A DNA stretch of 64,000 nt from Tsukamurella conjunctivitidis (GTDB lineage Bacteria; Actinomycetota; Actinomycetes; Mycobacteriales; Mycobacteriaceae), in NCBI RefSeq assembly GCF_007858475.1, contig NZ_VIGX01000001.1:558001-622000 (forward strand). Reading direction: 5' to 3'. The position numbers and the translations under genes were made by a program. The notes under the pieces are model-generated. The model worked only from the letters and a program-made list of their open reading frames with translations. It made no database searches and was not told the origin of the DNA. Below, piece by piece: positions 1-64,000 of the stretch. Within the stretch, counting starts at the first letter, position 1; each line of letters begins with the position of its first letter.

Positions 1-132
1 GTGGTCGCGGATCCCGCTGCCGTGCAACCCGATCCGGGGACAGAATTCGATACCGCCGCCGACGAATCCGGCTTGCTGGACGAACTGTTCGACAGCGCGG
101 AGAGCTTCGCCGCCGCCGAGGGAGAGATCTGA
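1..132 (+). CDS. C-terminal end of an upstream gene, probably a PKS of the same assembly line
   Basis: An open frame runs from the window edge to a TGA at 130-132. It gives 43 residues that are acidic and Ala-rich at the end (Leu-Leu-Asp-Glu-Leu-Phe-Asp-Ser). The stop shares one base with the ATG of the next PKS gene, so the two are translationally coupled. From position one would expect a PpsC-type PKS whose tail acts as a docking segment. The visible part holds no catalytic motif, so the identity rests on context only. Confidence 0.5.
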   Translation: MVADPAAVQPDPGTEFDTAADESGLLDELFDSAESFAAAEGEI

Positions 133-3100
133 TGGCCGATACGAACCGGACCACGCCCGCCGCACCCGCGGCGTCCAAGGGCTCGACGTACGCCCGCGTG
201 CGGGCCATGACCGACGCGCAGCGGGACGCGCTGACCGACCAGTTCGCGAAGTCGGCGCGGGTGGCCGCGGCGGAGCCGATCGCGGTGATCGGGGTCGGCT
301 GCCGCTTCCCCGGCGGGTCGAACTCCCCGCAGCAGTACTGGGATCTGCTGATGCGCGGGCAGGACGCGATCGTCGAGGTCCCGGCGGACCGTTGGGCCGC
401 CGACGAGTACTACGACGCCGATCCGTCCGTGCCCGGGCGCATGCCGTCCAAGTGGGGCGGCTTCCTCGACGAGATCGCGGGATTCGATGCCGCGCACTTC
501 GGCATCGCGCCGCGCGAGGCGGAGACGATGGACCCCCAGCAGCGGGTGCTGCTCGAGGTCGCGTGCGAGGCGCTCGAGCACGCAGGGATCGCGCCGCAGA
601 GCGCCGAGGGCATCCGTGCCGCCGTGCTGATGGGTGTCTACTACAACGAGTATCAGTCGGCATCGATGGCCGATCTCGACGCCATCGACGCCTACGCGGC
701 GACCGGCAACGCGCACAGCGTCACGGTGGGCCGCATCGCCTACCTGCTGGGCCTGCGCGGCCCGGCGATCGCGGTGGACACGGCGTGCTCGTCGTCGCTG
801 GTGTCGGTGCACCTGGCCTGCCAGAGCCTGCGCTCGCGGGAGAGCGACCTCGCCCTCGCGGGCGGCGTGAACCTCATCCTGCGCCCCGAGACCCAGCTCG
901 CCCTGGGCAAGTGGGGGATGCTCTCCCCGCGCGGCCGGTGCCACACCTTCGACGCCGCCGCCGACGGCTTCGTCCGCGGCGAGGGCTGCGGCGTTGTCGT
1001 GCTCAAGCGGCTGACCGACGCGGTGCGCGACGGTGACCGGGTGCTCGCCGTCGTCCGCGGTACCGCCACCAACCAGGACGGTCGCAGCAACGGCCTGACC
1101 GCCCCCAACGCGCCCGCGCAGCGCGAGGTGATCACCCGCGCCCTCGGCGAGGTTCCCGCGTCGTCGGTGCACTTCGTGGAGACGCACGGCACCGGGACCG
1201 CGCTGGGCGATCCGATCGAATTCGATGCGCTGTCCCGGGTCTACGGATCCGGCGAGGGGCGGTGCGCGCTCGGCGCGGTCAAGACGAACATGGGCCACCT
1301 CGAGGCGGCAGCGGGGATCGCGGGCTTCATCAAGGCGGTGCTCGCTGTGCACCGCGGGCAGGTGCCGCCCAACCTGCACTTCACGCGGTGGAATCCGGCG
1401 ATCGACCCGGCCGGGACCCGGCTGTACGTGCCGACCGAGGCCGATCCGTGGCCGTCGGCCGGGGGCCCGCGGCGCGCCGCCGTCTCGTCCTTCGGACTGG
1501 GCGGCACGAACGCCCACATCGTGCTCGAGCAGGGGCCGGACGCGGTGCCCACCGCGCAGACGGGCGGGGCGGAACCGGCGGGGCCGCACGTCGTCCGCAT
1601 CGGCGGCAACTCGCCCGGCGCCGTCACGGCGCGGGCCGATGCGCTTGCCGGCTGGCTGCAGGGCAAGGGCGCCGCTGCCGACCTGGGCGACGTCGCGCAC
1701 ACCGTCGCGCGGCAGGCCGACGGTGCCCCGGTCACCGGGGCCGCGACCGCGCGCGACCGCGCGGGCGTCGTCGACGCGCTGCGGGCGCTCGCGGCCGGAG
1801 ACGGCCGCGCCGGGGTCACGCCCGTGGGCGCCCGGCCGAAGCCGGGCGTGGTGTTCGTGTTCTCCGGTCAGGGCTCGCAGTGGCCGGGAATGGGGCGCAG
1901 GCTGCTCGCCGAGGAGCCGGCGTTCGCCGCCGCCGTCGACCGCATCGAGCCGGAATTCGCGGCGCAGGTGGGGTTCTCGCTCCGCGATACCCTCGCATCC
2001 GGCGAGCCGGTCACGGGCATCGACCGGATCCAGCCCGTCCTGGTGGGCGTGCAGCTGGCGCTGGCGGACCTGTGGCGCGCCCACGGAATCGTGCCCGACG
2101 CCGTGATCGGCCACTCCATGGGCGAGGTGACCGCTGCGGTCGTGGCCGGCGGACTGTCGGTGGCCGACGGCCTGCGGGTGATCGCCACCCGGTCGGCCCT
2201 CATGCGCCGCGAACTCTCGGGCCAGGGCGCGATGGCACTGCTCGAGATGGAGGCCGCCGCCGCGGAGGAGTTGCTGGCCGACCACCAGGGCGTGTCCGTC
2301 GCGGTCGTCGCCTCGCCGCGGCAGACGGTCGTGGCCGGTCCGCCCGAGCGGATCGACGACGTGATCGCCGCGGTGTCGGCGCGGAACCTGTTGGCGCGCC
2401 GCGTCGAGGTCGACGTGGCCTCGCACCACGCGACGGTGGACCCCATCCTCGACGAGCTGCGCGCCGCGCTGTCCGGCCTGCGGCCCACCGCCGTCACGAT
2501 CCCCGTCCTGTCGACCGTGCGGGCCGGCGAGGAGGCCCCGGTCTTCGACGCCGACTACTGGGCGGACAACCTGCGGCAGCCGGTGCGGTTCGCCCCGGTC
2601 GCCGCCGGCGCGGCCGCGCGGTTCGGCACGCTCATCGAGGTGAGCCCGCACCCGGTGCTCACCCACGCGCTCGCCGAGAACCGCCCCGCGGACCGCGAGG
2701 TCGTCGTCCTGCCCACGCTCCTGCGCGACGAGGACGACACCGTCGTCTTCCGCGCGCACCGCGCCCGCCTCGGCGGCGACGCGCCCGCCGGCCGCATCAT
2801 CGACCTGCCCCCGCACACGTGGCAGCACGAGCGGTACTGGACGACCGCCACCGCCCCGAACGCCGGCCGCGCGGCCTCCGCCGCACATCCGCTGCTCGGG
2901 GACCGCGTCGACCTGCCGTCGGGCACCGGAGTCCTGTGGCACGCCGACGCCGGGCTCGACCTGATCCCATGGCTCCGCGATCACCGCGTGCAGGGCCAGC
3001 CCATCATGCCCGCGGCGGGCTTCGCCGAGATCGTCCTGGCCGCGGGCCGCGCGGTCTTCGGCGACGCGGCGGCCGGGCTGGCCGGGCTCGAGGTCGAGCA

Positions 3101-5530
3101 GATGCTGCCGCTGACGGACTCGGTCCCGCTCACCACGCAACTCATCCACGATCCCGAGAGCACCGACGGCACCGCTCGGGTCGAGGTGTTCAGCCGGGGT
3201 CCGGCGGGGGAGTGGATCCGGCACGCGACCGGGCGCGTGGGAGCCGGGGTCCCGGCCTCGAGCGCGGGCGCGCCGGTCGGTGCACCGTCCGGCGGCGCCC
3301 CGGTCTCGCCCCGCGAGATCTACGCCGCACTGCGGCGTGCGGGAGCCCATCACGACACGGCCTTCGTCGCCCTCGAGCGGGTGCTGCAGGACCCGGCGGG
3401 CGCCGCCGAGGCGGACATCGCCCTGCCCGCGGAGGCCGCCGCGCACCCGGAGTTCGCACTGCACCCGGTGGCTCTCGACGCGGCACTGCAGACGCTGGCG
3501 GCGGCGCTGCCCGCGGAGGCCGTGGCGGGCGACGCCGCGTACCTGCCCGTCGCCGTCGAAGCGATCCGGCTGTCCGGCCCCGTCGGGCGGCGCGCCCTGT
3601 GCCGGGCGAGGATCACCTCCGTCGGCGCGGAGGGCATCACCGGCGACGTCACGATCCTCGCCCCGTCCGGTGCCGTCGCCGCGGAGGTGCGGGGCGTCTT
3701 CCTGCGCCGCATCCAGCGGGGCACCGTGCCGCTTCCCCTGGAGCGCAAGCTGTTCGGGCACCGCTGGGAGGCGGCGCCCGCCGCCGCGGCGGCACCCGGC
3801 GCGGGGGCGGGCAGCTGGCTGGTGCTCGCGGCGGACGCCGCGGCGACCGCGGACGCCGCCGCCGAGCTCGCCCGGCCCGACCGGCGGATCGTCACGGCCG
3901 GGTTCGACGACCAGGGACTCGCCGACGCCGTCGCGCGGGCCGCGGCGGACCCCGACCACCCCCTCGCCGGGGTGCTCCTGCTGCTCGACGCACCGTCGAA
4001 CCAGGAGCCCGTCACCGAGGCCGACGCGGCCCGGGAGACGGTGCGGCGCGTCGCCGCCGTGGTGCGCGCGGTGACCACCGGCTGGCACGGCCGCCCGCCG
4101 CGGCTCCTGCTCGTCACCCGCGACGGCCTGGCGGTGCGCGACGGCGAGCCGGGCAGCCCAGCAGCCGGCGCGCTCACGGGCCTCGTCCGCGTCCTCGCGT
4201 ACGAGCACCCGGACCTGCGGGCCACGCTCGTCGACCTGCCCGCCGGCGCGGGCCTCACGGTGGCCCTGGACCGGGAGGGCGCCGGCGGCGACGACCTCGT
4301 CGCGTGGCGCGACGGCGAGCGGTTCGTCCAACGGCTGGTGCGGGCGGATCCCGACCCGGCCGGGTCCGCCGTCCCGACGGTGCGCGACGACGGCGCGTAC
4401 GTGGTCACCGGCGGCCTCGGCGGCATCGGCCTCGTAGTGGCCCGGCGCCTGGTGGCGGCCGGGGCGGGCCGCGTGGTGCTCTCCGGTCGCGGCGAGCCCT
4501 CCGCCGAGGCGGCGGCGGCCCTCGACGCGCTGGGCGAGAGCGCGACCTACGTGCGCGGCGACATCGCCGAGCCCGGGGTCGCGGAGGCGCTGGTCGCGGC
4601 GGCCGAGGAGACGGGCCTGCAGCTGCGCGGGGTGATCCACTCCGCGGCCGTCCTCGACGACGAACTGGTGGCGGCGATGTCCGAGGACGCACTCGCCCGC
4701 GTGTGGCGGCCGAAGGCGACCGGCGCGGCCCGGCTGGACGCGGCGACCGCGGACCGCGACCTCGACTGGTGGGTGCTGTTCTCCTCCGCCGCCTCGCTGC
4801 TGGGCTCGCCCGGCCAGGGCGCGTACGCCGCGGCGAACGCCTACCTGGACGCACTGGCGCAGCGGCGCCGTGCGCGCGGGAAGGCGGCCACGTCGATCTG
4901 CTGGGGCCAGTGGTCCGAGGTCGGTCTCGCCCGTTCGCTCGAGATGGGCGTGCTGGACCCGATCTCCCCGGCGGAGGGCGCGGAGGCGCTCGATGCGATC
5001 CTCGGCGGCGCACACACCCGGGTCGGCGTCGCCCGGCTACGGCTCGACCGCGCCGCCTCGGCGTTCCCGGAGCTCGCCGGGCTCGGCTACTTCACCCACC
5101 TGATGGCGGAACTCGAACCCGAGGAGGAACCGGGCGCGATCGACCCGGAGTCGCTGCGCGCACTGCCCTTCGGCGACGCGGTGGCGGCGGTCCAGGGCCG
5201 GCTGCGCGCGCGGATCGGCGCGGTCCTCGGATACACCGGTGGCGCCGGCATCCCCACCGACCGCCCCCTCACCGAACTCGGGCTCGATTCGCTGATGGCG
5301 GTGCGGATCCGCAACGCCGCCCGCGCCGAGTTCGGCATCGAGCCGCCGGTGGCGCTGCTGCTCCAGGGCGCCGACCTCACCGGCCTCGCGACCGACCTGG
5401 TGCGCCGGCTCGGCATCGACGACGACGGCAACGACACCGTAGCGGCGCCCGGCGGGCTCCGCGACCGCGCTGCGCAGCGCGCCGCCGCCCGCCGCCGCGG
5501 CGCGGCACGACGGAAGGCAGGCCACATCGC

Positions 5531-5534
<4 letters not shown>
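132..5534 (+). CDS. ppsD: Type I modular polyketide synthase, KS-AT-DH-KR-ACP (PpsD-like)
   Basis: This 1800-residue single-module PKS would extend and partly reduce an acyl chain in the cytoplasm. Domains in order: ketosynthase from about 48 with Cys219 in TACSSS and the HGTGT and NMGHLEAAAG histidine motifs; acyltransferase with Ser662 in GHSMG and VASH at 762-765, which suggests methylmalonyl-CoA; dehydratase with His951 (HxxxGxxxxP) and Asp1116 (DxxxQ); ketoreductase with GGLGGIG near 1425, an LDD motif (B-type) and Tyr1565; ACP with Ser1720 in GLDSLM. There is no enoylreductase. Order and length match mycobacterial PpsD (about 1830 residues), and the downstream ppsE-drrABC-papA5 order supports this. 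The stop overlaps the next start by four bases. The final product is not known. Confidence 0.87.
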
Positions 5535-9960
<4,426 letters not shown>

Positions 9961-9964
<4 letters not shown>

Positions 9965-10932
9965 TGCGCGGTTCCGAGCCGGCCGTCGTGGTGGAGGGCC
10001 TGACCAAGCGGTTCGGCGACTTCGACGCGCTCCGCGGCGTCGACCTCACGGTCCGCGCCGGGGAGATCCCGGGGCTCCTGGGTCCCAACGGGGCGGGGAA
10101 GACCACCACGGTGGACATCCTGGCCACGCTGTCGCGGCCCGGCGGAGGGACCGTCCGCGTCGCCGGGCACGACGTGGCGACCGACCCGGCGGCGGTACGC
10201 CGCGCGATCATGCTCACCGGACAGAACGCGGCCCTCGACGACCTGCTCACCGGTCGGGAGAACCTCGTCCTGTTCGGCCGCCTGCAGGGGCTCCGTAAGG
10301 CGGACGCCCGCGTCCGCGCCGCCGAGCTGCTGGCGAGCTTCGACCTCGAGGACGCCGCCGATCGCAGGGTGGGGACGTACTCCGGCGGCATGCGCCGGCG
10401 CATCGACATCGCCTGCGGGCTGGTGATCCGGCCGGAGGTCGTGTTCCTCGACGAGCCGACGACCGGCCTCGACCCGCGCAGCCGGCAGGGCGTGTGGGAT
10501 CTGGTCGCACGGCTGCGCGACGACGGGATCGCGACCCTGCTCACCACCCAGTACCTGGAGGAGGCGGACGCGCTCAGCGACCGGATCACCGTGATCGACC
10601 GGGGCACCGTCATCGCGGAGGGCACGGCGGACGAGCTCAAGGAACGGACGGGCGCGACGGTCTGCGAGATCGTGCCGCGGCACCGCGCGGACGTGCCGCG
10701 CATCCTCGCCGCGCTCGGCATGGTGGCCGACGGTGCGAACGGCGCGGACGCGGACCGGGTCACCATCCTGGCACCCGAGGGGATGCGGACCCTGGTGGAC
10801 GCGGTGGCGTACATCGAGCCGACCGGCGTGGAGATCCGCGACGTGGCGCTGCGCCGCCCGTCGCTCGACGAGGTCTTCTTCGCGCTGACCGGGGACTCCG
10901 CCCGCCGTTCCGACGAGGACGTGGTGGTGTGA
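9961..10932 (+). CDS. drrA: ABC transporter ATPase of a DrrABC-type lipid exporter
   Basis: This 323-residue nucleotide-binding subunit would power export of the finished lipid across the inner membrane. Walker A GPNGAGKTT lies near residue 40, the signature YSGGMRRR near 140 and Walker B VVFLDEP near 160, followed by a switch-region His equivalent in LLTTQYLEEAD. The C-terminal region ends like DrrA proteins (ALRRPSLDEVF). Phrases such as ATLLTTQYLEEADALSDRI match mycobacterial DrrA closely. AGGAGGTG at 9949-9956 serves either the GTG at 9961, which makes a 4-base GTGA overlap with ppsE, or the ATG at 9964. The GTG is chosen because neighbouring junctions also overlap by four bases. Confidence 0.9.
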
Positions 10933-11732
10933 CGCGGCGCCCCGACACCTCGCTCGCGCAACAGTGGTGGGTGCTGACCACCCGCGCCGTGGCGCCCACG
11001 CTGCGCACCGGCGAGCTCGCCACCCAGGTGGCCGCCTCGGTGATGTTCACCGTGGGCTTCTACGTGCCGCTCAAGCAGTTCATGGGCTCCTCTGCGATGA
11101 CCATGAGCAGCTACGGCCAGTACCTCACGCCGCTCATCGTCCTGCAGGCGATCTCCTTCGCGGCGATATCCGGCGGCTTCCGGGCGGCCACCGACTCCCT
11201 CGAGGGCATCGACCGACGGTTCCGGTCGATGCCCATCGCCCGGCTGGCGCCGCTCGCGGCCCGGATGTCCGCGAGCATGTACCGGTGCGCGATCGCGCTC
11301 GTGATCTCACTGGTCTGCGGGCACGTCATCGGCTTCCGCTTCTACGGCGGCCTCGCGCACACCGCCGGATTCGTCGTGCTGGCCCTGCTGCTCGGGTTGA
11401 TGCTGGCCCTCGTCAGCGACCTGGTGGGAACCGCGACCCGCAACCCCGATGCCACCACCCACCTGATGATGCTGCCGCAGCTCACGCTGGGCCTGCTGTC
11501 CGTCGGGGTGCAGCCCGTCGCGCGGTTCCCCGAATGGATCCAGGGCTTCGTGCGCGATCAGCCCATCTCGCAGTTCGTGTTCGCGCTGCGCGCGCTGGCC
11601 GGGGATTCCGTTCCCGGCGCCGCGGGCGAGGCCTCCTGGGCGGTCGTCGGTCCCGCGGTGTACTGGGCGGTCGGGCTGATCGCGGTCGCGGGGCCGGTGC
11701 ACGCCCTGGTGGCGGCGAGGAGGGGCCGATGA
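10929..11732 (+). CDS. drrB: ABC-2 type permease of DrrABC-type lipid exporter
   Basis: This 267-residue integral membrane protein has about six hydrophobic segments in the ABC-2 permease pattern, including a long one around FVVLALLLGLMLALVSDLVG and a C-terminal segment before the basic end RRGR. It should pair with the DrrA ATPase and DrrC to move the Pps-made lipid to the cell envelope. The start is the GTG at 10929, which overlaps the drrA stop as GTGA; longer in-frame extensions lie inside drrA and are not credible. Its stop overlaps drrC as ATGA. Identity comes from membrane profile plus position between drrA and drrC. Confidence 0.86.
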   Translation: MTRRPDTSLAQQWWVLTTRAVAPTLRTGELATQVAASVMFTVGFYVPLKQFMGSSAMTMSSYGQYLTPLIVLQAISFAAISGGFRAATDSLEGIDRRFRSMPIARLAPLAARMSASMYRCAIALVISLVCGHVIGFRFYGGLAHTAGFVVLALLLGLMLALVSDLVGTATRNPDATTHLMMLPQLTLGLLSVGVQPVARFPEWIQGFVRDQPISQFVFALRALAGDSVPGAAGEASWAVVGPAVYWAVGLIAVAGPVHALVAARRGR

Positions 11733-12559
11733 CGGCGGTACCGCGGCCCGCGAACGGGCCGGTGAGCGCGGCGCATTTCGGCGAGAGGTCCGCGGGAGCG
11801 CTCGCCCGGCAGACCGGCGTGCTCGCCGGAAGGATCATCTCGCGCTGGGTGCGGGACCCCGCCACCCTCGCGGAGACGGTGCTGGTACCCGTCGCCTTCC
11901 TCGTCACGCTGAACGTCGTGCTGGGGGATGGCATCTCGGAGATCACCGGGACGAGCGCGCTGGTGGGCAGTGTGCCGCTCGTGGCGTTGGTGGCCGCGAC
12001 GCAGGGAGCGACCGTGGGCGGCCTCGGGCTGATGGCGGAACGGGACGGCGGCTTCCTCGCGCGCCTGTGGGTCACGTCCATCCATCGCGCCGCGGGGATC
12101 ACCTCCCGGCTGTTCGCGGAGGCACTGCGCATCGTCGCCGCCACGGCGGTGCTCACCATCACCGGTGTGCTGCTGGGGTTGCGGTTCGAGAACGGCCCCG
12201 CCGCGCTGGCCGCGTGGCTGCTGGTGCCGGCCGTGTTCGGCGTGGCCTTCGCGACCGCCGTGCTCACCGTGGCGGTGTACGCCGCCAAGACGATCGTGGT
12301 CGAGGCCACGGCCCTGGTCTCGGGCCTGTTCATGTTCTTCTGCACCGGCTTCGTTCCGCTGGAGCAGTACCCGCGCTGGCTGCAGCCGCTGGTGCAGCAC
12401 CAGCCCTTCAGCAACACCGTCGACGCGATGCGCGGCCTCGCCGTGGGCGGGCCGGTGGCGGCGCCGTTGCTCGAGCTGATCGCGTGGTCCGCGGGCATCA
12501 TCGCCGTCTGCGCCGTTCCGCTCGCGACCGGCTACCGCCGGGCGAGCACCCGAGACTGA
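11729..12559 (+). CDS. drrC: ABC-2 type permease of DrrABC-type lipid exporter
   Basis: This 276-residue membrane protein has the same length as mycobacterial DrrC. After a short cytoplasmic N-terminus it shows about six hydrophobic stretches. ABC-2 permease features include MAERDGGFLARLWVTS after the second segment and FVPLEQYPRWLQPLVQHQP before the last, the latter resembling the ABC-2 motif near the extracytoplasmic loop. It is the second permease of the exporter. The start ATG at 11729 overlaps the drrB stop by four bases. papA5 follows after 30 bases, so the unit continues. Confidence 0.87.
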   Translation: MTAVPRPANGPVSAAHFGERSAGALARQTGVLAGRIISRWVRDPATLAETVLVPVAFLVTLNVVLGDGISEITGTSALVGSVPLVALVAATQGATVGGLGLMAERDGGFLARLWVTSIHRAAGITSRLFAEALRIVAATAVLTITGVLLGLRFENGPAALAAWLLVPAVFGVAFATAVLTVAVYAAKTIVVEATALVSGLFMFFCTGFVPLEQYPRWLQPLVQHQPFSNTVDAMRGLAVGGPVAAPLLELIAWSAGIIAVCAVPLATGYRRASTRD

Positions 12560-12589
12560 TCCCCGACGATCCCCGACGAGAGGCAAGCG

Positions 12590-13822
12590 ATGTTCGATTC
12601 CTCGGTGCTGCGCCCGCTGGCGGAGAGCGAGAAGATGTTCGCCGAGACGCACAACTTCGTGGGCCTCGGTGCCCACCTGCGCGGCCCGGTGGACATCGAG
12701 CTGTTGAACGAGGCGTTCGAGACCCTGCTCGAGGTGCATCCCGTCCTCGCGGCGCGGATCGAACCCGACGGCGAGGACGGCTTCCGCATCGTCGCCGACG
12801 AGCTGCTCCCGGCGGGGATCGTGCTCGCGTCCGGCGCCGACGAGGAGCAGCGGTTCGACCAGGCGCAGTCCCTGGTGCGGCTCGTGGTGGACACCAGCGG
12901 GGAGGAGATCGGCGCCACGCTGTACGTGCACCACGCGCTCGCCGACGGGCACCACCAGTTCGCGCTGATCGAGGAACTGTTCGGCATCTACACCGATCTG
13001 GTGACGACCGGCGACTGCCGGCCCGGGCCGCTGCGCCCGGCGCCCCCGCCGCTGGAGACGGTCCTCGCCGAGCGGAACGTGGTCAAGCAGCGGCGTTCCG
13101 GACTGGAGCGGTTCATGCCCGCGATGTACGCGTACGACCTGCCGCCCTCGCACCGCGCGGTCACCGGCGAGCACCCCGACCGGCCCATCCGGGTACCGAT
13201 GGCGCAGCACACCTTCGACGCCGCGACCACCGATGCGCTGTTCGCCCTGTCGCGGGCGGAGCGGGTGAGCGTGAACGGCATCGTCTCCGCCGCGGTGCTG
13301 CTCGCCGAGTGGCGGCTCCGCGGCGCCACCGCGGTTCCGGTCCCGTACATCTACCCGGTGGATCTGCGCTACGTGCTGACCCCGGCGGTGTCCGCCACCG
13401 GGGTCACGAACCCGGTGGGCATCGCGACCTATCTCGCGGAGATCGACGCGACCACGGAAGTGCTCACGCTCGCCCGGGACATCGCCGAGACCTTCCGGGC
13501 GGACCTGGCGGAGGGCGTGATCCAGCAGTCGCTGCTGCACTTCCGCCCCGCCTACGTGGGGAATCCGCCGGGGCTGCCGGACATGGTGATGGTGACCGAC
13601 AACGGGGTCGTGCCCCCGGTGCGGACTCCGCCCGGCGTCGAGCTGAGCGCGGTGCACGGCGAGCTGTACTTCCAGGTCGCCTCCGGGATCGAGATGTACA
13701 CGAGCAAGGTCTTCGCCGGTCGGTTGCAGCTCGAGTACCACACGCACGGAGTCGATCCGGCGCGCTCGCTCGACGTGGTGGCCGAGTTGCTGGAGGCTCA
13801 GGTGGTGGGGCCGAAGGCGTAG
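12590..13822 (+). CDS. papA5: PapA5-type phthiocerol acyltransferase
   Basis: This 410-residue acyltransferase belongs to the PapA5 branch of the condensation-domain superfamily, which in mycobacteria esterifies phthiocerol-type diols with multimethyl-branched fatty acids. The catalytic motif HHALADG begins at His114, and the Asp follows in the expected place. Close PapA5 features include VIQQSLLHF, PYIYPVDLR and LETVLAERN-like segments across the protein. The start ATG at 12590 is preceded by GAGAGGCAAGCG. It lies 30 bases after drrC and ends 25 bases inside the convergent methyltransferase gene. Together with ppsDE and drrABC this is the strongest evidence for a PDIM-type locus. The true acyl donor and acceptor are unknown. 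Confidence 0.9.
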   Translation: MFDSSVLRPLAESEKMFAETHNFVGLGAHLRGPVDIELLNEAFETLLEVHPVLAARIEPDGEDGFRIVADELLPAGIVLASGADEEQRFDQAQSLVRLVVDTSGEEIGATLYVHHALADGHHQFALIEELFGIYTDLVTTGDCRPGPLRPAPPPLETVLAERNVVKQRRSGLERFMPAMYAYDLPPSHRAVTGEHPDRPIRVPMAQHTFDAATTDALFALSRAERVSVNGIVSAAVLLAEWRLRGATAVPVPYIYPVDLRYVLTPAVSATGVTNPVGIATYLAEIDATTEVLTLARDIAETFRADLAEGVIQQSLLHFRPAYVGNPPGLPDMVMVTDNGVVPPVRTPPGVELSAVHGELYFQVASGIEMYTSKVFAGRLQLEYHTHGVDPARSLDVVAELLEAQVVGPKA

Positions 13823-14628
13823 CGGTGGTACTGCAGTGCCCGGCGCAGGGGCCGCACGATCCGGCTCACGCCGTCGAGCGCTGCGAACGCCCGCGAGCTA
13901 CCGGCGAAGGTATCGGCGTCGAAGAAGCCGCGACGGTCGACCCGGCGCAGCTCGGGCACCTCCGCGATGACCTCCGCCGGATCGTCGACACCCCAGTACA
14001 GGACCGAGCCGGTGGTGCGGTTGAGCTTGTGCATCCGCTGGCTGCGGATCGCCAGGCGACTGTAGAAGTCGATCTGCACCTCGCCCTCGGGGAAGCGGTC
14101 CGTGAACGCGCGCAGGATGCCGGTGCCCTCGGCGGCGGTGAGGTACATGCTGATGCCCTCGGCCACCAGGAGCGTCGGGCGGTCCGCCGGAATGCTCTGC
14201 AGCCAATCGTGATCCGTGGCCGAGCTGGCCAGCAGGTGGTAGCCGGCGCGCTCCGGGTACACCTGGCGGCGAAGGTCGATCACGCCGGGGAAGTCCACGT
14301 CGAACCAGCGCACCTGCGGGCCCGGGTCGATGCGGAAGACGCGACTGTCGAGACCGCAGCCGAGGTGCACGACGGTGGCCTCCGGGTGCCGCTGCAGGAA
14401 CTCGCGCGTCCACCGGTCGAACTGCGCGGTCCGCACCGTCGCGAGCGGTGCCCACCGGGCGGACACGCCGAGCGAGTCCCAGTCGTAGTCGATGCCGGAG
14501 ACCGCGTCGAGCGCGAACCGGTCGCCGAGCACCGGCCGGTCCGAATCCGCGTCCAGCGCTTTCAGATAGAGCGTGGTGAGCATCGTCTGTGCGGCGCCAC
14601 TGAGGTCGACCGTGGCCTTGGGGGGCAT
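13798..14628 (-). CDS. LCM/PPM-family S-adenosylmethionine-dependent O-methyltransferase
   Basis: This 276-residue methyltransferase is of the leucine-carboxyl-methyltransferase type (COG3315, polyketide O-methyltransferases). The SAM-binding motif VVHLGCGLDSRVFR is followed by the acidic WFDVDFPGVIDLR and by LLVAEGISMYL, all typical of the family. The start is placed at the ATG at 14628 because a TACCGT -10 box (14641 to 14636) sits seven bases upstream, the leaderless pattern common in this window; the GTG at 14637 falls in that box. The gene converges on papA5 with a 25-base overlap. It may methylate the Pps product, but it is not of the Rv2952 type used in mycobacteria, so this is only an inference. 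Confidence 0.82.
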   Translation of the reverse strand: MPPKATVDLSGAAQTMLTTLYLKALDADSDRPVLGDRFALDAVSGIDYDWDSLGVSARWAPLATVRTAQFDRWTREFLQRHPEATVVHLGCGLDSRVFRIDPGPQVRWFDVDFPGVIDLRRQVYPERAGYHLLASSATDHDWLQSIPADRPTLLVAEGISMYLTAAEGTGILRAFTDRFPEGEVQIDFYSRLAIRSQRMHKLNRTTGSVLYWGVDDPAEVIAEVPELRRVDRRGFFDADTFAGSSRAFAALDGVSRIVRPLRRALQYHRYAFGPTT

Positions 14629-14692
14629 GGATGACACGGTACGTCACCCGCTTTGCGATGTCGCGCGATAGTGCGCGAAAGCTCGGTTAGAG

Positions 14693-14704
14693 TTGCACAT
14701 GCAA
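14693..14704. promoter_or_regulatory. Candidate MarR-type operator
   Basis: TTGCA-CA-TGCAA is a dyad with two 5-base arms. It overlaps the probable start region of the flavodoxin-like gene, just after a TAGAGT -10 candidate at 14688-14693. The form resembles operators of MarR-family repressors of redox genes. No MarR gene is seen nearby. Confidence 0.35.
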
Positions 14705-14740
14705 GTGGGTGATGCGGGAATGACCTCGAAAGGGGAGACG

Positions 14741-15397
14741 GTGCCGGATGAGCGGCGACGCCCGCGGGCGCTTCTGTTGTCCTACAGCTTCACCGGGCAG
14801 TCGGAGCGGTTGGTGCGGGCCGCGGGTGACGCGCTGGTGGAGCGCGGCTGGGAGGTCGTGGACGCCCGGCTGGAGCTGACCGACCGGCGATACGCCCCGA
14901 GGCTGTCGCGGTTCCCGCTGCGGCACGTGTGGCGGACGATGCTGTCGCTGGTGCCCGCGCAGGCGCGCGGCGCCGTCGGCGAGGTGCGCGTGCCGCCGCA
15001 GGTCAACGACGGCCCGTACGACCTGATCTGCATCGGCTCCCCGACGTGGTGGGATCGCGCGAGCATCCCCGTCCGCTCGTTCCTGCGTTCCGACGATGCC
15101 CGGCGCCTGTTGGCCGGCCGGCGGTTCGCGGTGTTCGTGGCGTGCCGGGATCGGTGGCGCGGCAACCACGACGAGGTGCGCGACCTGGCGCAGTGGCAGG
15201 GCGGACGGTACGCGGGCGAGGTGCATGCCACGTACCCGGGCGATCAGCTCACGTCGATGCTCTCGCTCACCTCGTTCCTCGGCTCGGGAGAGCAGCGCGA
15301 GAAGTACCTCGGGGTCGCGATCCCGCCGACCAACGTGCAGCCCGCACACCTCGAAGCCGCGCGCGGCCTCGCCGCGAGGATCGCGGAGGACGCCTGA
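14741..15397 (+). CDS. Flavodoxin-like FMN-binding protein
   Basis: This 218-residue soluble protein has a flavodoxin-like fold. Near the N-terminus ALLLSYSFTGQSERL resembles the first strand and phosphate loop that hold FMN phosphate, and later LICIGSPTWWDRASIPVRSFL matches the strand and loop that pack on the isoalloxazine ring. It could be a quinone or flavin reductase; the substrate cannot be told. The start chosen is GTG at 14741 with AAAGGGGAG just before it. An alternative ATG at 14699 would give 14 more residues and could be leaderless. The next gene starts two bases after its stop, so it is probably co-transcribed with the nitroreductase. Confidence 0.72.
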   Translation: MPDERRRPRALLLSYSFTGQSERLVRAAGDALVERGWEVVDARLELTDRRYAPRLSRFPLRHVWRTMLSLVPAQARGAVGEVRVPPQVNDGPYDLICIGSPTWWDRASIPVRSFLRSDDARRLLAGRRFAVFVACRDRWRGNHDEVRDLAQWQGGRYAGEVHATYPGDQLTSMLSLTSFLGSGEQREKYLGVAIPPTNVQPAHLEAARGLAARIAEDA

Positions 15398-15398
15398 G

Positions 15399-16109
15399 AT
15401 GGCCGAGCCGATACCCACCACGCAGGAGGCGCTCGCCCGCCTGGCGGCGATGCCCCTGGTCGAGGCGATGGCGACGCAACGGGCGATCCGTCGCGTCCTG
15501 CCGGACCCCGTCGACGATGCCCTCGTGCTGCGCTGCATCGAGGCGGCGCAGCGTGCGCCCACCGGCCAGAACGGCCAGCAGTGGGAGTTCGTCGTGGTGC
15601 AGGACCGCGCGATCAAGGAACGCCTGGCGCGGCAGTACCGCCGGTCGTGGGGCGTGTACTGGCGCACGGTCTACCGGCGAGTGGCGGCGCGTGACGATGC
15701 GAAGGCGCGCATGGCGAAGGCGGTGCAGTGGCAGGTGGACCACTTCGCCGACATTCCCGTCCTCGTGGTGGCCTGCCTGCGGCTCGGTGTCGCCGAGGGG
15801 CGCGTGCCGGTGTTCCGCATGCCGCACGTCGCCGAGAGCGGCTACTGGGGGTCGATCTATCCCGGTGTCCAGAACCTGCTGTTGACGGCGCGCGCGATGG
15901 GGCTGGGGGCCTCGCTGGTCACGATGCCGCTCTGGAACCTGGTGGCGGCCAGGCGGATCCTCGGTCTCCCGTCGAACGTGACGCCGGTCTGCGTGGTGCC
16001 CCTCGGTTGGCCGCGCGGCAGGTACGGACCGTCGGCGCGCAAGGCCGTCGGCGACGTCACGCACCGCGACGGATACGGCCGTCGGTACTGGTTGGATCCC
16101 GGGTCGTGA
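15399..16109 (+). CDS. Nitroreductase-family protein
   Basis: This 236-residue FMN-dependent oxidoreductase belongs to the nitroreductase superfamily. Evidence: the N-terminal RAIRRVLPDPVDDALVLRC followed by AAQRAPTGQNGQQWEFVVV, the family's FMN-binding arginine and Ser/Asn-type loop, and a C-terminal GLGASLVTMPLWN helix followed by PVCVVPLGWPRGRYGP, which is typical of the class. The start ATG is one base after the stop of the flavodoxin-like gene, so the two redox proteins probably work or are regulated together. The middle of the protein (Trp-, Arg- and Tyr-rich) differs from classic NfsB enzymes. The physiological electron acceptor is unknown. Confidence 0.82.
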   Translation: MAEPIPTTQEALARLAAMPLVEAMATQRAIRRVLPDPVDDALVLRCIEAAQRAPTGQNGQQWEFVVVQDRAIKERLARQYRRSWGVYWRTVYRRVAARDDAKARMAKAVQWQVDHFADIPVLVVACLRLGVAEGRVPVFRMPHVAESGYWGSIYPGVQNLLLTARAMGLGASLVTMPLWNLVAARRILGLPSNVTPVCVVPLGWPRGRYGPSARKAVGDVTHRDGYGRRYWLDPGS

Positions 16110-16172
16110 CCTGCGGCGTGGCGCGGCGCGCGGGCGCGAACCGTTCACTGTGTGCGATTGCAAAGGTGCGGG

Positions 16173-16178
16173 TATAGT
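16173..16178 (+). promoter_or_regulatory. -10 element upstream of the repeat-containing secreted protein
   Basis: TATAGT lies 27 bases before the ATG at 16205. No convincing -35 hexamer is at 16-18 bases. The untranslated leader would be about 20 bases. Confidence 0.4.
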
Positions 16179-16204
16179 CCGCCTCGGATGCTGTAGCAGA
16201 ACCG

Positions 16205-18331
16205 ATGCGAAGAGGGTCACCTATCGTGGTTTCGTCGAAGTCCACCGCCGCTGTCATCGCCGCGGCGACCGCCGCCGCTACCGGAGTCCTCGCCGCCCCG
16301 GCCGGGGCCACACCGCCGGCCGCCCCAGCACCTCCGCCTGCGCGCGCCGGGGTACCGGCTGCCTTCGTCCCCCCGGCGCCCCTTGCGCTTCCTCCGGCCC
16401 GCGCGACGGCGCCCGCCGCCAGGGCTGTCGGGAGGTCGGCCACGCCGCCCGCCAGGGCCGTCGGGAGGTCGGCCACGCCGCCCGCGGCCTCCTCGCCGTC
16501 CGTGCCCGCCACGTACGAGGGCTCGGTGGCGAACATCCCGCAGAACGTCGTCGAGGCGATCGCCAACATTCCCGCGAACCAGGTGGCCGGCGCAGGGCGA
16601 GTCGCGGACGCGCTGAAGCTGAGCGGCAACTGGTGGCTCTACATGCCCAGCAACGTTCTCGGCTTCGACCACGCGGACCTCGCGAAGGTCAACGGGCTCG
16701 CGTCCTGGCTCGTGCCGTTCCCGGCGGTCGCGCAGGCGTTGGCGGATCCGATCAACGTCACCATGCAGGCGAACTTCCCCATGACGGCCGACTGCACGGG
16801 AGCCCCGGCCCCGTGCGACGACCCGACGTACTGGACCGACTACTTCAAGGTGATGCCCTGGCAGCTGGTCCAGGGGGTTTCCTACGGCACCGTGCGGAAC
16901 ACCATCGATCCGTCGATCATCATGCCGTGGTCGAACACCACGCAGCGGATCGACGTGTTCGGCGTGCCGCGCGCCATCTGGTACACCCTGACGAAGACGC
17001 CGGAGGGCATCAAGCCCGTGCCCACGGCCGGGATGATCTCGAGCACCTACGGCCGGTTGGGAAAGGAGGCGGGCGCCTCTCTCGACCCGATGGTCGATGG
17101 GACCTATTGCCTGCCCTGCCAGTTCGTCAAGGGAGGCCCGAAGGGGGCCCCGGGATCGCTTTCGCGGATCCCGCTGCTCGGCAACTGGTACACGATCACC
17201 GACCTGGGGCAGCGGTTCACGTCGGACAACTGGAACAACCGCCGCCCCGGCGTCCCGCTGGCCCCCGATGTCGATGCGCTCTCGCTGTGGAGCGAGGCGG
17301 GGCAGGCCCGCCTGAAGAAGTCCATCGCCAAGGCCCAGGCGGATCAGGCGAGCGGCCGCAGCCGGCCCACGGACCTCGGTACGGAGATCCAGAAGGCGAT
17401 CGACGGCATCGTGGCCGGCGTCCGGCCGCCGGATCCCACGCCGGCGGACCTCGGGGCGGCGAGAGCATCCGTGGACAGGGACTACCGGAGCCTGGCCGAT
17501 GACGTCGCGGCGGCGTCGCTGCAGTCGCCGGCGAAGCCGCGCGCCCGAGCCGCGAGTGCGACTGCCGCTCGGCCGGTTCCGGGCTCCGCAACCGCGGCCG
17601 TGTCCCGCCTCTTCGGCGGGCCCCCCGTGACACCCGCTGCGGCCGCTCCGCAGCGGACGGCGGTGGTGCAGCAGCCGGTCGCGCCGCAGAACGTGGTCGA
17701 GCAGGTGGTCCAGACCATCGCGCCCGTCGTGCCGAATCTGCAGATTCCGGGCGTGATCCCCGGGCTGCAGCAGCCGGTGCCCGCTGCGACCCCGGCTGCG
17801 GCGCAGCGGATCACGCCGCCCGCGCCGCAGCGAATCACGCCTGTGTCGCAGCAGCGGGTGAAGCCGTCTGCGCCGCAGCGGATCACGCCTGTGTCGCAGC
17901 AGGGGGTCGCGCCGGTCGCGGTGCAGCAGGTCACGCCTGCGGCACAGCAGCGGGTGAAGCCGGCTGCGCCGCAGAGGATCACGCCTGTGTCGCAGCAGCG
18001 GGTCGCGCCGGTCGCGGCGCAGCAGGTCAAGCCTGCGGTGCAGCAGTGGGTCAAGCCTGCGGCGGAGCGGGTCGCGCCGGTCGCGGCGCAGCAGGTCAAG
18101 CCTGCGATGCAGCAGTGGGTCAAGCCTGCGGCGGAGCGGGTCGCGCCGGTCGCGGCGCAGCAGGTCAAGCCGTCCGAGGTGAACGGGGCTCCGTCCGCGA
18201 CCCCGCAGGTGCGCGACTCCGGCTCGACGGCTCCTGCCAAGCAGCAGGGCGGGATGGTCTCGTTCAAGAAGATGGTGAGCGACGCGGCCGCCGCTACGGG
18301 TCTCGCCGCACCCGCCGCCGCGGTGGGGTGA
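16205..18331 (+). CDS. Secreted protein with a Pro/Gln/Val-rich repeat tail, function unknown
   Basis: This 708-residue protein is not recognised as a known enzyme. An N-terminal hydrophobic Ala-rich segment ending near AGATPP looks like a signal peptide. Residues 30-100 are Ala/Pro-rich and include an exact 11-residue duplication (ARAVGRSATPP). About 105-430 is a globular Trp-rich part (NWWLYMPSNVLGF, DDPTYWTDYFKVMPW, GTYCLPC). The C-terminal part, about 530-660, carries roughly fifteen 7-8-residue repeats of the form Q-R/Q-V/I-x-P-x-x. An internal GTG at 16226 could be the start instead. It is probably surface-associated, like repeat-tailed envelope proteins. Its stop abuts that of the convergent SDR gene. 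Confidence 0.7.
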   Translation: MRRGSPIVVSSKSTAAVIAAATAAATGVLAAPAGATPPAAPAPPPARAGVPAAFVPPAPLALPPARATAPAARAVGRSATPPARAVGRSATPPAASSPSVPATYEGSVANIPQNVVEAIANIPANQVAGAGRVADALKLSGNWWLYMPSNVLGFDHADLAKVNGLASWLVPFPAVAQALADPINVTMQANFPMTADCTGAPAPCDDPTYWTDYFKVMPWQLVQGVSYGTVRNTIDPSIIMPWSNTTQRIDVFGVPRAIWYTLTKTPEGIKPVPTAGMISSTYGRLGKEAGASLDPMVDGTYCLPCQFVKGGPKGAPGSLSRIPLLGNWYTITDLGQRFTSDNWNNRRPGVPLAPDVDALSLWSEAGQARLKKSIAKAQADQASGRSRPTDLGTEIQKAIDGIVAGVRPPDPTPADLGAARASVDRDYRSLADDVAAASLQSPAKPRARAASATAARPVPGSATAAVSRLFGGPPVTPAAAAPQRTAVVQQPVAPQNVVEQVVQTIAPVVPNLQIPGVIPGLQQPVPAATPAAAQRITPPAPQRITPVSQQRVKPSAPQRITPVSQQGVAPVAVQQVTPAAQQRVKPAAPQRITPVSQQRVAPVAAQQVKPAVQQWVKPAAERVAPVAAQQVKPAMQQWVKPAAERVAPVAAQQVKPSEVNGAPSATPQVRDSGSTAPAKQQGGMVSFKKMVSDAAAATGLAAPAAAVG
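16418..16483 (+). repeat. 33-bp tandem duplication inside the secreted-protein gene
   Basis: Two 33-base units (16418-16450 and 16451-16483) differ at one base (T or C in the third codon) and encode the same 11 residues twice, which points to a recent slip duplication. Confidence 0.85.
18026..18163 (+). repeat. 69-bp tandem duplication inside the secreted-protein gene
   Basis: Two complete 69-base units (18026-18094 and 18095-18163) differ at one position, GTG against ATG, and a third partial unit begins at 18164. The frame is kept (23 codons). They sit in a longer stretch, about 17800-18180, of degenerate repeats encoding Q-x-V/I-x-P motifs. Confidence 0.88.
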
Positions 18332-19123
18332 TCACCGCTTGCGACGTTGTCCCGCACTGACGGCGGCCATCAGCTCGTCATTCCCGGTCCGGCGGGACAC
18401 CGCGGCCGCCGCCCCGGGGGCCAGCGCGCCGAGCGTGGTGATGATCCGCAGGGGCAAGGGGGCGACCACGACCTCACCGCGGTTGCGTTCCACCGCACGC
18501 ACGGTGGAACGCGCCACCTGCGCTGCCGTGCACGTGGCCGCGCGCGGGACCCGGACACCGCTGTCGGCGAACATTCCCGCGTCCCGGACGGGCCCGGGAA
18601 GGACCGAGGAGACGCCGATCTCGTAGGGACGCAGCTCCTCGCGGAGAGCGAGGGCGAATCCACGGAGCCCGAACTTGGTGGCGTTGTACAGCGACATCCG
18701 CGCCGACGCCGACTTACCCGACAGCGACGAGAGGAACACGACATGCCCGCCCGTCCCGCGCTCGCGCATCGCTTCGGAAGCCAGCTTCGCCAGGAGTACC
18801 GGCGCACGCAGGTTCACGGCGAACGCGCGATCGAGTTCCTCGGTGGTGTAGTCCCGGAGTTCGCCGGATGCCGGGAGAGCGGCCGCGGCGACGAGCACGT
18901 CGATCGGGCCGCATTCGGCGAGGAGCGCGGCCGGTGCCGCGGGATCGCTGAGATCCGCCGGCACCGCCCGGCCGTCCACCGCGGCGGCGAGGCGGCCCAG
19001 CTCGTCCGCTCGGCGGCCGCTGAGGATCAGGTGCGCGCCGTGCGCGGCGAACGCGGACGCGAGTGCGCCGCCCAGTCCGCCTGTGGCGCCGGTGATCAGG
19101 ACCCGTGCCGATTGCAATTCCAT
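18332..19123 (-). CDS. Short-chain dehydrogenase/reductase
   Basis: This 263-residue cytoplasmic NAD(P)-dependent oxidoreductase has the Rossmann motif GATGGLGG near residue 12. The catalytic Ser lies in FLSSLSGKSA, with YNATK providing the Tyr and Lys and the NNAG equivalent modified to AAALP. The form is that of classical SDRs acting on small alcohols, ketones or lipid groups; the substrate is not evident. The start at 19123 is supported by a TAGCCT -10 box seven bases upstream, giving a leaderless message. It is divergent from the Baeyer-Villiger monooxygenase gene and convergent with the repeat protein. Confidence 0.85.
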   Translation of the reverse strand: MELQSARVLITGATGGLGGALASAFAAHGAHLILSGRRADELGRLAAAVDGRAVPADLSDPAAPAALLAECGPIDVLVAAAALPASGELRDYTTEELDRAFAVNLRAPVLLAKLASEAMRERGTGGHVVFLSSLSGKSASARMSLYNATKFGLRGFALALREELRPYEIGVSSVLPGPVRDAGMFADSGVRVPRAATCTAAQVARSTVRAVERNRGEVVVAPLPLRIITTLGALAPGAAAAVSRRTGNDELMAAVSAGQRRKR

Positions 19124-19173
19124 ACATCGGAGGCTACCCGCGGCGCGCGCGTCGCACGAGGAGGTGCGTGCAC

Positions 19174-20667
19174 GTGAGCGGCAACGGAACCGAGGACGTC
19201 GACGTCGTCGTCGTCGGCGCGGGATTCGGCGGGATCGGTGCCGCGATCGCGCTGAAGGAACTGGGATTCGAGCGACTCCTGATCGTCGACCGGGAGGACG
19301 ATCTCGGCGGCACATGGCACGTGAACAGGTACCCCGGGCTGACCGTCGACGTCCCGTCGACGACGTTCTCGTACTGGTTCGAACCCAACCCCGACTGGTC
19401 GGGCATGTATGCGCGCGGTCCCGAGTTGAAGGCGTACGCCGGCCGCGTCGCGGACAAGTACGACGTGCGGCGACACATGCGCTTCGGTCTCGACGTACGC
19501 CGCGCCGATTGGGACGAGGAGTCCGGCCGGTGGACGGTCCACTTCGCCGAGGGAGACCCGGTGCGGACCCGCTTCCTGGTGTGCGCCACGGGTTTCCTGT
19601 CGCAGCCGGCGACGCCGGACATCCCCGGGATCGAGCGTTTCGAGGGTGCCGTCGTCCACACGGCGCGCTGGGACCCCGATCACGCGTTCGACGGCGAGCG
19701 GGTCGCGGTCATCGGCACCGGATCCACCGCAGTGCAGGTGATCCCGGAACTGGCGAAACGGGCCGCCGATCTCACCGTCTACCAGCGGACCCCGATCTGG
19801 GTGATGCCCAAGTTGGATGTTCCCTTCCCGCGACCGGTGCGGTCGGTGTTCGCGCGCTATCCCGTCACCCAGCGGGCGGTGCGGTTGGTGACCGATTCGT
19901 TCATGGAGTTCCTCATGGTGGTCGCGATGTGGCGCTATCGCTGGTTCCGCCGGCTCAACAGCGCGGCCGCGCGCGCCGCGGGCGTGCACCGCTTCGTGTC
20001 GCTGCGTGACCGCCGTCTTCGGGCCGCCCTCACCCCGTCGTACGACTACGGGTGCAAGCGGCCGACGGTGTCGAACTCGTACTACCGCGCTCTCGCGCGC
20101 CCGAACGTCCGGCTCGATACCGAGAGCATCGACCGGATCGACGAGGGGGCGGTGATCGGAGTCGACGGCACCCGACGCGAGATCGACACCCTGGTCCTGG
20201 CCACGGGCTTCGACGTCTGGAAGACCAACCTGCCCGCGGTGACGGTGATCGGGCGGGACGGTAAGAACCTGGGCGAGTGGTGGCGCCAGACCAGGTTCCA
20301 GGCCTATGAAGGAGTCTCGGTCCCGGGCTTCCCCAATTTCCTCACTCTCGCCAGCCCGTACTCGTGGGTCGGCCTGTCCTGGTTCAACACCGTCGAGTAC
20401 CAGATGCGACACATCCGGCGGCTGTTCGGTGAGCTCGATCGGCGCGGCGCCGCCGTTTTCGAGGTGACCGAAACGGCGAACGCTCGGTTCCTCGAGCGGA
20501 TGGAGGGCCTCCTCGAGGACTCGGTGTTCCGGTTGGGGGATTGCGTCTCGTCGAACTCGTACTGGATCAACGGTCGCGGCGAGGCCGCGCTGTTCCGGCC
20601 CACCACAGTGCGGGACGCCGTTCGAACGCAGGATCGGTTCCCGCTGGTCGACTACGACTTCCGCTAG
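19174..20667 (+). CDS. Flavin-containing Baeyer-Villiger-type monooxygenase (copy 1)
   Basis: This 497-residue enzyme is expected to insert oxygen into ketones using FAD and NADPH. The FAD site GAGFGGIGAAIAL is near residue 16. The Baeyer-Villiger fingerprint FxGxxxHxxxW occurs as FEGAVVHTARW, and the NADPH site is GTGSTAVQ. The phrase EDDLGGTWHVNRYPGLTVDV is typical of this class (cyclohexanone or steroid monooxygenase relatives). The start GTG at 19174 has AGGAGG nine bases upstream; a GTG at 19168 is too close to that site. A clear paralogue of near-identical length lies at 36598-38085. The substrate is not known. Confidence 0.87.
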   Translation: MSGNGTEDVDVVVVGAGFGGIGAAIALKELGFERLLIVDREDDLGGTWHVNRYPGLTVDVPSTTFSYWFEPNPDWSGMYARGPELKAYAGRVADKYDVRRHMRFGLDVRRADWDEESGRWTVHFAEGDPVRTRFLVCATGFLSQPATPDIPGIERFEGAVVHTARWDPDHAFDGERVAVIGTGSTAVQVIPELAKRAADLTVYQRTPIWVMPKLDVPFPRPVRSVFARYPVTQRAVRLVTDSFMEFLMVVAMWRYRWFRRLNSAAARAAGVHRFVSLRDRRLRAALTPSYDYGCKRPTVSNSYYRALARPNVRLDTESIDRIDEGAVIGVDGTRREIDTLVLATGFDVWKTNLPAVTVIGRDGKNLGEWWRQTRFQAYEGVSVPGFPNFLTLASPYSWVGLSWFNTVEYQMRHIRRLFGELDRRGAAVFEVTETANARFLERMEGLLEDSVFRLGDCVSSNSYWINGRGEAALFRPTTVRDAVRTQDRFPLVDYDFR

Positions 20668-20693
20668 CCCGCGACCGGCGGTAACGTCGGAGC

Positions 20694-20978
20694 ATGTGCC
20701 GGAACATCACTGAACTGCGAGGACTCGAGCCCGCCGCCACCGACGAGGAGATCGAGGCCGCCGCGCGCCAGTACGTGCGCAAGGTCTCGGGCGTCCAGAA
20801 GGTGAGCGACGCCAATCGCGACGCCTTCGAGAAGGCCGTCGCCAAGGTCACCGCCGCCACCGAGGAACTGCTCGACGCGCTGCCCGCGCGCCGTCAGCCG
20901 CCGAAGACGGTCCCGCCGCTGCGCCGGCCCGAGGTGCGGGCGCGGATCGAGGCCAGGGCCGCCGCAGCCGGAGCCTGA
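20694..20978 (+). CDS. DUF2277 family protein
   Basis: This 94-residue protein opens with MCRNITELRGLEP, the hallmark of the DUF2277 family found in many actinobacteria, and continues with AARQYVRKVSGVQ and a helical ATEELLDAL segment. The function of the family is unknown. It is predicted soluble and mainly helical. A TAACGT -10 box six bases before the ATG suggests a leaderless message independent of the upstream monooxygenase. Confidence 0.85.
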   Translation: MCRNITELRGLEPAATDEEIEAAARQYVRKVSGVQKVSDANRDAFEKAVAKVTAATEELLDALPARRQPPKTVPPLRRPEVRARIEARAAAAGA

Positions 20979-20999
20979 TCCCGCCTGGGGCGCGGCCTC

Positions 21000-21947
21000 T
21001 CAGTCGCCGCCGTCCGCGGATCCGTCGGCGTCCGCGGCGCCGGTCGAGGATTCCGTCGCTCCCGTGGCGTCCGGGGGACCGGCGTGCTCGCCGGCCCCGT
21101 CGGATCCGGTGGTGGCCGCCGCCCCGGCCTCGTCCGTCGGTGTGCTCGCGACAGCGGCGGGCTCGCTCGCGGTCGGCTCGCTCCCGGAGGGGCGCTCGCG
21201 GGAGGTGCTCGCCGTGGGCGCGGCCAGTGCGTCCGCCAGGATCCGCCCGTTCTCCGCGGCCACGGCGCCCGCGGCCTCCAATCCGGCCTGGACGGCCGCG
21301 ACGGGGTCGTCCGACCGCGCGAGCGTCGTCGCCGTGGCGTTCGCGGTCTGCGTCGCCCCGAGCAGCGACAGTTCGGGAACGTAGAACGCCGCCGCGAAGA
21401 AGGCGTTCGTCCCCTGTACGAGCGCCGTCTCGGCCGGGCCCTGCGGCGCCGGCGTGATGCCGAAGGGCGGGGGTGTCGTGAGCGGAGGCGGTGTCGGGGC
21501 CACCGGCGGTAGCGGCTCCTGCAGCGCGGCGAACAGATCGGTACGCAGCGCCCCGATCGACCCGGTGCCACCGCCGATCCGCATCAGGTCGAGCAGGCCG
21601 ATGACCACCCCGTTCTGGAACCGCGGCACCACCTGATTGAGGTCGTTGCCGATGATGCCGGTCATCGCGGCGTCCGCGGGCCCGGTCACGGCGGCCGCCC
21701 CCGCGCCGAGGGCGCGGAACGGTCCACCCGGGGCGGCCACCAGGGCCGCGGCCGGCGCCGCGAGCACGCCCGCGGGTACCCCGGCCGCGCCCTGTACGGC
21801 GTACGGGCAGATCGCGGCGCAGTTCTCCAGCTGATTCTGCGTGAATTCGCCGAGCAGGGCGCCGGTCGGAGGTGTCGCAGCCACGGCCGGAGCGGCCGCG
21901 CACAGGGCGGCCACCGCCGCGAGGGGGAGGGACAGTCGCAGGCGCAT
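21000..21947 (-). CDS. Secreted Ala/Pro-rich protein of unknown function
   Basis: This 315-residue protein has a clear signal peptide (MRLRLSLPLAAVAALCAAAPAVA, cut before ATPP). The mature part has one Cys pair (ENCAAICPYAV), Gly- and Ala-rich helices, a Pro/Thr-rich linker in the middle, and a low-complexity Ala/Ser/Thr/Glu tail after about residue 245. No enzyme family is recognised. The start is supported by a TAGATT box seven bases upstream, so the message is probably leaderless. A perfect CRP-type site lies at 21968-21983, overlapping the region just upstream of that box. Confidence 0.75.
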   Translation of the reverse strand: MRLRLSLPLAAVAALCAAAPAVAATPPTGALLGEFTQNQLENCAAICPYAVQGAAGVPAGVLAAPAAALVAAPGGPFRALGAGAAAVTGPADAAMTGIIGNDLNQVVPRFQNGVVIGLLDLMRIGGGTGSIGALRTDLFAALQEPLPPVAPTPPPLTTPPPFGITPAPQGPAETALVQGTNAFFAAAFYVPELSLLGATQTANATATTLARSDDPVAAVQAGLEAAGAVAAENGRILADALAAPTASTSRERPSGSEPTASEPAAVASTPTDEAGAAATTGSDGAGEHAGPPDATGATESSTGAADADGSADGGD

Positions 21948-21967
21948 GGCAGAGAATCTACTCCGCT

Positions 21968-21983
21968 TGTGATGTGGATCACA
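21968..21983. promoter_or_regulatory. CRP/GlxR-type operator
   Basis: TGTGA-TGTGGA-TCACA is a perfect TGTGA-N6-TCACA dyad. It lies in the divergent gap between the secreted-protein gene (start 21947) and the ABC exporter (start 22056), centred about 28 bases upstream of the presumed leaderless start of the former. That position would favour repression of the secreted-protein gene. Confidence 0.65.
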
Positions 21984-22055
21984 GCATCGATCTCCACCCG
22001 CACCTCCACCCCTGGGTGGATCCGATCGTCGCAGGTCACGGGCATCGTCGACGTC

Positions 22056-22937
22056 ATGACACCGGCACTGACCCTGAGATCCCTGACCAAGACCTATGCG
22101 AGCGCGACGGGCGAGCGCTTCACCGCCGTCGACGGCGTCGACCTCACCGTCCGGCAGGGCGAGGTCGTCGCCTTCCTCGGCCCCAACGGGGCGGGGAAGA
22201 GCACCACGATCGACATGATCCTCGGTCTCATCACCCCGGACTCCGGCGCGGCCGCGCACACCGGCACCGTCGCCGCGGTGCAGCAGTCGGGCGGCCTCCT
22301 GCCCACCCTCACCGTGCAGGACACCGTCGAGCTGATCGCCGCGCTGCACCCCGGCTCGGACCCGGACGCCGCGATCGCCCGCGCGGGCCTCGACGACCTG
22401 CGGCGGCGCACCGTCGGGAAGTGCTCCGGCGGGCAGCAGCAGGCCCTGCGGTTCGCGCTGGCGCTGCTCGCGGAGCCCGACCTGCTCGTCCTCGACGAGC
22501 CCACGGCGGGCATGGACGTCGACGCCCGCCGGCGGTTCTGGGCCGCCGTCCGCGCCGACGCCCGCCGCGGCACGACGGTCCTCTTCGCCACCCACTACCT
22601 CGAGGAGGCGGACCAGTTCGCCGACCGGGTGGTGATGATCGCCGGCGGGCGGATCGTCGCCGACGGCGCGACCGCCGACGTCCGCGCCGCCGCCACCGGC
22701 CGGCGGGTCTCCGCCGTCCTCGGCGCCGACGGTGCGGCCGCCGTCGTCGCCGCCGTGCCCGGGCTCCGGGTGGCGGAGGTGCGCGGCGAGCGCACCGTCT
22801 TCGCCGTCGACGGCGACCCGCGTGCGTCGGACGATGCGCTCCGTTTCCTGCTCACCCGTACCGACGCCCGCGACGTGGAGACCCTCACCCACGGTCTCGA
22901 AGAGGCGTTCCTGCAGCTCACCGAGGAGAAGGCATGA
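22056..22937 (+). CDS. ABC transporter ATPase (two-component exporter)
   Basis: This 293-residue nucleotide-binding protein has Walker A GPNGAGKST near residue 45, signature CSGGQQQALR and Walker B LLVLDEPTAGMD, then a switch His in LFATHYLEEAD. The layout is that of DrrA/CcmA-like exporters of drugs or envelope lipids. It overlaps the permease gene by four bases (ATGA), forming a complete two-gene ABC-2 system. The start ATG at 22056 begins MTPALTLRSL, the usual beginning of such ATPases; no strong ribosome site is seen. The substrate is unknown. Confidence 0.88.
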   Translation: MTPALTLRSLTKTYASATGERFTAVDGVDLTVRQGEVVAFLGPNGAGKSTTIDMILGLITPDSGAAAHTGTVAAVQQSGGLLPTLTVQDTVELIAALHPGSDPDAAIARAGLDDLRRRTVGKCSGGQQQALRFALALLAEPDLLVLDEPTAGMDVDARRRFWAAVRADARRGTTVLFATHYLEEADQFADRVVMIAGGRIVADGATADVRAAATGRRVSAVLGADGAAAVVAAVPGLRVAEVRGERTVFAVDGDPRASDDALRFLLTRTDARDVETLTHGLEEAFLQLTEEKA

Positions 22938-23722
22938 CCACCACCGCGACGACCACCACGGCGACCGGCACGGCCTGGGGTCTCACGCCCCGGTTCCTCC
23001 TGCTCGACGTGCGCCGCCAGCTGCGCAACCGGCAGACCCTCATCATCACGACCGTCCTGCCCGTGGTGCTGTACCTGGCGCTGCACGCCCAAGCGGGCCC
23101 GGACGCGCACTTCGCGCACGGCGACTTCGCCGCATGGATGATGATCGGGCTCGCCCTGTACGGCTCCGCGGCCGCGGCCACCACGACGGCGGCGCAGGTC
23201 GCGGCCGAGCGGTCGACGGGCTGGGTGCGCACGCTGCGGCTCACGCCCCTGCGCCCGCCCGGCTACATCGCCTCGAAGGTGGTGAGCGCCCTGACCATGT
23301 CCGCGCTGCCCGTCGTCGTGCTCGCGGTGCTCTCCGCGGTGACCGGCGCGCACGCGGAACCGCAGGTCTGGGTTCTGTCGCTGCTCATCTCGTGGCTCGG
23401 ATCCGCGTTGTTCGGGGCGCTCGGGCTCGCGCTGGGCCTCGCGCTGCGCCCCGAGATCGTGATGCACGTCCCGGGGCTGCTGCTCACCGTGCTCGCCTTC
23501 GGCGGCAACGTCTTCTTCCCGCTCTCGGGCGGGATGCTGACCTTCGCGCAGTTCACGCCGATGTACGGGATCACGGCCCTGGCCCGGTACCCCCTCACCG
23601 GGGGCGAGACGCTCACCGGCGGCCACACCTCGCTGCTCGGGGCCGCCGTCAACGTGGTCGTGTGGTTCGCGATCTTCGCCGGCGCCGCCGCGCTGGCCTA
23701 CCGTCGCAGCGCCGAACGGTGA
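22934..23722 (+). CDS. ABC-2 type permease
   Basis: This 262-residue integral membrane protein has a Thr-rich N-terminus and about six hydrophobic segments. It carries the ABC-2 pattern with VAAERSTGWVRTLRLTPL in the cytoplasmic loop and GNVFFPLSGGM before the last third. It pairs with the upstream ATPase through a 4-base overlap. It could export an antibiotic or lipid, and nothing in the sequence decides which. Confidence 0.86.
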   Translation: MTTTATTTTATGTAWGLTPRFLLLDVRRQLRNRQTLIITTVLPVVLYLALHAQAGPDAHFAHGDFAAWMMIGLALYGSAAAATTTAAQVAAERSTGWVRTLRLTPLRPPGYIASKVVSALTMSALPVVVLAVLSAVTGAHAEPQVWVLSLLISWLGSALFGALGLALGLALRPEIVMHVPGLLLTVLAFGGNVFFPLSGGMLTFAQFTPMYGITALARYPLTGGETLTGGHTSLLGAAVNVVVWFAIFAGAAALAYRRSAER

Positions 23723-23738
23723 GCCCTTTCCCGGAGAT

Positions 23739-23754
23739 TGTGACCGGTATCACA
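23739..23754. promoter_or_regulatory. CRP/GlxR-type operator
   Basis: TGTGA-CCGGTA-TCACA is a second perfect TGTGA-N6-TCACA dyad. It ends 18 bases before the ATG of the DUF5313 gene and just upstream of its TAGCCT -10 box (23761-23766). Binding here would overlap the -35 region. Confidence 0.65.
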
Positions 23755-23772
23755 CGAGCGTAGCCTGAGGGC

Positions 23773-24168
23773 ATGTCCACGCACACGCCTCGCACCACAC
23801 CGAACCTCCTCGAGCGGGTGAAGTACCTCATGGGGATGCGCCTGCCCGATTCCATGCACGACTGGGTGGTCAACGACGCCACCGGCCCCGGCCACAACCG
23901 TCGCTTCTTCATCCGGGGTGCGCTGATGTTCGTGCCCTTCCTCGTCGTCGCTCTGGTCCTGCCCTCGCCGCTGTGGGTCAAGCTGGCGCTCGTCGCGATG
24001 ATGGCTCTGCCGGCCATCGTCTTCGTCGGCGGCCTGCGGTCGATCTACCTGCAGGAGCTGCTCGCCGACAACGGCATCGACCCGCACACCGAGAGCGGCA
24101 GGCAGTTGGAGGAACACCGGCGGCGCACCCGGGTGTACGAGGACAAGTACCGGCACCGGGCGGCGTAG
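23773..24168 (+). CDS. DUF5313 family membrane protein
   Basis: This 131-residue protein has two adjacent hydrophobic segments (FVPFLVVALVLPSPLWVKLALVAMM, split by the Pro pair, and ALPAIVFVGGL). It also has the conserved stretch HDWVVNDATGPGHNRRFFIRG that marks the DUF5313 family of actinobacteria. The function is unknown. The TAGCCT box six bases before the ATG gives a leaderless start. The CRP-type dyad upstream suggests carbon-state control. Confidence 0.75.
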   Translation: MSTHTPRTTPNLLERVKYLMGMRLPDSMHDWVVNDATGPGHNRRFFIRGALMFVPFLVVALVLPSPLWVKLALVAMMALPAIVFVGGLRSIYLQELLADNGIDPHTESGRQLEEHRRRTRVYEDKYRHRAA

Positions 24169-24177
24169 CCTCGCCGG

Positions 24178-25056
24178 GTGACGGCAGAACGCTCATGGGC
24201 CCCGGGGCACGTCCTCGACCTGCACGGCACCGTCGGCGTGCTCCGTCGCGGCGCGGGCGATCCGGCCTACGCGCGCACTCCCGACGGCGCGCTGTGGCGC
24301 GCCGTGCACACCCCGGACGGCCCCGGGACCGTCCGCCTGCGCCTCGCCGACGGGACGGTCACCGCGCAGGCGTGGGGGAGCGGGGCGCCGTGGCTCCTCG
24401 ACAACGCGCCCGACCTGGTCGGCGCGGCCGACGATCCGTCGGCCCTGGTCCCGCGTCACGACGTCGTCGAGCGGGCCGTGGCGGCGTCGCCGGGCCTGCG
24501 CCTGGCCCGGTCGAACCGCGTCTGGGAGGCCCTCGTGCCGACCGTCCTCGAACAGAAGGTCGTCGGCGCGGAGGCGTTCCGGGCCTGGCGCCACCTGGTC
24601 CGCCGGTTCGGCACCGTCGCGCCGGGGCCGGCGGGCGGGCCCGACCTGCGGGTTCCGCCCGCGCGGTCCGAGTGGGCGGCGATCCCCGCCTGGGAGTGGC
24701 ACCGGGCGGGAGTCGAGCCCGTGCGGATGCGCACGATCGTCGGAGCCAGTGCCGTCGAGGTCGAGCACCGGCCCGCGAAGCTCGGGGCCCTCCCCGGTAT
24801 CGGGCCCTGGACCGTGGGCGACCTGCTCGGCCGGGCCTGCGGCGATCCGGACGCCGTGCCGGTGGGCGATTACCATCTGCCGCGCATCGTGGGAATAGCG
24901 CTCGCGGGCGAGGCGTTGGACGATCCCGGAATGCTCGATGTGCTCGAGCCCTACCGCGGCCAGCGCGGCCGCGTCATCCGGCTGCTGGTCCGCGCGGGTG
25001 TCGACCGCGAACGGCGCGGACCGCGGGTGTCGGTGCGCGACTATCGTGGCCTCTAG
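24178..25056 (+). CDS. DNA-3-methyladenine glycosylase family protein (HhH-GPD)
   Basis: This 292-residue protein belongs to the helix-hairpin-helix GPD superfamily, which removes damaged bases from DNA. The hairpin LGALPGIGPWTVGDLL is followed by AVPVGDYHLPRIV, where the Asp is the expected catalytic residue. VLEQKVVGAEAFRAW matches the conserved Gln-rich helix of AlkA-type enzymes. The GTG start is supported by a TAGCCT box six bases upstream (leaderless). It ends about 12 bases before the rpsL promoter, so it is transcribed apart from the str operon. Confidence 0.85.
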   Translation: MTAERSWAPGHVLDLHGTVGVLRRGAGDPAYARTPDGALWRAVHTPDGPGTVRLRLADGTVTAQAWGSGAPWLLDNAPDLVGAADDPSALVPRHDVVERAVAASPGLRLARSNRVWEALVPTVLEQKVVGAEAFRAWRHLVRRFGTVAPGPAGGPDLRVPPARSEWAAIPAWEWHRAGVEPVRMRTIVGASAVEVEHRPAKLGALPGIGPWTVGDLLGRACGDPDAVPVGDYHLPRIVGIALAGEALDDPGMLDVLEPYRGQRGRVIRLLVRAGVDRERRGPRVSVRDYRGL

Positions 25057-25067
25057 AGCACTGCATT

Positions 25068-25097
25068 TTGACCAGTGTGAGTTCAGGCGGGTAAGCT
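25068..25097 (+). promoter_or_regulatory. Promoter of the str operon (rpsL)
   Basis: TTGACC (25068-25073) and TAAGCT (25092-25097) are separated by 18 bases. They lie upstream of a leader of about 295 bases before rpsL. Confidence 0.65.
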
Positions 25098-25099
25098 TG

Positions 25100-25398
25100 G
25101 TCGCCGTGCCTGGGTAACCAGGACTATTCTCACGTGCCCATGGCTAGGCCGGACCTCCGGAACCGCCCACGGACACGCGACACGCCCGACCTCGGGGTAC
25201 GTGCGAGGCGGGTAGCTACTTCCCGGAAACGGGACTGACCAGCGGAAACGACGCGAGTCGTCGAAGCCGGTGGGGCCGCGCTGCGGAAGTCGTTCACTCC
25301 TCGCGGAGCGCGCGACTTGCCCGGAGCTACAACCGCAGCAGTAGGAACAAGCCGGCCGTGCGGTCGGCGACAGCCGAAACGAAGGAAACAGCGCTTCT
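25100..25398 (+). ncRNA. Structured 5' leader of the str operon
   Basis: This stretch has no credible gene. It contains several short perfect hairpins capped by GNRA tetraloops: CCTGG-GTAA-CCAGG (25109-25122), CCCG-GAAA-CGGG (25222-25233) and CGAC-GCGA-GTCG (25249-25260), plus a CCGG-ACCT-CCGG stem near 25154. The arrangement suggests a folded RNA leader, possibly for autogenous control by S7 or S12. No long U-tract terminator is seen. Confidence 0.45.
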
Positions 25399-25773
25399 AT
25401 GCCAACTATCAACCAGCTGGTCCGTAAGGGCCGCCGGGACAAGGCGTCCAAGACGAAGGTGGCCGCCCTCAAGGGCTCGCCGCAGCGTCGCGGCGTGTGC
25501 ACCCGCGTCTACACCACGACCCCGAAGAAGCCGAACTCGGCTCTCCGTAAGGTCGCCCGCGTCCGCCTGACCAGCTCGGTCGAGGTCACCGCGTACATCC
25601 CCGGCGAAGGCCACAACCTTCAGGAGCACTCGATGGTGCTCGTCCGCGGCGGTCGTGTGAAGGACCTCCCGGGTGTTCGCTACAAGATCATCCGCGGTTC
25701 GCTCGACACCCAGGGTGTCAAGAACCGCAAGCAGGCGCGGAGCCGCTACGGCGCGAAGAAGGAGAAGGGCTGA
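25399..25773 (+). CDS. rpsL: 30S ribosomal protein S12
   Basis: This 124-residue S12 of the decoding centre carries [11 protein letters not shown] at the start and [19 protein letters not shown]. Lys43 (in PKKPNS) and Lys88 (in [11 protein letters not shown]) are both wild type, so no streptomycin-resistance substitution is present. The start ATG at 25399 follows GAAGGAAACAGC. Its TGA shares one base with the rpsG ATG. Confidence 0.98.
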
Positions 25774-26243
25774 TGCCTCGTAAGGGACCGGCGCCCAAGC
25801 GCCCCGTCGTCAACGACCCCGTCTACGGCTCGCCCGTGGTCACCCAGCTGGTGAACAAGGTGCTCCTGGACGGCAAGAAGTCCACCGCCGAGCGCATCGT
25901 CTACGGCGCTCTCGAGGCGACCCGGGAGAAGACCGGCACCGATCCGGTTCTCACGCTGAAGAAGGCGCTCGACAACGTGCGCCCGTCGCTCGAGGTGAAG
26001 AGCCGCCGCGTCGGTGGCGCCACCTACCAGGTGCCGATCGAGGTGAAGGCCGGTCGCGCCAACACCCTCGCGCTGCGCTGGCTGGTGACCTTCACGCGGC
26101 AGCGTCGCGAGAAGACCATGATCGAGCGTCTCGCCAACGAGATCCTCGACGCGAGCAACGGTCTGGGCGCTTCGGTGAAGCGCCGCGAGGACACCCACAA
26201 GATGGCCGAGGCCAACCGGGCGTTCGCGCACTACCGCTGGTGA
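25773..26243 (+). CDS. rpsG: 30S ribosomal protein S7
   Basis: This 156-residue S7, the assembly initiator of the 30S head, begins [21 protein letters not shown] and has the usual length for actinobacteria. It overlaps rpsL by one base (TGATG), so translation is coupled. A strong hairpin follows six bases after the stop, which could reduce read-through or stabilise the 3' end ahead of fusA. Confidence 0.98.
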
Positions 26244-26248
26244 TCTGA

Positions 26249-26284
26249 TCCCGCGGGCCGGTCCTCTCCGGCCGGCCCGCGGGA
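26249..26284 (+). terminator. Intercistronic hairpin between rpsG and fusA
   Basis: A 13-bp perfect stem (26249-26261 with 26272-26284, arms TCCCGCGGGCCGG) has a 10-base loop. No T-run follows, so it may act as a partial terminator or an RNA-processing site. Confidence 0.55.
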
Positions 26285-26355
26285 CACCGGAGTAGTTGTT
26301 GCCGCTCCCGCGGCGGCGTTCCAACCATCCTTTAACGAGAACGAGGCTTACCACC

Positions 26356-28461
26356 GTGGCACAGGAAGTGCTTACCGACCTCACGAAGGTCCGCAACATC
26401 GGCATCATGGCGCATATCGATGCCGGTAAGACCACCACGACCGAGCGCATCCTCTTCTACACCGGCGTGAACTACAAGATCGGTGAGACCCACGACGGTG
26501 CCTCGACCACCGACTGGATGGAGCAGGAGAAGGAGCGGGGTATCACCATCACCTCCGCGGCCGTGACCTGCTTCTGGAAGAAGAACCAGATCAACATCAT
26601 CGACACCCCCGGGCACGTCGACTTCACCGTCGAGGTGGAGCGTTCGCTCCGCGTGCTCGACGGTGCCGTCGCCGTGTTCGACGGCAAGGAGGGCGTCGAG
26701 CCCCAGTCGGAGCAGGTGTGGCGTCAGGCTGAGAAGTACGACGTCCCGCGTATCTGCTTCGTCAACAAGATGGACAAGCTGGGCGCCGACTTCTACTTCA
26801 CCGTGCGCACCATCGAGGACCGCCTCGGTGCGAAGCCGCTGGTCCTGCAGCTGCCGATCGGCGCTGAGGACGAGTTCGACGGTGTCGTCGACCTGCTCGA
26901 GATGAAGGCCATCACCTGGCGCGGCGTCGTCGAGATCGGCGCCGAGCCGACCATCGAGGAGATCCCCGCCGACCTCGCCGACAAGGCCGCCGAGTACCGC
27001 GAGAAGCTGCTCGAGACCGTCGCCGAGTCCGACGAGGCTCTGATGGAGAAGTACTTCGCCGGCGAGGAGCTCTCGATCGACGAGATCAAGGCGCAGATCC
27101 GCAAGCTCACCGTCGAGCGCGAGCTCTACCCGGTGCTGTGCGGCTCGGCGTTCAAGAACAAGGGCGTGCAGCCCATGCTCGACGCCGTGATCGACTACCT
27201 CCCCAGCCCGCTCGACGTGCCCTCCATCGAGGGCCACGCCGTGGGCGACGAGGAGAAGATCCTCTCGCGCAAGCCCAGCAAGGACGAGCCCTTCGCGGCC
27301 CTGGCCTTCAAGATCGCCGCGCACCCGTTCTTCGGCAAGCTGACCTTCGTCCGCGTGTACTCGGGTCACATCGACTCGGGCACCGGCGTGCTCAACGCCA
27401 CGAAGGGCAACAAGGAGCGCATCGGCAAGCTCTTCCAGATGCACGCCAACAAGGAGATGCCCGTCGAGGATGCGACCGCGGGTCACATCTACGCGATGAT
27501 CGGTCTGAAGAACACCACGACCGGTGACACCCTCTGCGATCCGGCGAACCCGATCGTCCTCGAGTCCATGTCCTTCCCGGACCCGGTCATCAACGTCTCG
27601 ATCGAGCCGAAGACCAAGTCCGACCAGGAGAAGCTCGGCGTCGCGATCCAGAAGCTCGCCGAGGAGGACCCCACCTTCTCCGTCGAGCTCGACGAGCAGA
27701 CCGGCCAGACCGTCATCGGCGGCATGGGCGAGCTGCACCTCGACATCCTCGTCGACCGCATGCGTCGCGAGTTCAAGGTCGAGGCCAACGTCGGCAAGCC
27801 GCAGGTGGCCTACCGCGAGACGATCCGTCGTCCCGTCGAGAAGCACGAGTACACCCACAAGAAGCAGACGGGTGGCTCGGGCCAGTTCGCGCGCGTCATC
27901 ATCAAGCTGGAGCCGCTGGAGGACGCCGAGGACGGCGCCACCTACGAGTTCGTCAACGCCGTGACCGGTGGCCGCGTCCCGAAGGAGTACATCCCTTCGG
28001 TCGACGCCGGCGCCCAGGACGCGATGCAGTACGGCGTGCTCGCGGGCTACCCGCTGGTGAACGTCAAGGTCACGCTGCTCGACGGCGCGTACCACGACGT
28101 GGACTCGTCCGAGATGGCGTTCAAGATCGCCGGCGCGCAGGCCTTCAAGGAGGCAGCACGTCAGGCCGGTCCCGTCATCCTCGAGCCCATCATGGCTGTC
28201 GAGGTCACGACCCCCGAGGACTACATGGGTGACGTGATCGGCGACCTCAACTCCCGCCGTGGCCAGATCCAGGCCATGGAGGAACGCAGCGGTGCCCGCC
28301 TCGTGAAGGCCCAGGTCCCGCTGTCGGAGATGTTCGGCTACATCGGCGACCTCCGGTCGAAGACCCAGGGCCGGGCGAACTACTCCATGGTCTTCGACTC
28401 GTACGCCGAGGTTCCGGCGAACGTGTCGAAGGAGATCATCGCGAAGGTGAACGGGGAGTAA
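26356..28461 (+). CDS. fusA: Elongation factor G
   Basis: This 701-residue translocase GTPase has the P-loop [13 protein letters not shown], switch motif [28 protein letters not shown] and later the domain IV/V features. Length equals that of mycobacterial EF-G. The start is GTG at 26356, giving MAQEVLTDL; the in-frame open stretch upstream has no family match. It lies 112 bases after rpsG behind a hairpin, so a second promoter in that gap is possible. Confidence 0.98.
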
Positions 28462-28606
28462 TCTCCCCGCTCTCCGGAGCGTGGCGCTTCCCGGCTCCGC
28501 CGCGGCGTCAGACACACGGCCCAGCCGTGGCGTCGAAAACAACCGAAAGATAAACACCCTTGCAGGGCAACCGGCCCGGCAAGCACTACGTCCAGGAGGA
28601 CACAAA

Positions 28607-29797
28607 GTGGCGAAGGCGAAGTTCGAGCGGACCAAGCCGCACGTGAACATCGGCACCATCGGTCACGTCGACCACGGCAAGACCACCCTGACGGCTGCCA
28701 TCACCAAGGTTCTGGCCGAGAAGTACCCGGACCTCAACGAGGCCTCGGCGTTCGATCAGATCGATAAGGCGCCCGAGGAGAAGGCTCGTGGCATCACGAT
28801 CAACATCTCGCACGTCGAGTACCAGACCGAGAAGCGCCACTACGCTCACGTCGATGCGCCGGGTCACGCCGACTACATCAAGAACATGATCACCGGTGCC
28901 GCCCAGATGGACGGCGCGATCCTGGTCGTGGCCGCCACCGACGGCCCGATGCCGCAGACCCGCGAGCACGTGCTGCTCGCCCGCCAGGTCGGCGTGCCCT
29001 ACATCCTGGTCGCCCTGAACAAGTGCGACATGGTCGACGACGAGGAGATCCTCGAGCTCGTCGAGATGGAGGTCCGCGAGCTGCTGGGTTCGCAGGAGTT
29101 CGACGAGGACGCCCCCGTCGTCCGCGTGTCGGGCTACCAGGCGCTCCAGGGCGATGCCAAGTGGGTCGACTCGATCGTCGAGCTGATGAACGCCGTCGAC
29201 GAGTCCATCCCGGACCCCGAGCGTGAGACCGACAAGCCCTTCCTGATGCCGGTCGAGGACGTCTTCACGATCACCGGTCGTGGCACCGTCGTCACCGGTC
29301 GCGTCGAGCGCGGCATCATCAACGTGAACGAGGAGGTGGAGATCGTCGGCATCCGCGAGAAGTCGACCAAGACCACCGTCACGGGCATCGAGATGTTCCG
29401 CAAGCTGCTCGACTCGGGCCAGGCGGGCGACAACGTCGGCCTGCTGGTCCGTGGCCTCAAGCGCGAGGACGTCGAGCGCGGCCAGGTCGTCGTGAAGCCG
29501 GGCACCACCACCCCGCACACGGAGTTCGAGGGCCAGGCGTACATCCTGTCGAAGGACGAGGGCGGCCGCCACACCCCGTTCTTCAACAACTACCGTCCGC
29601 AGTTCTACTTCCGCACCACGGACGTGACCGGCGTCGTGACCCTCCCCGAGGGCACCGAGATGGTCATGCCCGGCGACAACACCGAGATGAGCGTCAAGCT
29701 CATCCAGCCGGTCGCCATGGACGAGGGCCTGCGCTTCGCGATCCGCGAGGGTGGCCGCACCGTCGGTGCCGGCCGCGTCACCAAGATCATCGCCTGA
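28607..29797 (+). CDS. tuf: Elongation factor Tu
   Basis: This 396-residue aminoacyl-tRNA carrier GTPase has [30 protein letters not shown] and NKCDMVDD. The start is GTG at 28607 with AGGAGGA seven bases upstream. The 145-base gap from fusA contains GATAAACACC and could hold a separate tuf promoter, as is usual for this highly expressed gene. A strong terminator follows. Confidence 0.98.
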
Positions 29798-29815
29798 TCT
29801 AGGTAGTCAGCCGTG

Positions 29816-29850
29816 AACGGCGCCTCTCCCGGAAGGGAGGGGCGCCGTTT
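29816..29850 (+). terminator. Rho-independent-like terminator after tuf
   Basis: A 15-bp stem (AACGGCGCC plus TCTCCC pairing with GGGAGG plus GGCGCCGTT, one T-G wobble) is closed by a GGAA tetraloop and followed by TTCG. It ends the str operon 19 bases after the tuf stop. Confidence 0.85.
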
Positions 29851-29890
29851 CGCATGTCCGGGGTCGATCTGCGGCCCGACGGTGCGGGAC

Positions 29891-30802
29891 TCACCCGCCG
29901 CAGCCGCCTCCGCCGCAGCTGCTGCTCGACGACGACGAGGAGCAACTCGACGACGCACCGCAGGTGCTCGAACTCGGTGAGGCGCAGCTGGACGAGCCGC
30001 CCCCGCCCCCGATCACGAACGGCGGCGTCAGCGCCCCGGCCTGCGCCGCGTACGTCCCCGCCGCGAGCGTCGCATCGAGCTGGGCGAGGCCCGCGGCGCC
30101 GAACAGGGCCGCCGCGTACGCCGCGGCGACGGCGCCGTAGGTCCGCATCGACGGCTTCAGCCGCGGGTGCAGGTGGGCGTGCCGCTGTCGCGCCGCCGCG
30201 AGCTCGCGGCGACCGGCGGGCGTGAGCCTGCGCGTCCGGAGTGCCAGGACCAGGAACGTCGCCGTCACGGCGACGACGGCGACGGTGAGGAAGCCGACGG
30301 GCTTGGCGCCGACCGCGCCGGCGACGATGCGGACGGCGCCGAGCGCGATCACCGGCAGGAGCAGCAGGGCCGGACCCGGCGAGCTCGGGCGCGCCCGCAG
30401 CAGACCGTCGCGGACGAGCCCGGAGCGGAGCTGCCGGAGCGGCGCCTCGAGGTCCCGGACCAGCGACGTCGACCGCTTCTCGAGCCGGTCCGCGACGCTC
30501 CGAACGAACCAGTCGAGGGTGGCGCGGTCCTCGCGCGTGACGGGCCGGACGGTGCGCCCGTCCGCGTCGATCACGCCGGCGGCGCGCAGCTGCGCGAGGG
30601 CGGCGACGACGGCGTTGCCGTCCGCGATCATCATTCCGGTCTCGGCGGGGCTGAGGACCGCGATGCGGCGCGGGGGCCGGCGCGGTCCACTGCGGGCGAT
30701 GAGGACCGCAAGCACGGTGAGCCCGCAGAGCAGCAGGTATCCGCCGAGGAAGTCGCCGCTGGGGATGCCCCACGTGTCGCTCGCGAGCGGGCGGTGCGTC
30801 AT
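29891..30802 (-). CDS. TIGR04222-type membrane protein with Cys/Ser/Gly-rich tail
   Basis: This 303-residue protein begins with the TIGR04222 signature DTWGIPSGDFLGGYLLL, then one membrane segment. A cytoplasmic-looking region follows (LSPAETGMMIADGNAVVAAL, LRAAGVIDADG), then two further hydrophobic segments near 150-190 and a helix-rich part. The last ~45 residues are almost only Ser, Gly and Cys (GGGGGSSSCA ... CGGGGCGG) with seven cysteines. Such tails suggest a modification or metal-binding site, but the family has no proven role. It is transcribed alone, convergent with tuf. Confidence 0.78.
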   Translation of the reverse strand: MTHRPLASDTWGIPSGDFLGGYLLLCGLTVLAVLIARSGPRRPPRRIAVLSPAETGMMIADGNAVVAALAQLRAAGVIDADGRTVRPVTREDRATLDWFVRSVADRLEKRSTSLVRDLEAPLRQLRSGLVRDGLLRARPSSPGPALLLLPVIALGAVRIVAGAVGAKPVGFLTVAVVAVTATFLVLALRTRRLTPAGRRELAAARQRHAHLHPRLKPSMRTYGAVAAAYAAALFGAAGLAQLDATLAAGTYAAQAGALTPPFVIGGGGGSSSCASPSSSTCGASSSCSSSSSSSSCGGGGCGG

Positions 30803-31040
30803 GGGGATCCTCCTCGGCGTCGTCTGCGCTCAGACTGGCGGTCGCGCCGCGTTCGCGCCACTGCGAGAAGGTGTTCGACGCCGAATCGAGACCGATTCCA
30901 CGGCGGATTCTCATGGCGCGGCCGCCGCTCCCGTCGCCCGGCCCGGTGATTCCGGGAGACCGGTGCGCGGATGACGGGCTTCGGTGGATAATCCGTCTAC
31001 ACGCAGGGCGGATCCCCGCCGGGAGCAAGGAGAACCACGG

Positions 31041-31400
31041 ATGCCGAAGCTGATGAGGGTGCTGATGGCGGGGATCGTCGCGCTGGGGTGCGCCGCGCTG
31101 GTGCAGGCCCCCGCGCAGGCGGACGGCCGGCTCGACGAGGGCCGGTTCGTGATCGCGACGAAGAACCTCCACGACTTCACGAAGCCCTTCGGCGACCGGA
31201 CCACGGACGGCCAGATGGTGCGCTTCGGCTACCGCGCCTGCGCCGCGCTGGACCGGAACCCGGCGAGTACCGCCGGGGCGACCCGCGATCTCTACAACGA
31301 CGAGCGGGCCTTCCCGCTGTGGGAGCGGCAGCAGCTCGTCTTCTACGCCGCCCAGTACCTGTGCAACCGCCACTGGGATCGGTACAAGACCTACCCGTGA
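31041..31400 (+). CDS. Small secreted protein, DUF732-like
   Basis: This 119-residue protein has a signal peptide (MPKLMRVLMAGIVALGCAALVQAPAQA, cut before DGRL). The mature domain of about 90 residues has two cysteines (YRACAALD and YLCNRHW) spaced as in the DUF732 fold common in mycobacteria, probably a disulfide. Function unknown. The start has AGCAAGGAGAACC upstream. The gene is followed after 16 bases by the end of a convergent gene. Confidence 0.62.
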   Translation: MPKLMRVLMAGIVALGCAALVQAPAQADGRLDEGRFVIATKNLHDFTKPFGDRTTDGQMVRFGYRACAALDRNPASTAGATRDLYNDERAFPLWERQQLVFYAAQYLCNRHWDRYKTYP

Positions 31401-31416
31401 CGTGCCCCGGGACCGC

Positions 31417-32277
31417 TCAGCGGGCCAGGTAGCGGACGAAGGTCCAGCCGTAGATCGCGGACTCCAGGTCGTGTCGGGCCGCCGAGATCGCGACCTCCAC
31501 CAGCGCGCGCTCGACGAGACGCGAGCGGAGCGCGGCGCCGTCGGGCGGGCCGCTGCCGGCGGTCAGCGACCGGGGCGGGGTGCGCGCGAGGCTCAGGGCG
31601 TCCGCGAGCGCGTCCTGGTCGAGCAGCAGCTGATCGAGGACGGCGGGCGGCACCTCGCGCCCCGCCCCGAGATACCGGCGGGCCTCCGTCCGGGCCTCGT
31701 CCACCCCGATCGCGTACTCCGGTTCGACGGTGACGCGCTCCAGGTCGCGGAGCAGGGCGCGGGCCTGACGATCGGCCTCGTCGGGCTGCAGGGTCCGGAT
31801 GTGGGCGACGCGCGCGGTGGAGGCCACGAGCTCGAAGCGGGTGAGGCGATGCGGCAGCACCTGGCCGGGGTGCCGCTCGCCCACCAGCTTCCACGGGCCG
31901 TTCGGGATGTGGTGCGCGCGGCTCGGGTGGGTGGTGGCGACGGCGCGGATCGTGTAGCCCTCGGCCTCGGCGAACTCGACCAACTGGCGGACGGGGTCGT
32001 CGACGGTGGCCCACGCGGCCGCGGTGGGTACGTTCCACAGCACGCGCACGCCGGCGGGAACGATCGTTCCGAGGGGTAACCAGCCGGCGTCGGTGGTGGT
32101 GGCGACGAGCAGGGGCTCGGCGCCGCGGGTGAGGTAGGCGACCGCCCAGTTCAGGCCGGATTCGGGGAGGTGCGGGCCGCCGCGGAGCGAACCCAGGATC
32201 GAGGCGACGACGCCGCGAACCTGTTGGATCGCAGGATCTTCCGGCGGTGGGGCGCCGGGCGCGGGTGGCCGGCCCAC
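31417..32277 (-). CDS. Protein of unknown function
   Basis: This protein of about 286 residues is not recognised. It has a Pro-rich N-terminus and then an alpha/beta region (LLVATTTDAGWLPLGTIVPAGVRVLW, LVEFAEAEGYTIRAVATTHPSRAHHI). A helical C-terminal half with many Arg and Ala ends SAIYGWTFVRYLAR. No signal peptide or membrane segment is seen. The only canonical start is GTG at 32277, yet a strong GGAGGAGG lies about 36 bases upstream before an in-frame GTC-ATC-GAC-CTG, so the true N-terminus may be longer with an unusual start. Confidence 0.6.
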   Translation of the reverse strand: MGRPPAPGAPPPEDPAIQQVRGVVASILGSLRGGPHLPESGLNWAVAYLTRGAEPLLVATTTDAGWLPLGTIVPAGVRVLWNVPTAAAWATVDDPVRQLVEFAEAEGYTIRAVATTHPSRAHHIPNGPWKLVGERHPGQVLPHRLTRFELVASTARVAHIRTLQPDEADRQARALLRDLERVTVEPEYAIGVDEARTEARRYLGAGREVPPAVLDQLLLDQDALADALSLARTPPRSLTAGSGPPDGAALRSRLVERALVEVAISAARHDLESAIYGWTFVRYLAR

Positions 32278-32427
32278 CGGAACGGGGACGAGCAGCGGCA
32301 GGTCGATGACGCCTCCTCCTGCGACCGTCGTGATGCGATCGCAAGTCTATCGGATGACGCTGCCGCCCGTCGCGGTGCCCACCGGCGGCCCCGGCTCCCG
32401 GGTGGGACGCCGGGGCGCGCGGTGCGG

Positions 32428-32586
32428 CTAGCCGCTCTTGCGGCGGAACTGCTGCTGATGGCTCTCCGACCCGTGCGGGGTCTGCGGTTTGGCTGCCCCG
32501 TCCAGGTGGGCGGAACCCTGGCGATTCGACGCGTTCTTGCGTTCGAGTGCTTCCTTGAACTTGTCGGCGATACCGTCGGCGGTCAT
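32428..32586 (-). CDS. DUF5302 family small protein
   Basis: This 52-residue protein starts MTADGIADKFKEALERKNA and ends QQQFRRKSG, with a central Gly/His/Lys-rich stretch (GSAHLDGAAKPQTPHG). That is the pattern of the actinobacterial DUF5302 family: amphipathic helix, low-complexity middle, FRRKSG end. Function unknown. GAGAGGAGACACC precedes the ATG. It is divergent from the SDR gene at 32686. Confidence 0.8.
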   Translation of the reverse strand: MTADGIADKFKEALERKNASNRQGSAHLDGAAKPQTPHGSESHQQQFRRKSG

Positions 32587-32685
32587 GGTGTCTCCTCTCG
32601 TCGGCGTGCGTTCACGCTAAACCGGACAGGAGTGGATGTCACCCGATTTGCCGAGAGGCCGTTCGCAGGGGGAAGGATAGGGATC

Positions 32686-33498
32686 ATGAGCATGTACGTG
32701 GTGACGGGGGCGGGGTCGGGACTCGGGGCGGCGACCGCCGAGCGGTTGCACGCGGCGGGGCACGGAGTCATCGGCGTCGACCTGCACGGGACCGACGTCG
32801 AGGCCGACCTCGGGACACCCGGGGGACGGTTCGAGGCGGTCGCGCGGATCGGGGAGCTCGTCGGCGACGCGCCGCTCGCCGGCCTCGCCGCGTTCGCGGG
32901 GCTCGGCCCCGCCACGGGCCGGTCCGGTGCGTCCGTCGTCGCGGTGAACTACTTCGGGGCCGTCGACCTGCTGGTGGGGCTGCGGCCCCTGCTGGCGCGC
33001 GGGCCGTCGGCGGCGCTGCTGGTGAGCTCCAATTCCACGACCACGCAGCCGGGGTGGCCCGTGGAGCTGGCCGAGACCTGCCTGGGCGGCGACGAGCACG
33101 CCGCCGCCGACCTCGCCGACTCCTACGGGGAGTACGCCTCGATCCTCGCCTACCCGGCCACGAAGGCGGCGCTCGCGTACTTCGTCCGCACGCACGCCGC
33201 CGAGTACGTGCGGCAGGGGATCCGGCTCAACGCCATCGCCCCCGGGCTGATCGACACTCCGATGACGCAGGCGGGCCGCGCCGATCCGCAGCTCGGCGCC
33301 GCGATGGACGCCTTCCTCGAGCTCATCCCCGCCGGCCGGGCCGGGCGGCCGGAGGAGATCGCCGCGCTCGCGCAGTTCCTGCTCGGCCCGGATTCCGGGT
33401 ACTGCGTCGGCTCCGTCGTCTTCGCCGACGGTGGCCTCGACGCGCAGCAGCGGCCCACCGACTGGCCCCGCCCCGCGCCGGCCCCGGAGCAGGACTGA
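32686..33498 (+). CDS. SDR oxidoreductase related to 3-alpha-hydroxysteroid dehydrogenase/carbonyl reductase
   Basis: This 270-residue NAD(P)-dependent enzyme has TGAGSGLGAATAERL at the N-terminus, the Asp in GVDLHGTDVEADL that favours NAD, and YPATK as the catalytic Tyr/Lys. The insert between the active-site Ser and Tyr (SSNSTTTQPGWPVELAETCLGGDEHAAA) is typical of the 3-alpha-HSD/carbonyl reductase branch. It could act on hydroxysteroids or other ketones. Its stop abuts the convergent alcohol dehydrogenase gene. An ATG at 32692 is an alternative start. Confidence 0.8.
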   Translation: MSMYVVTGAGSGLGAATAERLHAAGHGVIGVDLHGTDVEADLGTPGGRFEAVARIGELVGDAPLAGLAAFAGLGPATGRSGASVVAVNYFGAVDLLVGLRPLLARGPSAALLVSSNSTTTQPGWPVELAETCLGGDEHAAADLADSYGEYASILAYPATKAALAYFVRTHAAEYVRQGIRLNAIAPGLIDTPMTQAGRADPQLGAAMDAFLELIPAGRAGRPEEIAALAQFLLGPDSGYCVGSVVFADGGLDAQQRPTDWPRPAPAPEQD

Positions 33499-34614
33499 TC
33501 AGAAGCGGATGACCTGGCGGACCGCGGTGCCGTCGGCCAGCGCGTCCATGCCCTCGTTGATCTGCTCCAACGTGATGACGCCCGAGATCAGCTTCTCCAC
33601 GGGCAGCCGGCCGGCGCGCCACATCTCGACGTACCGCGGGATGTCGCGCTGCGGGACGGCGGATCCGAGGTAGCTGCCGATGATCGTGCGGGCCTCGGCG
33701 GTGAGCACGAGCGGGCTGATCTCCGAGCGCGCAGCGGGATTCGGCAGCCCGACGGTGACCGTCCGCCCGCCGACGGCGGTGGCGGCGACGGCGGCCTCGA
33801 AGGCCTTCGGATGCCCCGCGGCCTCGATCACGACGGGGGCGCGCACGCCGGCCTCGGCCAGTTCGTCAGGGGTGTACGCGGCGTCGGCGCCGAGCGCACG
33901 GACCTGTTCCAGCTTCGCGGGCTGCGCGTCGACGCCGATCACGCGGCCGACGGCACCGTCGGCCTTCAGGGACAGGGCGGTGAGGACGGCGGCCATGCCG
34001 ACCCCGCCGAGGCCGACGACGATCACGTCGTCGCCGTCCGAGGGGGCGCCGGCGTTGAGCACCGCGCCGCCGCCGGTGAGGACCGCGCAGCCGAGGACGG
34101 CCGCGATCTCCGGCGGCACATCGGAATCCACGCGCGTCACGGAGCGGGCATCCACCACGGTGTGCGTCGCGAAACCGGAGACGCCGAGGTGGTGGTGCAC
34201 CTCCGCGCCGTCGCGGGAGAGGCGCCGGCCGCCGCCGAGCAGCTCGCCTGCGTTGTTGGCGACGCTGCCCGGCGTGCACGGAAGCTGGCCGTCGGTGCGG
34301 CAGTTGGCGCACTCGCCGCAGCGGGGGAGGAAGGCCATGACGACGCGATCGCCCACCTGCAGACCCGTGACACCCGCACCCAGGGTCTCGACGATGCCCG
34401 CCGCCTCGTGGCCCAGCAGCATCGGCACCGGGCGCACGCGGTTCCCGTCGACCACCGACAGGTCCGAATGACACAGTCCCGCAGCCTCGATGCGTACCAG
34501 CAGCTCGCCGGGATCGGGCTCAGCGAGCTCCAGCTCGCCCACCGAGATCGGCGACGACTGCGCGTAGGGACGCGCGCGACCGATCTCCTCCAGCACCGCT
34601 CCACGGATCCGCAT
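33499..34614 (-). CDS. Zinc-dependent alcohol dehydrogenase (MDR family)
   Basis: This 371-residue NAD(P)-dependent dehydrogenase has catalytic zinc ligands in GLCHSDL and GHEAAG, structural-zinc cysteines in RCGECANCRTDGQLPC and nucleotide site VVGLGGVGMAA. It looks like the Rxyl or class III-like alcohol dehydrogenases. The start ATG overlaps the stop of the KshB-like gene by one base (TGATG on the minus strand), so both are made together. The alcohol substrate is not known; a sterol- or prenol-derived alcohol would suit the neighbourhood. Confidence 0.88.
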   Translation of the reverse strand: MRIRGAVLEEIGRARPYAQSSPISVGELELAEPDPGELLVRIEAAGLCHSDLSVVDGNRVRPVPMLLGHEAAGIVETLGAGVTGLQVGDRVVMAFLPRCGECANCRTDGQLPCTPGSVANNAGELLGGGRRLSRDGAEVHHHLGVSGFATHTVVDARSVTRVDSDVPPEIAAVLGCAVLTGGGAVLNAGAPSDGDDVIVVGLGGVGMAAVLTALSLKADGAVGRVIGVDAQPAKLEQVRALGADAAYTPDELAEAGVRAPVVIEAAGHPKAFEAAVAATAVGGRTVTVGLPNPAARSEISPLVLTAEARTIIGSYLGSAVPQRDIPRYVEMWRAGRLPVEKLISGVITLEQINEGMDALADGTAVRQVIRF

Positions 34615-35636
34615 CAGTACTCGACCTCCAGTTCGGGCGACGTCGGCTTCGCCTGGCACCCCAGAATGTAGCCGTCCTCGGCGTCGTCGGGGTCGAGTCC
34701 GTCGGTCACCGCCATCTCGACGGTGCCCTTCGTCAGCTTGCACAGGCACGTGGCGCACTCGCCCGACTGGCACGAGTAGGGCACGTCGTGACCGTTGTTG
34801 ATGAGCACGTCCACCAGGGTCTCGCCCTCGGGCCACGGCACCGTGAAGGTCGCGCCCAGGTTGTGCACGGTGACCTCCGGCGAATCCGCGGTGACCTCCA
34901 CCTCGTGCGGCACGATGTCGGCGAAGGCGTCGCCCGTGAGCGAGGCGTAGATCTCCTGGTGCACCTGCTCGCGCGGGGTGCCGATGACCGTGCAGGCCTC
35001 CTTGCAGGCGGCCATGAACTCGTCGCGGCCGCACAGGTAGGTGTTGCGCGAGTGGTACGGCGTGAGCAGCGCGGAGAGCATGTCGGCGTCGGGGACACCG
35101 CGCTCGGACTCCATCCACCAGATCACCGTGAGCCGCTCGTGCTCGGCCTCGAGCCGGGCGATCTCCGCGCGGAAGATCGTGGCCTCCGGATCGGCGTTGG
35201 CGTAGAGCAGCGTGATCGGCTGCGTGCCGGCCGTCAGCGCCGCCGACAGGATGGACATGATCGGCGTGATGCCGCTACCGGCCGCGAGCAGCAGCAGCGG
35301 CACGTCGAGGCTCTCGGGCACGAAGACGCCCGACGGCGGCAGGACCTCCAGCTCCGATCCGGCGGTGATGTTGTCGCAGAGCCAGTTCGAGGCGTACCCG
35401 TCGACGGTGCGCTTGACCGTCACGCCGGGCTTCCCGGCGTCGAACGGGGAGGTGTAGAGCGAGTACGACCGGGCGACGGAACCGGTCCGCTCCGAGGGCA
35501 CGCGGACCGTCACGAACTGGCCGGGCCGGTAGTCCCATTCCGCGTCGAAGACGAAGGACTTCGCGAGCGCGGTCTCGTCGATCACCTCGGTGACGGTGAC
35601 GATCTGGCTGCGGCTCGAATGGGGGGTGAGGCTCAT
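34614..35636 (-). CDS. kshB: KshB-like ferredoxin reductase (FAD, NAD, 2Fe-2S)
   Basis: This 340-residue electron-transfer protein has an FAD domain with RSYSLYTS, NAD domain with LLAAGSGITPIMSI, and a C-terminal plant-type 2Fe-2S cluster with CQSGECATC plus Cys in ILGCQ. Domain order and length match KshB, the reductase of 3-ketosteroid 9-alpha-hydroxylase, and related PaaE-type reductases. No oxygenase component (KshA) is present nearby, so the partner could be another Rieske oxygenase. A TAACCT box six bases before the ATG suggests a leaderless start. Confidence 0.8.
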   Translation of the reverse strand: MSLTPHSSRSQIVTVTEVIDETALAKSFVFDAEWDYRPGQFVTVRVPSERTGSVARSYSLYTSPFDAGKPGVTVKRTVDGYASNWLCDNITAGSELEVLPPSGVFVPESLDVPLLLLAAGSGITPIMSILSAALTAGTQPITLLYANADPEATIFRAEIARLEAEHERLTVIWWMESERGVPDADMLSALLTPYHSRNTYLCGRDEFMAACKEACTVIGTPREQVHQEIYASLTGDAFADIVPHEVEVTADSPEVTVHNLGATFTVPWPEGETLVDVLINNGHDVPYSCQSGECATCLCKLTKGTVEMAVTDGLDPDDAEDGYILGCQAKPTSPELEVEY

Positions 35637-35757
35637 GCGTCCAGGTTATCGGCCGAGCGTGGGTGGAATTCTGCCCGCCCAGCGGACACGATCGCACACA
35701 GGACGGAGGCCGGCCGCGTTCAGTGATCACTCAGCGGTCGGGACTACCGTGCACCCG

Positions 35758-36510
35758 GTGGATCACACGCTTCCCGATGTCCTCGCCCACGCGTGGGACC
35801 GCGTCGTCGCCGATGTCGCGGCCCGGTCGCCGGCGCCCGGCGCCGCCGTCCTGATGGGCACCGCCGTCGCCGCGCTGGTCCTGGTGCTGTGGCGGCCGGC
35901 GTGGCGTCGGGCGCGGCATGTGGTGACCATCGCTCACGAGGGCGGCCACGCGGTGATCGCCGTGGCGTGCGGACGCAGACTGAGCGGCGTCCGCCTGCAC
36001 TCCGACACGTCCGGGCTCACGGTCTCCCGTGGCCGACCGAGCGGGCCCGGGATGGTCGCCACCGTCGCGGCCGGCTACCCGGCGCCGACGGTGGTCGGCC
36101 TCATCGCCGCCGTGCTCCTGTCCCGCGGCTACGCCCTGGCCGCGCTGTGGGCCGCGGTGCTCCTGCTGGCGCTGCTGCTCGTGTGGATCCGCAACTTCTT
36201 CGGCCTGTACGTGGTGCTCCTCGCGGCCGCCGTCGTCGTGGCGGTCTCCTGGTGGGCGCCGCCCGAGGCCAAGGTCGCGCTGGCGCACCTGGGCACCTGG
36301 TACCTCCTGTTCGGGGCGCCCCGCGCGGTCGTCGAGCTGCAGCGGCTGCGGCGCCGCGGGCGCGGTCGGGAGAGCGACGCCGACCAGCTCGCGCAGCTGA
36401 CCGGGATCCCCGGCGGCCTGTGGGTGACGCTGTTCGCGCTGGCGACCAGCGGGGGAGCGGTACTGGGCGTGCTGCTCCTCGCCGCGCGGGCGGGGCTGCT
36501 TCCTCCCTGA
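35758..36510 (+). CDS. M50-family metallopeptidase, membrane-embedded
   Basis: This 250-residue membrane protein has the zinc-binding motif HEGGH (in VTIAHEGGHAVIAVACG) and about five to six hydrophobic segments, matching the M50B-like site-2 protease group of actinobacteria (PF13398 type). It may cleave membrane substrates; none is known. The start GTG at 35758 is chosen because TACCGT lies seven bases upstream (leaderless); GTG at 35749 is inside that box. A 10-base palindrome AGTGATCACT sits at 35722-35731. Confidence 0.8.
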   Translation: MDHTLPDVLAHAWDRVVADVAARSPAPGAAVLMGTAVAALVLVLWRPAWRRARHVVTIAHEGGHAVIAVACGRRLSGVRLHSDTSGLTVSRGRPSGPGMVATVAAGYPAPTVVGLIAAVLLSRGYALAALWAAVLLLALLLVWIRNFFGLYVVLLAAAVVVAVSWWAPPEAKVALAHLGTWYLLFGAPRAVVELQRLRRRGRGRESDADQLAQLTGIPGGLWVTLFALATSGGAVLGVLLLAARAGLLPP

Positions 36511-36597
36511 GCAGGATGTGGCGGCGAGAGGCCGGTCCTACATTGGTGTAGATTTCGGGGCAGGAACTGACACGCGGTTCACCGAAAGGGAGTGGAC

Positions 36598-38085
36598 ATG
36601 ACTCACGACGTGATCATCGTCGGCGCGGGGTTCGGCGGCATGGGGGCGGCGATCGAGCTCCTCGGGCGCGGGCGCAGCGACATCCTCATCCTCGAACGCG
36701 AGGACGACCTCGGCGGGACGTGGCACGTCAACCACTATCCGGGCCTGGCCGTGGACATCGCCTCCGTCACCTACTCGTACTCCTTCGAACCCAACCCGGA
36801 CTGGTCCCGGCTCTACGCACCCGGCGCCGAGCTCAAGGCTTACGCGAGCCGCGTCGCCGACAAGTACGGACTGCGCCCGCTCATGCGGTTCGGCGTGGAC
36901 GTCACGGGTGCCCGCTGGGATCCGGCGGCCGCGGAGTGGGAGGTGACCGTCGTGCGCGACGGCGGCCTCGAGCAGAAGCTGCGCACGCGGTATCTCATCA
37001 CGGCGACGGGCTTCCTCAGCCAGCCCAAGCTCCCCGACATCGAGGGCATCGACGACTTCGCCGGCACGGTCATCCACAGCGCGAAGTGGGACGACGACGC
37101 CGACCTCGCCGGTCAGCGGATCGGCGTCATCGGCACCGGCGCGACCGGCGTGCAGTTGGTACCGGAGCTGGCGAAGGTCGCCGGGCATCTGACCGTCTTC
37201 CAGCGCACCCCGATCTGGGTGGTGCCCAAGGTCGACTTCTCCGTCCCCGGGCCGGTGAAGTCCCTGTTCGCGCGCCTACCGGCGACGCAGCGCGCCGCGC
37301 GGCTGGCGAACTCGACGGCGCTGGAGGTGCTCAACACCGTCGGGGTGCTGAACTACAAGTACGGACACCGGTTCAACGACATCGCGGCGCTGCTCGCCAA
37401 GGCGCACCTGCGGGCGCAGGTCCGCGACCCGAAGACGCGCGCCGAGCTGACCCCGTCGTACTCCTTCGGCTGCAAGCGGCCCACGTTCTCCAACACGTAC
37501 TTCCCGACCTTCGCGCGGGACAACGTGACCCTGGAGGCCTCGTCGATCGCGCGGGTGCTCCCCGACGGCATCGAGATGACCGACGGCACGGTCCACCGGC
37601 TCGACACCCTCGTGCTCGCCACCGGCTTCTCGCTGTGGGAGAAGAACTTCCCGGCGATCGAGGTGACCGGCCGGGACGGCCGCGACCTCGGCGAGTTCTG
37701 GCGCGAGGGCCGCTTCCAGGCCTACGAGGGCATGGCGGTGCCGAAGTTCCCCAACTTCTTCAGCCTGCACAGCCCGTACAGCTACACCGGGCTGAGCTAC
37801 TTCTGGACCATCGAGGCCCAGATGGTGCACCTGCGCCGCGTCTTCGACGAGATCGACCGGACCGGCGCGCGCACCGTCGAGGTCACCGAGCAGGCGAACG
37901 CCCGCTTCCTCGAGCGCATGAGCCATCGGCTGCAGCGCTCGGTCTTCCAACTCGGCTCCTGCGAGGGCAGCCGCAGCTACTACTTCGACCCCCATGGCGA
38001 GGCCACGCTGCTGCGCCCCAGCTCCGTACTCGGGGCACGCCGCGACGCCCGCAGCTTCCCGATCGGCGACTACGCCTTCGCCTGA
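36598..38085 (+). CDS. Flavin-containing Baeyer-Villiger-type monooxygenase (copy 2)
   Basis: This 495-residue FAD/NADPH enzyme is paralogous to the one at 19174. FAD site GAGFGGMGAAIEL, fingerprint FAGTVIHSAKW and NADPH site GTGATGVQ are all intact. The pairs EDDLGGTWHVNHYPGLAVD and CKRPTFSNTYFP show the closeness to copy 1. GAAAGGGAG just upstream favours ATG at 36598 over GTG at 36592. The end overlaps the convergent hydrolase by 16 bases. It could oxidise a ketone made by the SDR or ADH next to it. Confidence 0.88.
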   Translation: MTHDVIIVGAGFGGMGAAIELLGRGRSDILILEREDDLGGTWHVNHYPGLAVDIASVTYSYSFEPNPDWSRLYAPGAELKAYASRVADKYGLRPLMRFGVDVTGARWDPAAAEWEVTVVRDGGLEQKLRTRYLITATGFLSQPKLPDIEGIDDFAGTVIHSAKWDDDADLAGQRIGVIGTGATGVQLVPELAKVAGHLTVFQRTPIWVVPKVDFSVPGPVKSLFARLPATQRAARLANSTALEVLNTVGVLNYKYGHRFNDIAALLAKAHLRAQVRDPKTRAELTPSYSFGCKRPTFSNTYFPTFARDNVTLEASSIARVLPDGIEMTDGTVHRLDTLVLATGFSLWEKNFPAIEVTGRDGRDLGEFWREGRFQAYEGMAVPKFPNFFSLHSPYSYTGLSYFWTIEAQMVHLRRVFDEIDRTGARTVEVTEQANARFLERMSHRLQRSVFQLGSCEGSRSYYFDPHGEATLLRPSSVLGARRDARSFPIGDYAFA

Positions 38086-38681
38086 TCGAGCAACGCGATC
38101 ACGGCGTCGGCGGCCTTGGCGGGCGCACCGGACTTCGCGGGCGCGAGGTCGTGCGCCGCCGCGACCTCGACGGTCGTCGTGGGGCCGGCGATGAGGGCGG
38201 CGGCTTCCGCCAGTTCCTCCGGCGAGGCGAAGGGGTCGCGCCGGCCGTGCACCAGCACCGTCGGGACGGCGATGCCCGGCAGGTGCGCCGTGCGGGCCTT
38301 CTCCGGCCGCCCCGGCGGATGCAGGGGATAGGAGAGCAGCAGCAGGCCGTCGGGCCGCTCCGGGCCCTCGGCGACCGCCATGGACGCCATCCGGCCGCCG
38401 TAGCTGTGCCCGCCCCAGAGGATGGGACCCTGCACGTCCAGCAGTCGCGCGGTCTCGGCGAAGGCGGCCCGGTCGGCGGCTTGGCCCGACGGTGACGGCG
38501 GCCCCTTCGGGCGGTTGCGCCGGAACGGGAGGTCGATACGGACTGTGCGCACGCCGCGCCCCGCGAGCTCGTCGCCGAGCAGCCGCAGCATCGCCTGGTC
38601 GCGGTTGCCGCCGGCGCCGTGCGCGAGGATCAACGTTGCGCGGGTGTCGCCTTCGGGGTCGTGAATCGAGAGCCAGGTCAC
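38070..38681 (-). CDS. Alpha/beta hydrolase of the KANL3/TEX30-like type
   Basis: This 203-residue hydrolase has nucleophile Ser in GGHSYGGRM, an acidic residue in HGRRDPFAS and His in AAAHDLAP. The oxyanion region LILAHGAGGNRD and RIDLPFRRNRPKG are typical of the dienelactone-hydrolase-like KANL3/TEX30 group. Function unknown. The GTG start has TACGCT six bases upstream (leaderless). It is divergent from mcr. Confidence 0.78.
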   Translation of the reverse strand: MTWLSIHDPEGDTRATLILAHGAGGNRDQAMLRLLGDELAGRGVRTVRIDLPFRRNRPKGPPSPSGQAADRAAFAETARLLDVQGPILWGGHSYGGRMASMAVAEGPERPDGLLLLSYPLHPPGRPEKARTAHLPGIAVPTVLVHGRRDPFASPEELAEAAALIAGPTTTVEVAAAHDLAPAKSGAPAKAADAVIALLDQAKA

Positions 38682-38714
38682 CCGTCCAGCGTACGGGCAA
38701 GTTAACGTGCATTC

Positions 38715-39812
38715 ATGACTGATTCGAAGCAGGGTCCCCTCGCCGGACTGAAGGTGGTCGAGTTCGCCGGTCTCGGCCCCGCCCCGCACGCCGCGATGCT
38801 CCTCGCCGACCAGGGCGCCGACGTGGTCTCGGTGCAGCGCCCCGGCGTCGGAGTGGCCGGCCTCACGGGCGTCCCGTCGGGCGTCAAGCGGAACCGGACC
38901 ATCGTCGAGGCCGACCTGAAGAACCCCGACGACATCGCGACCATCCTCGAGCTCATCGACCGCGCCGACGTGATCGTCGAGGGCTTCCGGCCCGGCGTCA
39001 TGGAGCGCCTCGGCCTCGGCCCCGACGTGGTGCTCGAGCGCAACCCGCGCCTCGTCTTCGCCCGGATGACCGGCTGGGGCCAGGACGGGCCGTTCGCCCA
39101 GCGCGCCGGCCACGACATGAACTACATCTCCCTCACCGGCCTGCTGCACGCGATCGGCCGCAAGGGTGAGCGCCCGGTGCCGCCGCTCAACCTCGTCGGC
39201 GACTTCGCCGGCGGCTCGATGTTCCTCGTCTTCGGCGTGCTCGCGGCGCTCTACGAGCGCACCACGTCGGGCAAGGGGCAGGTCATCGACGTCGCCATGG
39301 TCGACGGTGCCTCCCTCATCGGGCAGATGCAGTGGGACTTCCGGGGCCAGGGCATCTGGAGCGACGAGCGCGGCGTGAACACGCTCGACGGTGGCGCGCC
39401 GTTCTACGACACCTACGAGACGTCCGACGGCAAGTACGTCAGCGTCGGCGCGATCGAGCCGCAGTTCTTCGCCGAGTTGCTCGCCAAGCTCGAACTCAAG
39501 CAGGAGGACCTGCCCTTCCAGCTGGATCAGGCCCGCTGGCCCGAGTTGCGCGCCGCGCTGGAGGCCGCGCTGAAGACGAAGACCCGCGACGAGTGGGCCG
39601 AGATCTTCTTCGACTCCGACGCCTGCGTCGCGCCGATCCTCACCTTCGAGGAGGCGTCGAAGCACCCGCACATGGCGGCGCGCGGGAACCTGCAGGAGGT
39701 CGGGGGAGCGATGGCGCCGATGCCCGCGCCGCGCTTCTCCCGCACCCCCGCGGGCACGCCCGAGGCGCCGAACCCCGAGGCGGTCGACCCGGCGACGCTC
39801 TGGCGGGACTGA
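38715..39812 (+). CDS. mcr: Alpha-methylacyl-CoA racemase (CoA-transferase family III)
   Basis: This 365-residue racemase inverts the 2-methyl centre of 2-methylacyl-CoA so that beta-oxidation of branched or steroid side chains can proceed. [14 protein letters not shown] supplies the catalytic His and [14 protein letters not shown] the Asp, as in mycobacterial [18 protein letters not shown] at the N-terminus and [17 protein letters not shown] match the family closely. The TAACGT box six bases before the ATG gives a leaderless start. It could serve cholesterol or methyl-branched lipid turnover. Confidence 0.92.
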
Positions 39813-39826
39813 CCGTCCGGTAGCTG

Positions 39827-39900
39827 CTCCCGAAACCGGCGGAAAAGCGGTCACAGCGCAGTATTCGCGGCGCGATCGCACATGTCGCCGGTTTCGGGAG
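39827..39900. repeat. Palindromic element A (15-bp inverted repeat with 44-base centre)
   Basis: CTCCCGAAACCGGCG (39827-39841) is exactly inverted at 39886-39900. The centre contains TATTCGCGGCG. It begins 14 bases after the mcr stop, so it may act as a terminator, but it shares parts with element B downstream of the kinase. Confidence 0.75.
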
Positions 39901-39940
39901 GTGCGCGGAAAGCGGCGGCCGGGGCCGCTAGGATTCGCGC

Positions 39941-41278
39941 ATGTCGATGCAGGCCGGTGCAGAATTCGCCGGGTTCCGGGTGGTCCGCCGGTTGGGCGCG
40001 GGTGGCATGGGCGAGGTCTACCTCGTCGCGCATCCGCGGCTCCCGCGCGAGGAGGCGCTGAAGATCCTCCCGCAGGACCTCTCCACCGACGAGTCCTACC
40101 GGGTCCGGTTCAACCGCGAGGCGGACCTCGCGGCCACGCTCTTCCACCCGAACATCGTCGGCGTGCACGACCGCGGCGAATCCGACGGCAAGCTGTGGCT
40201 CTCGATGGACTACGTCGCCGGCGTCGATCTCGATCAGCTGATCCGGGACCGGCACCCGCGCGGGCTGCCCGTCGCCGACGTGGTCTCGGTGATCACGCAG
40301 GTCGCCTCCGCGCTCGATCACGCCCACGGCAAGGGGCTGATCCACCGCGACGTGAAACCCGCGAACATCCTGCTGGCCGAATCCGGTGCGGACGCGAGCG
40401 GCCGCGTGCTGCTCGCCGACTTCGGCATCGCCCGCCGGATGGACGACGACGCCGGGCTCACCGCCACGAACACCGCGGTCGGCACGGTCACGTATGCGGC
40501 GCCGGAGCAACTGGCCGACGAGGCCGTCGACGGCCGCACCGACCAGTACGCCCTCGCCGCCACCGCGCTCACCCTGCTGACCGGCCGCAGTCCCTTCGCC
40601 GGCACCACGCCCGGCGCGGTGATCAGTCGCAAGATGCGCGGCGAGGTGCCGCGCGCCGCCGAGGCCGACCCGCGGCTCGCGCCGCTCGACCGCGCGCTCG
40701 CCACCGGTATGGCCGCCGACCCGAACCGGCGGTTCCGCACCTGCACCGACTTCGCCCGCGCGCTCGAGGCGCAGGCCCGGCAGGTGGGGTCCGGGCCGAT
40801 GCCGCGGACGACGCAGGCCCCCGCACCCGGGTATCCGCCGGCGCGGCCGACCGCGCAGACCCCGCCGCCGTATGGGCAGGCGACGCAGATCCGGCCCTCC
40901 GCGCCGGTACCGCACTACGATTCGCAGCCCTCGTTCCCCGCCGTCGCGTCCGCGCCCATCCCGGCGAAGCGGCCGTGGCAGGCGATCACGGCGGCGATCG
41001 TGCTCATCGTCGTGAGCGTCTTCGGGGTTCTACTCGGTGCCACGAATCTCTCGAATCCCGAGGTCGGAGCCGCGCTCAGCGTGTTGTGGCTGGTCTGCTC
41101 GGCCGCGGGGTTCGTCGGGGCGGTGGCGCTGTTCGCGACGCGGACGCGCACGGCCGTCATCGTCGCGACCGCGGCGGCCGTGATCCTCGGCCCCACGTGC
41201 TTCGGCCTCATCGCGACCGTCGCGGTCCCGATCCTGCTGTGGCTACCCACGCCGGTCCGCGCCTGGTACAGCGCCTGA
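39941..41278 (+). CDS. Membrane-bound Ser/Thr protein kinase
   Basis: This 445-residue eukaryotic-type kinase phosphorylates proteins from the cytoplasm. The kinase domain spans about 8-270: GAGGMGEVY loop, EEALKIL lysine, catalytic HRDVKPANIL, DFGIA and TYAAPEQ. It is followed by a Pro-rich linker with PPPYGQATQIRP, then three hydrophobic segments and a short C-terminal end. There is no PASTA or other sensor domain outside, so the signal may be sensed in the membrane. TAGGAT six bases before the ATG indicates a leaderless start. Palindromic elements flank the gene on both sides. Confidence 0.92.
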   Translation: MSMQAGAEFAGFRVVRRLGAGGMGEVYLVAHPRLPREEALKILPQDLSTDESYRVRFNREADLAATLFHPNIVGVHDRGESDGKLWLSMDYVAGVDLDQLIRDRHPRGLPVADVVSVITQVASALDHAHGKGLIHRDVKPANILLAESGADASGRVLLADFGIARRMDDDAGLTATNTAVGTVTYAAPEQLADEAVDGRTDQYALAATALTLLTGRSPFAGTTPGAVISRKMRGEVPRAAEADPRLAPLDRALATGMAADPNRRFRTCTDFARALEAQARQVGSGPMPRTTQAPAPGYPPARPTAQTPPPYGQATQIRPSAPVPHYDSQPSFPAVASAPIPAKRPWQAITAAIVLIVVSVFGVLLGATNLSNPEVGAALSVLWLVCSAAGFVGAVALFATRTRTAVIVATAAAVILGPTCFGLIATVAVPILLWLPTPVRAWYSA

Positions 41279-41284
41279 GAACAG

Positions 41285-41354
41285 GAGAAACCGGCCGATT
41301 CCGCCGTGGCGCCGGATATTCGCGGCGCCGGCCGGGAATCGGCCGTTCTCCCGG
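41285..41354. repeat. Palindromic element B, related to element A
   Basis: GGAGAAACCGGCCGATTCCG and an imperfect inverted copy (CGGGAATCGGCCGTTCTCC) enclose TATTCGCGGCG. GAAACCGGC and TATTCGCGGCG are shared with element A. It lies between the kinase and the convergent protease and may terminate both. Confidence 0.6.
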
Positions 41355-41366
41355 GGGACGGGGCCG

Positions 41367-42074
41367 CTAGCCGACGACGAGCGTGGTGCCGGTCGCGCGG
41401 AGCGTCGAGCCCAGGTCGTAGAACAGCGAGCCGTTCCGGGCGAGCGGACCGTCGAAGGTGGCGGCGCGGCTGGCGATGCCGAGCGCGGCGTTGTCCGACG
41501 AGCGGATCAGCGGGCCGCCGCTGTCGCCGACCTGCACGGGGATCGTGGTCGCGATGTAGCCGCCGTCCACACTCACCACGGAACCGCAGCGCCAGCCGGA
41601 CGAGACCCCCTGGCTGCACACCGCGTCGCCCGGGCGGGCGGTCCCCACCGAGGTGGGCCGGACGCGGCCGCCGGGGGCGGCCTTCGCGAGCTTCGGATCC
41701 AGTGTGAAGACGCCCCAGTCGGGGGCGTCCGGCACGACGAAGGTGTCGGTCTTGGTCAGCGCGGGCGCCGACGAGCCGGTGTTCACGCCGACGATCCGCC
41801 CGTCGACCACGACCTGCTGACCCTGCGCGCCGCAGTGCCCGGCGTACAGGCCCACACGGGTGCCGTCGGGCCGCTGCCCCACGAAGCCGACGGTGCAGCC
41901 GCGGCCGTCCGCCACATTGCCGACCAGCTTGGTGACGGTCAGCACGGAGCTCCCGGGGGTGACGGTCGCGACGGGCTCGGCCTGCGCGGCGGCGGGGAGC
42001 AGCGCGACGACGCCGCCGAGGACGGCCGCGGATGCGGCGGTGGTCCTCATGATCGACGTGATGGTGCGGCGCAT
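41367..42074 (-). CDS. Secreted S1-family serine protease
   Basis: This 235-residue secreted chymotrypsin-fold protease has a long N-region (MRRTITSIMRTTAASAAV) plus hydrophobic core as signal peptide, cut near AQAEP. The triad is visible: His in YAGHCG, Asp in DWGVFTL and Ser in GDSGGPL. Cysteines near the His and in VCSQGV/WRCGSV give two likely disulfides. It probably acts on extracellular proteins. The start is ATG at 42074 because GAGGAGGATC is just upstream; ATG at 42050 is an alternative. Confidence 0.87.
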   Translation of the reverse strand: MRRTITSIMRTTAASAAVLGGVVALLPAAAQAEPVATVTPGSSVLTVTKLVGNVADGRGCTVGFVGQRPDGTRVGLYAGHCGAQGQQVVVDGRIVGVNTGSSAPALTKTDTFVVPDAPDWGVFTLDPKLAKAAPGGRVRPTSVGTARPGDAVCSQGVSSGWRCGSVVSVDGGYIATTIPVQVGDSGGPLIRSSDNAALGIASRAATFDGPLARNGSLFYDLGSTLRATGTTLVVG

Positions 42075-42194
42075 GATCCTCCTCGGGTCGGCGCAAGACT
42101 GTGCGACGGTAGCGTGCCACACGCCACACCGCCTGTAAACCGAGTGATCGATGATGCGCAGGTTAACTCAAGTGACCAGAGGTGATGGATTGGC

Positions 42195-42677
42195 TCACTT
42201 GGAGGGCTTGGGTGTGACCCAGGTCGTGATCTTCGCGTGCACCACCTCGGTGCCCTTCTTGTCGCGGACGGCGATGTCGACGACCACGTCGCGCCCGGTG
42301 GTGATCGCGTCCCAGTCGATCTCCTCGGCCAGCGTCGCCGTTGCGACCAGCGAGGACTCGGCCTTGGCGAGGTAGTCGACCGTCATCGACTTCGGCAGCC
42401 AGCGGTGCGTGCCCGGCGTGGACGCCTCCATCACCATGCCCATGCCCACCTCGGCGAGGTTGCAGGCCGCGATGGCGTGGAAGGTGCCGATGTGGTTCTG
42501 CACGAACCACCACTTCGGCCCGTGGACCACGGCGCGGCCGTACTCGATCTCGGAGATGTACGGCGTGACGGAGGCGAAGTACGGCGCCTTCAGCGACGCG
42601 GCGGCGGAGAAGGCCAGCTTGCCGAGCGGCTTGTCGCTGAGCGTGCGCCACATCTTGTACGTGGAGGTATCGGTCAT
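42195..42677 (-). CDS. DUF4442 hotdog-fold protein
   Basis: This 160-residue hotdog-fold protein is related to acyl-CoA thioesterases. It carries the conserved QNHIGTFHAIAACNLAEVGMG segment that holds the Asn/His of the fold, and strands such as VVVDIAVRDKKG. DUF4442 proteins are thought to bind acyl-CoA, but their activity is unproven. A TAAGAT box seven bases before the ATG suggests a leaderless promoter of its own inside the minus-strand run esterase, DUF4442, protease. Confidence 0.8.
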   Translation of the reverse strand: MTDTSTYKMWRTLSDKPLGKLAFSAAASLKAPYFASVTPYISEIEYGRAVVHGPKWWFVQNHIGTFHAIAACNLAEVGMGMVMEASTPGTHRWLPKSMTVDYLAKAESSLVATATLAEEIDWDAITTGRDVVVDIAVRDKKGTEVVHAKITTWVTPKPSK

Positions 42678-42729
42678 GGCCGTTATCTTACTCCACGGTA
42701 AGTTCGACGGTCCGCCGTCGCCCGCCCGG

Positions 42730-43743
42730 TCAGCGCGGCGGGGTGGCGGCGAGGGCGTCGAAGCCCTCGCGGGCCAGTTTCACGATGGTCTCGCGGATCC
42801 GCGGCCAGTACGGCGAGCGCACGTTGACGGGGGTGCCGTGGTTCGCCCCGTCGAGCTCGACCAGCAGCGACGGCGCGCCGAGCGCCCGCGCGGCCGCCAC
42901 GAAGTCGACCGATTCCCCGGCGGGGACGATCGAGTCCTCCGAGCCGTGGATCGCGACCGACGGCATGAGCGGGTCGATCCGCTGGACCGGGTTCGCCAGG
43001 GCGTACCGCTGCGGCACCTGGTCGGGCATCCCGCCGAGCGCCTTGCGCACGTGGTCGTTGAGCCGTGAGGAGGTGCGCATGTCGAGGACCCCCGCCATGG
43101 ACACGAAGGCGCGCGGGGTCACCGTCGGGCCGCCGCCTGCCGGCCAGGTCACGCCGGGCGACCCGGCGGGGAGCGTGCGCCGGGTGGCCGCCCACGCGGC
43201 GAGCTGGCCGCCCGCGCTGTGCCCGACCAGGATCACGTTCGTCGGGTCCAGCGCCGGTGCGGACTCGGCGAGGGTCGGCACGAAGTCGACGGCGTACCCG
43301 ACGTCGGTGAAGGTCGTCGGCCAACCCCCGCCGGAGCCGACCCGGCGGTACTCGATGTTCCACACCGCGAGGCCCGCCGACTGCAGCGCCCGCGCGACAT
43401 CGGCCATGTACCCGGCGCTCGAGCGGTTCTTCCAGCCGCCGCCGTGGATGAGCACCACGACCGGCAGGCTGCGCGGCGCATGGGCGCCGCGCGGGAGGTA
43501 CAGGTTGCCGTAGTTCTGGCGCGGGTCCGCCTTCGGCGCGGGGTAGAGGTAGCGGATCGCGTCGTCCCGCACGGCGGCGACGGGCCGCGGCACGGCGCGG
43601 GACTTCGAGGCCGCCGACGAGGACAGCGCCGCGGCGCCGCCGGTCGGGCCGGCGGCGCAGCCCGCGCTGAGAAGGACACCGGCGCACAGGAGCACGGCCA
43701 GGAGCAGCGCGCCCGGCCTCGGCGCGACGCTCCGTTCGGTCAT
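42730..43743 (-). CDS. Alpha/beta-hydrolase lipoprotein (esterase/lipase)
   Basis: This 337-residue lipid-anchored esterase has a lipoprotein signal peptide with lipobox LSAGC near residue 30. The oxyanion motif HGGGW, nucleophile GHSAGGQ, Asp in HGSEDSIVP and His in GANHGTP make the family triad. It resembles the bd-FAE/carboxylesterase group of cell-envelope lipases and probably hydrolyses extracellular or envelope esters. The start ATG at 43743 leaves an N-region of normal lipoprotein length. A near-consensus CRP-type site lies 36 bases upstream at 43779-43794. Confidence 0.85.
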   Translation of the reverse strand: MTERSVAPRPGALLLAVLLCAGVLLSAGCAAGPTGGAAALSSSAASKSRAVPRPVAAVRDDAIRYLYPAPKADPRQNYGNLYLPRGAHAPRSLPVVVLIHGGGWKNRSSAGYMADVARALQSAGLAVWNIEYRRVGSGGGWPTTFTDVGYAVDFVPTLAESAPALDPTNVILVGHSAGGQLAAWAATRRTLPAGSPGVTWPAGGGPTVTPRAFVSMAGVLDMRTSSRLNDHVRKALGGMPDQVPQRYALANPVQRIDPLMPSVAIHGSEDSIVPAGESVDFVAAARALGAPSLLVELDGANHGTPVNVRSPYWPRIRETIVKLAREGFDALAATPPR

Positions 43744-43778
43744 GTCGCATATTCTTCCAGAGCGCGCCCCGGGGCGGG

Positions 43779-43794
43779 TGTGACGCGAATCGCA
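43779..43794. promoter_or_regulatory. Near-consensus CRP/GlxR-type site
   Basis: TGTGA-CGCGAA-TCGCA has one mismatch to TGTGA-N6-TCACA. It lies 36 bases upstream of the esterase start. Confidence 0.4.
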
Positions 43795-44037
43795 GCGCCG
43801 GGATCGACCGGTTCGATTTGAAGATGCGGCCCGAGCAGTGCATACTGGTCGGGTTGCCTTGTCGGGCGGCGCGGTTCCCTGTGACAGGGGGCAGGGCCGA
43901 TTCCGACGACGGTATCGACCCGGCACCCCTCGCGGGAGCCACCGGAACACACGGCGGAGCATGAGCGCCAGCGCGACACGCCCGACCGCGTGGACCGGAG
44001 CAATTTGACACATGAACAGCGTCGATCGACTTCAGGT

Positions 44038-44066
44038 GGGATGCGTCCCACGCCGGGATGCGTCCC
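44038..44066 (+). promoter_or_regulatory. Tandem-repeat hairpin in the rpsJ leader
   Basis: GGGATGCGTCCC occurs twice (44038-44049 and 44055-44066) with a 5-base spacer. Each copy is self-complementary with G-U wobbles, so in RNA the two copies can pair into a 12-bp stem with a 5-base loop. This could be a target for L4-type autogenous control or a pause site. Confidence 0.55.
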
Positions 44067-44131
44067 GTAGATGATTCAGCTGTCCGTGTGTCAGGCAATA
44101 CGTTTGAACACTTGACGGAAGAGGACACAGC

Positions 44132-44437
44132 GTGGCGGGACAGAAGATCCGCATCAGGCTCAAGGCCTATGACCATGAGGCGATCGACGCGTCTGCTCGG
44201 AAGATCGTCGAGACCGTGACCCGCACCGGCGCCCGTGTGGTCGGTCCCGTGCCGCTGCCGACGGAGAAGAACGTGTACTGCGTCATCCGTTCGCCGCACA
44301 AGTACAAGGACTCGCGCGAGCACTTCGAGATGCGTACCCACAAGCGGCTGATCGACATCCTGGACCCGACGCCGAAGACGGTCGACGCGCTCATGCGCAT
44401 CGACCTGCCGGCCAGCGTCGACGTGAACATCCAGTAA
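44132..44437 (+). CDS. rpsJ: 30S ribosomal protein S10 (NusE)
   Basis: This 101-residue S10 ([17 protein letters not shown]) starts at GTG 44132 with GGAAGAGGA upstream. It is the first gene of the S10 operon and also serves as NusE in transcription antitermination. Length and sequence are normal for the Corynebacteriales. Confidence 0.98.
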
Positions 44438-44456
44438 GCGGCTGCGGAGAAACGAT

Positions 44457-45122
44457 ATGACTGAGAACAAGATCAAGGGAATCCTGGGCACCAAGCTCGG
44501 CATGACCCAGGTCTTCGACGAGAACAACCGGGTCGTCCCGGTCACCGTCGTCAAGGCCGGGCCGAACGTGGTCACCCAGATCCGTACCCAGGCCGCCGAC
44601 GGCTACGACGCCGTCCAGCTCGCCTTCGGCGCGATCGACCCCCGCAAGGTGAACAAGCCCGTCTCGGGCCAGTTCTCCAAGGCCGGTGTCACCCCGCGTC
44701 GCCACATCGCCGAGCTGCGGCTCGCCGACGCCGACGCCGCCGCCGACTACGAGGTGGGCCAGGAGCTGGGCGCCGATGTCTTCGAGGCGGGCAGCTTCGT
44801 CGACGTCACCGGCATCAGCAAGGGCAAGGGCTACGCCGGCGTCATGAAGCGCCACGGCTTCGCCGGTCTCGGCGCCAGCCACGGCGCGCAGGCCGTGCAC
44901 CGTGCCCCCGGTTCCATCGGTGGCTGCGCCACCCCGGGCCGCGTCTTCAAGGGCGTCCGCATGGCCGGCCGCATGGGCTCCGACAAGGTGACCACGCAGA
45001 ACCTGTCCGTGTTCAAGGTGGACGCCGACGCCGGCGTCCTGCTGATCAAGGGCGCCATCCCCGGTCGCAAGGGCGGCCTCGTGATGGTCCGTACCGCTGT
45101 GAAGGGTGGTGCTCGCGCATGA
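44457..45122 (+). CDS. rplC: 50S ribosomal protein L3
   Basis: This 221-residue L3 has [12 protein letters not shown] at the N-terminus and the long extension that reaches the peptidyl-transferase centre ([20 protein letters not shown]). It starts 19 bases after rpsJ with a GGAGAAACG site. The stop overlaps rplD by four bases (ATGA). Confidence 0.98.
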
Positions 45123-45772
45123 GCAAGCTGACTCTTGATGTCAAGACCGCCGACGGCAAGGTCGACGGCACCGTCGATCTCCCCGCCGAGATCTTCGACG
45201 TGGAGCCCAACATCGCGCTGATGCACCAGGTGGTCGTCGCGCAGCTCGCCGCTGCGCGCGCCGGCACTCACGCCACCAAGACCCGCGGCGAGGTCCGCGG
45301 CGGTGGTCGTAAGCCGTACCGCCAGAAGGGCACCGGCCGGGCTCGCCAGGGCTCGACCCGCGCGCCGCAGTTCGCCGGCGGTGGCACCGTCCACGGCCCG
45401 CAGCCGCGCGACTACAGCCAGCGCACCCCGAAGAAGATGAAGGCCGCCGCTCTCCGCGGTGCCCTCACCGACCGGGTTCGCGAGGACCGTATCCACGTCG
45501 TCACCGAGCTGGTGGCCGGCCAGGAGGCGTCGACCAAGACCGCCCGCCTGTTCCTGGCCGCGCTGTCGGAGCGCAAGAAGTTCCTCGTGGTCGTCGGCCG
45601 CGAGGACCTGACCGCGCAGCGCAGCGTCCAGAACCTGCCGAACGCGAAGTGGATCTACGCCGACCAGCTCAACACCTACGACGTCCTCGACGCCGATGAC
45701 CTGGTGTTCAGCCGTGAGGCTCTGGGTTCGTTCATCGCGAGCGCCACGAAGACCGAGGAGGCGAACGCCTGA
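45119..45772 (+). CDS. rplD: 50S ribosomal protein L4
   Basis: This 217-residue L4 has the basic tunnel loop ([19 protein letters not shown]) intact. In other bacteria L4 represses its own operon through the S10 leader; here the leader hairpin at 44038-44066 could be the target. It overlaps rplC by four bases and rplW by one base. Confidence 0.98.
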
Positions 45773-46083
45773 TGGCTACCGCAACCATCCCCGCCGACCC
45801 GCGGGACATCCTGCTCGCGCCGGTGATCTCCGAGAAGGCCTACGGCCTCATCGAGGAGAACACGTACACCTTCGTGGTGCACCCGGACGCGAACAAGACG
45901 CAGATCAAGATCGCCGTGGAGAAGGTCTTCGGCGTCAAGGTCGACAGCGTCAACACCTTGAACCGCCAGGGCAAGCGCAAGCGCACCCGTGCCGGTTACG
46001 GTCAGCGCAAGAGCACCAAGCGCGCCATCGTGACCCTGAGCGCCGATAGCAAGCCCATCGACATCTTCGGAGGCGCGAGCTAA
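45772..46083 (+). CDS. rplW: 50S ribosomal protein L23
   Basis: This 103-residue L23 is the exit-tunnel protein that docks trigger factor and [23 protein letters not shown] and [20 protein letters not shown] are the typical conserved parts. It is coupled to rplD by a one-base TGATG overlap. Confidence 0.98.
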
Positions 46084-46920
46084 ATGGCTATCCGTAAGTA
46101 CAAGCCGACCACTCCGGGTCGCCGTGGCTCGTCGGGCTCGACGTTCGACGAGATCACGCGTTCGACCCCGGAGAAGTCGCTGATCCGCCCGCTGCACGGC
46201 CGTGGTGGCCGCAACGCGCACGGTCGTATCACCACCCGGCACAAGGGTGGCGGTCACAAGCGTGCGTACCGCGTCATCGACTTCCGTCGCCATGACAAGG
46301 ACGGCATCAACGCCAAGGTCGCGCACATCGAGTACGACCCCAACCGCACCTCGCGGATCGCACTGCTGCACTACCTGGACGGCGAGAAGCGTTACATCCT
46401 CGCCCCCAAGGACCTGAAGCAGGGCGACGTGGTCGAGTCGGGCCCCAACGCCGACATCAAGCCGGGCAACGCCCTGCCGCTGCGCAATATCCCCGCCGGC
46501 ACCGTGATCCACGCCGTCGAGCTGCGCCCCGGCGGCGGTGCCAAGATGGCCCGCTCGGCCGGTGCCAGCATCCAGCTGCTGGGCAAGGAGGGCGCCTACG
46601 CGACCCTGCGTATGCCCTCCGGCGAGATCCGTCGCGTCGACGTGCGCTGCCGCGCCACCGTCGGCGAGGTCGGCAACGCCGAGCAGAGCAACATCAACTG
46701 GGGCAAGGCCGGCCGTATGCGGTGGAAGGGCAAGCGCCCGACCGTCCGTGGTGTCGTCATGAACCCGGTCGACCACCCGCACGGCGGTGGTGAGGGTAAG
46801 ACCTCCGGTGGCCGCCACCCGGTGAGCCCGTGGGGCAAGCCCGAGGGCCGCACCCGCAAGAACAAGGCGAGCGACAAGTTGATCGTGCGTCGCCGCAAGT
46901 CCGGTAAGAACAAGCGCTAG
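46084..46920 (+). CDS. rplB: 50S ribosomal protein L2
   Basis: This 278-residue L2 includes the invariant [13 protein letters not shown] with the His near the peptidyl-transferase centre. The ATG directly follows the rplW stop without a gap. Normal length. Confidence 0.98.
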
Positions 46921-48429
<1,509 letters not shown>

Positions 48430-48433
48430 CGCC

Positions 48434-48850
48434 ATGTTGATCCCCCGTCGCGTCAAGCACCGCAAGCAGCACCACCCCAAGCGCTCCGGCGCTGCCAAGG
48501 GCGGCACCGCTGTGACCTTCGGTGACTACGGCATCCAGGCTCTCGAGCCCGCCTACATCACCAACCGACAGATCGAGTCCGCTCGTATCGCCATCAACCG
48601 CCACATCAAGCGTGGCGGCAAGGTCTGGATCAACATCTTCCCGGACCGCCCGCTCACCAAGAAGCCCGCCGAGACCCGCATGGGTTCCGGTAAGGGCTCG
48701 CCCGAGTGGTGGGTGGCGAACGTCAAGCCCGGTCGCGTGATGTTCGAGATGACCTACCCCAACGAGCAGATCGCTCGCGAGGCCCTGCGCCGCGCGCAGC
48801 ACAAGCTCCCCTGCAAGACCCGCATCGTGACCCGAGAGGAGCAGTTCTGA
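48434..48850 (+). CDS. rplP: 50S ribosomal protein L16
   Basis: This 138-residue L16 ([17 protein letters not shown]) contributes to the A-site tRNA region. It starts four bases after rpsC with AGGAGGGC upstream and overlaps rpmC by one base. Confidence 0.98.
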
Positions 48851-49080
48851 TGTCGAACACCGTCGCCGCTGATCTCCGCGGTCTCACCGCGGACGAGCTG
48901 GTGGAGAAGCTGCGCGAGGCCAAGGAGGAGCTGTTCAACCTGCGCTTCCAGATGGCCACCGGACAGATGAGCAACAACCGTCGCCTGCGTACCGTGCGTA
49001 CCGACATCGCCCGGATCTACACGATCCTGCGCGAGCGGGAGCTCGGCCTGGCCTCGGGTCCGGAGGGTGACGCCGCATGA
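48850..49080 (+). CDS. rpmC: 50S ribosomal protein L29
   Basis: This 76-residue L29 has the two-helix form [19 protein letters not shown] and [22 protein letters not shown] couples it to rplP, and an ATGA overlap leads into rpsQ. Confidence 0.98.
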
Positions 49081-49361
49081 GCGAGAATGGAAGCAACGTG
49101 ACCACTGAGGCTCGCAACAGCCGCAAGGTGCGCATCGGGTACGTCGTGTCCGACAAGATGGAGAAGACCATCGTCGTCGAGCTCGAGGACCGCGTGAAGC
49201 ACTCCCTGTACGGCAAGATCATCCGCACCACCTCCAAGGTGAAGGCGCATGACGAGGAAGGCGTTGCCGGTGTCGGCGACCGCGTCCGGATCATGGAGAC
49301 CCGTCCGCTGAGCGCCAGCAAGCACTGGCGTCTGGTGGAGGTGCTGGAGAAGGCCAAGTAA
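49077..49361 (+). CDS. rpsQ: 30S ribosomal protein S17
   Basis: This 94-residue S17 ([21 protein letters not shown]) is the last gene of the S10 block here. It is followed by a strong terminator and then by non-ribosomal genes, the same break point as in mycobacteria. The N-terminal ten residues are a variable extension. Confidence 0.97.
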
Positions 49362-49384
49362 GGCCCTCTCCACCCCGGAAGCAG

Positions 49385-49424
49385 AGAACCCCCGGATTCC
49401 TCGTACGAGGAATCCGGGGGTTCT
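49385..49424. terminator. Terminator after rpsQ
   Basis: A perfect 20-bp inverted repeat (AGAACCCCCGGATTCCTCGT and its exact complement, no loop bases) begins 24 bases after the rpsQ stop. The symmetry would also stop transcription from the opposite side, where the lipoprotein gene ends at 49490. Confidence 0.85.
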
Positions 49425-49489
49425 GCTCTGTCCGCGGGCCACGGACCCGAGTTCCGCGGATCAGGCGCGGACGACGGTCAGGCGCTGGG

Positions 49490-50041
49490 TCAGGCGCAGA
49501 CGCGGCGGACGCCGCTGACGGCGGTGTCGAGGACCTTGGCGGCGGGGTTGGTCTTCTCCCAGGTGGCCTCGCCGGTCGCGCGCGCGGCCTGGTCGGAGCG
49601 CATGGCCGCGGTGTAGGCGTCCAGCTTGGACTTGTACTCGACGATCGCGGTGTGCACGGTCGCGGAGGGCTGCGCCGTCGCGATGATCGACGGCAGCTTG
49701 CCCGTCTCCGTCTCGAGCGCGGCGAACTCCGCGTTCATGACGCCGGTGATGGTGTCCCAGTTCCACTTGGGGTCCTTGGTGAAGGCGGCGGTCGCGCGGG
49801 TGGCGACGACCCGGGTGTCGTACCCGGACTGCCAGGACGCACACGCGGACTTGCCGGCCGCGGCCGCCGCGGCGGCGCGCGAGGACGCGATGGTGCTCTG
49901 GTAGGCGGCGACGTCCTGCGGATCGGCCGAGCCGGTGCCGGCCACCGAGCCGCAGCCCGCCAGCGTGAGCAGCGCCGCCCCGGCGGCCAGGGCCGCGCCC
50001 CCACGGCGGCGGAACGAACGGGTCCTCGTACCTGCGGTCAT
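49490..50041 (-). CDS. Lipoprotein of unknown function
   Basis: This 183-residue protein has an Arg-rich N-region, hydrophobic core and lipobox LAGC near residue 28. The mature part is helical, Ala/Thr-rich, with two cysteines (ACASW and the C-terminal VRRVCA) that may form a disulfide. No family is recognised with certainty. The start ATG at 50041 has GGGGGAGGCAAG upstream; the longer open frame lacks a signal peptide at its end. Confidence 0.7.
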   Translation of the reverse strand: MTAGTRTRSFRRRGGAALAAGAALLTLAGCGSVAGTGSADPQDVAAYQSTIASSRAAAAAAAGKSACASWQSGYDTRVVATRATAAFTKDPKWNWDTITGVMNAEFAALETETGKLPSIIATAQPSATVHTAIVEYKSKLDAYTAAMRSDQAARATGEATWEKTNPAAKVLDTAVSGVRRVCA

Positions 50042-50360
50042 GATCTTGCCTCCCCCTGGCGCGCGTCGACGTGCACGCCGTATGACTGCATTGTCGCTCA
50101 TTCGCCGCCTCCGCGTTTCACGAGGGGCCGACGTCCACGGTGTGAGCGTCGGCACTTCCTCCTCGAGTATGAACGATGATGCGAACAGGTTTGCTAGGAT
50201 GTGGAAGATGCGGGACGGTCACGTCCCGCGCCGTCGTAGGGCACCCGGGCCCCTGACTCGCCGAATTCGGCTCGAGACCATTTCCCGGTTCTTTTCTTGC
50301 GGCGAACGGATGCGGCCACCGCCGCCTTCGCCACCCACCACCGTTAGGTATCTCCGCACC
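50042..50360. promoter_or_regulatory. Divergent gap between lipoprotein and helicase genes
   Basis: This 319-base stretch holds no gene. A hairpin GCGGGACG-GTCA-CGTCCCGC lies at 50210-50229. TAGGAT (50195-50200) and TAGGTA (50346-50351, just before the helicase GTG) are -10 candidates, so the helicase may have both a short and a long leader. RNA-helicase genes often carry structured leaders. Confidence 0.4.
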
Positions 50361-51827
50361 GTGAGCACCCCTGTGTCCGCTCGTTCCTTCGCCGACCTCG
50401 GCGTCCCCTCGAACCTCGTCGCCGCCCTCCGCGACATGGACCGCAGCACTCCCTTCCCCATCCAGGCCGACACCCTGCCCGACACCCTCGCCGGCCGCGA
50501 CGTTCTCGGCCGCGGTAAGACCGGCTCGGGCAAGACCCTGGCCTTCGCGATCCCGCTGGTCGCGCGCATCGCCGGGCACCGCGCTCCGGCGGGCAAGCCG
50601 TCCGGCCTGGTCCTCGCCCCGACGCGGGAGCTGGCGACCCAGATCACGGCGACCGTCGAGCCCCTGGCCCGCGCCGCCGGCCTGCGCGTCACCACGATCT
50701 TCGGCGGCGTGAAGCAGACCCGCCAGGAGCAGGCGCTGAGCCACGGCGTCGACATCGTGGTGGCCTGCCCCGGCCGCCTCGAGGACCTCATGCGCCAGCG
50801 CATCGTCGACCTGTCGCGCGTCGAGGTCACCGTGCTCGACGAGGCCGATCACATGGCCGACCTCGGCTTCCTGCCCGTCGTGACCCGCATCCTCGCCGCG
50901 ACGCCGGCGGGCGGCCAGCGGATGCTGTTCTCCGCCACGCTCGACAACGGCGTCGACAAGCTGGTCCGCAAGTTCCTCACCGACCCGGTCTCGCACTCGG
51001 TCGATCCCGAGAACTCGCCGGTCGTCGCGATGACGCACCACCTCTTCGAGGTGAGCGGCAAGGACGACAAGAACGAGCTGGTGCGCGCCCTCGCCTCCGG
51101 CACGGGCCGCCGCATCCTGTTCACCCGCACCAAGCACCAGGCGAAGAAGCTCGCCAAGCAGCTCACCGCGCAGGGCATCCCCGCGCGCGACCTGCACGGC
51201 AACCTCAGCCAGCCGCAGCGCGACCGCAACCTCGAGGCGTTCAGCGCCGGCACCGCCCGCGTTCTCGTCGCCACCGACATCGCCGCCCGCGGCGTGCACG
51301 TCGACGACGTCGAGCTGGTCGTGCACGTCGACCCGCCCGCCGAGCACAAGGCCTACCTGCACCGCAGCGGCCGCACCGCCCGCGCGGGCAGCGAGGGCAC
51401 CGTCGTCACCGTGATGACGCCCGAGCAGCGCAAGGACACCCAGACGCTGCTCAAGAAGGCCGCCATCACCGCGCGGCCCGTCGCGGTGACCGCCGCTTCG
51501 CCCGTCGTCGTCGACCTCGTCGGCGAGGTCGCCCCGTACGTCGAGCCCGAGCCGGTCGCGCCGCCGCAGCAGCAGCGCCGCGCGGGCGGCGGCCACGCCC
51601 CGGGCCGGGGTCGTGCGGGGCGCGGCAAGGGCACCGGCCAGCGCTCCGACGGCGCCGGCCGCGACGGCACCGCGCGGGGCCAGGGCGCCGGTCGCGGCCA
51701 GGGCGGTCAGCGCTCGGGTCAGCACCGTCAGGCACCGTCCGGCGGACGGGCGCAGGGCCAGGGGCGCCCTCAGGGGCAGGGCCGCGCGCAGCAGCCCCGC
51801 CGCCGCGCCACCCGCCCCGCGGGCTGA
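50361..51827 (+). CDS. DEAD-box RNA helicase, RhlE-like
   Basis: This 488-residue ATP-dependent RNA helicase has a Q-motif region near FPIQADTLP, Walker A GRGKTGSGKT, PTRELATQ, DEADHMADLGF, FSATLDN and the C-terminal HRSGRTARAG motif. The last ~90 residues are Arg-, Gly- and Gln-rich (RGQGAGRGQGGQRSGQ), a typical RNA-binding tail. It probably serves ribosome assembly or mRNA decay, fitting its place near ribosomal genes. GTG at 50361 is the start because the family N-terminus (SFADLGVPSNLVAAL) follows it. Confidence 0.92.
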   Translation: MSTPVSARSFADLGVPSNLVAALRDMDRSTPFPIQADTLPDTLAGRDVLGRGKTGSGKTLAFAIPLVARIAGHRAPAGKPSGLVLAPTRELATQITATVEPLARAAGLRVTTIFGGVKQTRQEQALSHGVDIVVACPGRLEDLMRQRIVDLSRVEVTVLDEADHMADLGFLPVVTRILAATPAGGQRMLFSATLDNGVDKLVRKFLTDPVSHSVDPENSPVVAMTHHLFEVSGKDDKNELVRALASGTGRRILFTRTKHQAKKLAKQLTAQGIPARDLHGNLSQPQRDRNLEAFSAGTARVLVATDIAARGVHVDDVELVVHVDPPAEHKAYLHRSGRTARAGSEGTVVTVMTPEQRKDTQTLLKKAAITARPVAVTAASPVVVDLVGEVAPYVEPEPVAPPQQQRRAGGGHAPGRGRAGRGKGTGQRSDGAGRDGTARGQGAGRGQGGQRSGQHRQAPSGGRAQGQGRPQGQGRAQQPRRRATRPAG

Positions 51828-51833
51828 TCCGCG

Positions 51834-52076
51834 TCAGGCCGTCGCGGAGGCGCGGCCGAACAGCAGATAGGCCGCGGGCAGCACGCCCGCGGAGGTGACC
51901 ACGCCGAGGCCGAGGCCCCAGAGCTTCTTGGGGCCGCGGACCTCGGCGTCGTCGCGTCCGGCCAGGTCGGCAAGGGCCCAGGCCCGCAGTCCCGCGTCGA
52001 CGGCCGCGGTCGCGACGATCGTCGTCTTCGCGCGGGGCGAGAGCTCGCCCCAGCCGACCTTGTTCCTCGGGCTCAT
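51834..52076 (-). CDS. Small membrane protein coupled to the HerA-like ATPase
   Basis: This 80-residue protein begins SPRNKVGWGELSPRAKTTIVATAAVDAGLRAWALADL and has two hydrophobic stretches, the second (LWGLGLGVVTSAGVLPAAYLLFGR) like the PLDc_N-type small membrane proteins of actinobacteria (short linker RDDAEVRGPKK between). Function unknown. The ATG overlaps the end of the upstream ATPase gene by four bases (ATGA), so it belongs to the same operon even though such proteins are often found alone. Confidence 0.68.
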   Translation of the reverse strand: MSPRNKVGWGELSPRAKTTIVATAAVDAGLRAWALADLAGRDDAEVRGPKKLWGLGLGVVTSAGVLPAAYLLFGRASATA

Positions 52077-55000
52077 GTCGTGCTCCTCCGTGCGATGGTG
52101 AGGACCTCGTCCTCCGTGGGCGGGCTGGCGGGGTGGTGGCTCAGGCACATCGGCGAGTGCAGGCGGACCGTCGCCGCGCCCGACCCCAGGTAGAAGTCGC
52201 CGGCGCCCAGCCCGCCGATCCCGTCGAGCCGACCGCCGCGCGCGGCGGCCAGGTCTTTGGCGGCCTGGATCTGCACGGGCGCGTTGAGCTTGCCGTAGAA
52301 GTGCGTCGCGCTGTTGCCGACGATCTTGTCGTGCAGGCCCTTCGGCGCCTGCGTCGCGAAGACCAGCCCCAGCCCGTACTTGCGGGCCTGCGAGGCGAGC
52401 AGGAGCGTCGACTCGGTGGAGGGTTTCACCGCGCCCGAGGGCGCGATCTGCTGGGCCTCGTCCATCACCAGCAGGGCGCCCAGCGGCGTCTCGCCCGCGG
52501 GGTGACGCTTGACCCACGAGAACAGCGCGAGTTGCAGCTGCGCGACGAAGGTCTGCCGCTGCGTCTCGTCGGGCAGGCCGATGAGGCTGATCACCGAGAC
52601 CCGGGCGCGCTTGCCGTCCGCCGGGGTTAGCAGCGTCGCGGGGTCGACCGCCTCGCCCCGGCCGCCGAGCAGCGGATTGTTGATCAGCGCGGCCTGGAGG
52701 TTCGCCGCCAGCTCGGGCGACAGCTTGTCGGCGCTGCCGAGGCTGCTGCGCGTCGAATCCCACTCGGCGAGGAAGTCGGCGAAGCCGCGGATGTCCGCGC
52801 GGCCCACCTGGCGACCGTAGGCGTCGAGCGCCTCCCGCAGGATCGCGCGCTGCTGCTCGCGGCGCGCTCCGCCCACGCCGACGTGCTGCTCCAGCGCGCT
52901 CGCGCTCGCCTCGACGGCCATCGCGAAGCCCTCGCGCGCCTCCTGCGCCTCCAGGCCCTCGCCGTCCATGCCCGTCCGCAGCGCCGCGAAGTCCGGGATC
53001 GGTTGCAGCACCAGGGGTCGCGCGGATGCGCGGTTGGGCGTCCACACCACCACGTCCGTGTCGGCGAGGTACGTGCGCGCCCGCTCGGCGTCGCCCTCCC
53101 ACCAGCCCGACGGCGCCTCCGGCCATGCCTCGCCGAGCCGGGAGAGGTCGTTGTTGGGGTCGAGCACGATCGCGGAGACGCCGCGCAGTGCGCACTCCTC
53201 GATGAGCCGGCGGATCAGCACCGTCTTACCCGAGCCGGAACCGGCGAAGATCGCGGTGTGCTTACGCAGCTCGACGGGGTCCACGGTGACGGGCGCACGG
53301 TCCGGCCCGAGGCCGACGACGACGGCACCGTCGCCCGACGGTGCGGCAGCGGGCGGTGCCGGTGCCGGTCGTGGCACGGGCGGCCCGCCGAACATGACGT
53401 CGGCGACGGAGCTCGACAGCCCGCCGACGCGGCCCACGGCGTCGCCGGGGATGAGGCCGCGCGCGCGCCGCGAGGCCGGTGCGGGCCGGTCGGCCGGCGC
53501 GTGATCGAGTCCGGCGAACATCCGCAGACCGTGCGCGGGACGGCGTGCCGTCAGCCACTCGTCGAGACCGTCGGGGGAGTTCGCGATGATGTGTCCGAGC
53601 GCGTCGAGCGTGGCGAGATCGGCCTCGTCGAGCGGGAGCAGTTCGGCCCCGCGCTCGACGGCGTCGGCGATCACCGACGACGCCTTCGGGCTGGTGGGCC
53701 AGGGCGTGGAACGCAGCAGGAAGAGCTTGCGGCGGTCCATCCCCGCGGCCACGCCGGCCGCGGTCGCCGCGCTCTGCACGCGGTTCGTGGTCGCGACGGC
53801 GTTGGACGCCGGGATCGCGCGGAAGGCCCAGTGCTGCTCGTCCTCGACGCGGCCGGGCAGCCGGCGCCGCAGCCGGCCGTCGAGCTGCTTGTTGCCGCGC
53901 TCGATCTGGAAGCCGTCGCCGCCGTCCTCGCGGGTCCACGCCCGCAGGCCGGCCTCGATCAGCGCGCCCATCCGCTTGTCCGCGGCGACCTGATCGGTCG
54001 CGATATCGCCGACCCGGGCGCGGATCCGCAGCGCGTCGAACTGCTCGTCGATGCGGGCGAGCGCCTCGGCGGGGGTGGTCTCCGGCAGCGCGGGCTGCTC
54101 GGGTGCCGGGGCGGGCGCCGCGGCCGGGGCCGCGGCGGAGACGGTGCGCGGCGCGTCCCCGTCGAACGACCCGAAGGACGCGAGCTCGAAGTCCGTGCGG
54201 GTGGTGACGCACGCCCGGATGTGCGCGTCGACCTTGGTGAGCAGGTCGCGTGGGGTGTGGTGCACCGCGGAGGCGAAGGCCTCGGGCGCGACCGGCCACG
54301 TGGGATGCGGCGGCGCGAACTCCTTCGCGCGGTACGCCGCGGTCAGCCTCCGCTCGACGATGGCGCGGGCGATGGCGCCGTCGGGCAGCGACTTCAGCGG
54401 GCCGACGACGCGGAACCGCGCGGCGACCGAGGCGGTGGCGCGGCCGGCGAGCGTCTCCCAGGCCGTCGGGAGCATGCAGGCGACGGTCACCGTGCGGTAG
54501 AGGCCCTGCCGCAGCGACATGAGGCCGTGGCCGACCTGCTCGATGACCTCGCTCTCCGCGGCGTCGGGCGCGGTGAGGGTCGCCGCGGACTGCGCGAGCA
54601 GGGTGTCGATCTGGTCGACGGCGAAGACCGTCGCGGCGGTCTCGGCCATGAACGCCGAGATCGCGCGCACCGTCTCCACGGCGGGGAAGCCGTGCGCGGG
54701 CAGGCCCCAGTGCAGTCGCTCGGCAGCGGTCTCCTCGACCTCGATGTCCTCGAGGAAGGCGGACCCGAGGTCGGCGAGCCGGCTGTCGGGGGAGCCGAGC
54801 AGCACCAGCGCGCGCAGCACGCCGTGGTACTGCCGCACCTGCGGGCGGCGCTTGCTCATGGCCGCGACCAGCGCGTCCAGGCCCTCGGGGGTGGGCACCG
54901 CGTCGCCGGAGAACTCGCGGCGGTGTGCGCGGGAGAGGCCGACCTCGTCCGAGAGCAGCCACAGCAGCTGGGCCAGCTGGGTCTCGTGATCGCGCGCGGG

Positions 55001-55351
55001 CCGCAGCAACGAGCTGCGCAGCGAGGTGAGCGCCGCGCGCCAGAAGTCCGTGGCGTCCAGGAGTTCCAGCAGCACGAAGTAGTGGCCCGCCGCCTGCACC
55101 TCGGACCGGAACCGGGTGAGCAGGTGGGTCTTGCCGGTGCCCGCGTTGCCGGTGATGACCAGGCCGGTGGGGGAGGCACCGGTCGACGCGACGGCGTCGC
55201 CGAGGGCGTCCTCCAGATCCTCCCAGACGTCGGTGTGCAGGCCGTCGACGTGCGTGTCCTCCGACGCCGCGTCCCACACCTCCTCGTACGTGGGTGCCCA
55301 GCTCAGGCGGACGGAACGCAGCGCGGTGCGCTGCACATCGGAGAGCGTCAT
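52073..55351 (-). CDS. Large ATPase with two P-loop modules (AAA-like plus HerA-like)
   Basis: This 1092-residue protein has two nucleotide sites. The N-terminal AAA-like module has Walker A GNAGTGKTHLL at 68-75 and a Walker B-like FAVDQID near 243-249. A middle part (about 400-690) includes an Ala/Pro linker and a domain without known motifs. The C-terminal HerA/FtsK-like module has Walker A GSGSGKTVLIRRL near 702-709, LDPNNDLSRLG and Walker B LLVMDEAQQ near 960-966. Such ATPases move or unwind DNA, often with a nuclease partner. It is coupled by ATGA overlaps to a winged-helix gene before it and a small membrane gene after it. The role is unknown; defence or DNA repair are possible. Confidence 0.85.
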   Translation of the reverse strand: MTLSDVQRTALRSVRLSWAPTYEEVWDAASEDTHVDGLHTDVWEDLEDALGDAVASTGASPTGLVITGNAGTGKTHLLTRFRSEVQAAGHYFVLLELLDATDFWRAALTSLRSSLLRPARDHETQLAQLLWLLSDEVGLSRAHRREFSGDAVPTPEGLDALVAAMSKRRPQVRQYHGVLRALVLLGSPDSRLADLGSAFLEDIEVEETAAERLHWGLPAHGFPAVETVRAISAFMAETAATVFAVDQIDTLLAQSAATLTAPDAAESEVIEQVGHGLMSLRQGLYRTVTVACMLPTAWETLAGRATASVAARFRVVGPLKSLPDGAIARAIVERRLTAAYRAKEFAPPHPTWPVAPEAFASAVHHTPRDLLTKVDAHIRACVTTRTDFELASFGSFDGDAPRTVSAAAPAAAPAPAPEQPALPETTPAEALARIDEQFDALRIRARVGDIATDQVAADKRMGALIEAGLRAWTREDGGDGFQIERGNKQLDGRLRRRLPGRVEDEQHWAFRAIPASNAVATTNRVQSAATAAGVAAGMDRRKLFLLRSTPWPTSPKASSVIADAVERGAELLPLDEADLATLDALGHIIANSPDGLDEWLTARRPAHGLRMFAGLDHAPADRPAPASRRARGLIPGDAVGRVGGLSSSVADVMFGGPPVPRPAPAPPAAAPSGDGAVVVGLGPDRAPVTVDPVELRKHTAIFAGSGSGKTVLIRRLIEECALRGVSAIVLDPNNDLSRLGEAWPEAPSGWWEGDAERARTYLADTDVVVWTPNRASARPLVLQPIPDFAALRTGMDGEGLEAQEAREGFAMAVEASASALEQHVGVGGARREQQRAILREALDAYGRQVGRADIRGFADFLAEWDSTRSSLGSADKLSPELAANLQAALINNPLLGGRGEAVDPATLLTPADGKRARVSVISLIGLPDETQRQTFVAQLQLALFSWVKRHPAGETPLGALLVMDEAQQIAPSGAVKPSTESTLLLASQARKYGLGLVFATQAPKGLHDKIVGNSATHFYGKLNAPVQIQAAKDLAAARGGRLDGIGGLGAGDFYLGSGAATVRLHSPMCLSHHPASPPTEDEVLTIARRSTT

Positions 55352-56019
55352 CGAGTGATCCGTATCGCGTGCAGGGGGCGACCGCCGAGCTGCAGCGCAG
55401 CGGCGTGATCGTCCGGGGTGAGGGCTTTGAGATTGTCCTCGGCGACGATGTGCACGCGGGGTTCGGGGTAGAGGGCGCGCAGGCCCTCGTCGACGACGGT
55501 GCGCGGCACGCCGGGAAGTGCGGCGCGCAGATCGCGCAGTGCCACCCACGCGCCGGGCGCCGCGATCCGGGCGTACGCCGCGCGGAGCTGCGCGGCCGGC
55601 GGACCGTCGGGCGGGAGCGGACCGTCGGGCACGGGGGCCGGGGCCGACGGTGCCGGGCCGGCGGCGGGCGTGACCACCTCGCCGAGCGCGAGCGATTCGC
55701 GGCGCAGGTAGCGGCCGATCCCGGCGGCGAAGGTGAACAGGGCGCGCAGCTGCGGCGTCGCGCGCGGCGGGGGAGGGGATTCGAGCAGCGCGGCGGCGGC
55801 GGCCCAGCCGCGGTCGGTGAGCGAGAGCAGTAGCGTGCGGCGCTCCCCGACCTCGACGTCCAGGAGGCCCCGCTCGACCAGCCGCCGCCGCGACGGCGCC
55901 TCCAGCGCGGGGCCCAGCAGTTTGAGGTCGGGATTGCGCACCGGTTCCACCGCCGACGCGAGCACCAGCAGCACAGTCGATTCCGTGCCCGTGAGCCCCG
56001 CGATCGACTCGCCCATCAC
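55348..56019 (-). CDS. Winged-helix protein of the nuclease/ATPase operon
   Basis: This protein of about 223 residues has an N-terminal MarR-like winged helix (GTESTVLLVLASAVEPVRNPDLKLL then RRRLVERGLLDVEVGERRTLLLSLTDRG). A Pro/Ala linker near 125-140 leads to a second winged-helix-like part (LRAAYARIAAPGAWVALRDLRAALPGVPRTVVDEGLRALY). No effector domain is seen. It could be the DNA-binding adaptor or regulator of the system. The start is GTG 56019 or ATG 56016, both inside a 4-base overlap with the nuclease gene. The end overlaps the ATPase start (ATGA). Confidence 0.72.
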   Translation of the reverse strand: MMGESIAGLTGTESTVLLVLASAVEPVRNPDLKLLGPALEAPSRRRLVERGLLDVEVGERRTLLLSLTDRGWAAAAALLESPPPPRATPQLRALFTFAAGIGRYLRRESLALGEVVTPAAGPAPSAPAPVPDGPLPPDGPPAAQLRAAYARIAAPGAWVALRDLRAALPGVPRTVVDEGLRALYPEPRVHIVAEDNLKALTPDDHAAALQLGGRPLHAIRITR

Positions 56020-57050
56020 GCACCCCTCCCGTGGCCGGATCCCGTTGCAGTCACCAATGTACGGATGATCGCCAGAGATTCTGCGAGGTCACCCAGGATC
56101 CGCGCGTTGGTCAGCCGCAGCACCCGGAATCCGGCCAGCATGAGGTCGGCGTCGCGGCGCCGGTCGGCCTCGTACGCGTCGTTCGCGCGGTGGTCCGGCC
56201 CGTCGACTTCCACCACCAGGCGCGGTCGCGGGAACAGCAGGTCGACGCGGACCGGCCGGGCCAGCGGCCCCAGGTCGACGGCGTAGTTCCAGTGCCGCGC
56301 CGCGGCCCACGCCTGATCCACGAGCCCCCGCTCGAGGTGCTGCTCCGCCGCGCTCGCAGGGTGCGGCCTGCCGGCGACGGGCGGGAACGCGGGCAGCGGG
56401 TCGAGGCCGACGGTGAACTCCGACGGCTGCGGGCGCGGGTCGGGGATCGCGGGCGGACCGTCGACGGCGGGGAACCGGTCCAGCGGCGCCGCGCCCGGTC
56501 CGAGGAGCCAGACGGTGCCGTCGCCGCGTGCGAGCCATTGCGCCGCGGTGGCGAGGGCGTCGCCGAGGTGCGGGGCCAGCGGCCGGTCCACGTCGAGCGC
56601 GAGAGCGATCCCCGGAGCGTGGTAGCTGCGGGTCAGGACGTGCTCGAGGGCGCCACGACGGTCGGCCGCGGGCAGGTCGGCGAAGCCGGTCATCGCCTCG
56701 GGTCGCAGCGCCGCGGTGGCGAGCGCGCCCAGCGCTGTGCCGATGCCGGGGGTGCCGCCGTGGCGCTGCGCGAGCTCGTGGGCGGTGGTGCGGCCGGGGG
56801 TCCCGCCGGGGCCGGGGGTGAGGGCGGGGTCGGGCAGCCACGCCGGGAAGACCTCCAGTGCGACCGCGACCGCCCGGGTCAGCACGTCGTCGATGATCGC
56901 GCCGGGGGAGGAGGGGAGCGGCAGCGTCAGGCCCGGGAAGACCACGACGGGGTCCTGCGGTCCCCGCCGCGCGGCGGCGGAGGCGAGCGCGGCGGCGGAG
57001 GTGCCCCGCAGTCGCGCGACGCCGCCCACGGGCAGATCGGAGAGCTGCAC
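56016..57050 (-). CDS. DUF559-type endonuclease (PD-(D/E)XK-like C-terminus)
   Basis: This 344-residue protein has a C-terminal nuclease-like domain of the DUF559/Vsr-type: RVDLLFPRPRLVVEVDGPDHR with Asp270 and the Glu281-Val-Asp283 pair, then a helix and the strand FRVLRLTNARIL. The N-terminal ~230 residues are Pro/Ala-rich without a known fold. The start is GTG at 57050 because TAACTT (57063 to 57058) lies seven bases upstream, a leaderless promoter for the whole operon; an in-frame open stretch to 57197 has no support. It is the first gene of a four-gene unit. The nuclease target is unknown. Confidence 0.75.
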   Translation of the reverse strand: MQLSDLPVGGVARLRGTSAAALASAAARRGPQDPVVVFPGLTLPLPSSPGAIIDDVLTRAVAVALEVFPAWLPDPALTPGPGGTPGRTTAHELAQRHGGTPGIGTALGALATAALRPEAMTGFADLPAADRRGALEHVLTRSYHAPGIALALDVDRPLAPHLGDALATAAQWLARGDGTVWLLGPGAAPLDRFPAVDGPPAIPDPRPQPSEFTVGLDPLPAFPPVAGRPHPASAAEQHLERGLVDQAWAAARHWNYAVDLGPLARPVRVDLLFPRPRLVVEVDGPDHRANDAYEADRRRDADLMLAGFRVLRLTNARILGDLAESLAIIRTLVTATGSGHGRGA

Positions 57051-57063
57051 GAAAATGAAGTTA
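57051..57063 (-). promoter_or_regulatory. Leaderless promoter of the nuclease/ATPase operon
   Basis: TAACTT reads on the minus strand from 57063 to 57058, followed by seven bases and GTG at 57050. Confidence 0.5.
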
Positions 57064-57166
57064 CGGCATCGCGATCGCGCCGGGTGGGCCTCGTCCGGGC
57101 GGATCCGATCGGACGGTGGCGCACCGTCGGACCCCGGCGACCGCCGGCCGGGGAGAACCGGCGCGA

Positions 57167-57197
57167 TTCGACATCTACCTGCGACTTCCCCTATCAT
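57167..57197 (+). promoter_or_regulatory. Promoter of rplN-rplX-rplE-rpsN
   Basis: TATCAT (57192-57197) is the -10, with TTCGAC at 57167-57172 (19-base spacing) or TCGACA at 57168-57173 (18) as -35. The leader to rplN is about 95 bases. Confidence 0.5.
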
Positions 57198-57297
57198 GGA
57201 CGGGTTGCCTGCGGCCCTGCGCCACGGGCGGCGGACCGCGCGCGTTCGGGTCGGTATCCGACGCGCATGAAAATCCAGGTCTGAGGAGACTGCAACA

Positions 57298-57666
57298 GTG
57301 ATTCAGCAGGAATCGCGGGTGCGGGTCGCCGACAACACGGGTGCTAAGGAAATCCTCTGCATCCGCGTGCTCGGTGGCAGTTCGCGCCGCTACGCCGGAA
57401 TCGGCGACATCATCGTCGCCACCGTCAAGGACGCCATCCCCGGCGGCAACGTCAAGCGCGGCGAGGTCGTCAAGGCCGTCATCGTGCGCACCGCCAAGGA
57501 GCGCCGTCGTCCGGACGGTTCGTACATCAAGTTCGACGAGAACGCCGCTGTCATCATCAAGAACGACAACGACCCTCGCGGCACCCGCATCTTCGGCCCG
57601 GTCGGCCGCGAGCTGCGCGACAAGAAGTTCATGAAGATCGTTTCGCTGGCTCCGGAGGTGCTCTGA
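57298..57666 (+). CDS. rplN: 50S ribosomal protein L14
   Basis: This 122-residue L14 ([19 protein letters not shown]) has a GTG start at 57298 and TGAGGAGACTG upstream. It opens the third ribosomal block, separated from rpsQ by about 7.9 kb of other genes. Confidence 0.98.
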
Positions 57667-57667
57667 C

Positions 57668-57973
57668 ATGAAGGTGCACAAGGGCGACACCGTCATCGTG
57701 ATCTCGGGTCCCGACAAGGGCGCCAAGGGCAAGGTCGTCGAGTCCTTCCCGAAGGCTGACAAGGTCCTCGTCGAGGGCGTCAACCGGATCAAGAAGCACA
57801 CCAGCACCTCCGCCACCGCGCAGGGCGGCATCGAGGTCCGCGAGGCCCCGATCGACGTCTCGAACGTCATGGTCGTCGACTCGGACGGTAACCCCACCCG
57901 CGTGGGCTACCGGACCGACGAGGAGACCGGCAAGCGCGTGCGGATTTCCCGCAAGAACGGGAAGGACATCTGA
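57668..57973 (+). CDS. rplX: 50S ribosomal protein L24
   Basis: This 101-residue L24 has the KOW motif [20 protein letters not shown]. It starts one base after rplN ends. Confidence 0.98.
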
Positions 57974-57974
57974 T

Positions 57975-58538
57975 ATGAGCACCGCTGAGAAGACCCAGCC
58001 CCGGCTGAAGGCCCGCTACCGCGCCGAGATCAAGGACGCGCTGAACAGCGAGTTCCAGTACGACAACGTCATGCAGATCCCCGGCGTCGTCAAGGTGGTC
58101 GTGAACATGGGCGTCGGCGACGCCGCCCGCGACGCCAAGCTGATCAACGGCGCCGTCAAGGACCTCGAGCTGATCACCGGCCAGAAGCCGGAGATCCGCA
58201 AGGCCCGCAAGTCCATCGCGCAGTTCAAGCTGCGTGAGGGCATGCCGATCGGTGCGCGCGTCACGCTGCGCGGCGACCGCATGTGGGAGTTCCTCGATCG
58301 CCTCACCTCGATCGCGCTGCCCCGTATCCGCGACTTCCGCGGCCTCAACGGCAACCAGTTCGACGGCAACGGCAACTACACGTTCGGCCTGAACGAGCAG
58401 TCGATGTTCCACGAGATCGACGTGGACTCGATCGACCGCCCGCGCGGTATGGACATCACCGTCGTCACCACTGCCACCAACAATGAGGAAGGCCGCGCAC
58501 TGCTCAAGCACCTCGGCTTCCCCTTCAAGGAGAACTGA
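57975..58538 (+). CDS. rplE: 50S ribosomal protein L5
   Basis: This 187-residue L5 binds 5S rRNA ([20 protein letters not shown], then [20 protein letters not shown]). It lies one base after rplX, so they are co-translated. Confidence 0.98.
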
Positions 58539-58541
58539 GCC

Positions 58542-58727
58542 ATGGCAAAGAAGGCGCTGGTCAACAAGGCCAACAAGAAGCCGAAGTTCGCCGTTCGCGC
58601 GTACACCCGTTGCAACAAGTGCGGCCGCCCGCACTCGGTGTTCCGCAAGTTCGGCCTGTGCCGTGTGTGCCTGCGCGAGATGGCGCACGCCGGCGAGCTC
58701 CCCGGTGTGCACAAGAGCAGCTGGTGA
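58542..58727 (+). CDS. rpsN: 30S ribosomal protein S14 type Z (zinc-binding)
   Basis: This 61-residue S14 of the zinc-containing form has [20 protein letters not shown] with both CxxC pairs intact. It is the last gene of this block; rpsH, which normally follows in the spc operon, is absent, and hairpins come directly after it. Confidence 0.97.
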
Positions 58728-58798
58728 GTCCCGCCCGGGTCTGACCCGGGACTAGATCCACGCGCGAGGGCGCGCATCCCACCTGTGGGGTGCGCGCC
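58727..58798 (+). terminator. Double hairpin terminator after rpsN
   Basis: A first hairpin pairs AGTCCCG (58727-58733) with CGGGACT (58747-58753). A second, stronger one pairs GGCGCGCATCCCAC (58769-58782) with GTGGGGTGCGCGCC (58785-58798) with one wobble, followed by TTCGTCGTT. Confidence 0.8.
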
Positions 58799-58929
58799 TT
58801 CGTCGTTCCTCGGCCGGCCCGGGCGTCGTGGCGGGGGCACCCCCGCGGCGCTGTGCGCAGGGCGATGCGCGTCACGAAACGCGGATCGGATTCACAGAGT
58901 TACCGCTGTGTTAACTATGCTGTCATCTC

Positions 58930-60270
58930 ATGTTGGTGCGTGCAGACTTCGCGCTCCCGCGGGGTCCACGCGGTGAGCGCCCCCGCCGCGGTCCGAAGGA
59001 CCGCCCCTGGGTCTGGGCCGTGCTCGCGGTCGTCGTCTTCGTCGCCGTGATCCAGGCGGCCGCCATGGCCTACGGCCTTGCCGGCCCCGTCGAGGGGCTG
59101 GTGAAGGACTTCGTGGGCCGGCCCGTCACCGGCGAGGTGAAGGTCGCCGCGCTCGCGTTGGCCCTGATGTGCATGCCCGCCCGCCTGCGCCTGCCGTTCA
59201 CCGGCGTCGTGGTCGGCGCGGAGGTGCTGTTCAACGCCGAGCGCCTCGTCGTCGGCTCGCCCCTGCACTTCGGCAACGGCGTGATGTGGGGACTCGTCGC
59301 CCTCGCCGCCTACGCGGGCCTGCGCCTGACCGGCCCCGAGCGGTCCGCGGCGCTCAAGGCCGCGGGTGTCGCGGCGATCCTCATCGTCGCCAATGCCGTC
59401 TCGTCCGTCTGGTTGGGGCTCACGATGGAGGCGCTGCCCTACGTCGCCGACCACTTCGTCGAGGTGGCGGACCGCGCGCTCGGCAGCCCGTCGTGGGTGA
59501 TGGGCCGGCTCGTGCACGAGCACGGCTGGTACCTGTGGCTGATCACGAAGGTCTACACCTACCTCCCGGTCGGCGCGGCCGTCGTCGCGTTCTTCCAGTT
59601 GCGCCGCAGCTCCACCGAGGGCTTCCCGCGGCACCACATCGTGAAGTCCTTCATCCTGATCGGCGCGATCGGGCCCATCGTCTACTTCCTGTTCCCCGTC
59701 GTCGGGCCGGCGTACGCCTTCGGCGACGAGGTGGCCGGCGCGGGCTGGATGAACGTCTGGCCGCACCTCGTGCCCACCTCGCTCGAGCCCGTCTCGGCGT
59801 ACTTCAGCCAGGCGGCGCCCCGCAACTGCATGCCCAGCCTGCACACGGCCTGGGCCACGGCGATCCTCCTGCACGCTCTGCGCGGGCCCCGGCTGCTCAA
59901 ACTGTTCGGCGTCTTCTGGTGGGTCTGCACGATCTCGGCGACCCTCGGCCTCGGCGCGCACTACGGCGTCGACCTCGTCGCCGGGTTCGTCTTCGCGCTG
60001 ACCCTCGAGGCCGCGATGATCCGCCCCGAGGACGGCTGGCATCCGCGCCGCATCGCGACCGTCGCGGGCGGGGCCCTCGCCTTCGTCGCGATCCTGCTGT
60101 CGATCCGCTACCTCAGCGTGCCGATGGCGCAGAGCGGCCACCTCGCCGCCGTCGCCCTGCTCGGCACCGCCGGCGCGATGGTCGTCGCCTACGCGCGCAT
60201 CGCCCGGGGCCCGTCGCCCGACGGTGCCGTCGTCACCGCTCCGGTGGGGGAACGGGCGCTCGCGGCCTGA
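58930..60270 (+). CDS. PAP2-superfamily integral membrane protein
   Basis: This 446-residue membrane protein has roughly ten hydrophobic segments and the PAP2 motifs RNCMPSLHTAWA and GAHYGVDLVAG, in which PSLH replaces the PSGH of plain phosphatases. That form is found in inositol-phosphotransferase or AUR1-like enzymes that transfer a phospho-alcohol to a lipid. Role here unknown; envelope lipid synthesis is likely. TATGCT eight bases before the ATG gives a leaderless start. Confidence 0.8.
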   Translation: MLVRADFALPRGPRGERPRRGPKDRPWVWAVLAVVVFVAVIQAAAMAYGLAGPVEGLVKDFVGRPVTGEVKVAALALALMCMPARLRLPFTGVVVGAEVLFNAERLVVGSPLHFGNGVMWGLVALAAYAGLRLTGPERSAALKAAGVAAILIVANAVSSVWLGLTMEALPYVADHFVEVADRALGSPSWVMGRLVHEHGWYLWLITKVYTYLPVGAAVVAFFQLRRSSTEGFPRHHIVKSFILIGAIGPIVYFLFPVVGPAYAFGDEVAGAGWMNVWPHLVPTSLEPVSAYFSQAAPRNCMPSLHTAWATAILLHALRGPRLLKLFGVFWWVCTISATLGLGAHYGVDLVAGFVFALTLEAAMIRPEDGWHPRRIATVAGGALAFVAILLSIRYLSVPMAQSGHLAAVALLGTAGAMVVAYARIARGPSPDGAVVTAPVGERALAA

Positions 60271-60300
60271 CGTCTAGGCTGTCCGTCGTGGGTGATTCCG

Positions 60301-61032
60301 ATGCGTAACACGGCCATCGCGGGAGCGCTCGGCGTGGCGGCCATCGGGCTGCTCGCCCTGAGGTTCGCGGGCCCGTACGGCATGCTGCTCATCGGCGGCG
60401 CGCTCGTCGTCGTGATGATCCTGTTCCTCGGTGGCAACGGCGACCCGTCGAAGGCCCGGCGGGAGGATCCGCTGCAGTTCGTCGCGCCGCCACGGCCGGA
60501 GCCTCGCGCGAAGGCCCGGCCGCGCCCCGAGCCGGCACCGTCGGGCCGGGCACTCTGGGAGCGGGCGACCGGCCGGCACGACGAGGTGCTCTCGGAGTAC
60601 GCCGCGTACGAGCTCGACCCCGAGATGCTGCTGCGCTTCCCCGCGATGTGGGATCTCAGCTCGCCGAAGGTCATCGCCTTCCATGACGCGCTGGAGCACG
60701 CGAGCGCCCTGCGGACCGACGAGTACCCGGGCACGGAGTCGGGTGCGGAGTACACGGACGCCGTCACCGACCTCCGTACCAGCTGGTACGCCGCGGACAG
60801 GCACGCCCGCAGCACCGGCTCCGCCGGCCTCGCCGACGAGGACGTGCGCGACCTGGACCGCGGCCTCAAGCTGTACCGCCACGCCACGTCCGCCGTTGCC
60901 GCCGAGCGGGCCGCCTACCTGAACCAGGTCGTCAGCACCGTCGACCGCCTCGTCGATCGGGGCGTCCTGCCCGCGCCGCCCCGCTTCCGCGCCGAGCTGG
61001 AGGCCGAGGCCCGCAAGGCCATCGAGAGCTGA
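60301..61032 (+). CDS. Membrane-anchored protein of unknown function
   Basis: This protein of about 243 residues has two hydrophobic segments at the N-terminus (AIAGALGVAAIGLLALRFAG and MLLIGGALVVVMILFLGG), a Pro/Arg-rich linker and a helical C-terminal domain (WDLSSPKVIAFHDALEHA, DVRDLDRGLKLYRHATSAVAAERAAYLNQVV). No family is recognised. A TAGGCT box at 60275-60280 places the transcript start near 60288, where GTG opens a six-codon frame ending in TAA inside this gene. The true start is ATG 60301 or in-frame GTG 60292. Confidence 0.68.
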   Translation: MRNTAIAGALGVAAIGLLALRFAGPYGMLLIGGALVVVMILFLGGNGDPSKARREDPLQFVAPPRPEPRAKARPRPEPAPSGRALWERATGRHDEVLSEYAAYELDPEMLLRFPAMWDLSSPKVIAFHDALEHASALRTDEYPGTESGAEYTDAVTDLRTSWYAADRHARSTGSAGLADEDVRDLDRGLKLYRHATSAVAAERAAYLNQVVSTVDRLVDRGVLPAPPRFRAELEAEARKAIES

Positions 61033-61102
61033 CGCCGTTTCACGACGCGCGGCCGCGCGGCGCCTTCATCGAGTTGTGACCGATGTTGCGTATGGTGATG
61101 AT

Positions 61103-62284
61103 GTGACTGTTGTGACTCGACGGGTTCTGCTGGGGACTGCCGCCGCGCTGCCGGCCGTGATGCTGGCCGCGCGGGCGGCCGCCGACCCGGGCTCCGGGAC
61201 CGGGGCGGGCGGCACCGTCGGGCCGACGACGCCGGGTGCGGCTCCGGCGGGGCCCGCGACGCGGTGGACGCCCGAGCGTGCGCAGCAGTGGCGCGCCCAG
61301 AATCCCTGGATGGTGGGCGCGAACTACATCAACGCCAACGCCGGGAACCAGTTCGAGATGTTCCAGGCACAGACCTTCGACCCGAACCGGATGAACCTGG
61401 AGCTCGGCTGGGCGCGCGGCTTGGGCATGACGACGATGCGCGTCTTCCTGCAGGATCAGCTGTGGACGGCCGACCCCACCGGGTTCGTGCAGCGCCTCGA
61501 CGCCTTCCTGACCGTCGCCAACAACAACGGCATCAAGGTGATGTTCGTGCTCTTCGACTCGTGCTGGGACCCGAATCCGAAGCCCGGCGTGCAGCGCGAG
61601 CCCACGCCCGGCGTGCACAACTCGACCTGGGTGCAGAGCCCCGGCGCCGCGGGCCTGACGAACGCCGACACCGCGGCGCTGCAGGCCTACGCGACCGGCG
61701 TGGTCAAGGCGTTCGCCAACGATCCGCGCGTGGTCGCATGGGACGTGTGGAACGAGCCGGAGAACCTCGCGGACTCCTACCCGCTGAGCCCGCCCGACAA
61801 GGTCGCCCGCGTCGCGCAGCTGCTTCCCCAGGCCTTCGCGTGGGCCCGCGCCGGCAATCCGACGCAGCCGCTGACCTCCGGTGTCTGGGCCGACACCCGG
61901 CCCGAGATCCGCACCATCCAGCTGGAGCAGTCCGACGTGATCAGCTTCCACAGCTACGACCCGCCGGAGAAGTTCCGCGCCATGGCCGCAGACCTCGCGA
62001 AGCAGGGGCGGCCGATGCTGCTCACCGAGTACATGGCCCGCCCGCAGGGCAGCACCATCGAAACGATCCTGCCCATCTGCAAGGAACTCGGCATCGACGC
62101 CTACCAGTGGGGCTTCGTCGCCGGCCGTAGCCAGACCTACTACCCGTGGGACTCGTGGAAGCAGCCTTACGTCGGAGTGCGCCAGCCGCAGCAGTGGTTC
62201 CACGACCTGCTCTGGCCCGACGGCCGCCCCTACCGCGACGCCGAGGTCGCGACCGTCCGCCGGCTCACCGCCGCGCGGACCTAG
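61103..62284 (+). CDS. Secreted glycoside hydrolase, GH5/GH39-like
   Basis: This 393-residue TIM-barrel glycosidase has an N-terminus (VTRRVLLGTAAALPAVMLAARAAA) that looks like a Tat signal with twin Arg. The acid/base Glu218 lies in WDVWNEPEN and the nucleophile Glu309 in LLTEYMAR, spacing typical of clan GH-A. The barrel begins around MVGANYINANAGNQFEMFQ. The polysaccharide target is unknown. GTG at 61103 is the start because TATGGT lies six bases upstream; earlier GTG or ATG codons are less likely. Its TAG shares two bases with the TAG of the convergent gene (CTAG). Confidence 0.83.
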   Translation: MTVVTRRVLLGTAAALPAVMLAARAAADPGSGTGAGGTVGPTTPGAAPAGPATRWTPERAQQWRAQNPWMVGANYINANAGNQFEMFQAQTFDPNRMNLELGWARGLGMTTMRVFLQDQLWTADPTGFVQRLDAFLTVANNNGIKVMFVLFDSCWDPNPKPGVQREPTPGVHNSTWVQSPGAAGLTNADTAALQAYATGVVKAFANDPRVVAWDVWNEPENLADSYPLSPPDKVARVAQLLPQAFAWARAGNPTQPLTSGVWADTRPEIRTIQLEQSDVISFHSYDPPEKFRAMAADLAKQGRPMLLTEYMARPQGSTIETILPICKELGIDAYQWGFVAGRSQTYYPWDSWKQPYVGVRQPQQWFHDLLWPDGRPYRDAEVATVRRLTAART

Positions 62285-63498
62285 TCGGCACGCAGGAAGG
62301 TCCCGTCCAGCCGGTAGTAGGCGCTGTCCTTCGAGTTCGGGCCGAGGCCCAGCTGGAGGACGGGAGGGAGGTCTCCGCGCGTCCAACCCGGCGAGCCGGT
62401 GTCGCGATCCACCTCGAGGGAGACCGCGTGTGCGTCGACGGCGGGTACGGCGGAACGCTGCTCGACGTCGGTGCGCGCCTTCTCGATCGCCGCGGCCGAC
62501 AGTGCGGTGAGGGCGAAGCGACCCGATCCCGACCCGTCGGAGTCGTAGAGCCGGACCTCGGGGAACCGGCCGATCGCTTCGGTGAGCGTGCCGCGCTTAC
62601 CGGGGCGTGTCACCTCCAGCTCGACCGTGCCCAGGTGCGGGAATCCGACCGCCGACGAGCTCTCCGCCATCGCGTGATAGCTGATCTGCTCGAGGTGCTG
62701 CTTCGTCGGATCGAAGCCGTTGGCTCGCAGCAGGCGGTCCGCGACGGGGAGCAGGCCGTCGACCGTCGCCAGCGCGAGATTGTCGGGGAGATTGCCGGCC
62801 GCGTCGGTCTCGAACCTGAACCGAGACGTGAGGTCGTACGTGGCCACCAGTTTCTTGTCGGAGCTGCGGCGGGCGATGGACACGCCGTCCGCTTCCCAGC
62901 GCTTCGAGAGGTCGAGACCCGCGCCCGTCGCCGCGGCGTCGACCTTCGCCGACGAGGCGGAGAGATCGAGGCCGGCGACGTCGGTGCGGCGGAACACCGC
63001 ATCGGCGCGGTCGTTGACCCGGGTGCGGCTCGGTGCGGACCACTCGCCGCCGGACTGTGAGTAGCTCGTGGACACCTGCTCGCCCTTCTGCAGGTCGAGG
63101 ACGGTCACCTGGGTCGAGATCCCGTCGATGTCGATCGACCGGATCGCGTCGGCCCCTCCGGGGAGCGCCTCGGCGGCCCTGTCCAGCGCCCTGCGCAGCT
63201 CCGCCGATCGGTCCACCGATCCGCGTCCCGACGGCGAGCTCGACGAGGTGATCTGCGACCAGTCGCCGGCGATCGCGAGCGCGGGCAGTCCGGCGGAGAC
63301 GATCACGATGCCGGTGACGAAGGCGCCCAGCGCAGCGGCGCCCGGGGGAGCGGACCGTAGCCGCCAGGCCAGCCCGGCCGCGACCGCGACGGTGGCCACG
63401 GCCAGAGCGATCGAGAGCGGACCGTCGGTGACGGCGGCCGCGACCAGGCCCGCGGTGGTGAGCACGGCGAGCAGGGCGACCGTCACGGAACTGGACAC
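62281..63498 (-). CDS. Membrane protein with large extracytoplasmic domain, function unknown
   Basis: This 405-residue protein has three hydrophobic segments near the N-terminus (VTVALLAVLTTAGLVAAAV, LSIALAVATVAVAAGLAW, AALGAFVTGIVIVSAGLPALAIAG) and then about 320 residues that are mostly polar with alternating strands (RSIDIDGISTQVTVLDLQKGEQ, GVSIARRSSDKKLVATYDL). No catalytic motif is seen. GTG at 63498 has TACCCT six bases upstream (leaderless). Confidence 0.72.
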   Translation of the reverse strand: MSSSVTVALLAVLTTAGLVAAAVTDGPLSIALAVATVAVAAGLAWRLRSAPPGAAALGAFVTGIVIVSAGLPALAIAGDWSQITSSSSPSGRGSVDRSAELRRALDRAAEALPGGADAIRSIDIDGISTQVTVLDLQKGEQVSTSYSQSGGEWSAPSRTRVNDRADAVFRRTDVAGLDLSASSAKVDAAATGAGLDLSKRWEADGVSIARRSSDKKLVATYDLTSRFRFETDAAGNLPDNLALATVDGLLPVADRLLRANGFDPTKQHLEQISYHAMAESSSAVGFPHLGTVELEVTRPGKRGTLTEAIGRFPEVRLYDSDGSGSGRFALTALSAAAIEKARTDVEQRSAVPAVDAHAVSLEVDRDTGSPGWTRGDLPPVLQLGLGPNSKDSAYYRLDGTFLRAD

Positions 63499-63605
63499 CG
63501 ACTCAGGGTAGCGGCCGCGAATCACGCTGAACGCAACCGCTGTGCCACCGCGAGAACGGACATATGTTCCGCGAAGGAAGCATCCGTCCCCGTCAGGAGA
63601 GATCA

Positions 63606-64000
63606 ATGACCGCATCCGCCACCGGCTCCCTCGCCGCCATCATCGACGCGACCGACCAGGCCGTCACGCGCAATACCGCCAACGCGCACGTGGTCTTCTC
63701 GGCGACTGCCGTGCCGCAGGGCACCGTCGGCAGCGTCACCACCGCGCGCCAGCACACCCTGGCCGTCGACGAGCCCCCGACGCTCGGTGGCGACGACACC
63801 GCGATCAACCCCGTCGAGGCCTACCTCGGCGCGCTGCTCTCCTGCCAGGTCGTGACCTACCGCTTCTACGCCGACAAGCTGGGCGTCACGATCGACGAGC
63901 TGAAGCTCAGCGCTGAGGGCGACCTCGACGTGCGGGGGTTCTTCGGCCTCGACGAGTCCGTGCGCCCGGGCTTCACGGCCGTGCGGGTCACCGTCGACAT
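63606..64000 (+). CDS. OsmC-family protein, N-terminal part
   Basis: Only the first 131 residues are inside the window; the frame stays open to the end. The conserved family region PVEAYLGALLSCQVVTYRFYA supplies the reactive Cys of OsmC/Ohr-type peroxide reductases, and ELKLSAEGDLDVRGFFGLDESVRPGF matches the next strand and loop. AGGAGAG just precedes the ATG. A near-palindrome around CATATG (63557-63571) between this gene and the divergent one may hold the control site. Confidence 0.85.
   Translation, partial: MTASATGSLAAIIDATDQAVTRNTANAHVVFSATAVPQGTVGSVTTARQHTLAVDEPPTLGGDDTAINPVEAYLGALLSCQVVTYRFYADKLGVTIDELKLSAEGDLDVRGFFGLDESVRPGFTAVRVTVD

Follow-up and report, generated by a model that had tools for sequence, protein, structure and literature searches.

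Among described systems, those closest to the locus reported here are the Orc/CDC6-type HerA/FtsK capture systems, a class predicted from comparative genomics, whose defining features, as described in PMC10853773, are: 1) a HerA/FtsK ATPase domain with a sensor-1 glutamine and an arginine finger before strand 4; 2) an Orc/CDC6 family AAA+ ATPase; 3) an inactive REase that forms an insertion separating the AAA core from its C-terminal winged helix; 4) an active REase from one of two named families; and 5) a winged-helix component. The same account has these domains distributed over single or multiple polypeptides, and its main text makes no mention of DUF559. The DUF4297-HerA and SIR2-HerA antiphage complexes are described as two-component in the available text of PMC11291478. 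Here we analyze an operon of Tsukamurella conjunctivitidis lying in a window of 64,000 nucleotides (the whole stretch of DNA under study). On somewhat more than an even balance of the evidence, we interpret it as a compact anti-invader DNA-capture machine that is a variant of the Orc/CDC6-type systems.

Gene layout and conserved unit

The genes, termed g1 to g4 in the order of their reading, and their principal features occupy the following positions of the window:

57058..57063, minus strand: -10-like hexamer TAACTT at -13 to -8 of the g1 GTG, a predicted leaderless promoter
56016..57050, minus strand: g1, a 344-aa DUF559 nuclease with a GTG start
56061..56246, minus strand: DUF559 nuclease domain, g1 residues 269-330 (Pfam 5.9e-9)
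55348..56019, minus strand: g2, a 223-aa winged-helix protein (by model)
52073..55351, minus strand: g3, a 1092-aa fusion of an AAA ATPase, a middle alpha/beta domain, a low-confidence linker and a HerA/FtsK motor
54200..55234, minus strand: N-terminal AAA domain, g3 residues 40-384, with Walker A GxxGxGKTH and Walker B D-Q, not D-E
53507..54079, minus strand: middle alpha/beta domain, g3 residues 425-615 (low-confidence model)
52082..53323, minus strand: C-terminal HerA/FtsK-type motor, g3 residues 677-1090, with Walker A GSGSGKT, Walker B DEAQ, R990 and sensor Q1001
51834..52076, minus strand: g4, an 80-aa protein, a neighbor outside the conserved set

Every junction (g1/g2, g2/g3 and g3/g4) is a four-base overlap, and a codon-usage gene caller run without coordinates supplied returned exactly the same four genes. 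This agrees with the sequence-only reading of the locus, which had proposed four open reading frames with four-base overlaps in one operon; its combination of a DUF559 nuclease, a winged-helix protein and a dual-P-loop HerA-like ATPase is likewise borne out. However, the four-gene set that it described contracts to a conserved unit of three genes, g1-g2-g3. g4 follows g3 in 5/16 Tsukamurella genomes and has relatives in nine genomes of other genera, eight of which are without g3; because it is sporadic beside g3 and has relatives where g3 is absent, we exclude it from the set as a hitchhiker. Its only Pfam match is DUF5652 (0.018, below the cut-off), and nothing in PADLOC matched it.

Upstream of g1, a TANNNT sequence starts at -13 or -12 of the start codon in 11 of 12 Tsukamurella loci (the exception, L054, is the most divergent), compared with 65/13057 ATG/GTG triplets (0.5%) at the same spacing, and it is kept across several dissimilar upstream sequences. 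These sequence patterns support the leaderless promoter proposed earlier, and with it a probably leaderless g1 start.

Domain architecture of the three proteins

In g1, Pfam matches up to E 1 are confined to DUF559 and MTES_1575, none of those listed falling in the N-terminal residues 1-220, and a profile of the family recovered an endonuclease-like protein in PDB (3hrl; 1e-11). D270, E281, D283, H287, D296, R299 and D300 are invariant across the 18 rows of the alignment, the first two being the residues that had been singled out from the single sequence. The literature searches recovered nothing tying DUF559 to anti-phage functions, and a query combining DUF559, HerA and defence gave seemingly unrelated work.

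g2 has no Pfam match up to E 1 and none in PADLOC. Its AlphaFold model (pLDDT 78, pTM 0.52) contains two putative winged-helix units, at residues about 11-67 and 141-221; the first matches MarR/RosR structures, and the second is deduced from the succession of its helices and strands, with no fold match covering it. The model thus supports g2 being a winged-helix protein. Calmodulin and myosin light chains (E 0.003 to 0.04) make up most of the matches listed for a g2 profile searched against PDB (60 of 159), and we take them to be due to chance.

g3 carries P-loops at residues 68-75 and 704-710, and Pfam recognizes AAA_22 at its N terminus (4.3e-11) and DUF87/HerA at its C terminus (3.1e-12). 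In the N-terminal half, AAA_16 is matched in 18/18 members and AAA_22 in 12/18, with weak matches also to nSTAND and NACHT models. Glutamine occupies the position of the Walker-B glutamate in all 28 rows of the motif table (which omits L050 and L089, and in which L044 and L045 share their genomes with L081 and L083). A profile of this half searched against PDB is led by proteasomal AAA subunits (E 0.003), with the related DnaA only at 0.74 and no solved Orc/Cdc6 among the 60 of 64 matches listed, which counts against the capture interpretation. Among the Pfam matches listed up to E 10 none covers the middle domain, and its low-confidence model places strands at 508-512, 542-546 and 570-572; residues 616-674, just before the motor, have pLDDT under 50. 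A search of 246 genomes for split versions, using a profile of the AAA and middle domains without the motor, led back to complete g3 loci in three genomes and to nothing else (at most five candidates scored per genome).

The motor keeps the HerA/FtsK signatures and shares the class hallmark of a sensor glutamine with an arginine finger. All 50 VIA-align matches listed for g3 fall on it; its closest solved structures include HerA-NurA (9x1m, 4d2i), the DndH C-domain ranks among the top structural matches, and VirB4 and TrwB are also matched. In PHROGs the motor half is matched by a terminase family (8.6e-15) and by a Zot-like one (3.1e-8), both of which we attribute to the shared P-loop motor fold.

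Distribution, selection and genomic site

g1, g2 and g3 occur together in other genomes, so the lack of co-occurrence that the sequence-only reading had named as a refutation does not apply. g2 adjoins g3 in 29/29 genomes with an undecayed g3, and g1 is present in 23 of them, the remaining six keeping g2-g3 alone. This count excludes G025, in which g3 is decayed, and includes G014/L050 despite a g3 spread over several frames (left out of the g3 tree, the motif table and the dN/dS sets) and G002/L039, where the contig ends inside g2 and g1 lies on another contig; T. tyrosinosolvens L055 resembles G004 and is not counted separately. g3 is found in 15/16 Tsukamurella genomes and is otherwise rare: 6/45 genomes outside the genus in one survey, one copy being decayed, and 4/296 sampled actinobacterial genomes in another (3/295 outside Tsukamurella). 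The set also occurs in Rhodococcus, Catellatospora and Nonomuraea and on a Methylobacterium plasmid, the only copy on a true plasmid; we recovered no relatives in phages or viral contigs.

Selection on g3 is comparable to that on a neighboring DEAD-box helicase gene (median dN/dS 0.148 vs 0.152). In a separate analysis, with sets comprising 7 of 11 g1-bearing genomes plus L055 and all four Tsukamurella genomes without g1, dN/dS in the g1-less sister pair G009/TY48 is 0.10 for g3 and 0.12 for g2, signifying purifying selection. It is a puzzle that several lineages lack g1 and yet selection holds on g2-g3. On the g3 tree (25 rows, minus L039, L048, L049, L050 and L089) the g1-less state requires 5 changes against a mean of 5.5 for shuffled labels, with 185/500 shuffles as low, i.e. 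no excess clustering. A simple story of g1 loss thus gains no support from this control, and the changes may include gains as well as losses.

Throughout Tsukamurella, wherever the contigs permit a view, the operon occupies a single site between rpsQ and rplN. The earlier suggestion that this ribosomal location signals a stable core function did not hold up. Of 22 genomes from other genera in the family, 7 have a contiguous junction (<1 kb), 12 carry 1.8 to 91 kb there, 1 has it split and 2, with the sides on two contigs, are undecided; the junction is a permissive one. Since it is open in 12/22 of these genomes, and the Rhodococcus, Catellatospora, Nonomuraea and Methylobacterium copies lie at other sites, the location says little on core function. 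A defence-island context also failed to emerge: among 20 neighbors chosen from seven loci outside Rhodococcus, Pfam recognized no known defence genes and no relaxase, integrase or secretion families; the one exception to the lack of defence genes is a VapBC pair in T. tyrosinosolvens. Hence, the defence interpretation rests on domain logic and not on a defence island. The Rhodococcus copies adjoin a gene that, from its sequence, looks dinB-like.

A candidate capture machine and competing explanations

Set against the class described in PMC10853773, the operon shares with it a motor, an AAA ATPase, a winged-helix component (here g2) and a restriction-type nuclease in one operon, and its likeness rests on two of the five defining features, namely the motor and the winged helix. 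For the other three, the AAA half of g3, its middle domain and g1 are at most candidates for the Orc/CDC6 ATPase, the inactive REase and the active REase, respectively. The operon departs from the published description in that the motor of g3 is fused to an AAA half whose Walker B carries glutamine, and in that the nuclease is a DUF559 protein encoded by a separate gene that is absent from 6/29 genomes. The verdict of the sequence-only reading that the set could not be named stands only in part: it matches no system named in PADLOC, but its domain list fits this published class. Nothing resembling g1-g2-g3 is named in the available portions of PMC12322248 or PMC10952713.

Under the capture interpretation, g3 would assemble into a ring and, through its HerA/FtsK half, use ATP to pump double-stranded DNA. 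The N-terminal AAA half would bind ATP but, with glutamine in place of its Walker-B glutamate, hydrolyze it slowly if at all, and might act as a clamp or switch, sensing or loading on a target DNA or protein. g2 would target the complex either to DNA or to a protein encoded by a phage or plasmid, and g1 would cleave the DNA handed over by the motor, the presumed target being foreign DNA. Several observations weigh against this: no copy lies beside recognized defence genes in the loci scanned (VapBC apart); unlike most defence genes, g3 is nearly fixed at one site in Tsukamurella; relatives are wanting in phages and viral contigs, and only one copy lies on a true plasmid; and the likeness to the published class extends clearly to no more than two of its five defining features. 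The six genomes without g1 weigh against it as well. A second possibility, which we consider rather unlikely, is that g2-g3 by itself makes up an entire exclusion machine of two genes, in which a pump fused to an AAA ring that evolution has fixed in the ATP-bound state captures foreign DNA and silences, unloads or sequesters it uncut; the DUF559 nuclease would then be an interchangeable accessory that lineages have acquired and lost.

The near-fixation of g3, its helicase-like level of selection, the constraint on g2-g3 in the g1-less pair, the dinB-like neighbor and the presence of HerA-NurA among the motor's closest solved structures would all suit a resident DNA-maintenance machine, in which g2-g3 clamp and move chromosomal DNA for end processing, segregation or repair and g1 is a dispensable processing nuclease, making it an analogue of HerA-NurA built of other parts. 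This we regard as a credible but doubtful explanation, as most relatives do without g3, one copy resides on a plasmid and several lineages lack g1. The operon is not HerA-NurA itself, the assignment that the sequence-only reading had set as its own refutation: the motor fold and a nuclease partner are shared, but g1 is a DUF559 protein instead of NurA, an extra AAA domain and g2 are present, and no HAS-barrel is found among the best 25 of 34 Pfam matches to g3, the remainder being weaker than E 0.088.

It is improbable that the operon is left over from a mobile (conjugative or integrative) element, or carried by one as cargo, with the motor as the element's coupling or segregation ATPase. A Pfam match to TrwB_AAD_bind (3.5e-6), the VirB4 and TrwB structural matches and the differing sites in different families hint at such an origin; the neighbors scanned lack relaxase, integrase and secretion matches, phages and viral contigs yielded no relatives, and the site is constant across Tsukamurella wherever the contigs show it.

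That it is an already catalogued system (MADS, DndFGH, SIR2-HerA or DUF4297-HerA) is highly improbable, given that the PADLOC matches of the g3 C-terminal half (mad8 1.4e-22; HerA models 5e-8 and weaker) and the DndH structural match are set against a mad8 model so unspecific that it matches 246/246 genomes and 14/14 control genomes, the absence of PADLOC matches for g2 and g4, and only weak ones for g1 (DpdF 4.8e-4, mREase_II 7.7e-4). For MADS, mad8 alone is matched and no Mad1-Mad7 lies beside g3. For DndFGH, PADLOC gives DndF at E 0.1 only, with no DndG or DndH among the matches listed; DndG is a triple-winged-helix protein in contrast to the two winged helices seen in the g2 model, and DndH joins REase and HerA in one chain, whereas here the nuclease has its own gene and there is no REase-HerA fusion. 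Neither a DUF4297 nor a SIR2 effector is matched in g1, g2 or g4 (Pfam, PADLOC), and those complexes, as described in the available text of PMC11291478, have other effectors and no winged-helix gene.

As a candidate capture system the operon is small and well bounded, with three genes, or two in some lineages, and its motor and AAA switch share a single chain. Its natural copies with and without the nuclease allow one to ask directly whether DNA exclusion by such motors depends on cleavage. A Walker-B glutamate-to-glutamine change is a biochemists' tool for trapping AAA proteins, and the operon equally allows the role of a naturally glutamine-substituted Walker B to be tested. If the capture interpretation is right, Tsukamurella keeps a defence module within its ribosomal gene region.

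The operon and its conserved core

In this Tsukamurella genome the operon lies on the minus strand with rpsQ and rplN on either side, and comprises four ORFs joined at every junction by a four-base overlap:

56016-57050, minus strand, DUF559 nuclease gene (g1)
55348-56019, minus strand, winged-helix protein gene (g2)
52073-55351, minus strand, fusion gene for an N-terminal AAA ATPase and a C-terminal HerA/FtsK motor (g3)
51834-52076, minus strand, small downstream ORF (g4)

Gene calling with a model fitted to codon usage within the window itself independently yielded the same four genes. The leaderless promoter predicted before g1 was supported by comparison: of the 12 Tsukamurella loci that carry g1, 11 have TANNNT starting at -13 or -12 of the g1 start codon, versus 65/13057 near any ATG or GTG in nine of these loci. 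The sequences upstream of g1 are of several unlike types across these loci, and TANNNT is nonetheless kept; the sole exception (L054) is the most divergent of the 12. This locus (CAJCHX010000727.1) lies on a contig titled Acidobacteriaceae, in a genome (G006) that genome search grouped with Tsukamurella, and is possibly from a misnamed metagenome bin.

Non-decayed g3 was recovered from 29 genomes, namely 15 of Tsukamurella and 14 others (five Rhodococcus/Rhodococcoides, Catellatospora, Nonomuraea, Methylobacterium aquaticum, G020, G033, G047, G050, G060 and G134); the Methylobacterium copy is on a 1.57-Mb plasmid typed as mobilizable. Across these genomes g2 directly adjoins g3 in all 29 (cut by a contig end in G002), and the two genes overlap by four bases at 27 of the 32 loci measured, some from the same genome; g1 is found in 23, namely 11/15 Tsukamurella (absent from G008, G009, G012 and G013) and 12/14 others (absent from G050 and G134). 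Among 296 sampled actinobacterial genomes, the g3 profile matched at least 4 and the g2 profile at least 5 (the same 4 plus a borderline hit in G097, 8e-5, with an internal stop), these being lower bounds as 2 (g3) and 9 (g2) candidates were scored per genome. In Tsukamurella sp. PLM1 (G014, L050 10001-13248) g3 is split over several frames, which may reflect sequencing error or decay.

The proposed fourth member did not survive this comparison. Downstream of g3, g4 occurs in just 5/16 Tsukamurella genomes, overlapping it in four and separated from it by an extra 311-aa gene in the fifth (L041), and 8 of the 9 genomes of other genera with g4 relatives are without g3; we therefore treat g4 as a neighbor rather than part of the set.

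Genomic surroundings

Of the 15 Tsukamurella genomes in which g3 occurs, 13 have the set flanked on one contig by both rpsQ and rplN; in G002 the two junction ends are on two contigs, in an arrangement compatible with the same site, and G006 may or may not share it. Outside the genus, G020 likewise carries the set between rpsQ and rplN, in G033 it adjoins rpsH, and in G025 the rpsQ-rplN junction spans about 42 kb and includes a decayed g3 with several stops (L088 8010-10535). The ribosomal location had been taken to hint at a core function, but it says little about this, as the junction carries 1.8-91 kb inserts in 12 of 22 other-genus genomes of the family (contiguous in 7, split in 1, on two contigs in 2). 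No g1-g3 was present in the seven junctions whose whole content was read, those of Tsukamurella G007, which holds other genes there, and of six genomes of other genera. The junction is a permissive one and supports neither a core function nor a defence island. Pfam scans of 20 neighbors from seven other loci recovered enzymes, sensors, regulators, ribosomal S8, a subtilase, SpoIIM, two DUFs, a Trypco1 protein and a WD40 protein (two had no match), and no recognised defence genes.

Some loci have distinctive neighbors. In T. tyrosinosolvens (L055 5547-6169) genes for a PIN-domain protein and a VapB-type antitoxin adjoin g1 within the rpsQ-rplN junction, and L089 shares this layout beside g1. 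The L055 record (NZ_LR134464.1, 172913-192173) is labelled a plasmid yet bears S10/spc ribosomal genes, and is therefore probably a chromosome fragment. In G050 (L079 11694-16068) the g2-g3 pair adjoins two genes, a divergent one with a Trypco1 domain and a large one encoding WD40 repeats. Pairs of this type have been linked to conflict systems of actinobacteria.

Genomes without the nuclease

On the g3 tree (25 rows) the g1-less state requires 5 changes, of which well-supported branches make at least 4 necessary, though several long branches make the deep joins unsure and the changes can be read as gains or losses. The state is not clustered beyond shuffled labels (mean 5.5; 185/500 as low). 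In G013 the g1 region is still recognisable over its final 55 bases, which reach g2 (85% identical) and adjoin unrelated sequence, from which we infer loss of g1 in this genome. In g1-less genomes g2-g3 remain open, with dN/dS of 0.10-0.27 for g3 and 0.12-0.34 for g2 (6 pairs), indicating that the pair is maintained without g1; the values in genomes with g1 are 0.08-0.21 and 0.12-0.33 (28 pairs). By median dN/dS over 8 genomes (g1 0.33, g2 0.23, g3 0.15), g1 is the fastest-evolving; seven other genes of the region span 0.04 to 0.24 (7 or 8 genomes).

Predicted mode of action and nearest known systems

In all 28 g3 rows the N-terminal AAA domain combines an intact Walker A (GxxGxGKTH) with a Walker B of the form D-Q-[IL]-D, placing glutamine at the catalytic glutamate position; the motor half has D-E-A-Q, and both R990 and the sensor Q1001 are retained there. 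Glutamate-to-glutamine is the standard laboratory change for blocking hydrolysis in AAA ATPases. These motifs suggest a division of labor in which the AAA half would serve as an ATP-binding switch or clamp and the motor half would do the work.

The sequence-only reading could not name the set, and neither could we: Pfam, NCBIfam, PADLOC and PHROGs gave domain-level matches only, and no description was found in the literature searched (most subscription journals and preprints lie outside its coverage). Orc/CDC6-type "HerA/FtsK capture systems", proposed from comparative genomics (PMC10853773), comprise a HerA/FtsK motor, an Orc-like AAA, an inactive REase, an active REase and a winged helix, a list that the operon's domains fit. 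Two of the five defining features, the motor and the winged helix, are recognisable here, and the other three (an Orc class for the AAA, the inactive REase and the right family for the active REase) may or may not be present, so that "works like" such a system is more firmly supported than "is a member". The kind is already predicted; its g1-g2-g3 form is new. The related composite system BRC has different partners (PMC12839542). Experiments on DUF4297-HerA show dsDNA cleavage and arrest of phage by a nuclease that stacks onto a ring of HerA (PMC11291478).

The set most likely works by capture, pumping and cutting: g2 and the g3 AAA half would capture DNA, the HerA/FtsK motor would pump it, and g1 would cut what the motor delivers. 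Three points count against this reading: the set shows no association with recognised defence genes, it is nearly fixed in a single genus, and g2-g3 are retained where g1 is absent.

PADLOC model PDLC04140 (mad8) matched 246/246 actinobacterial and 14/14 control genomes, and hence is unfit by itself as a MADS marker.
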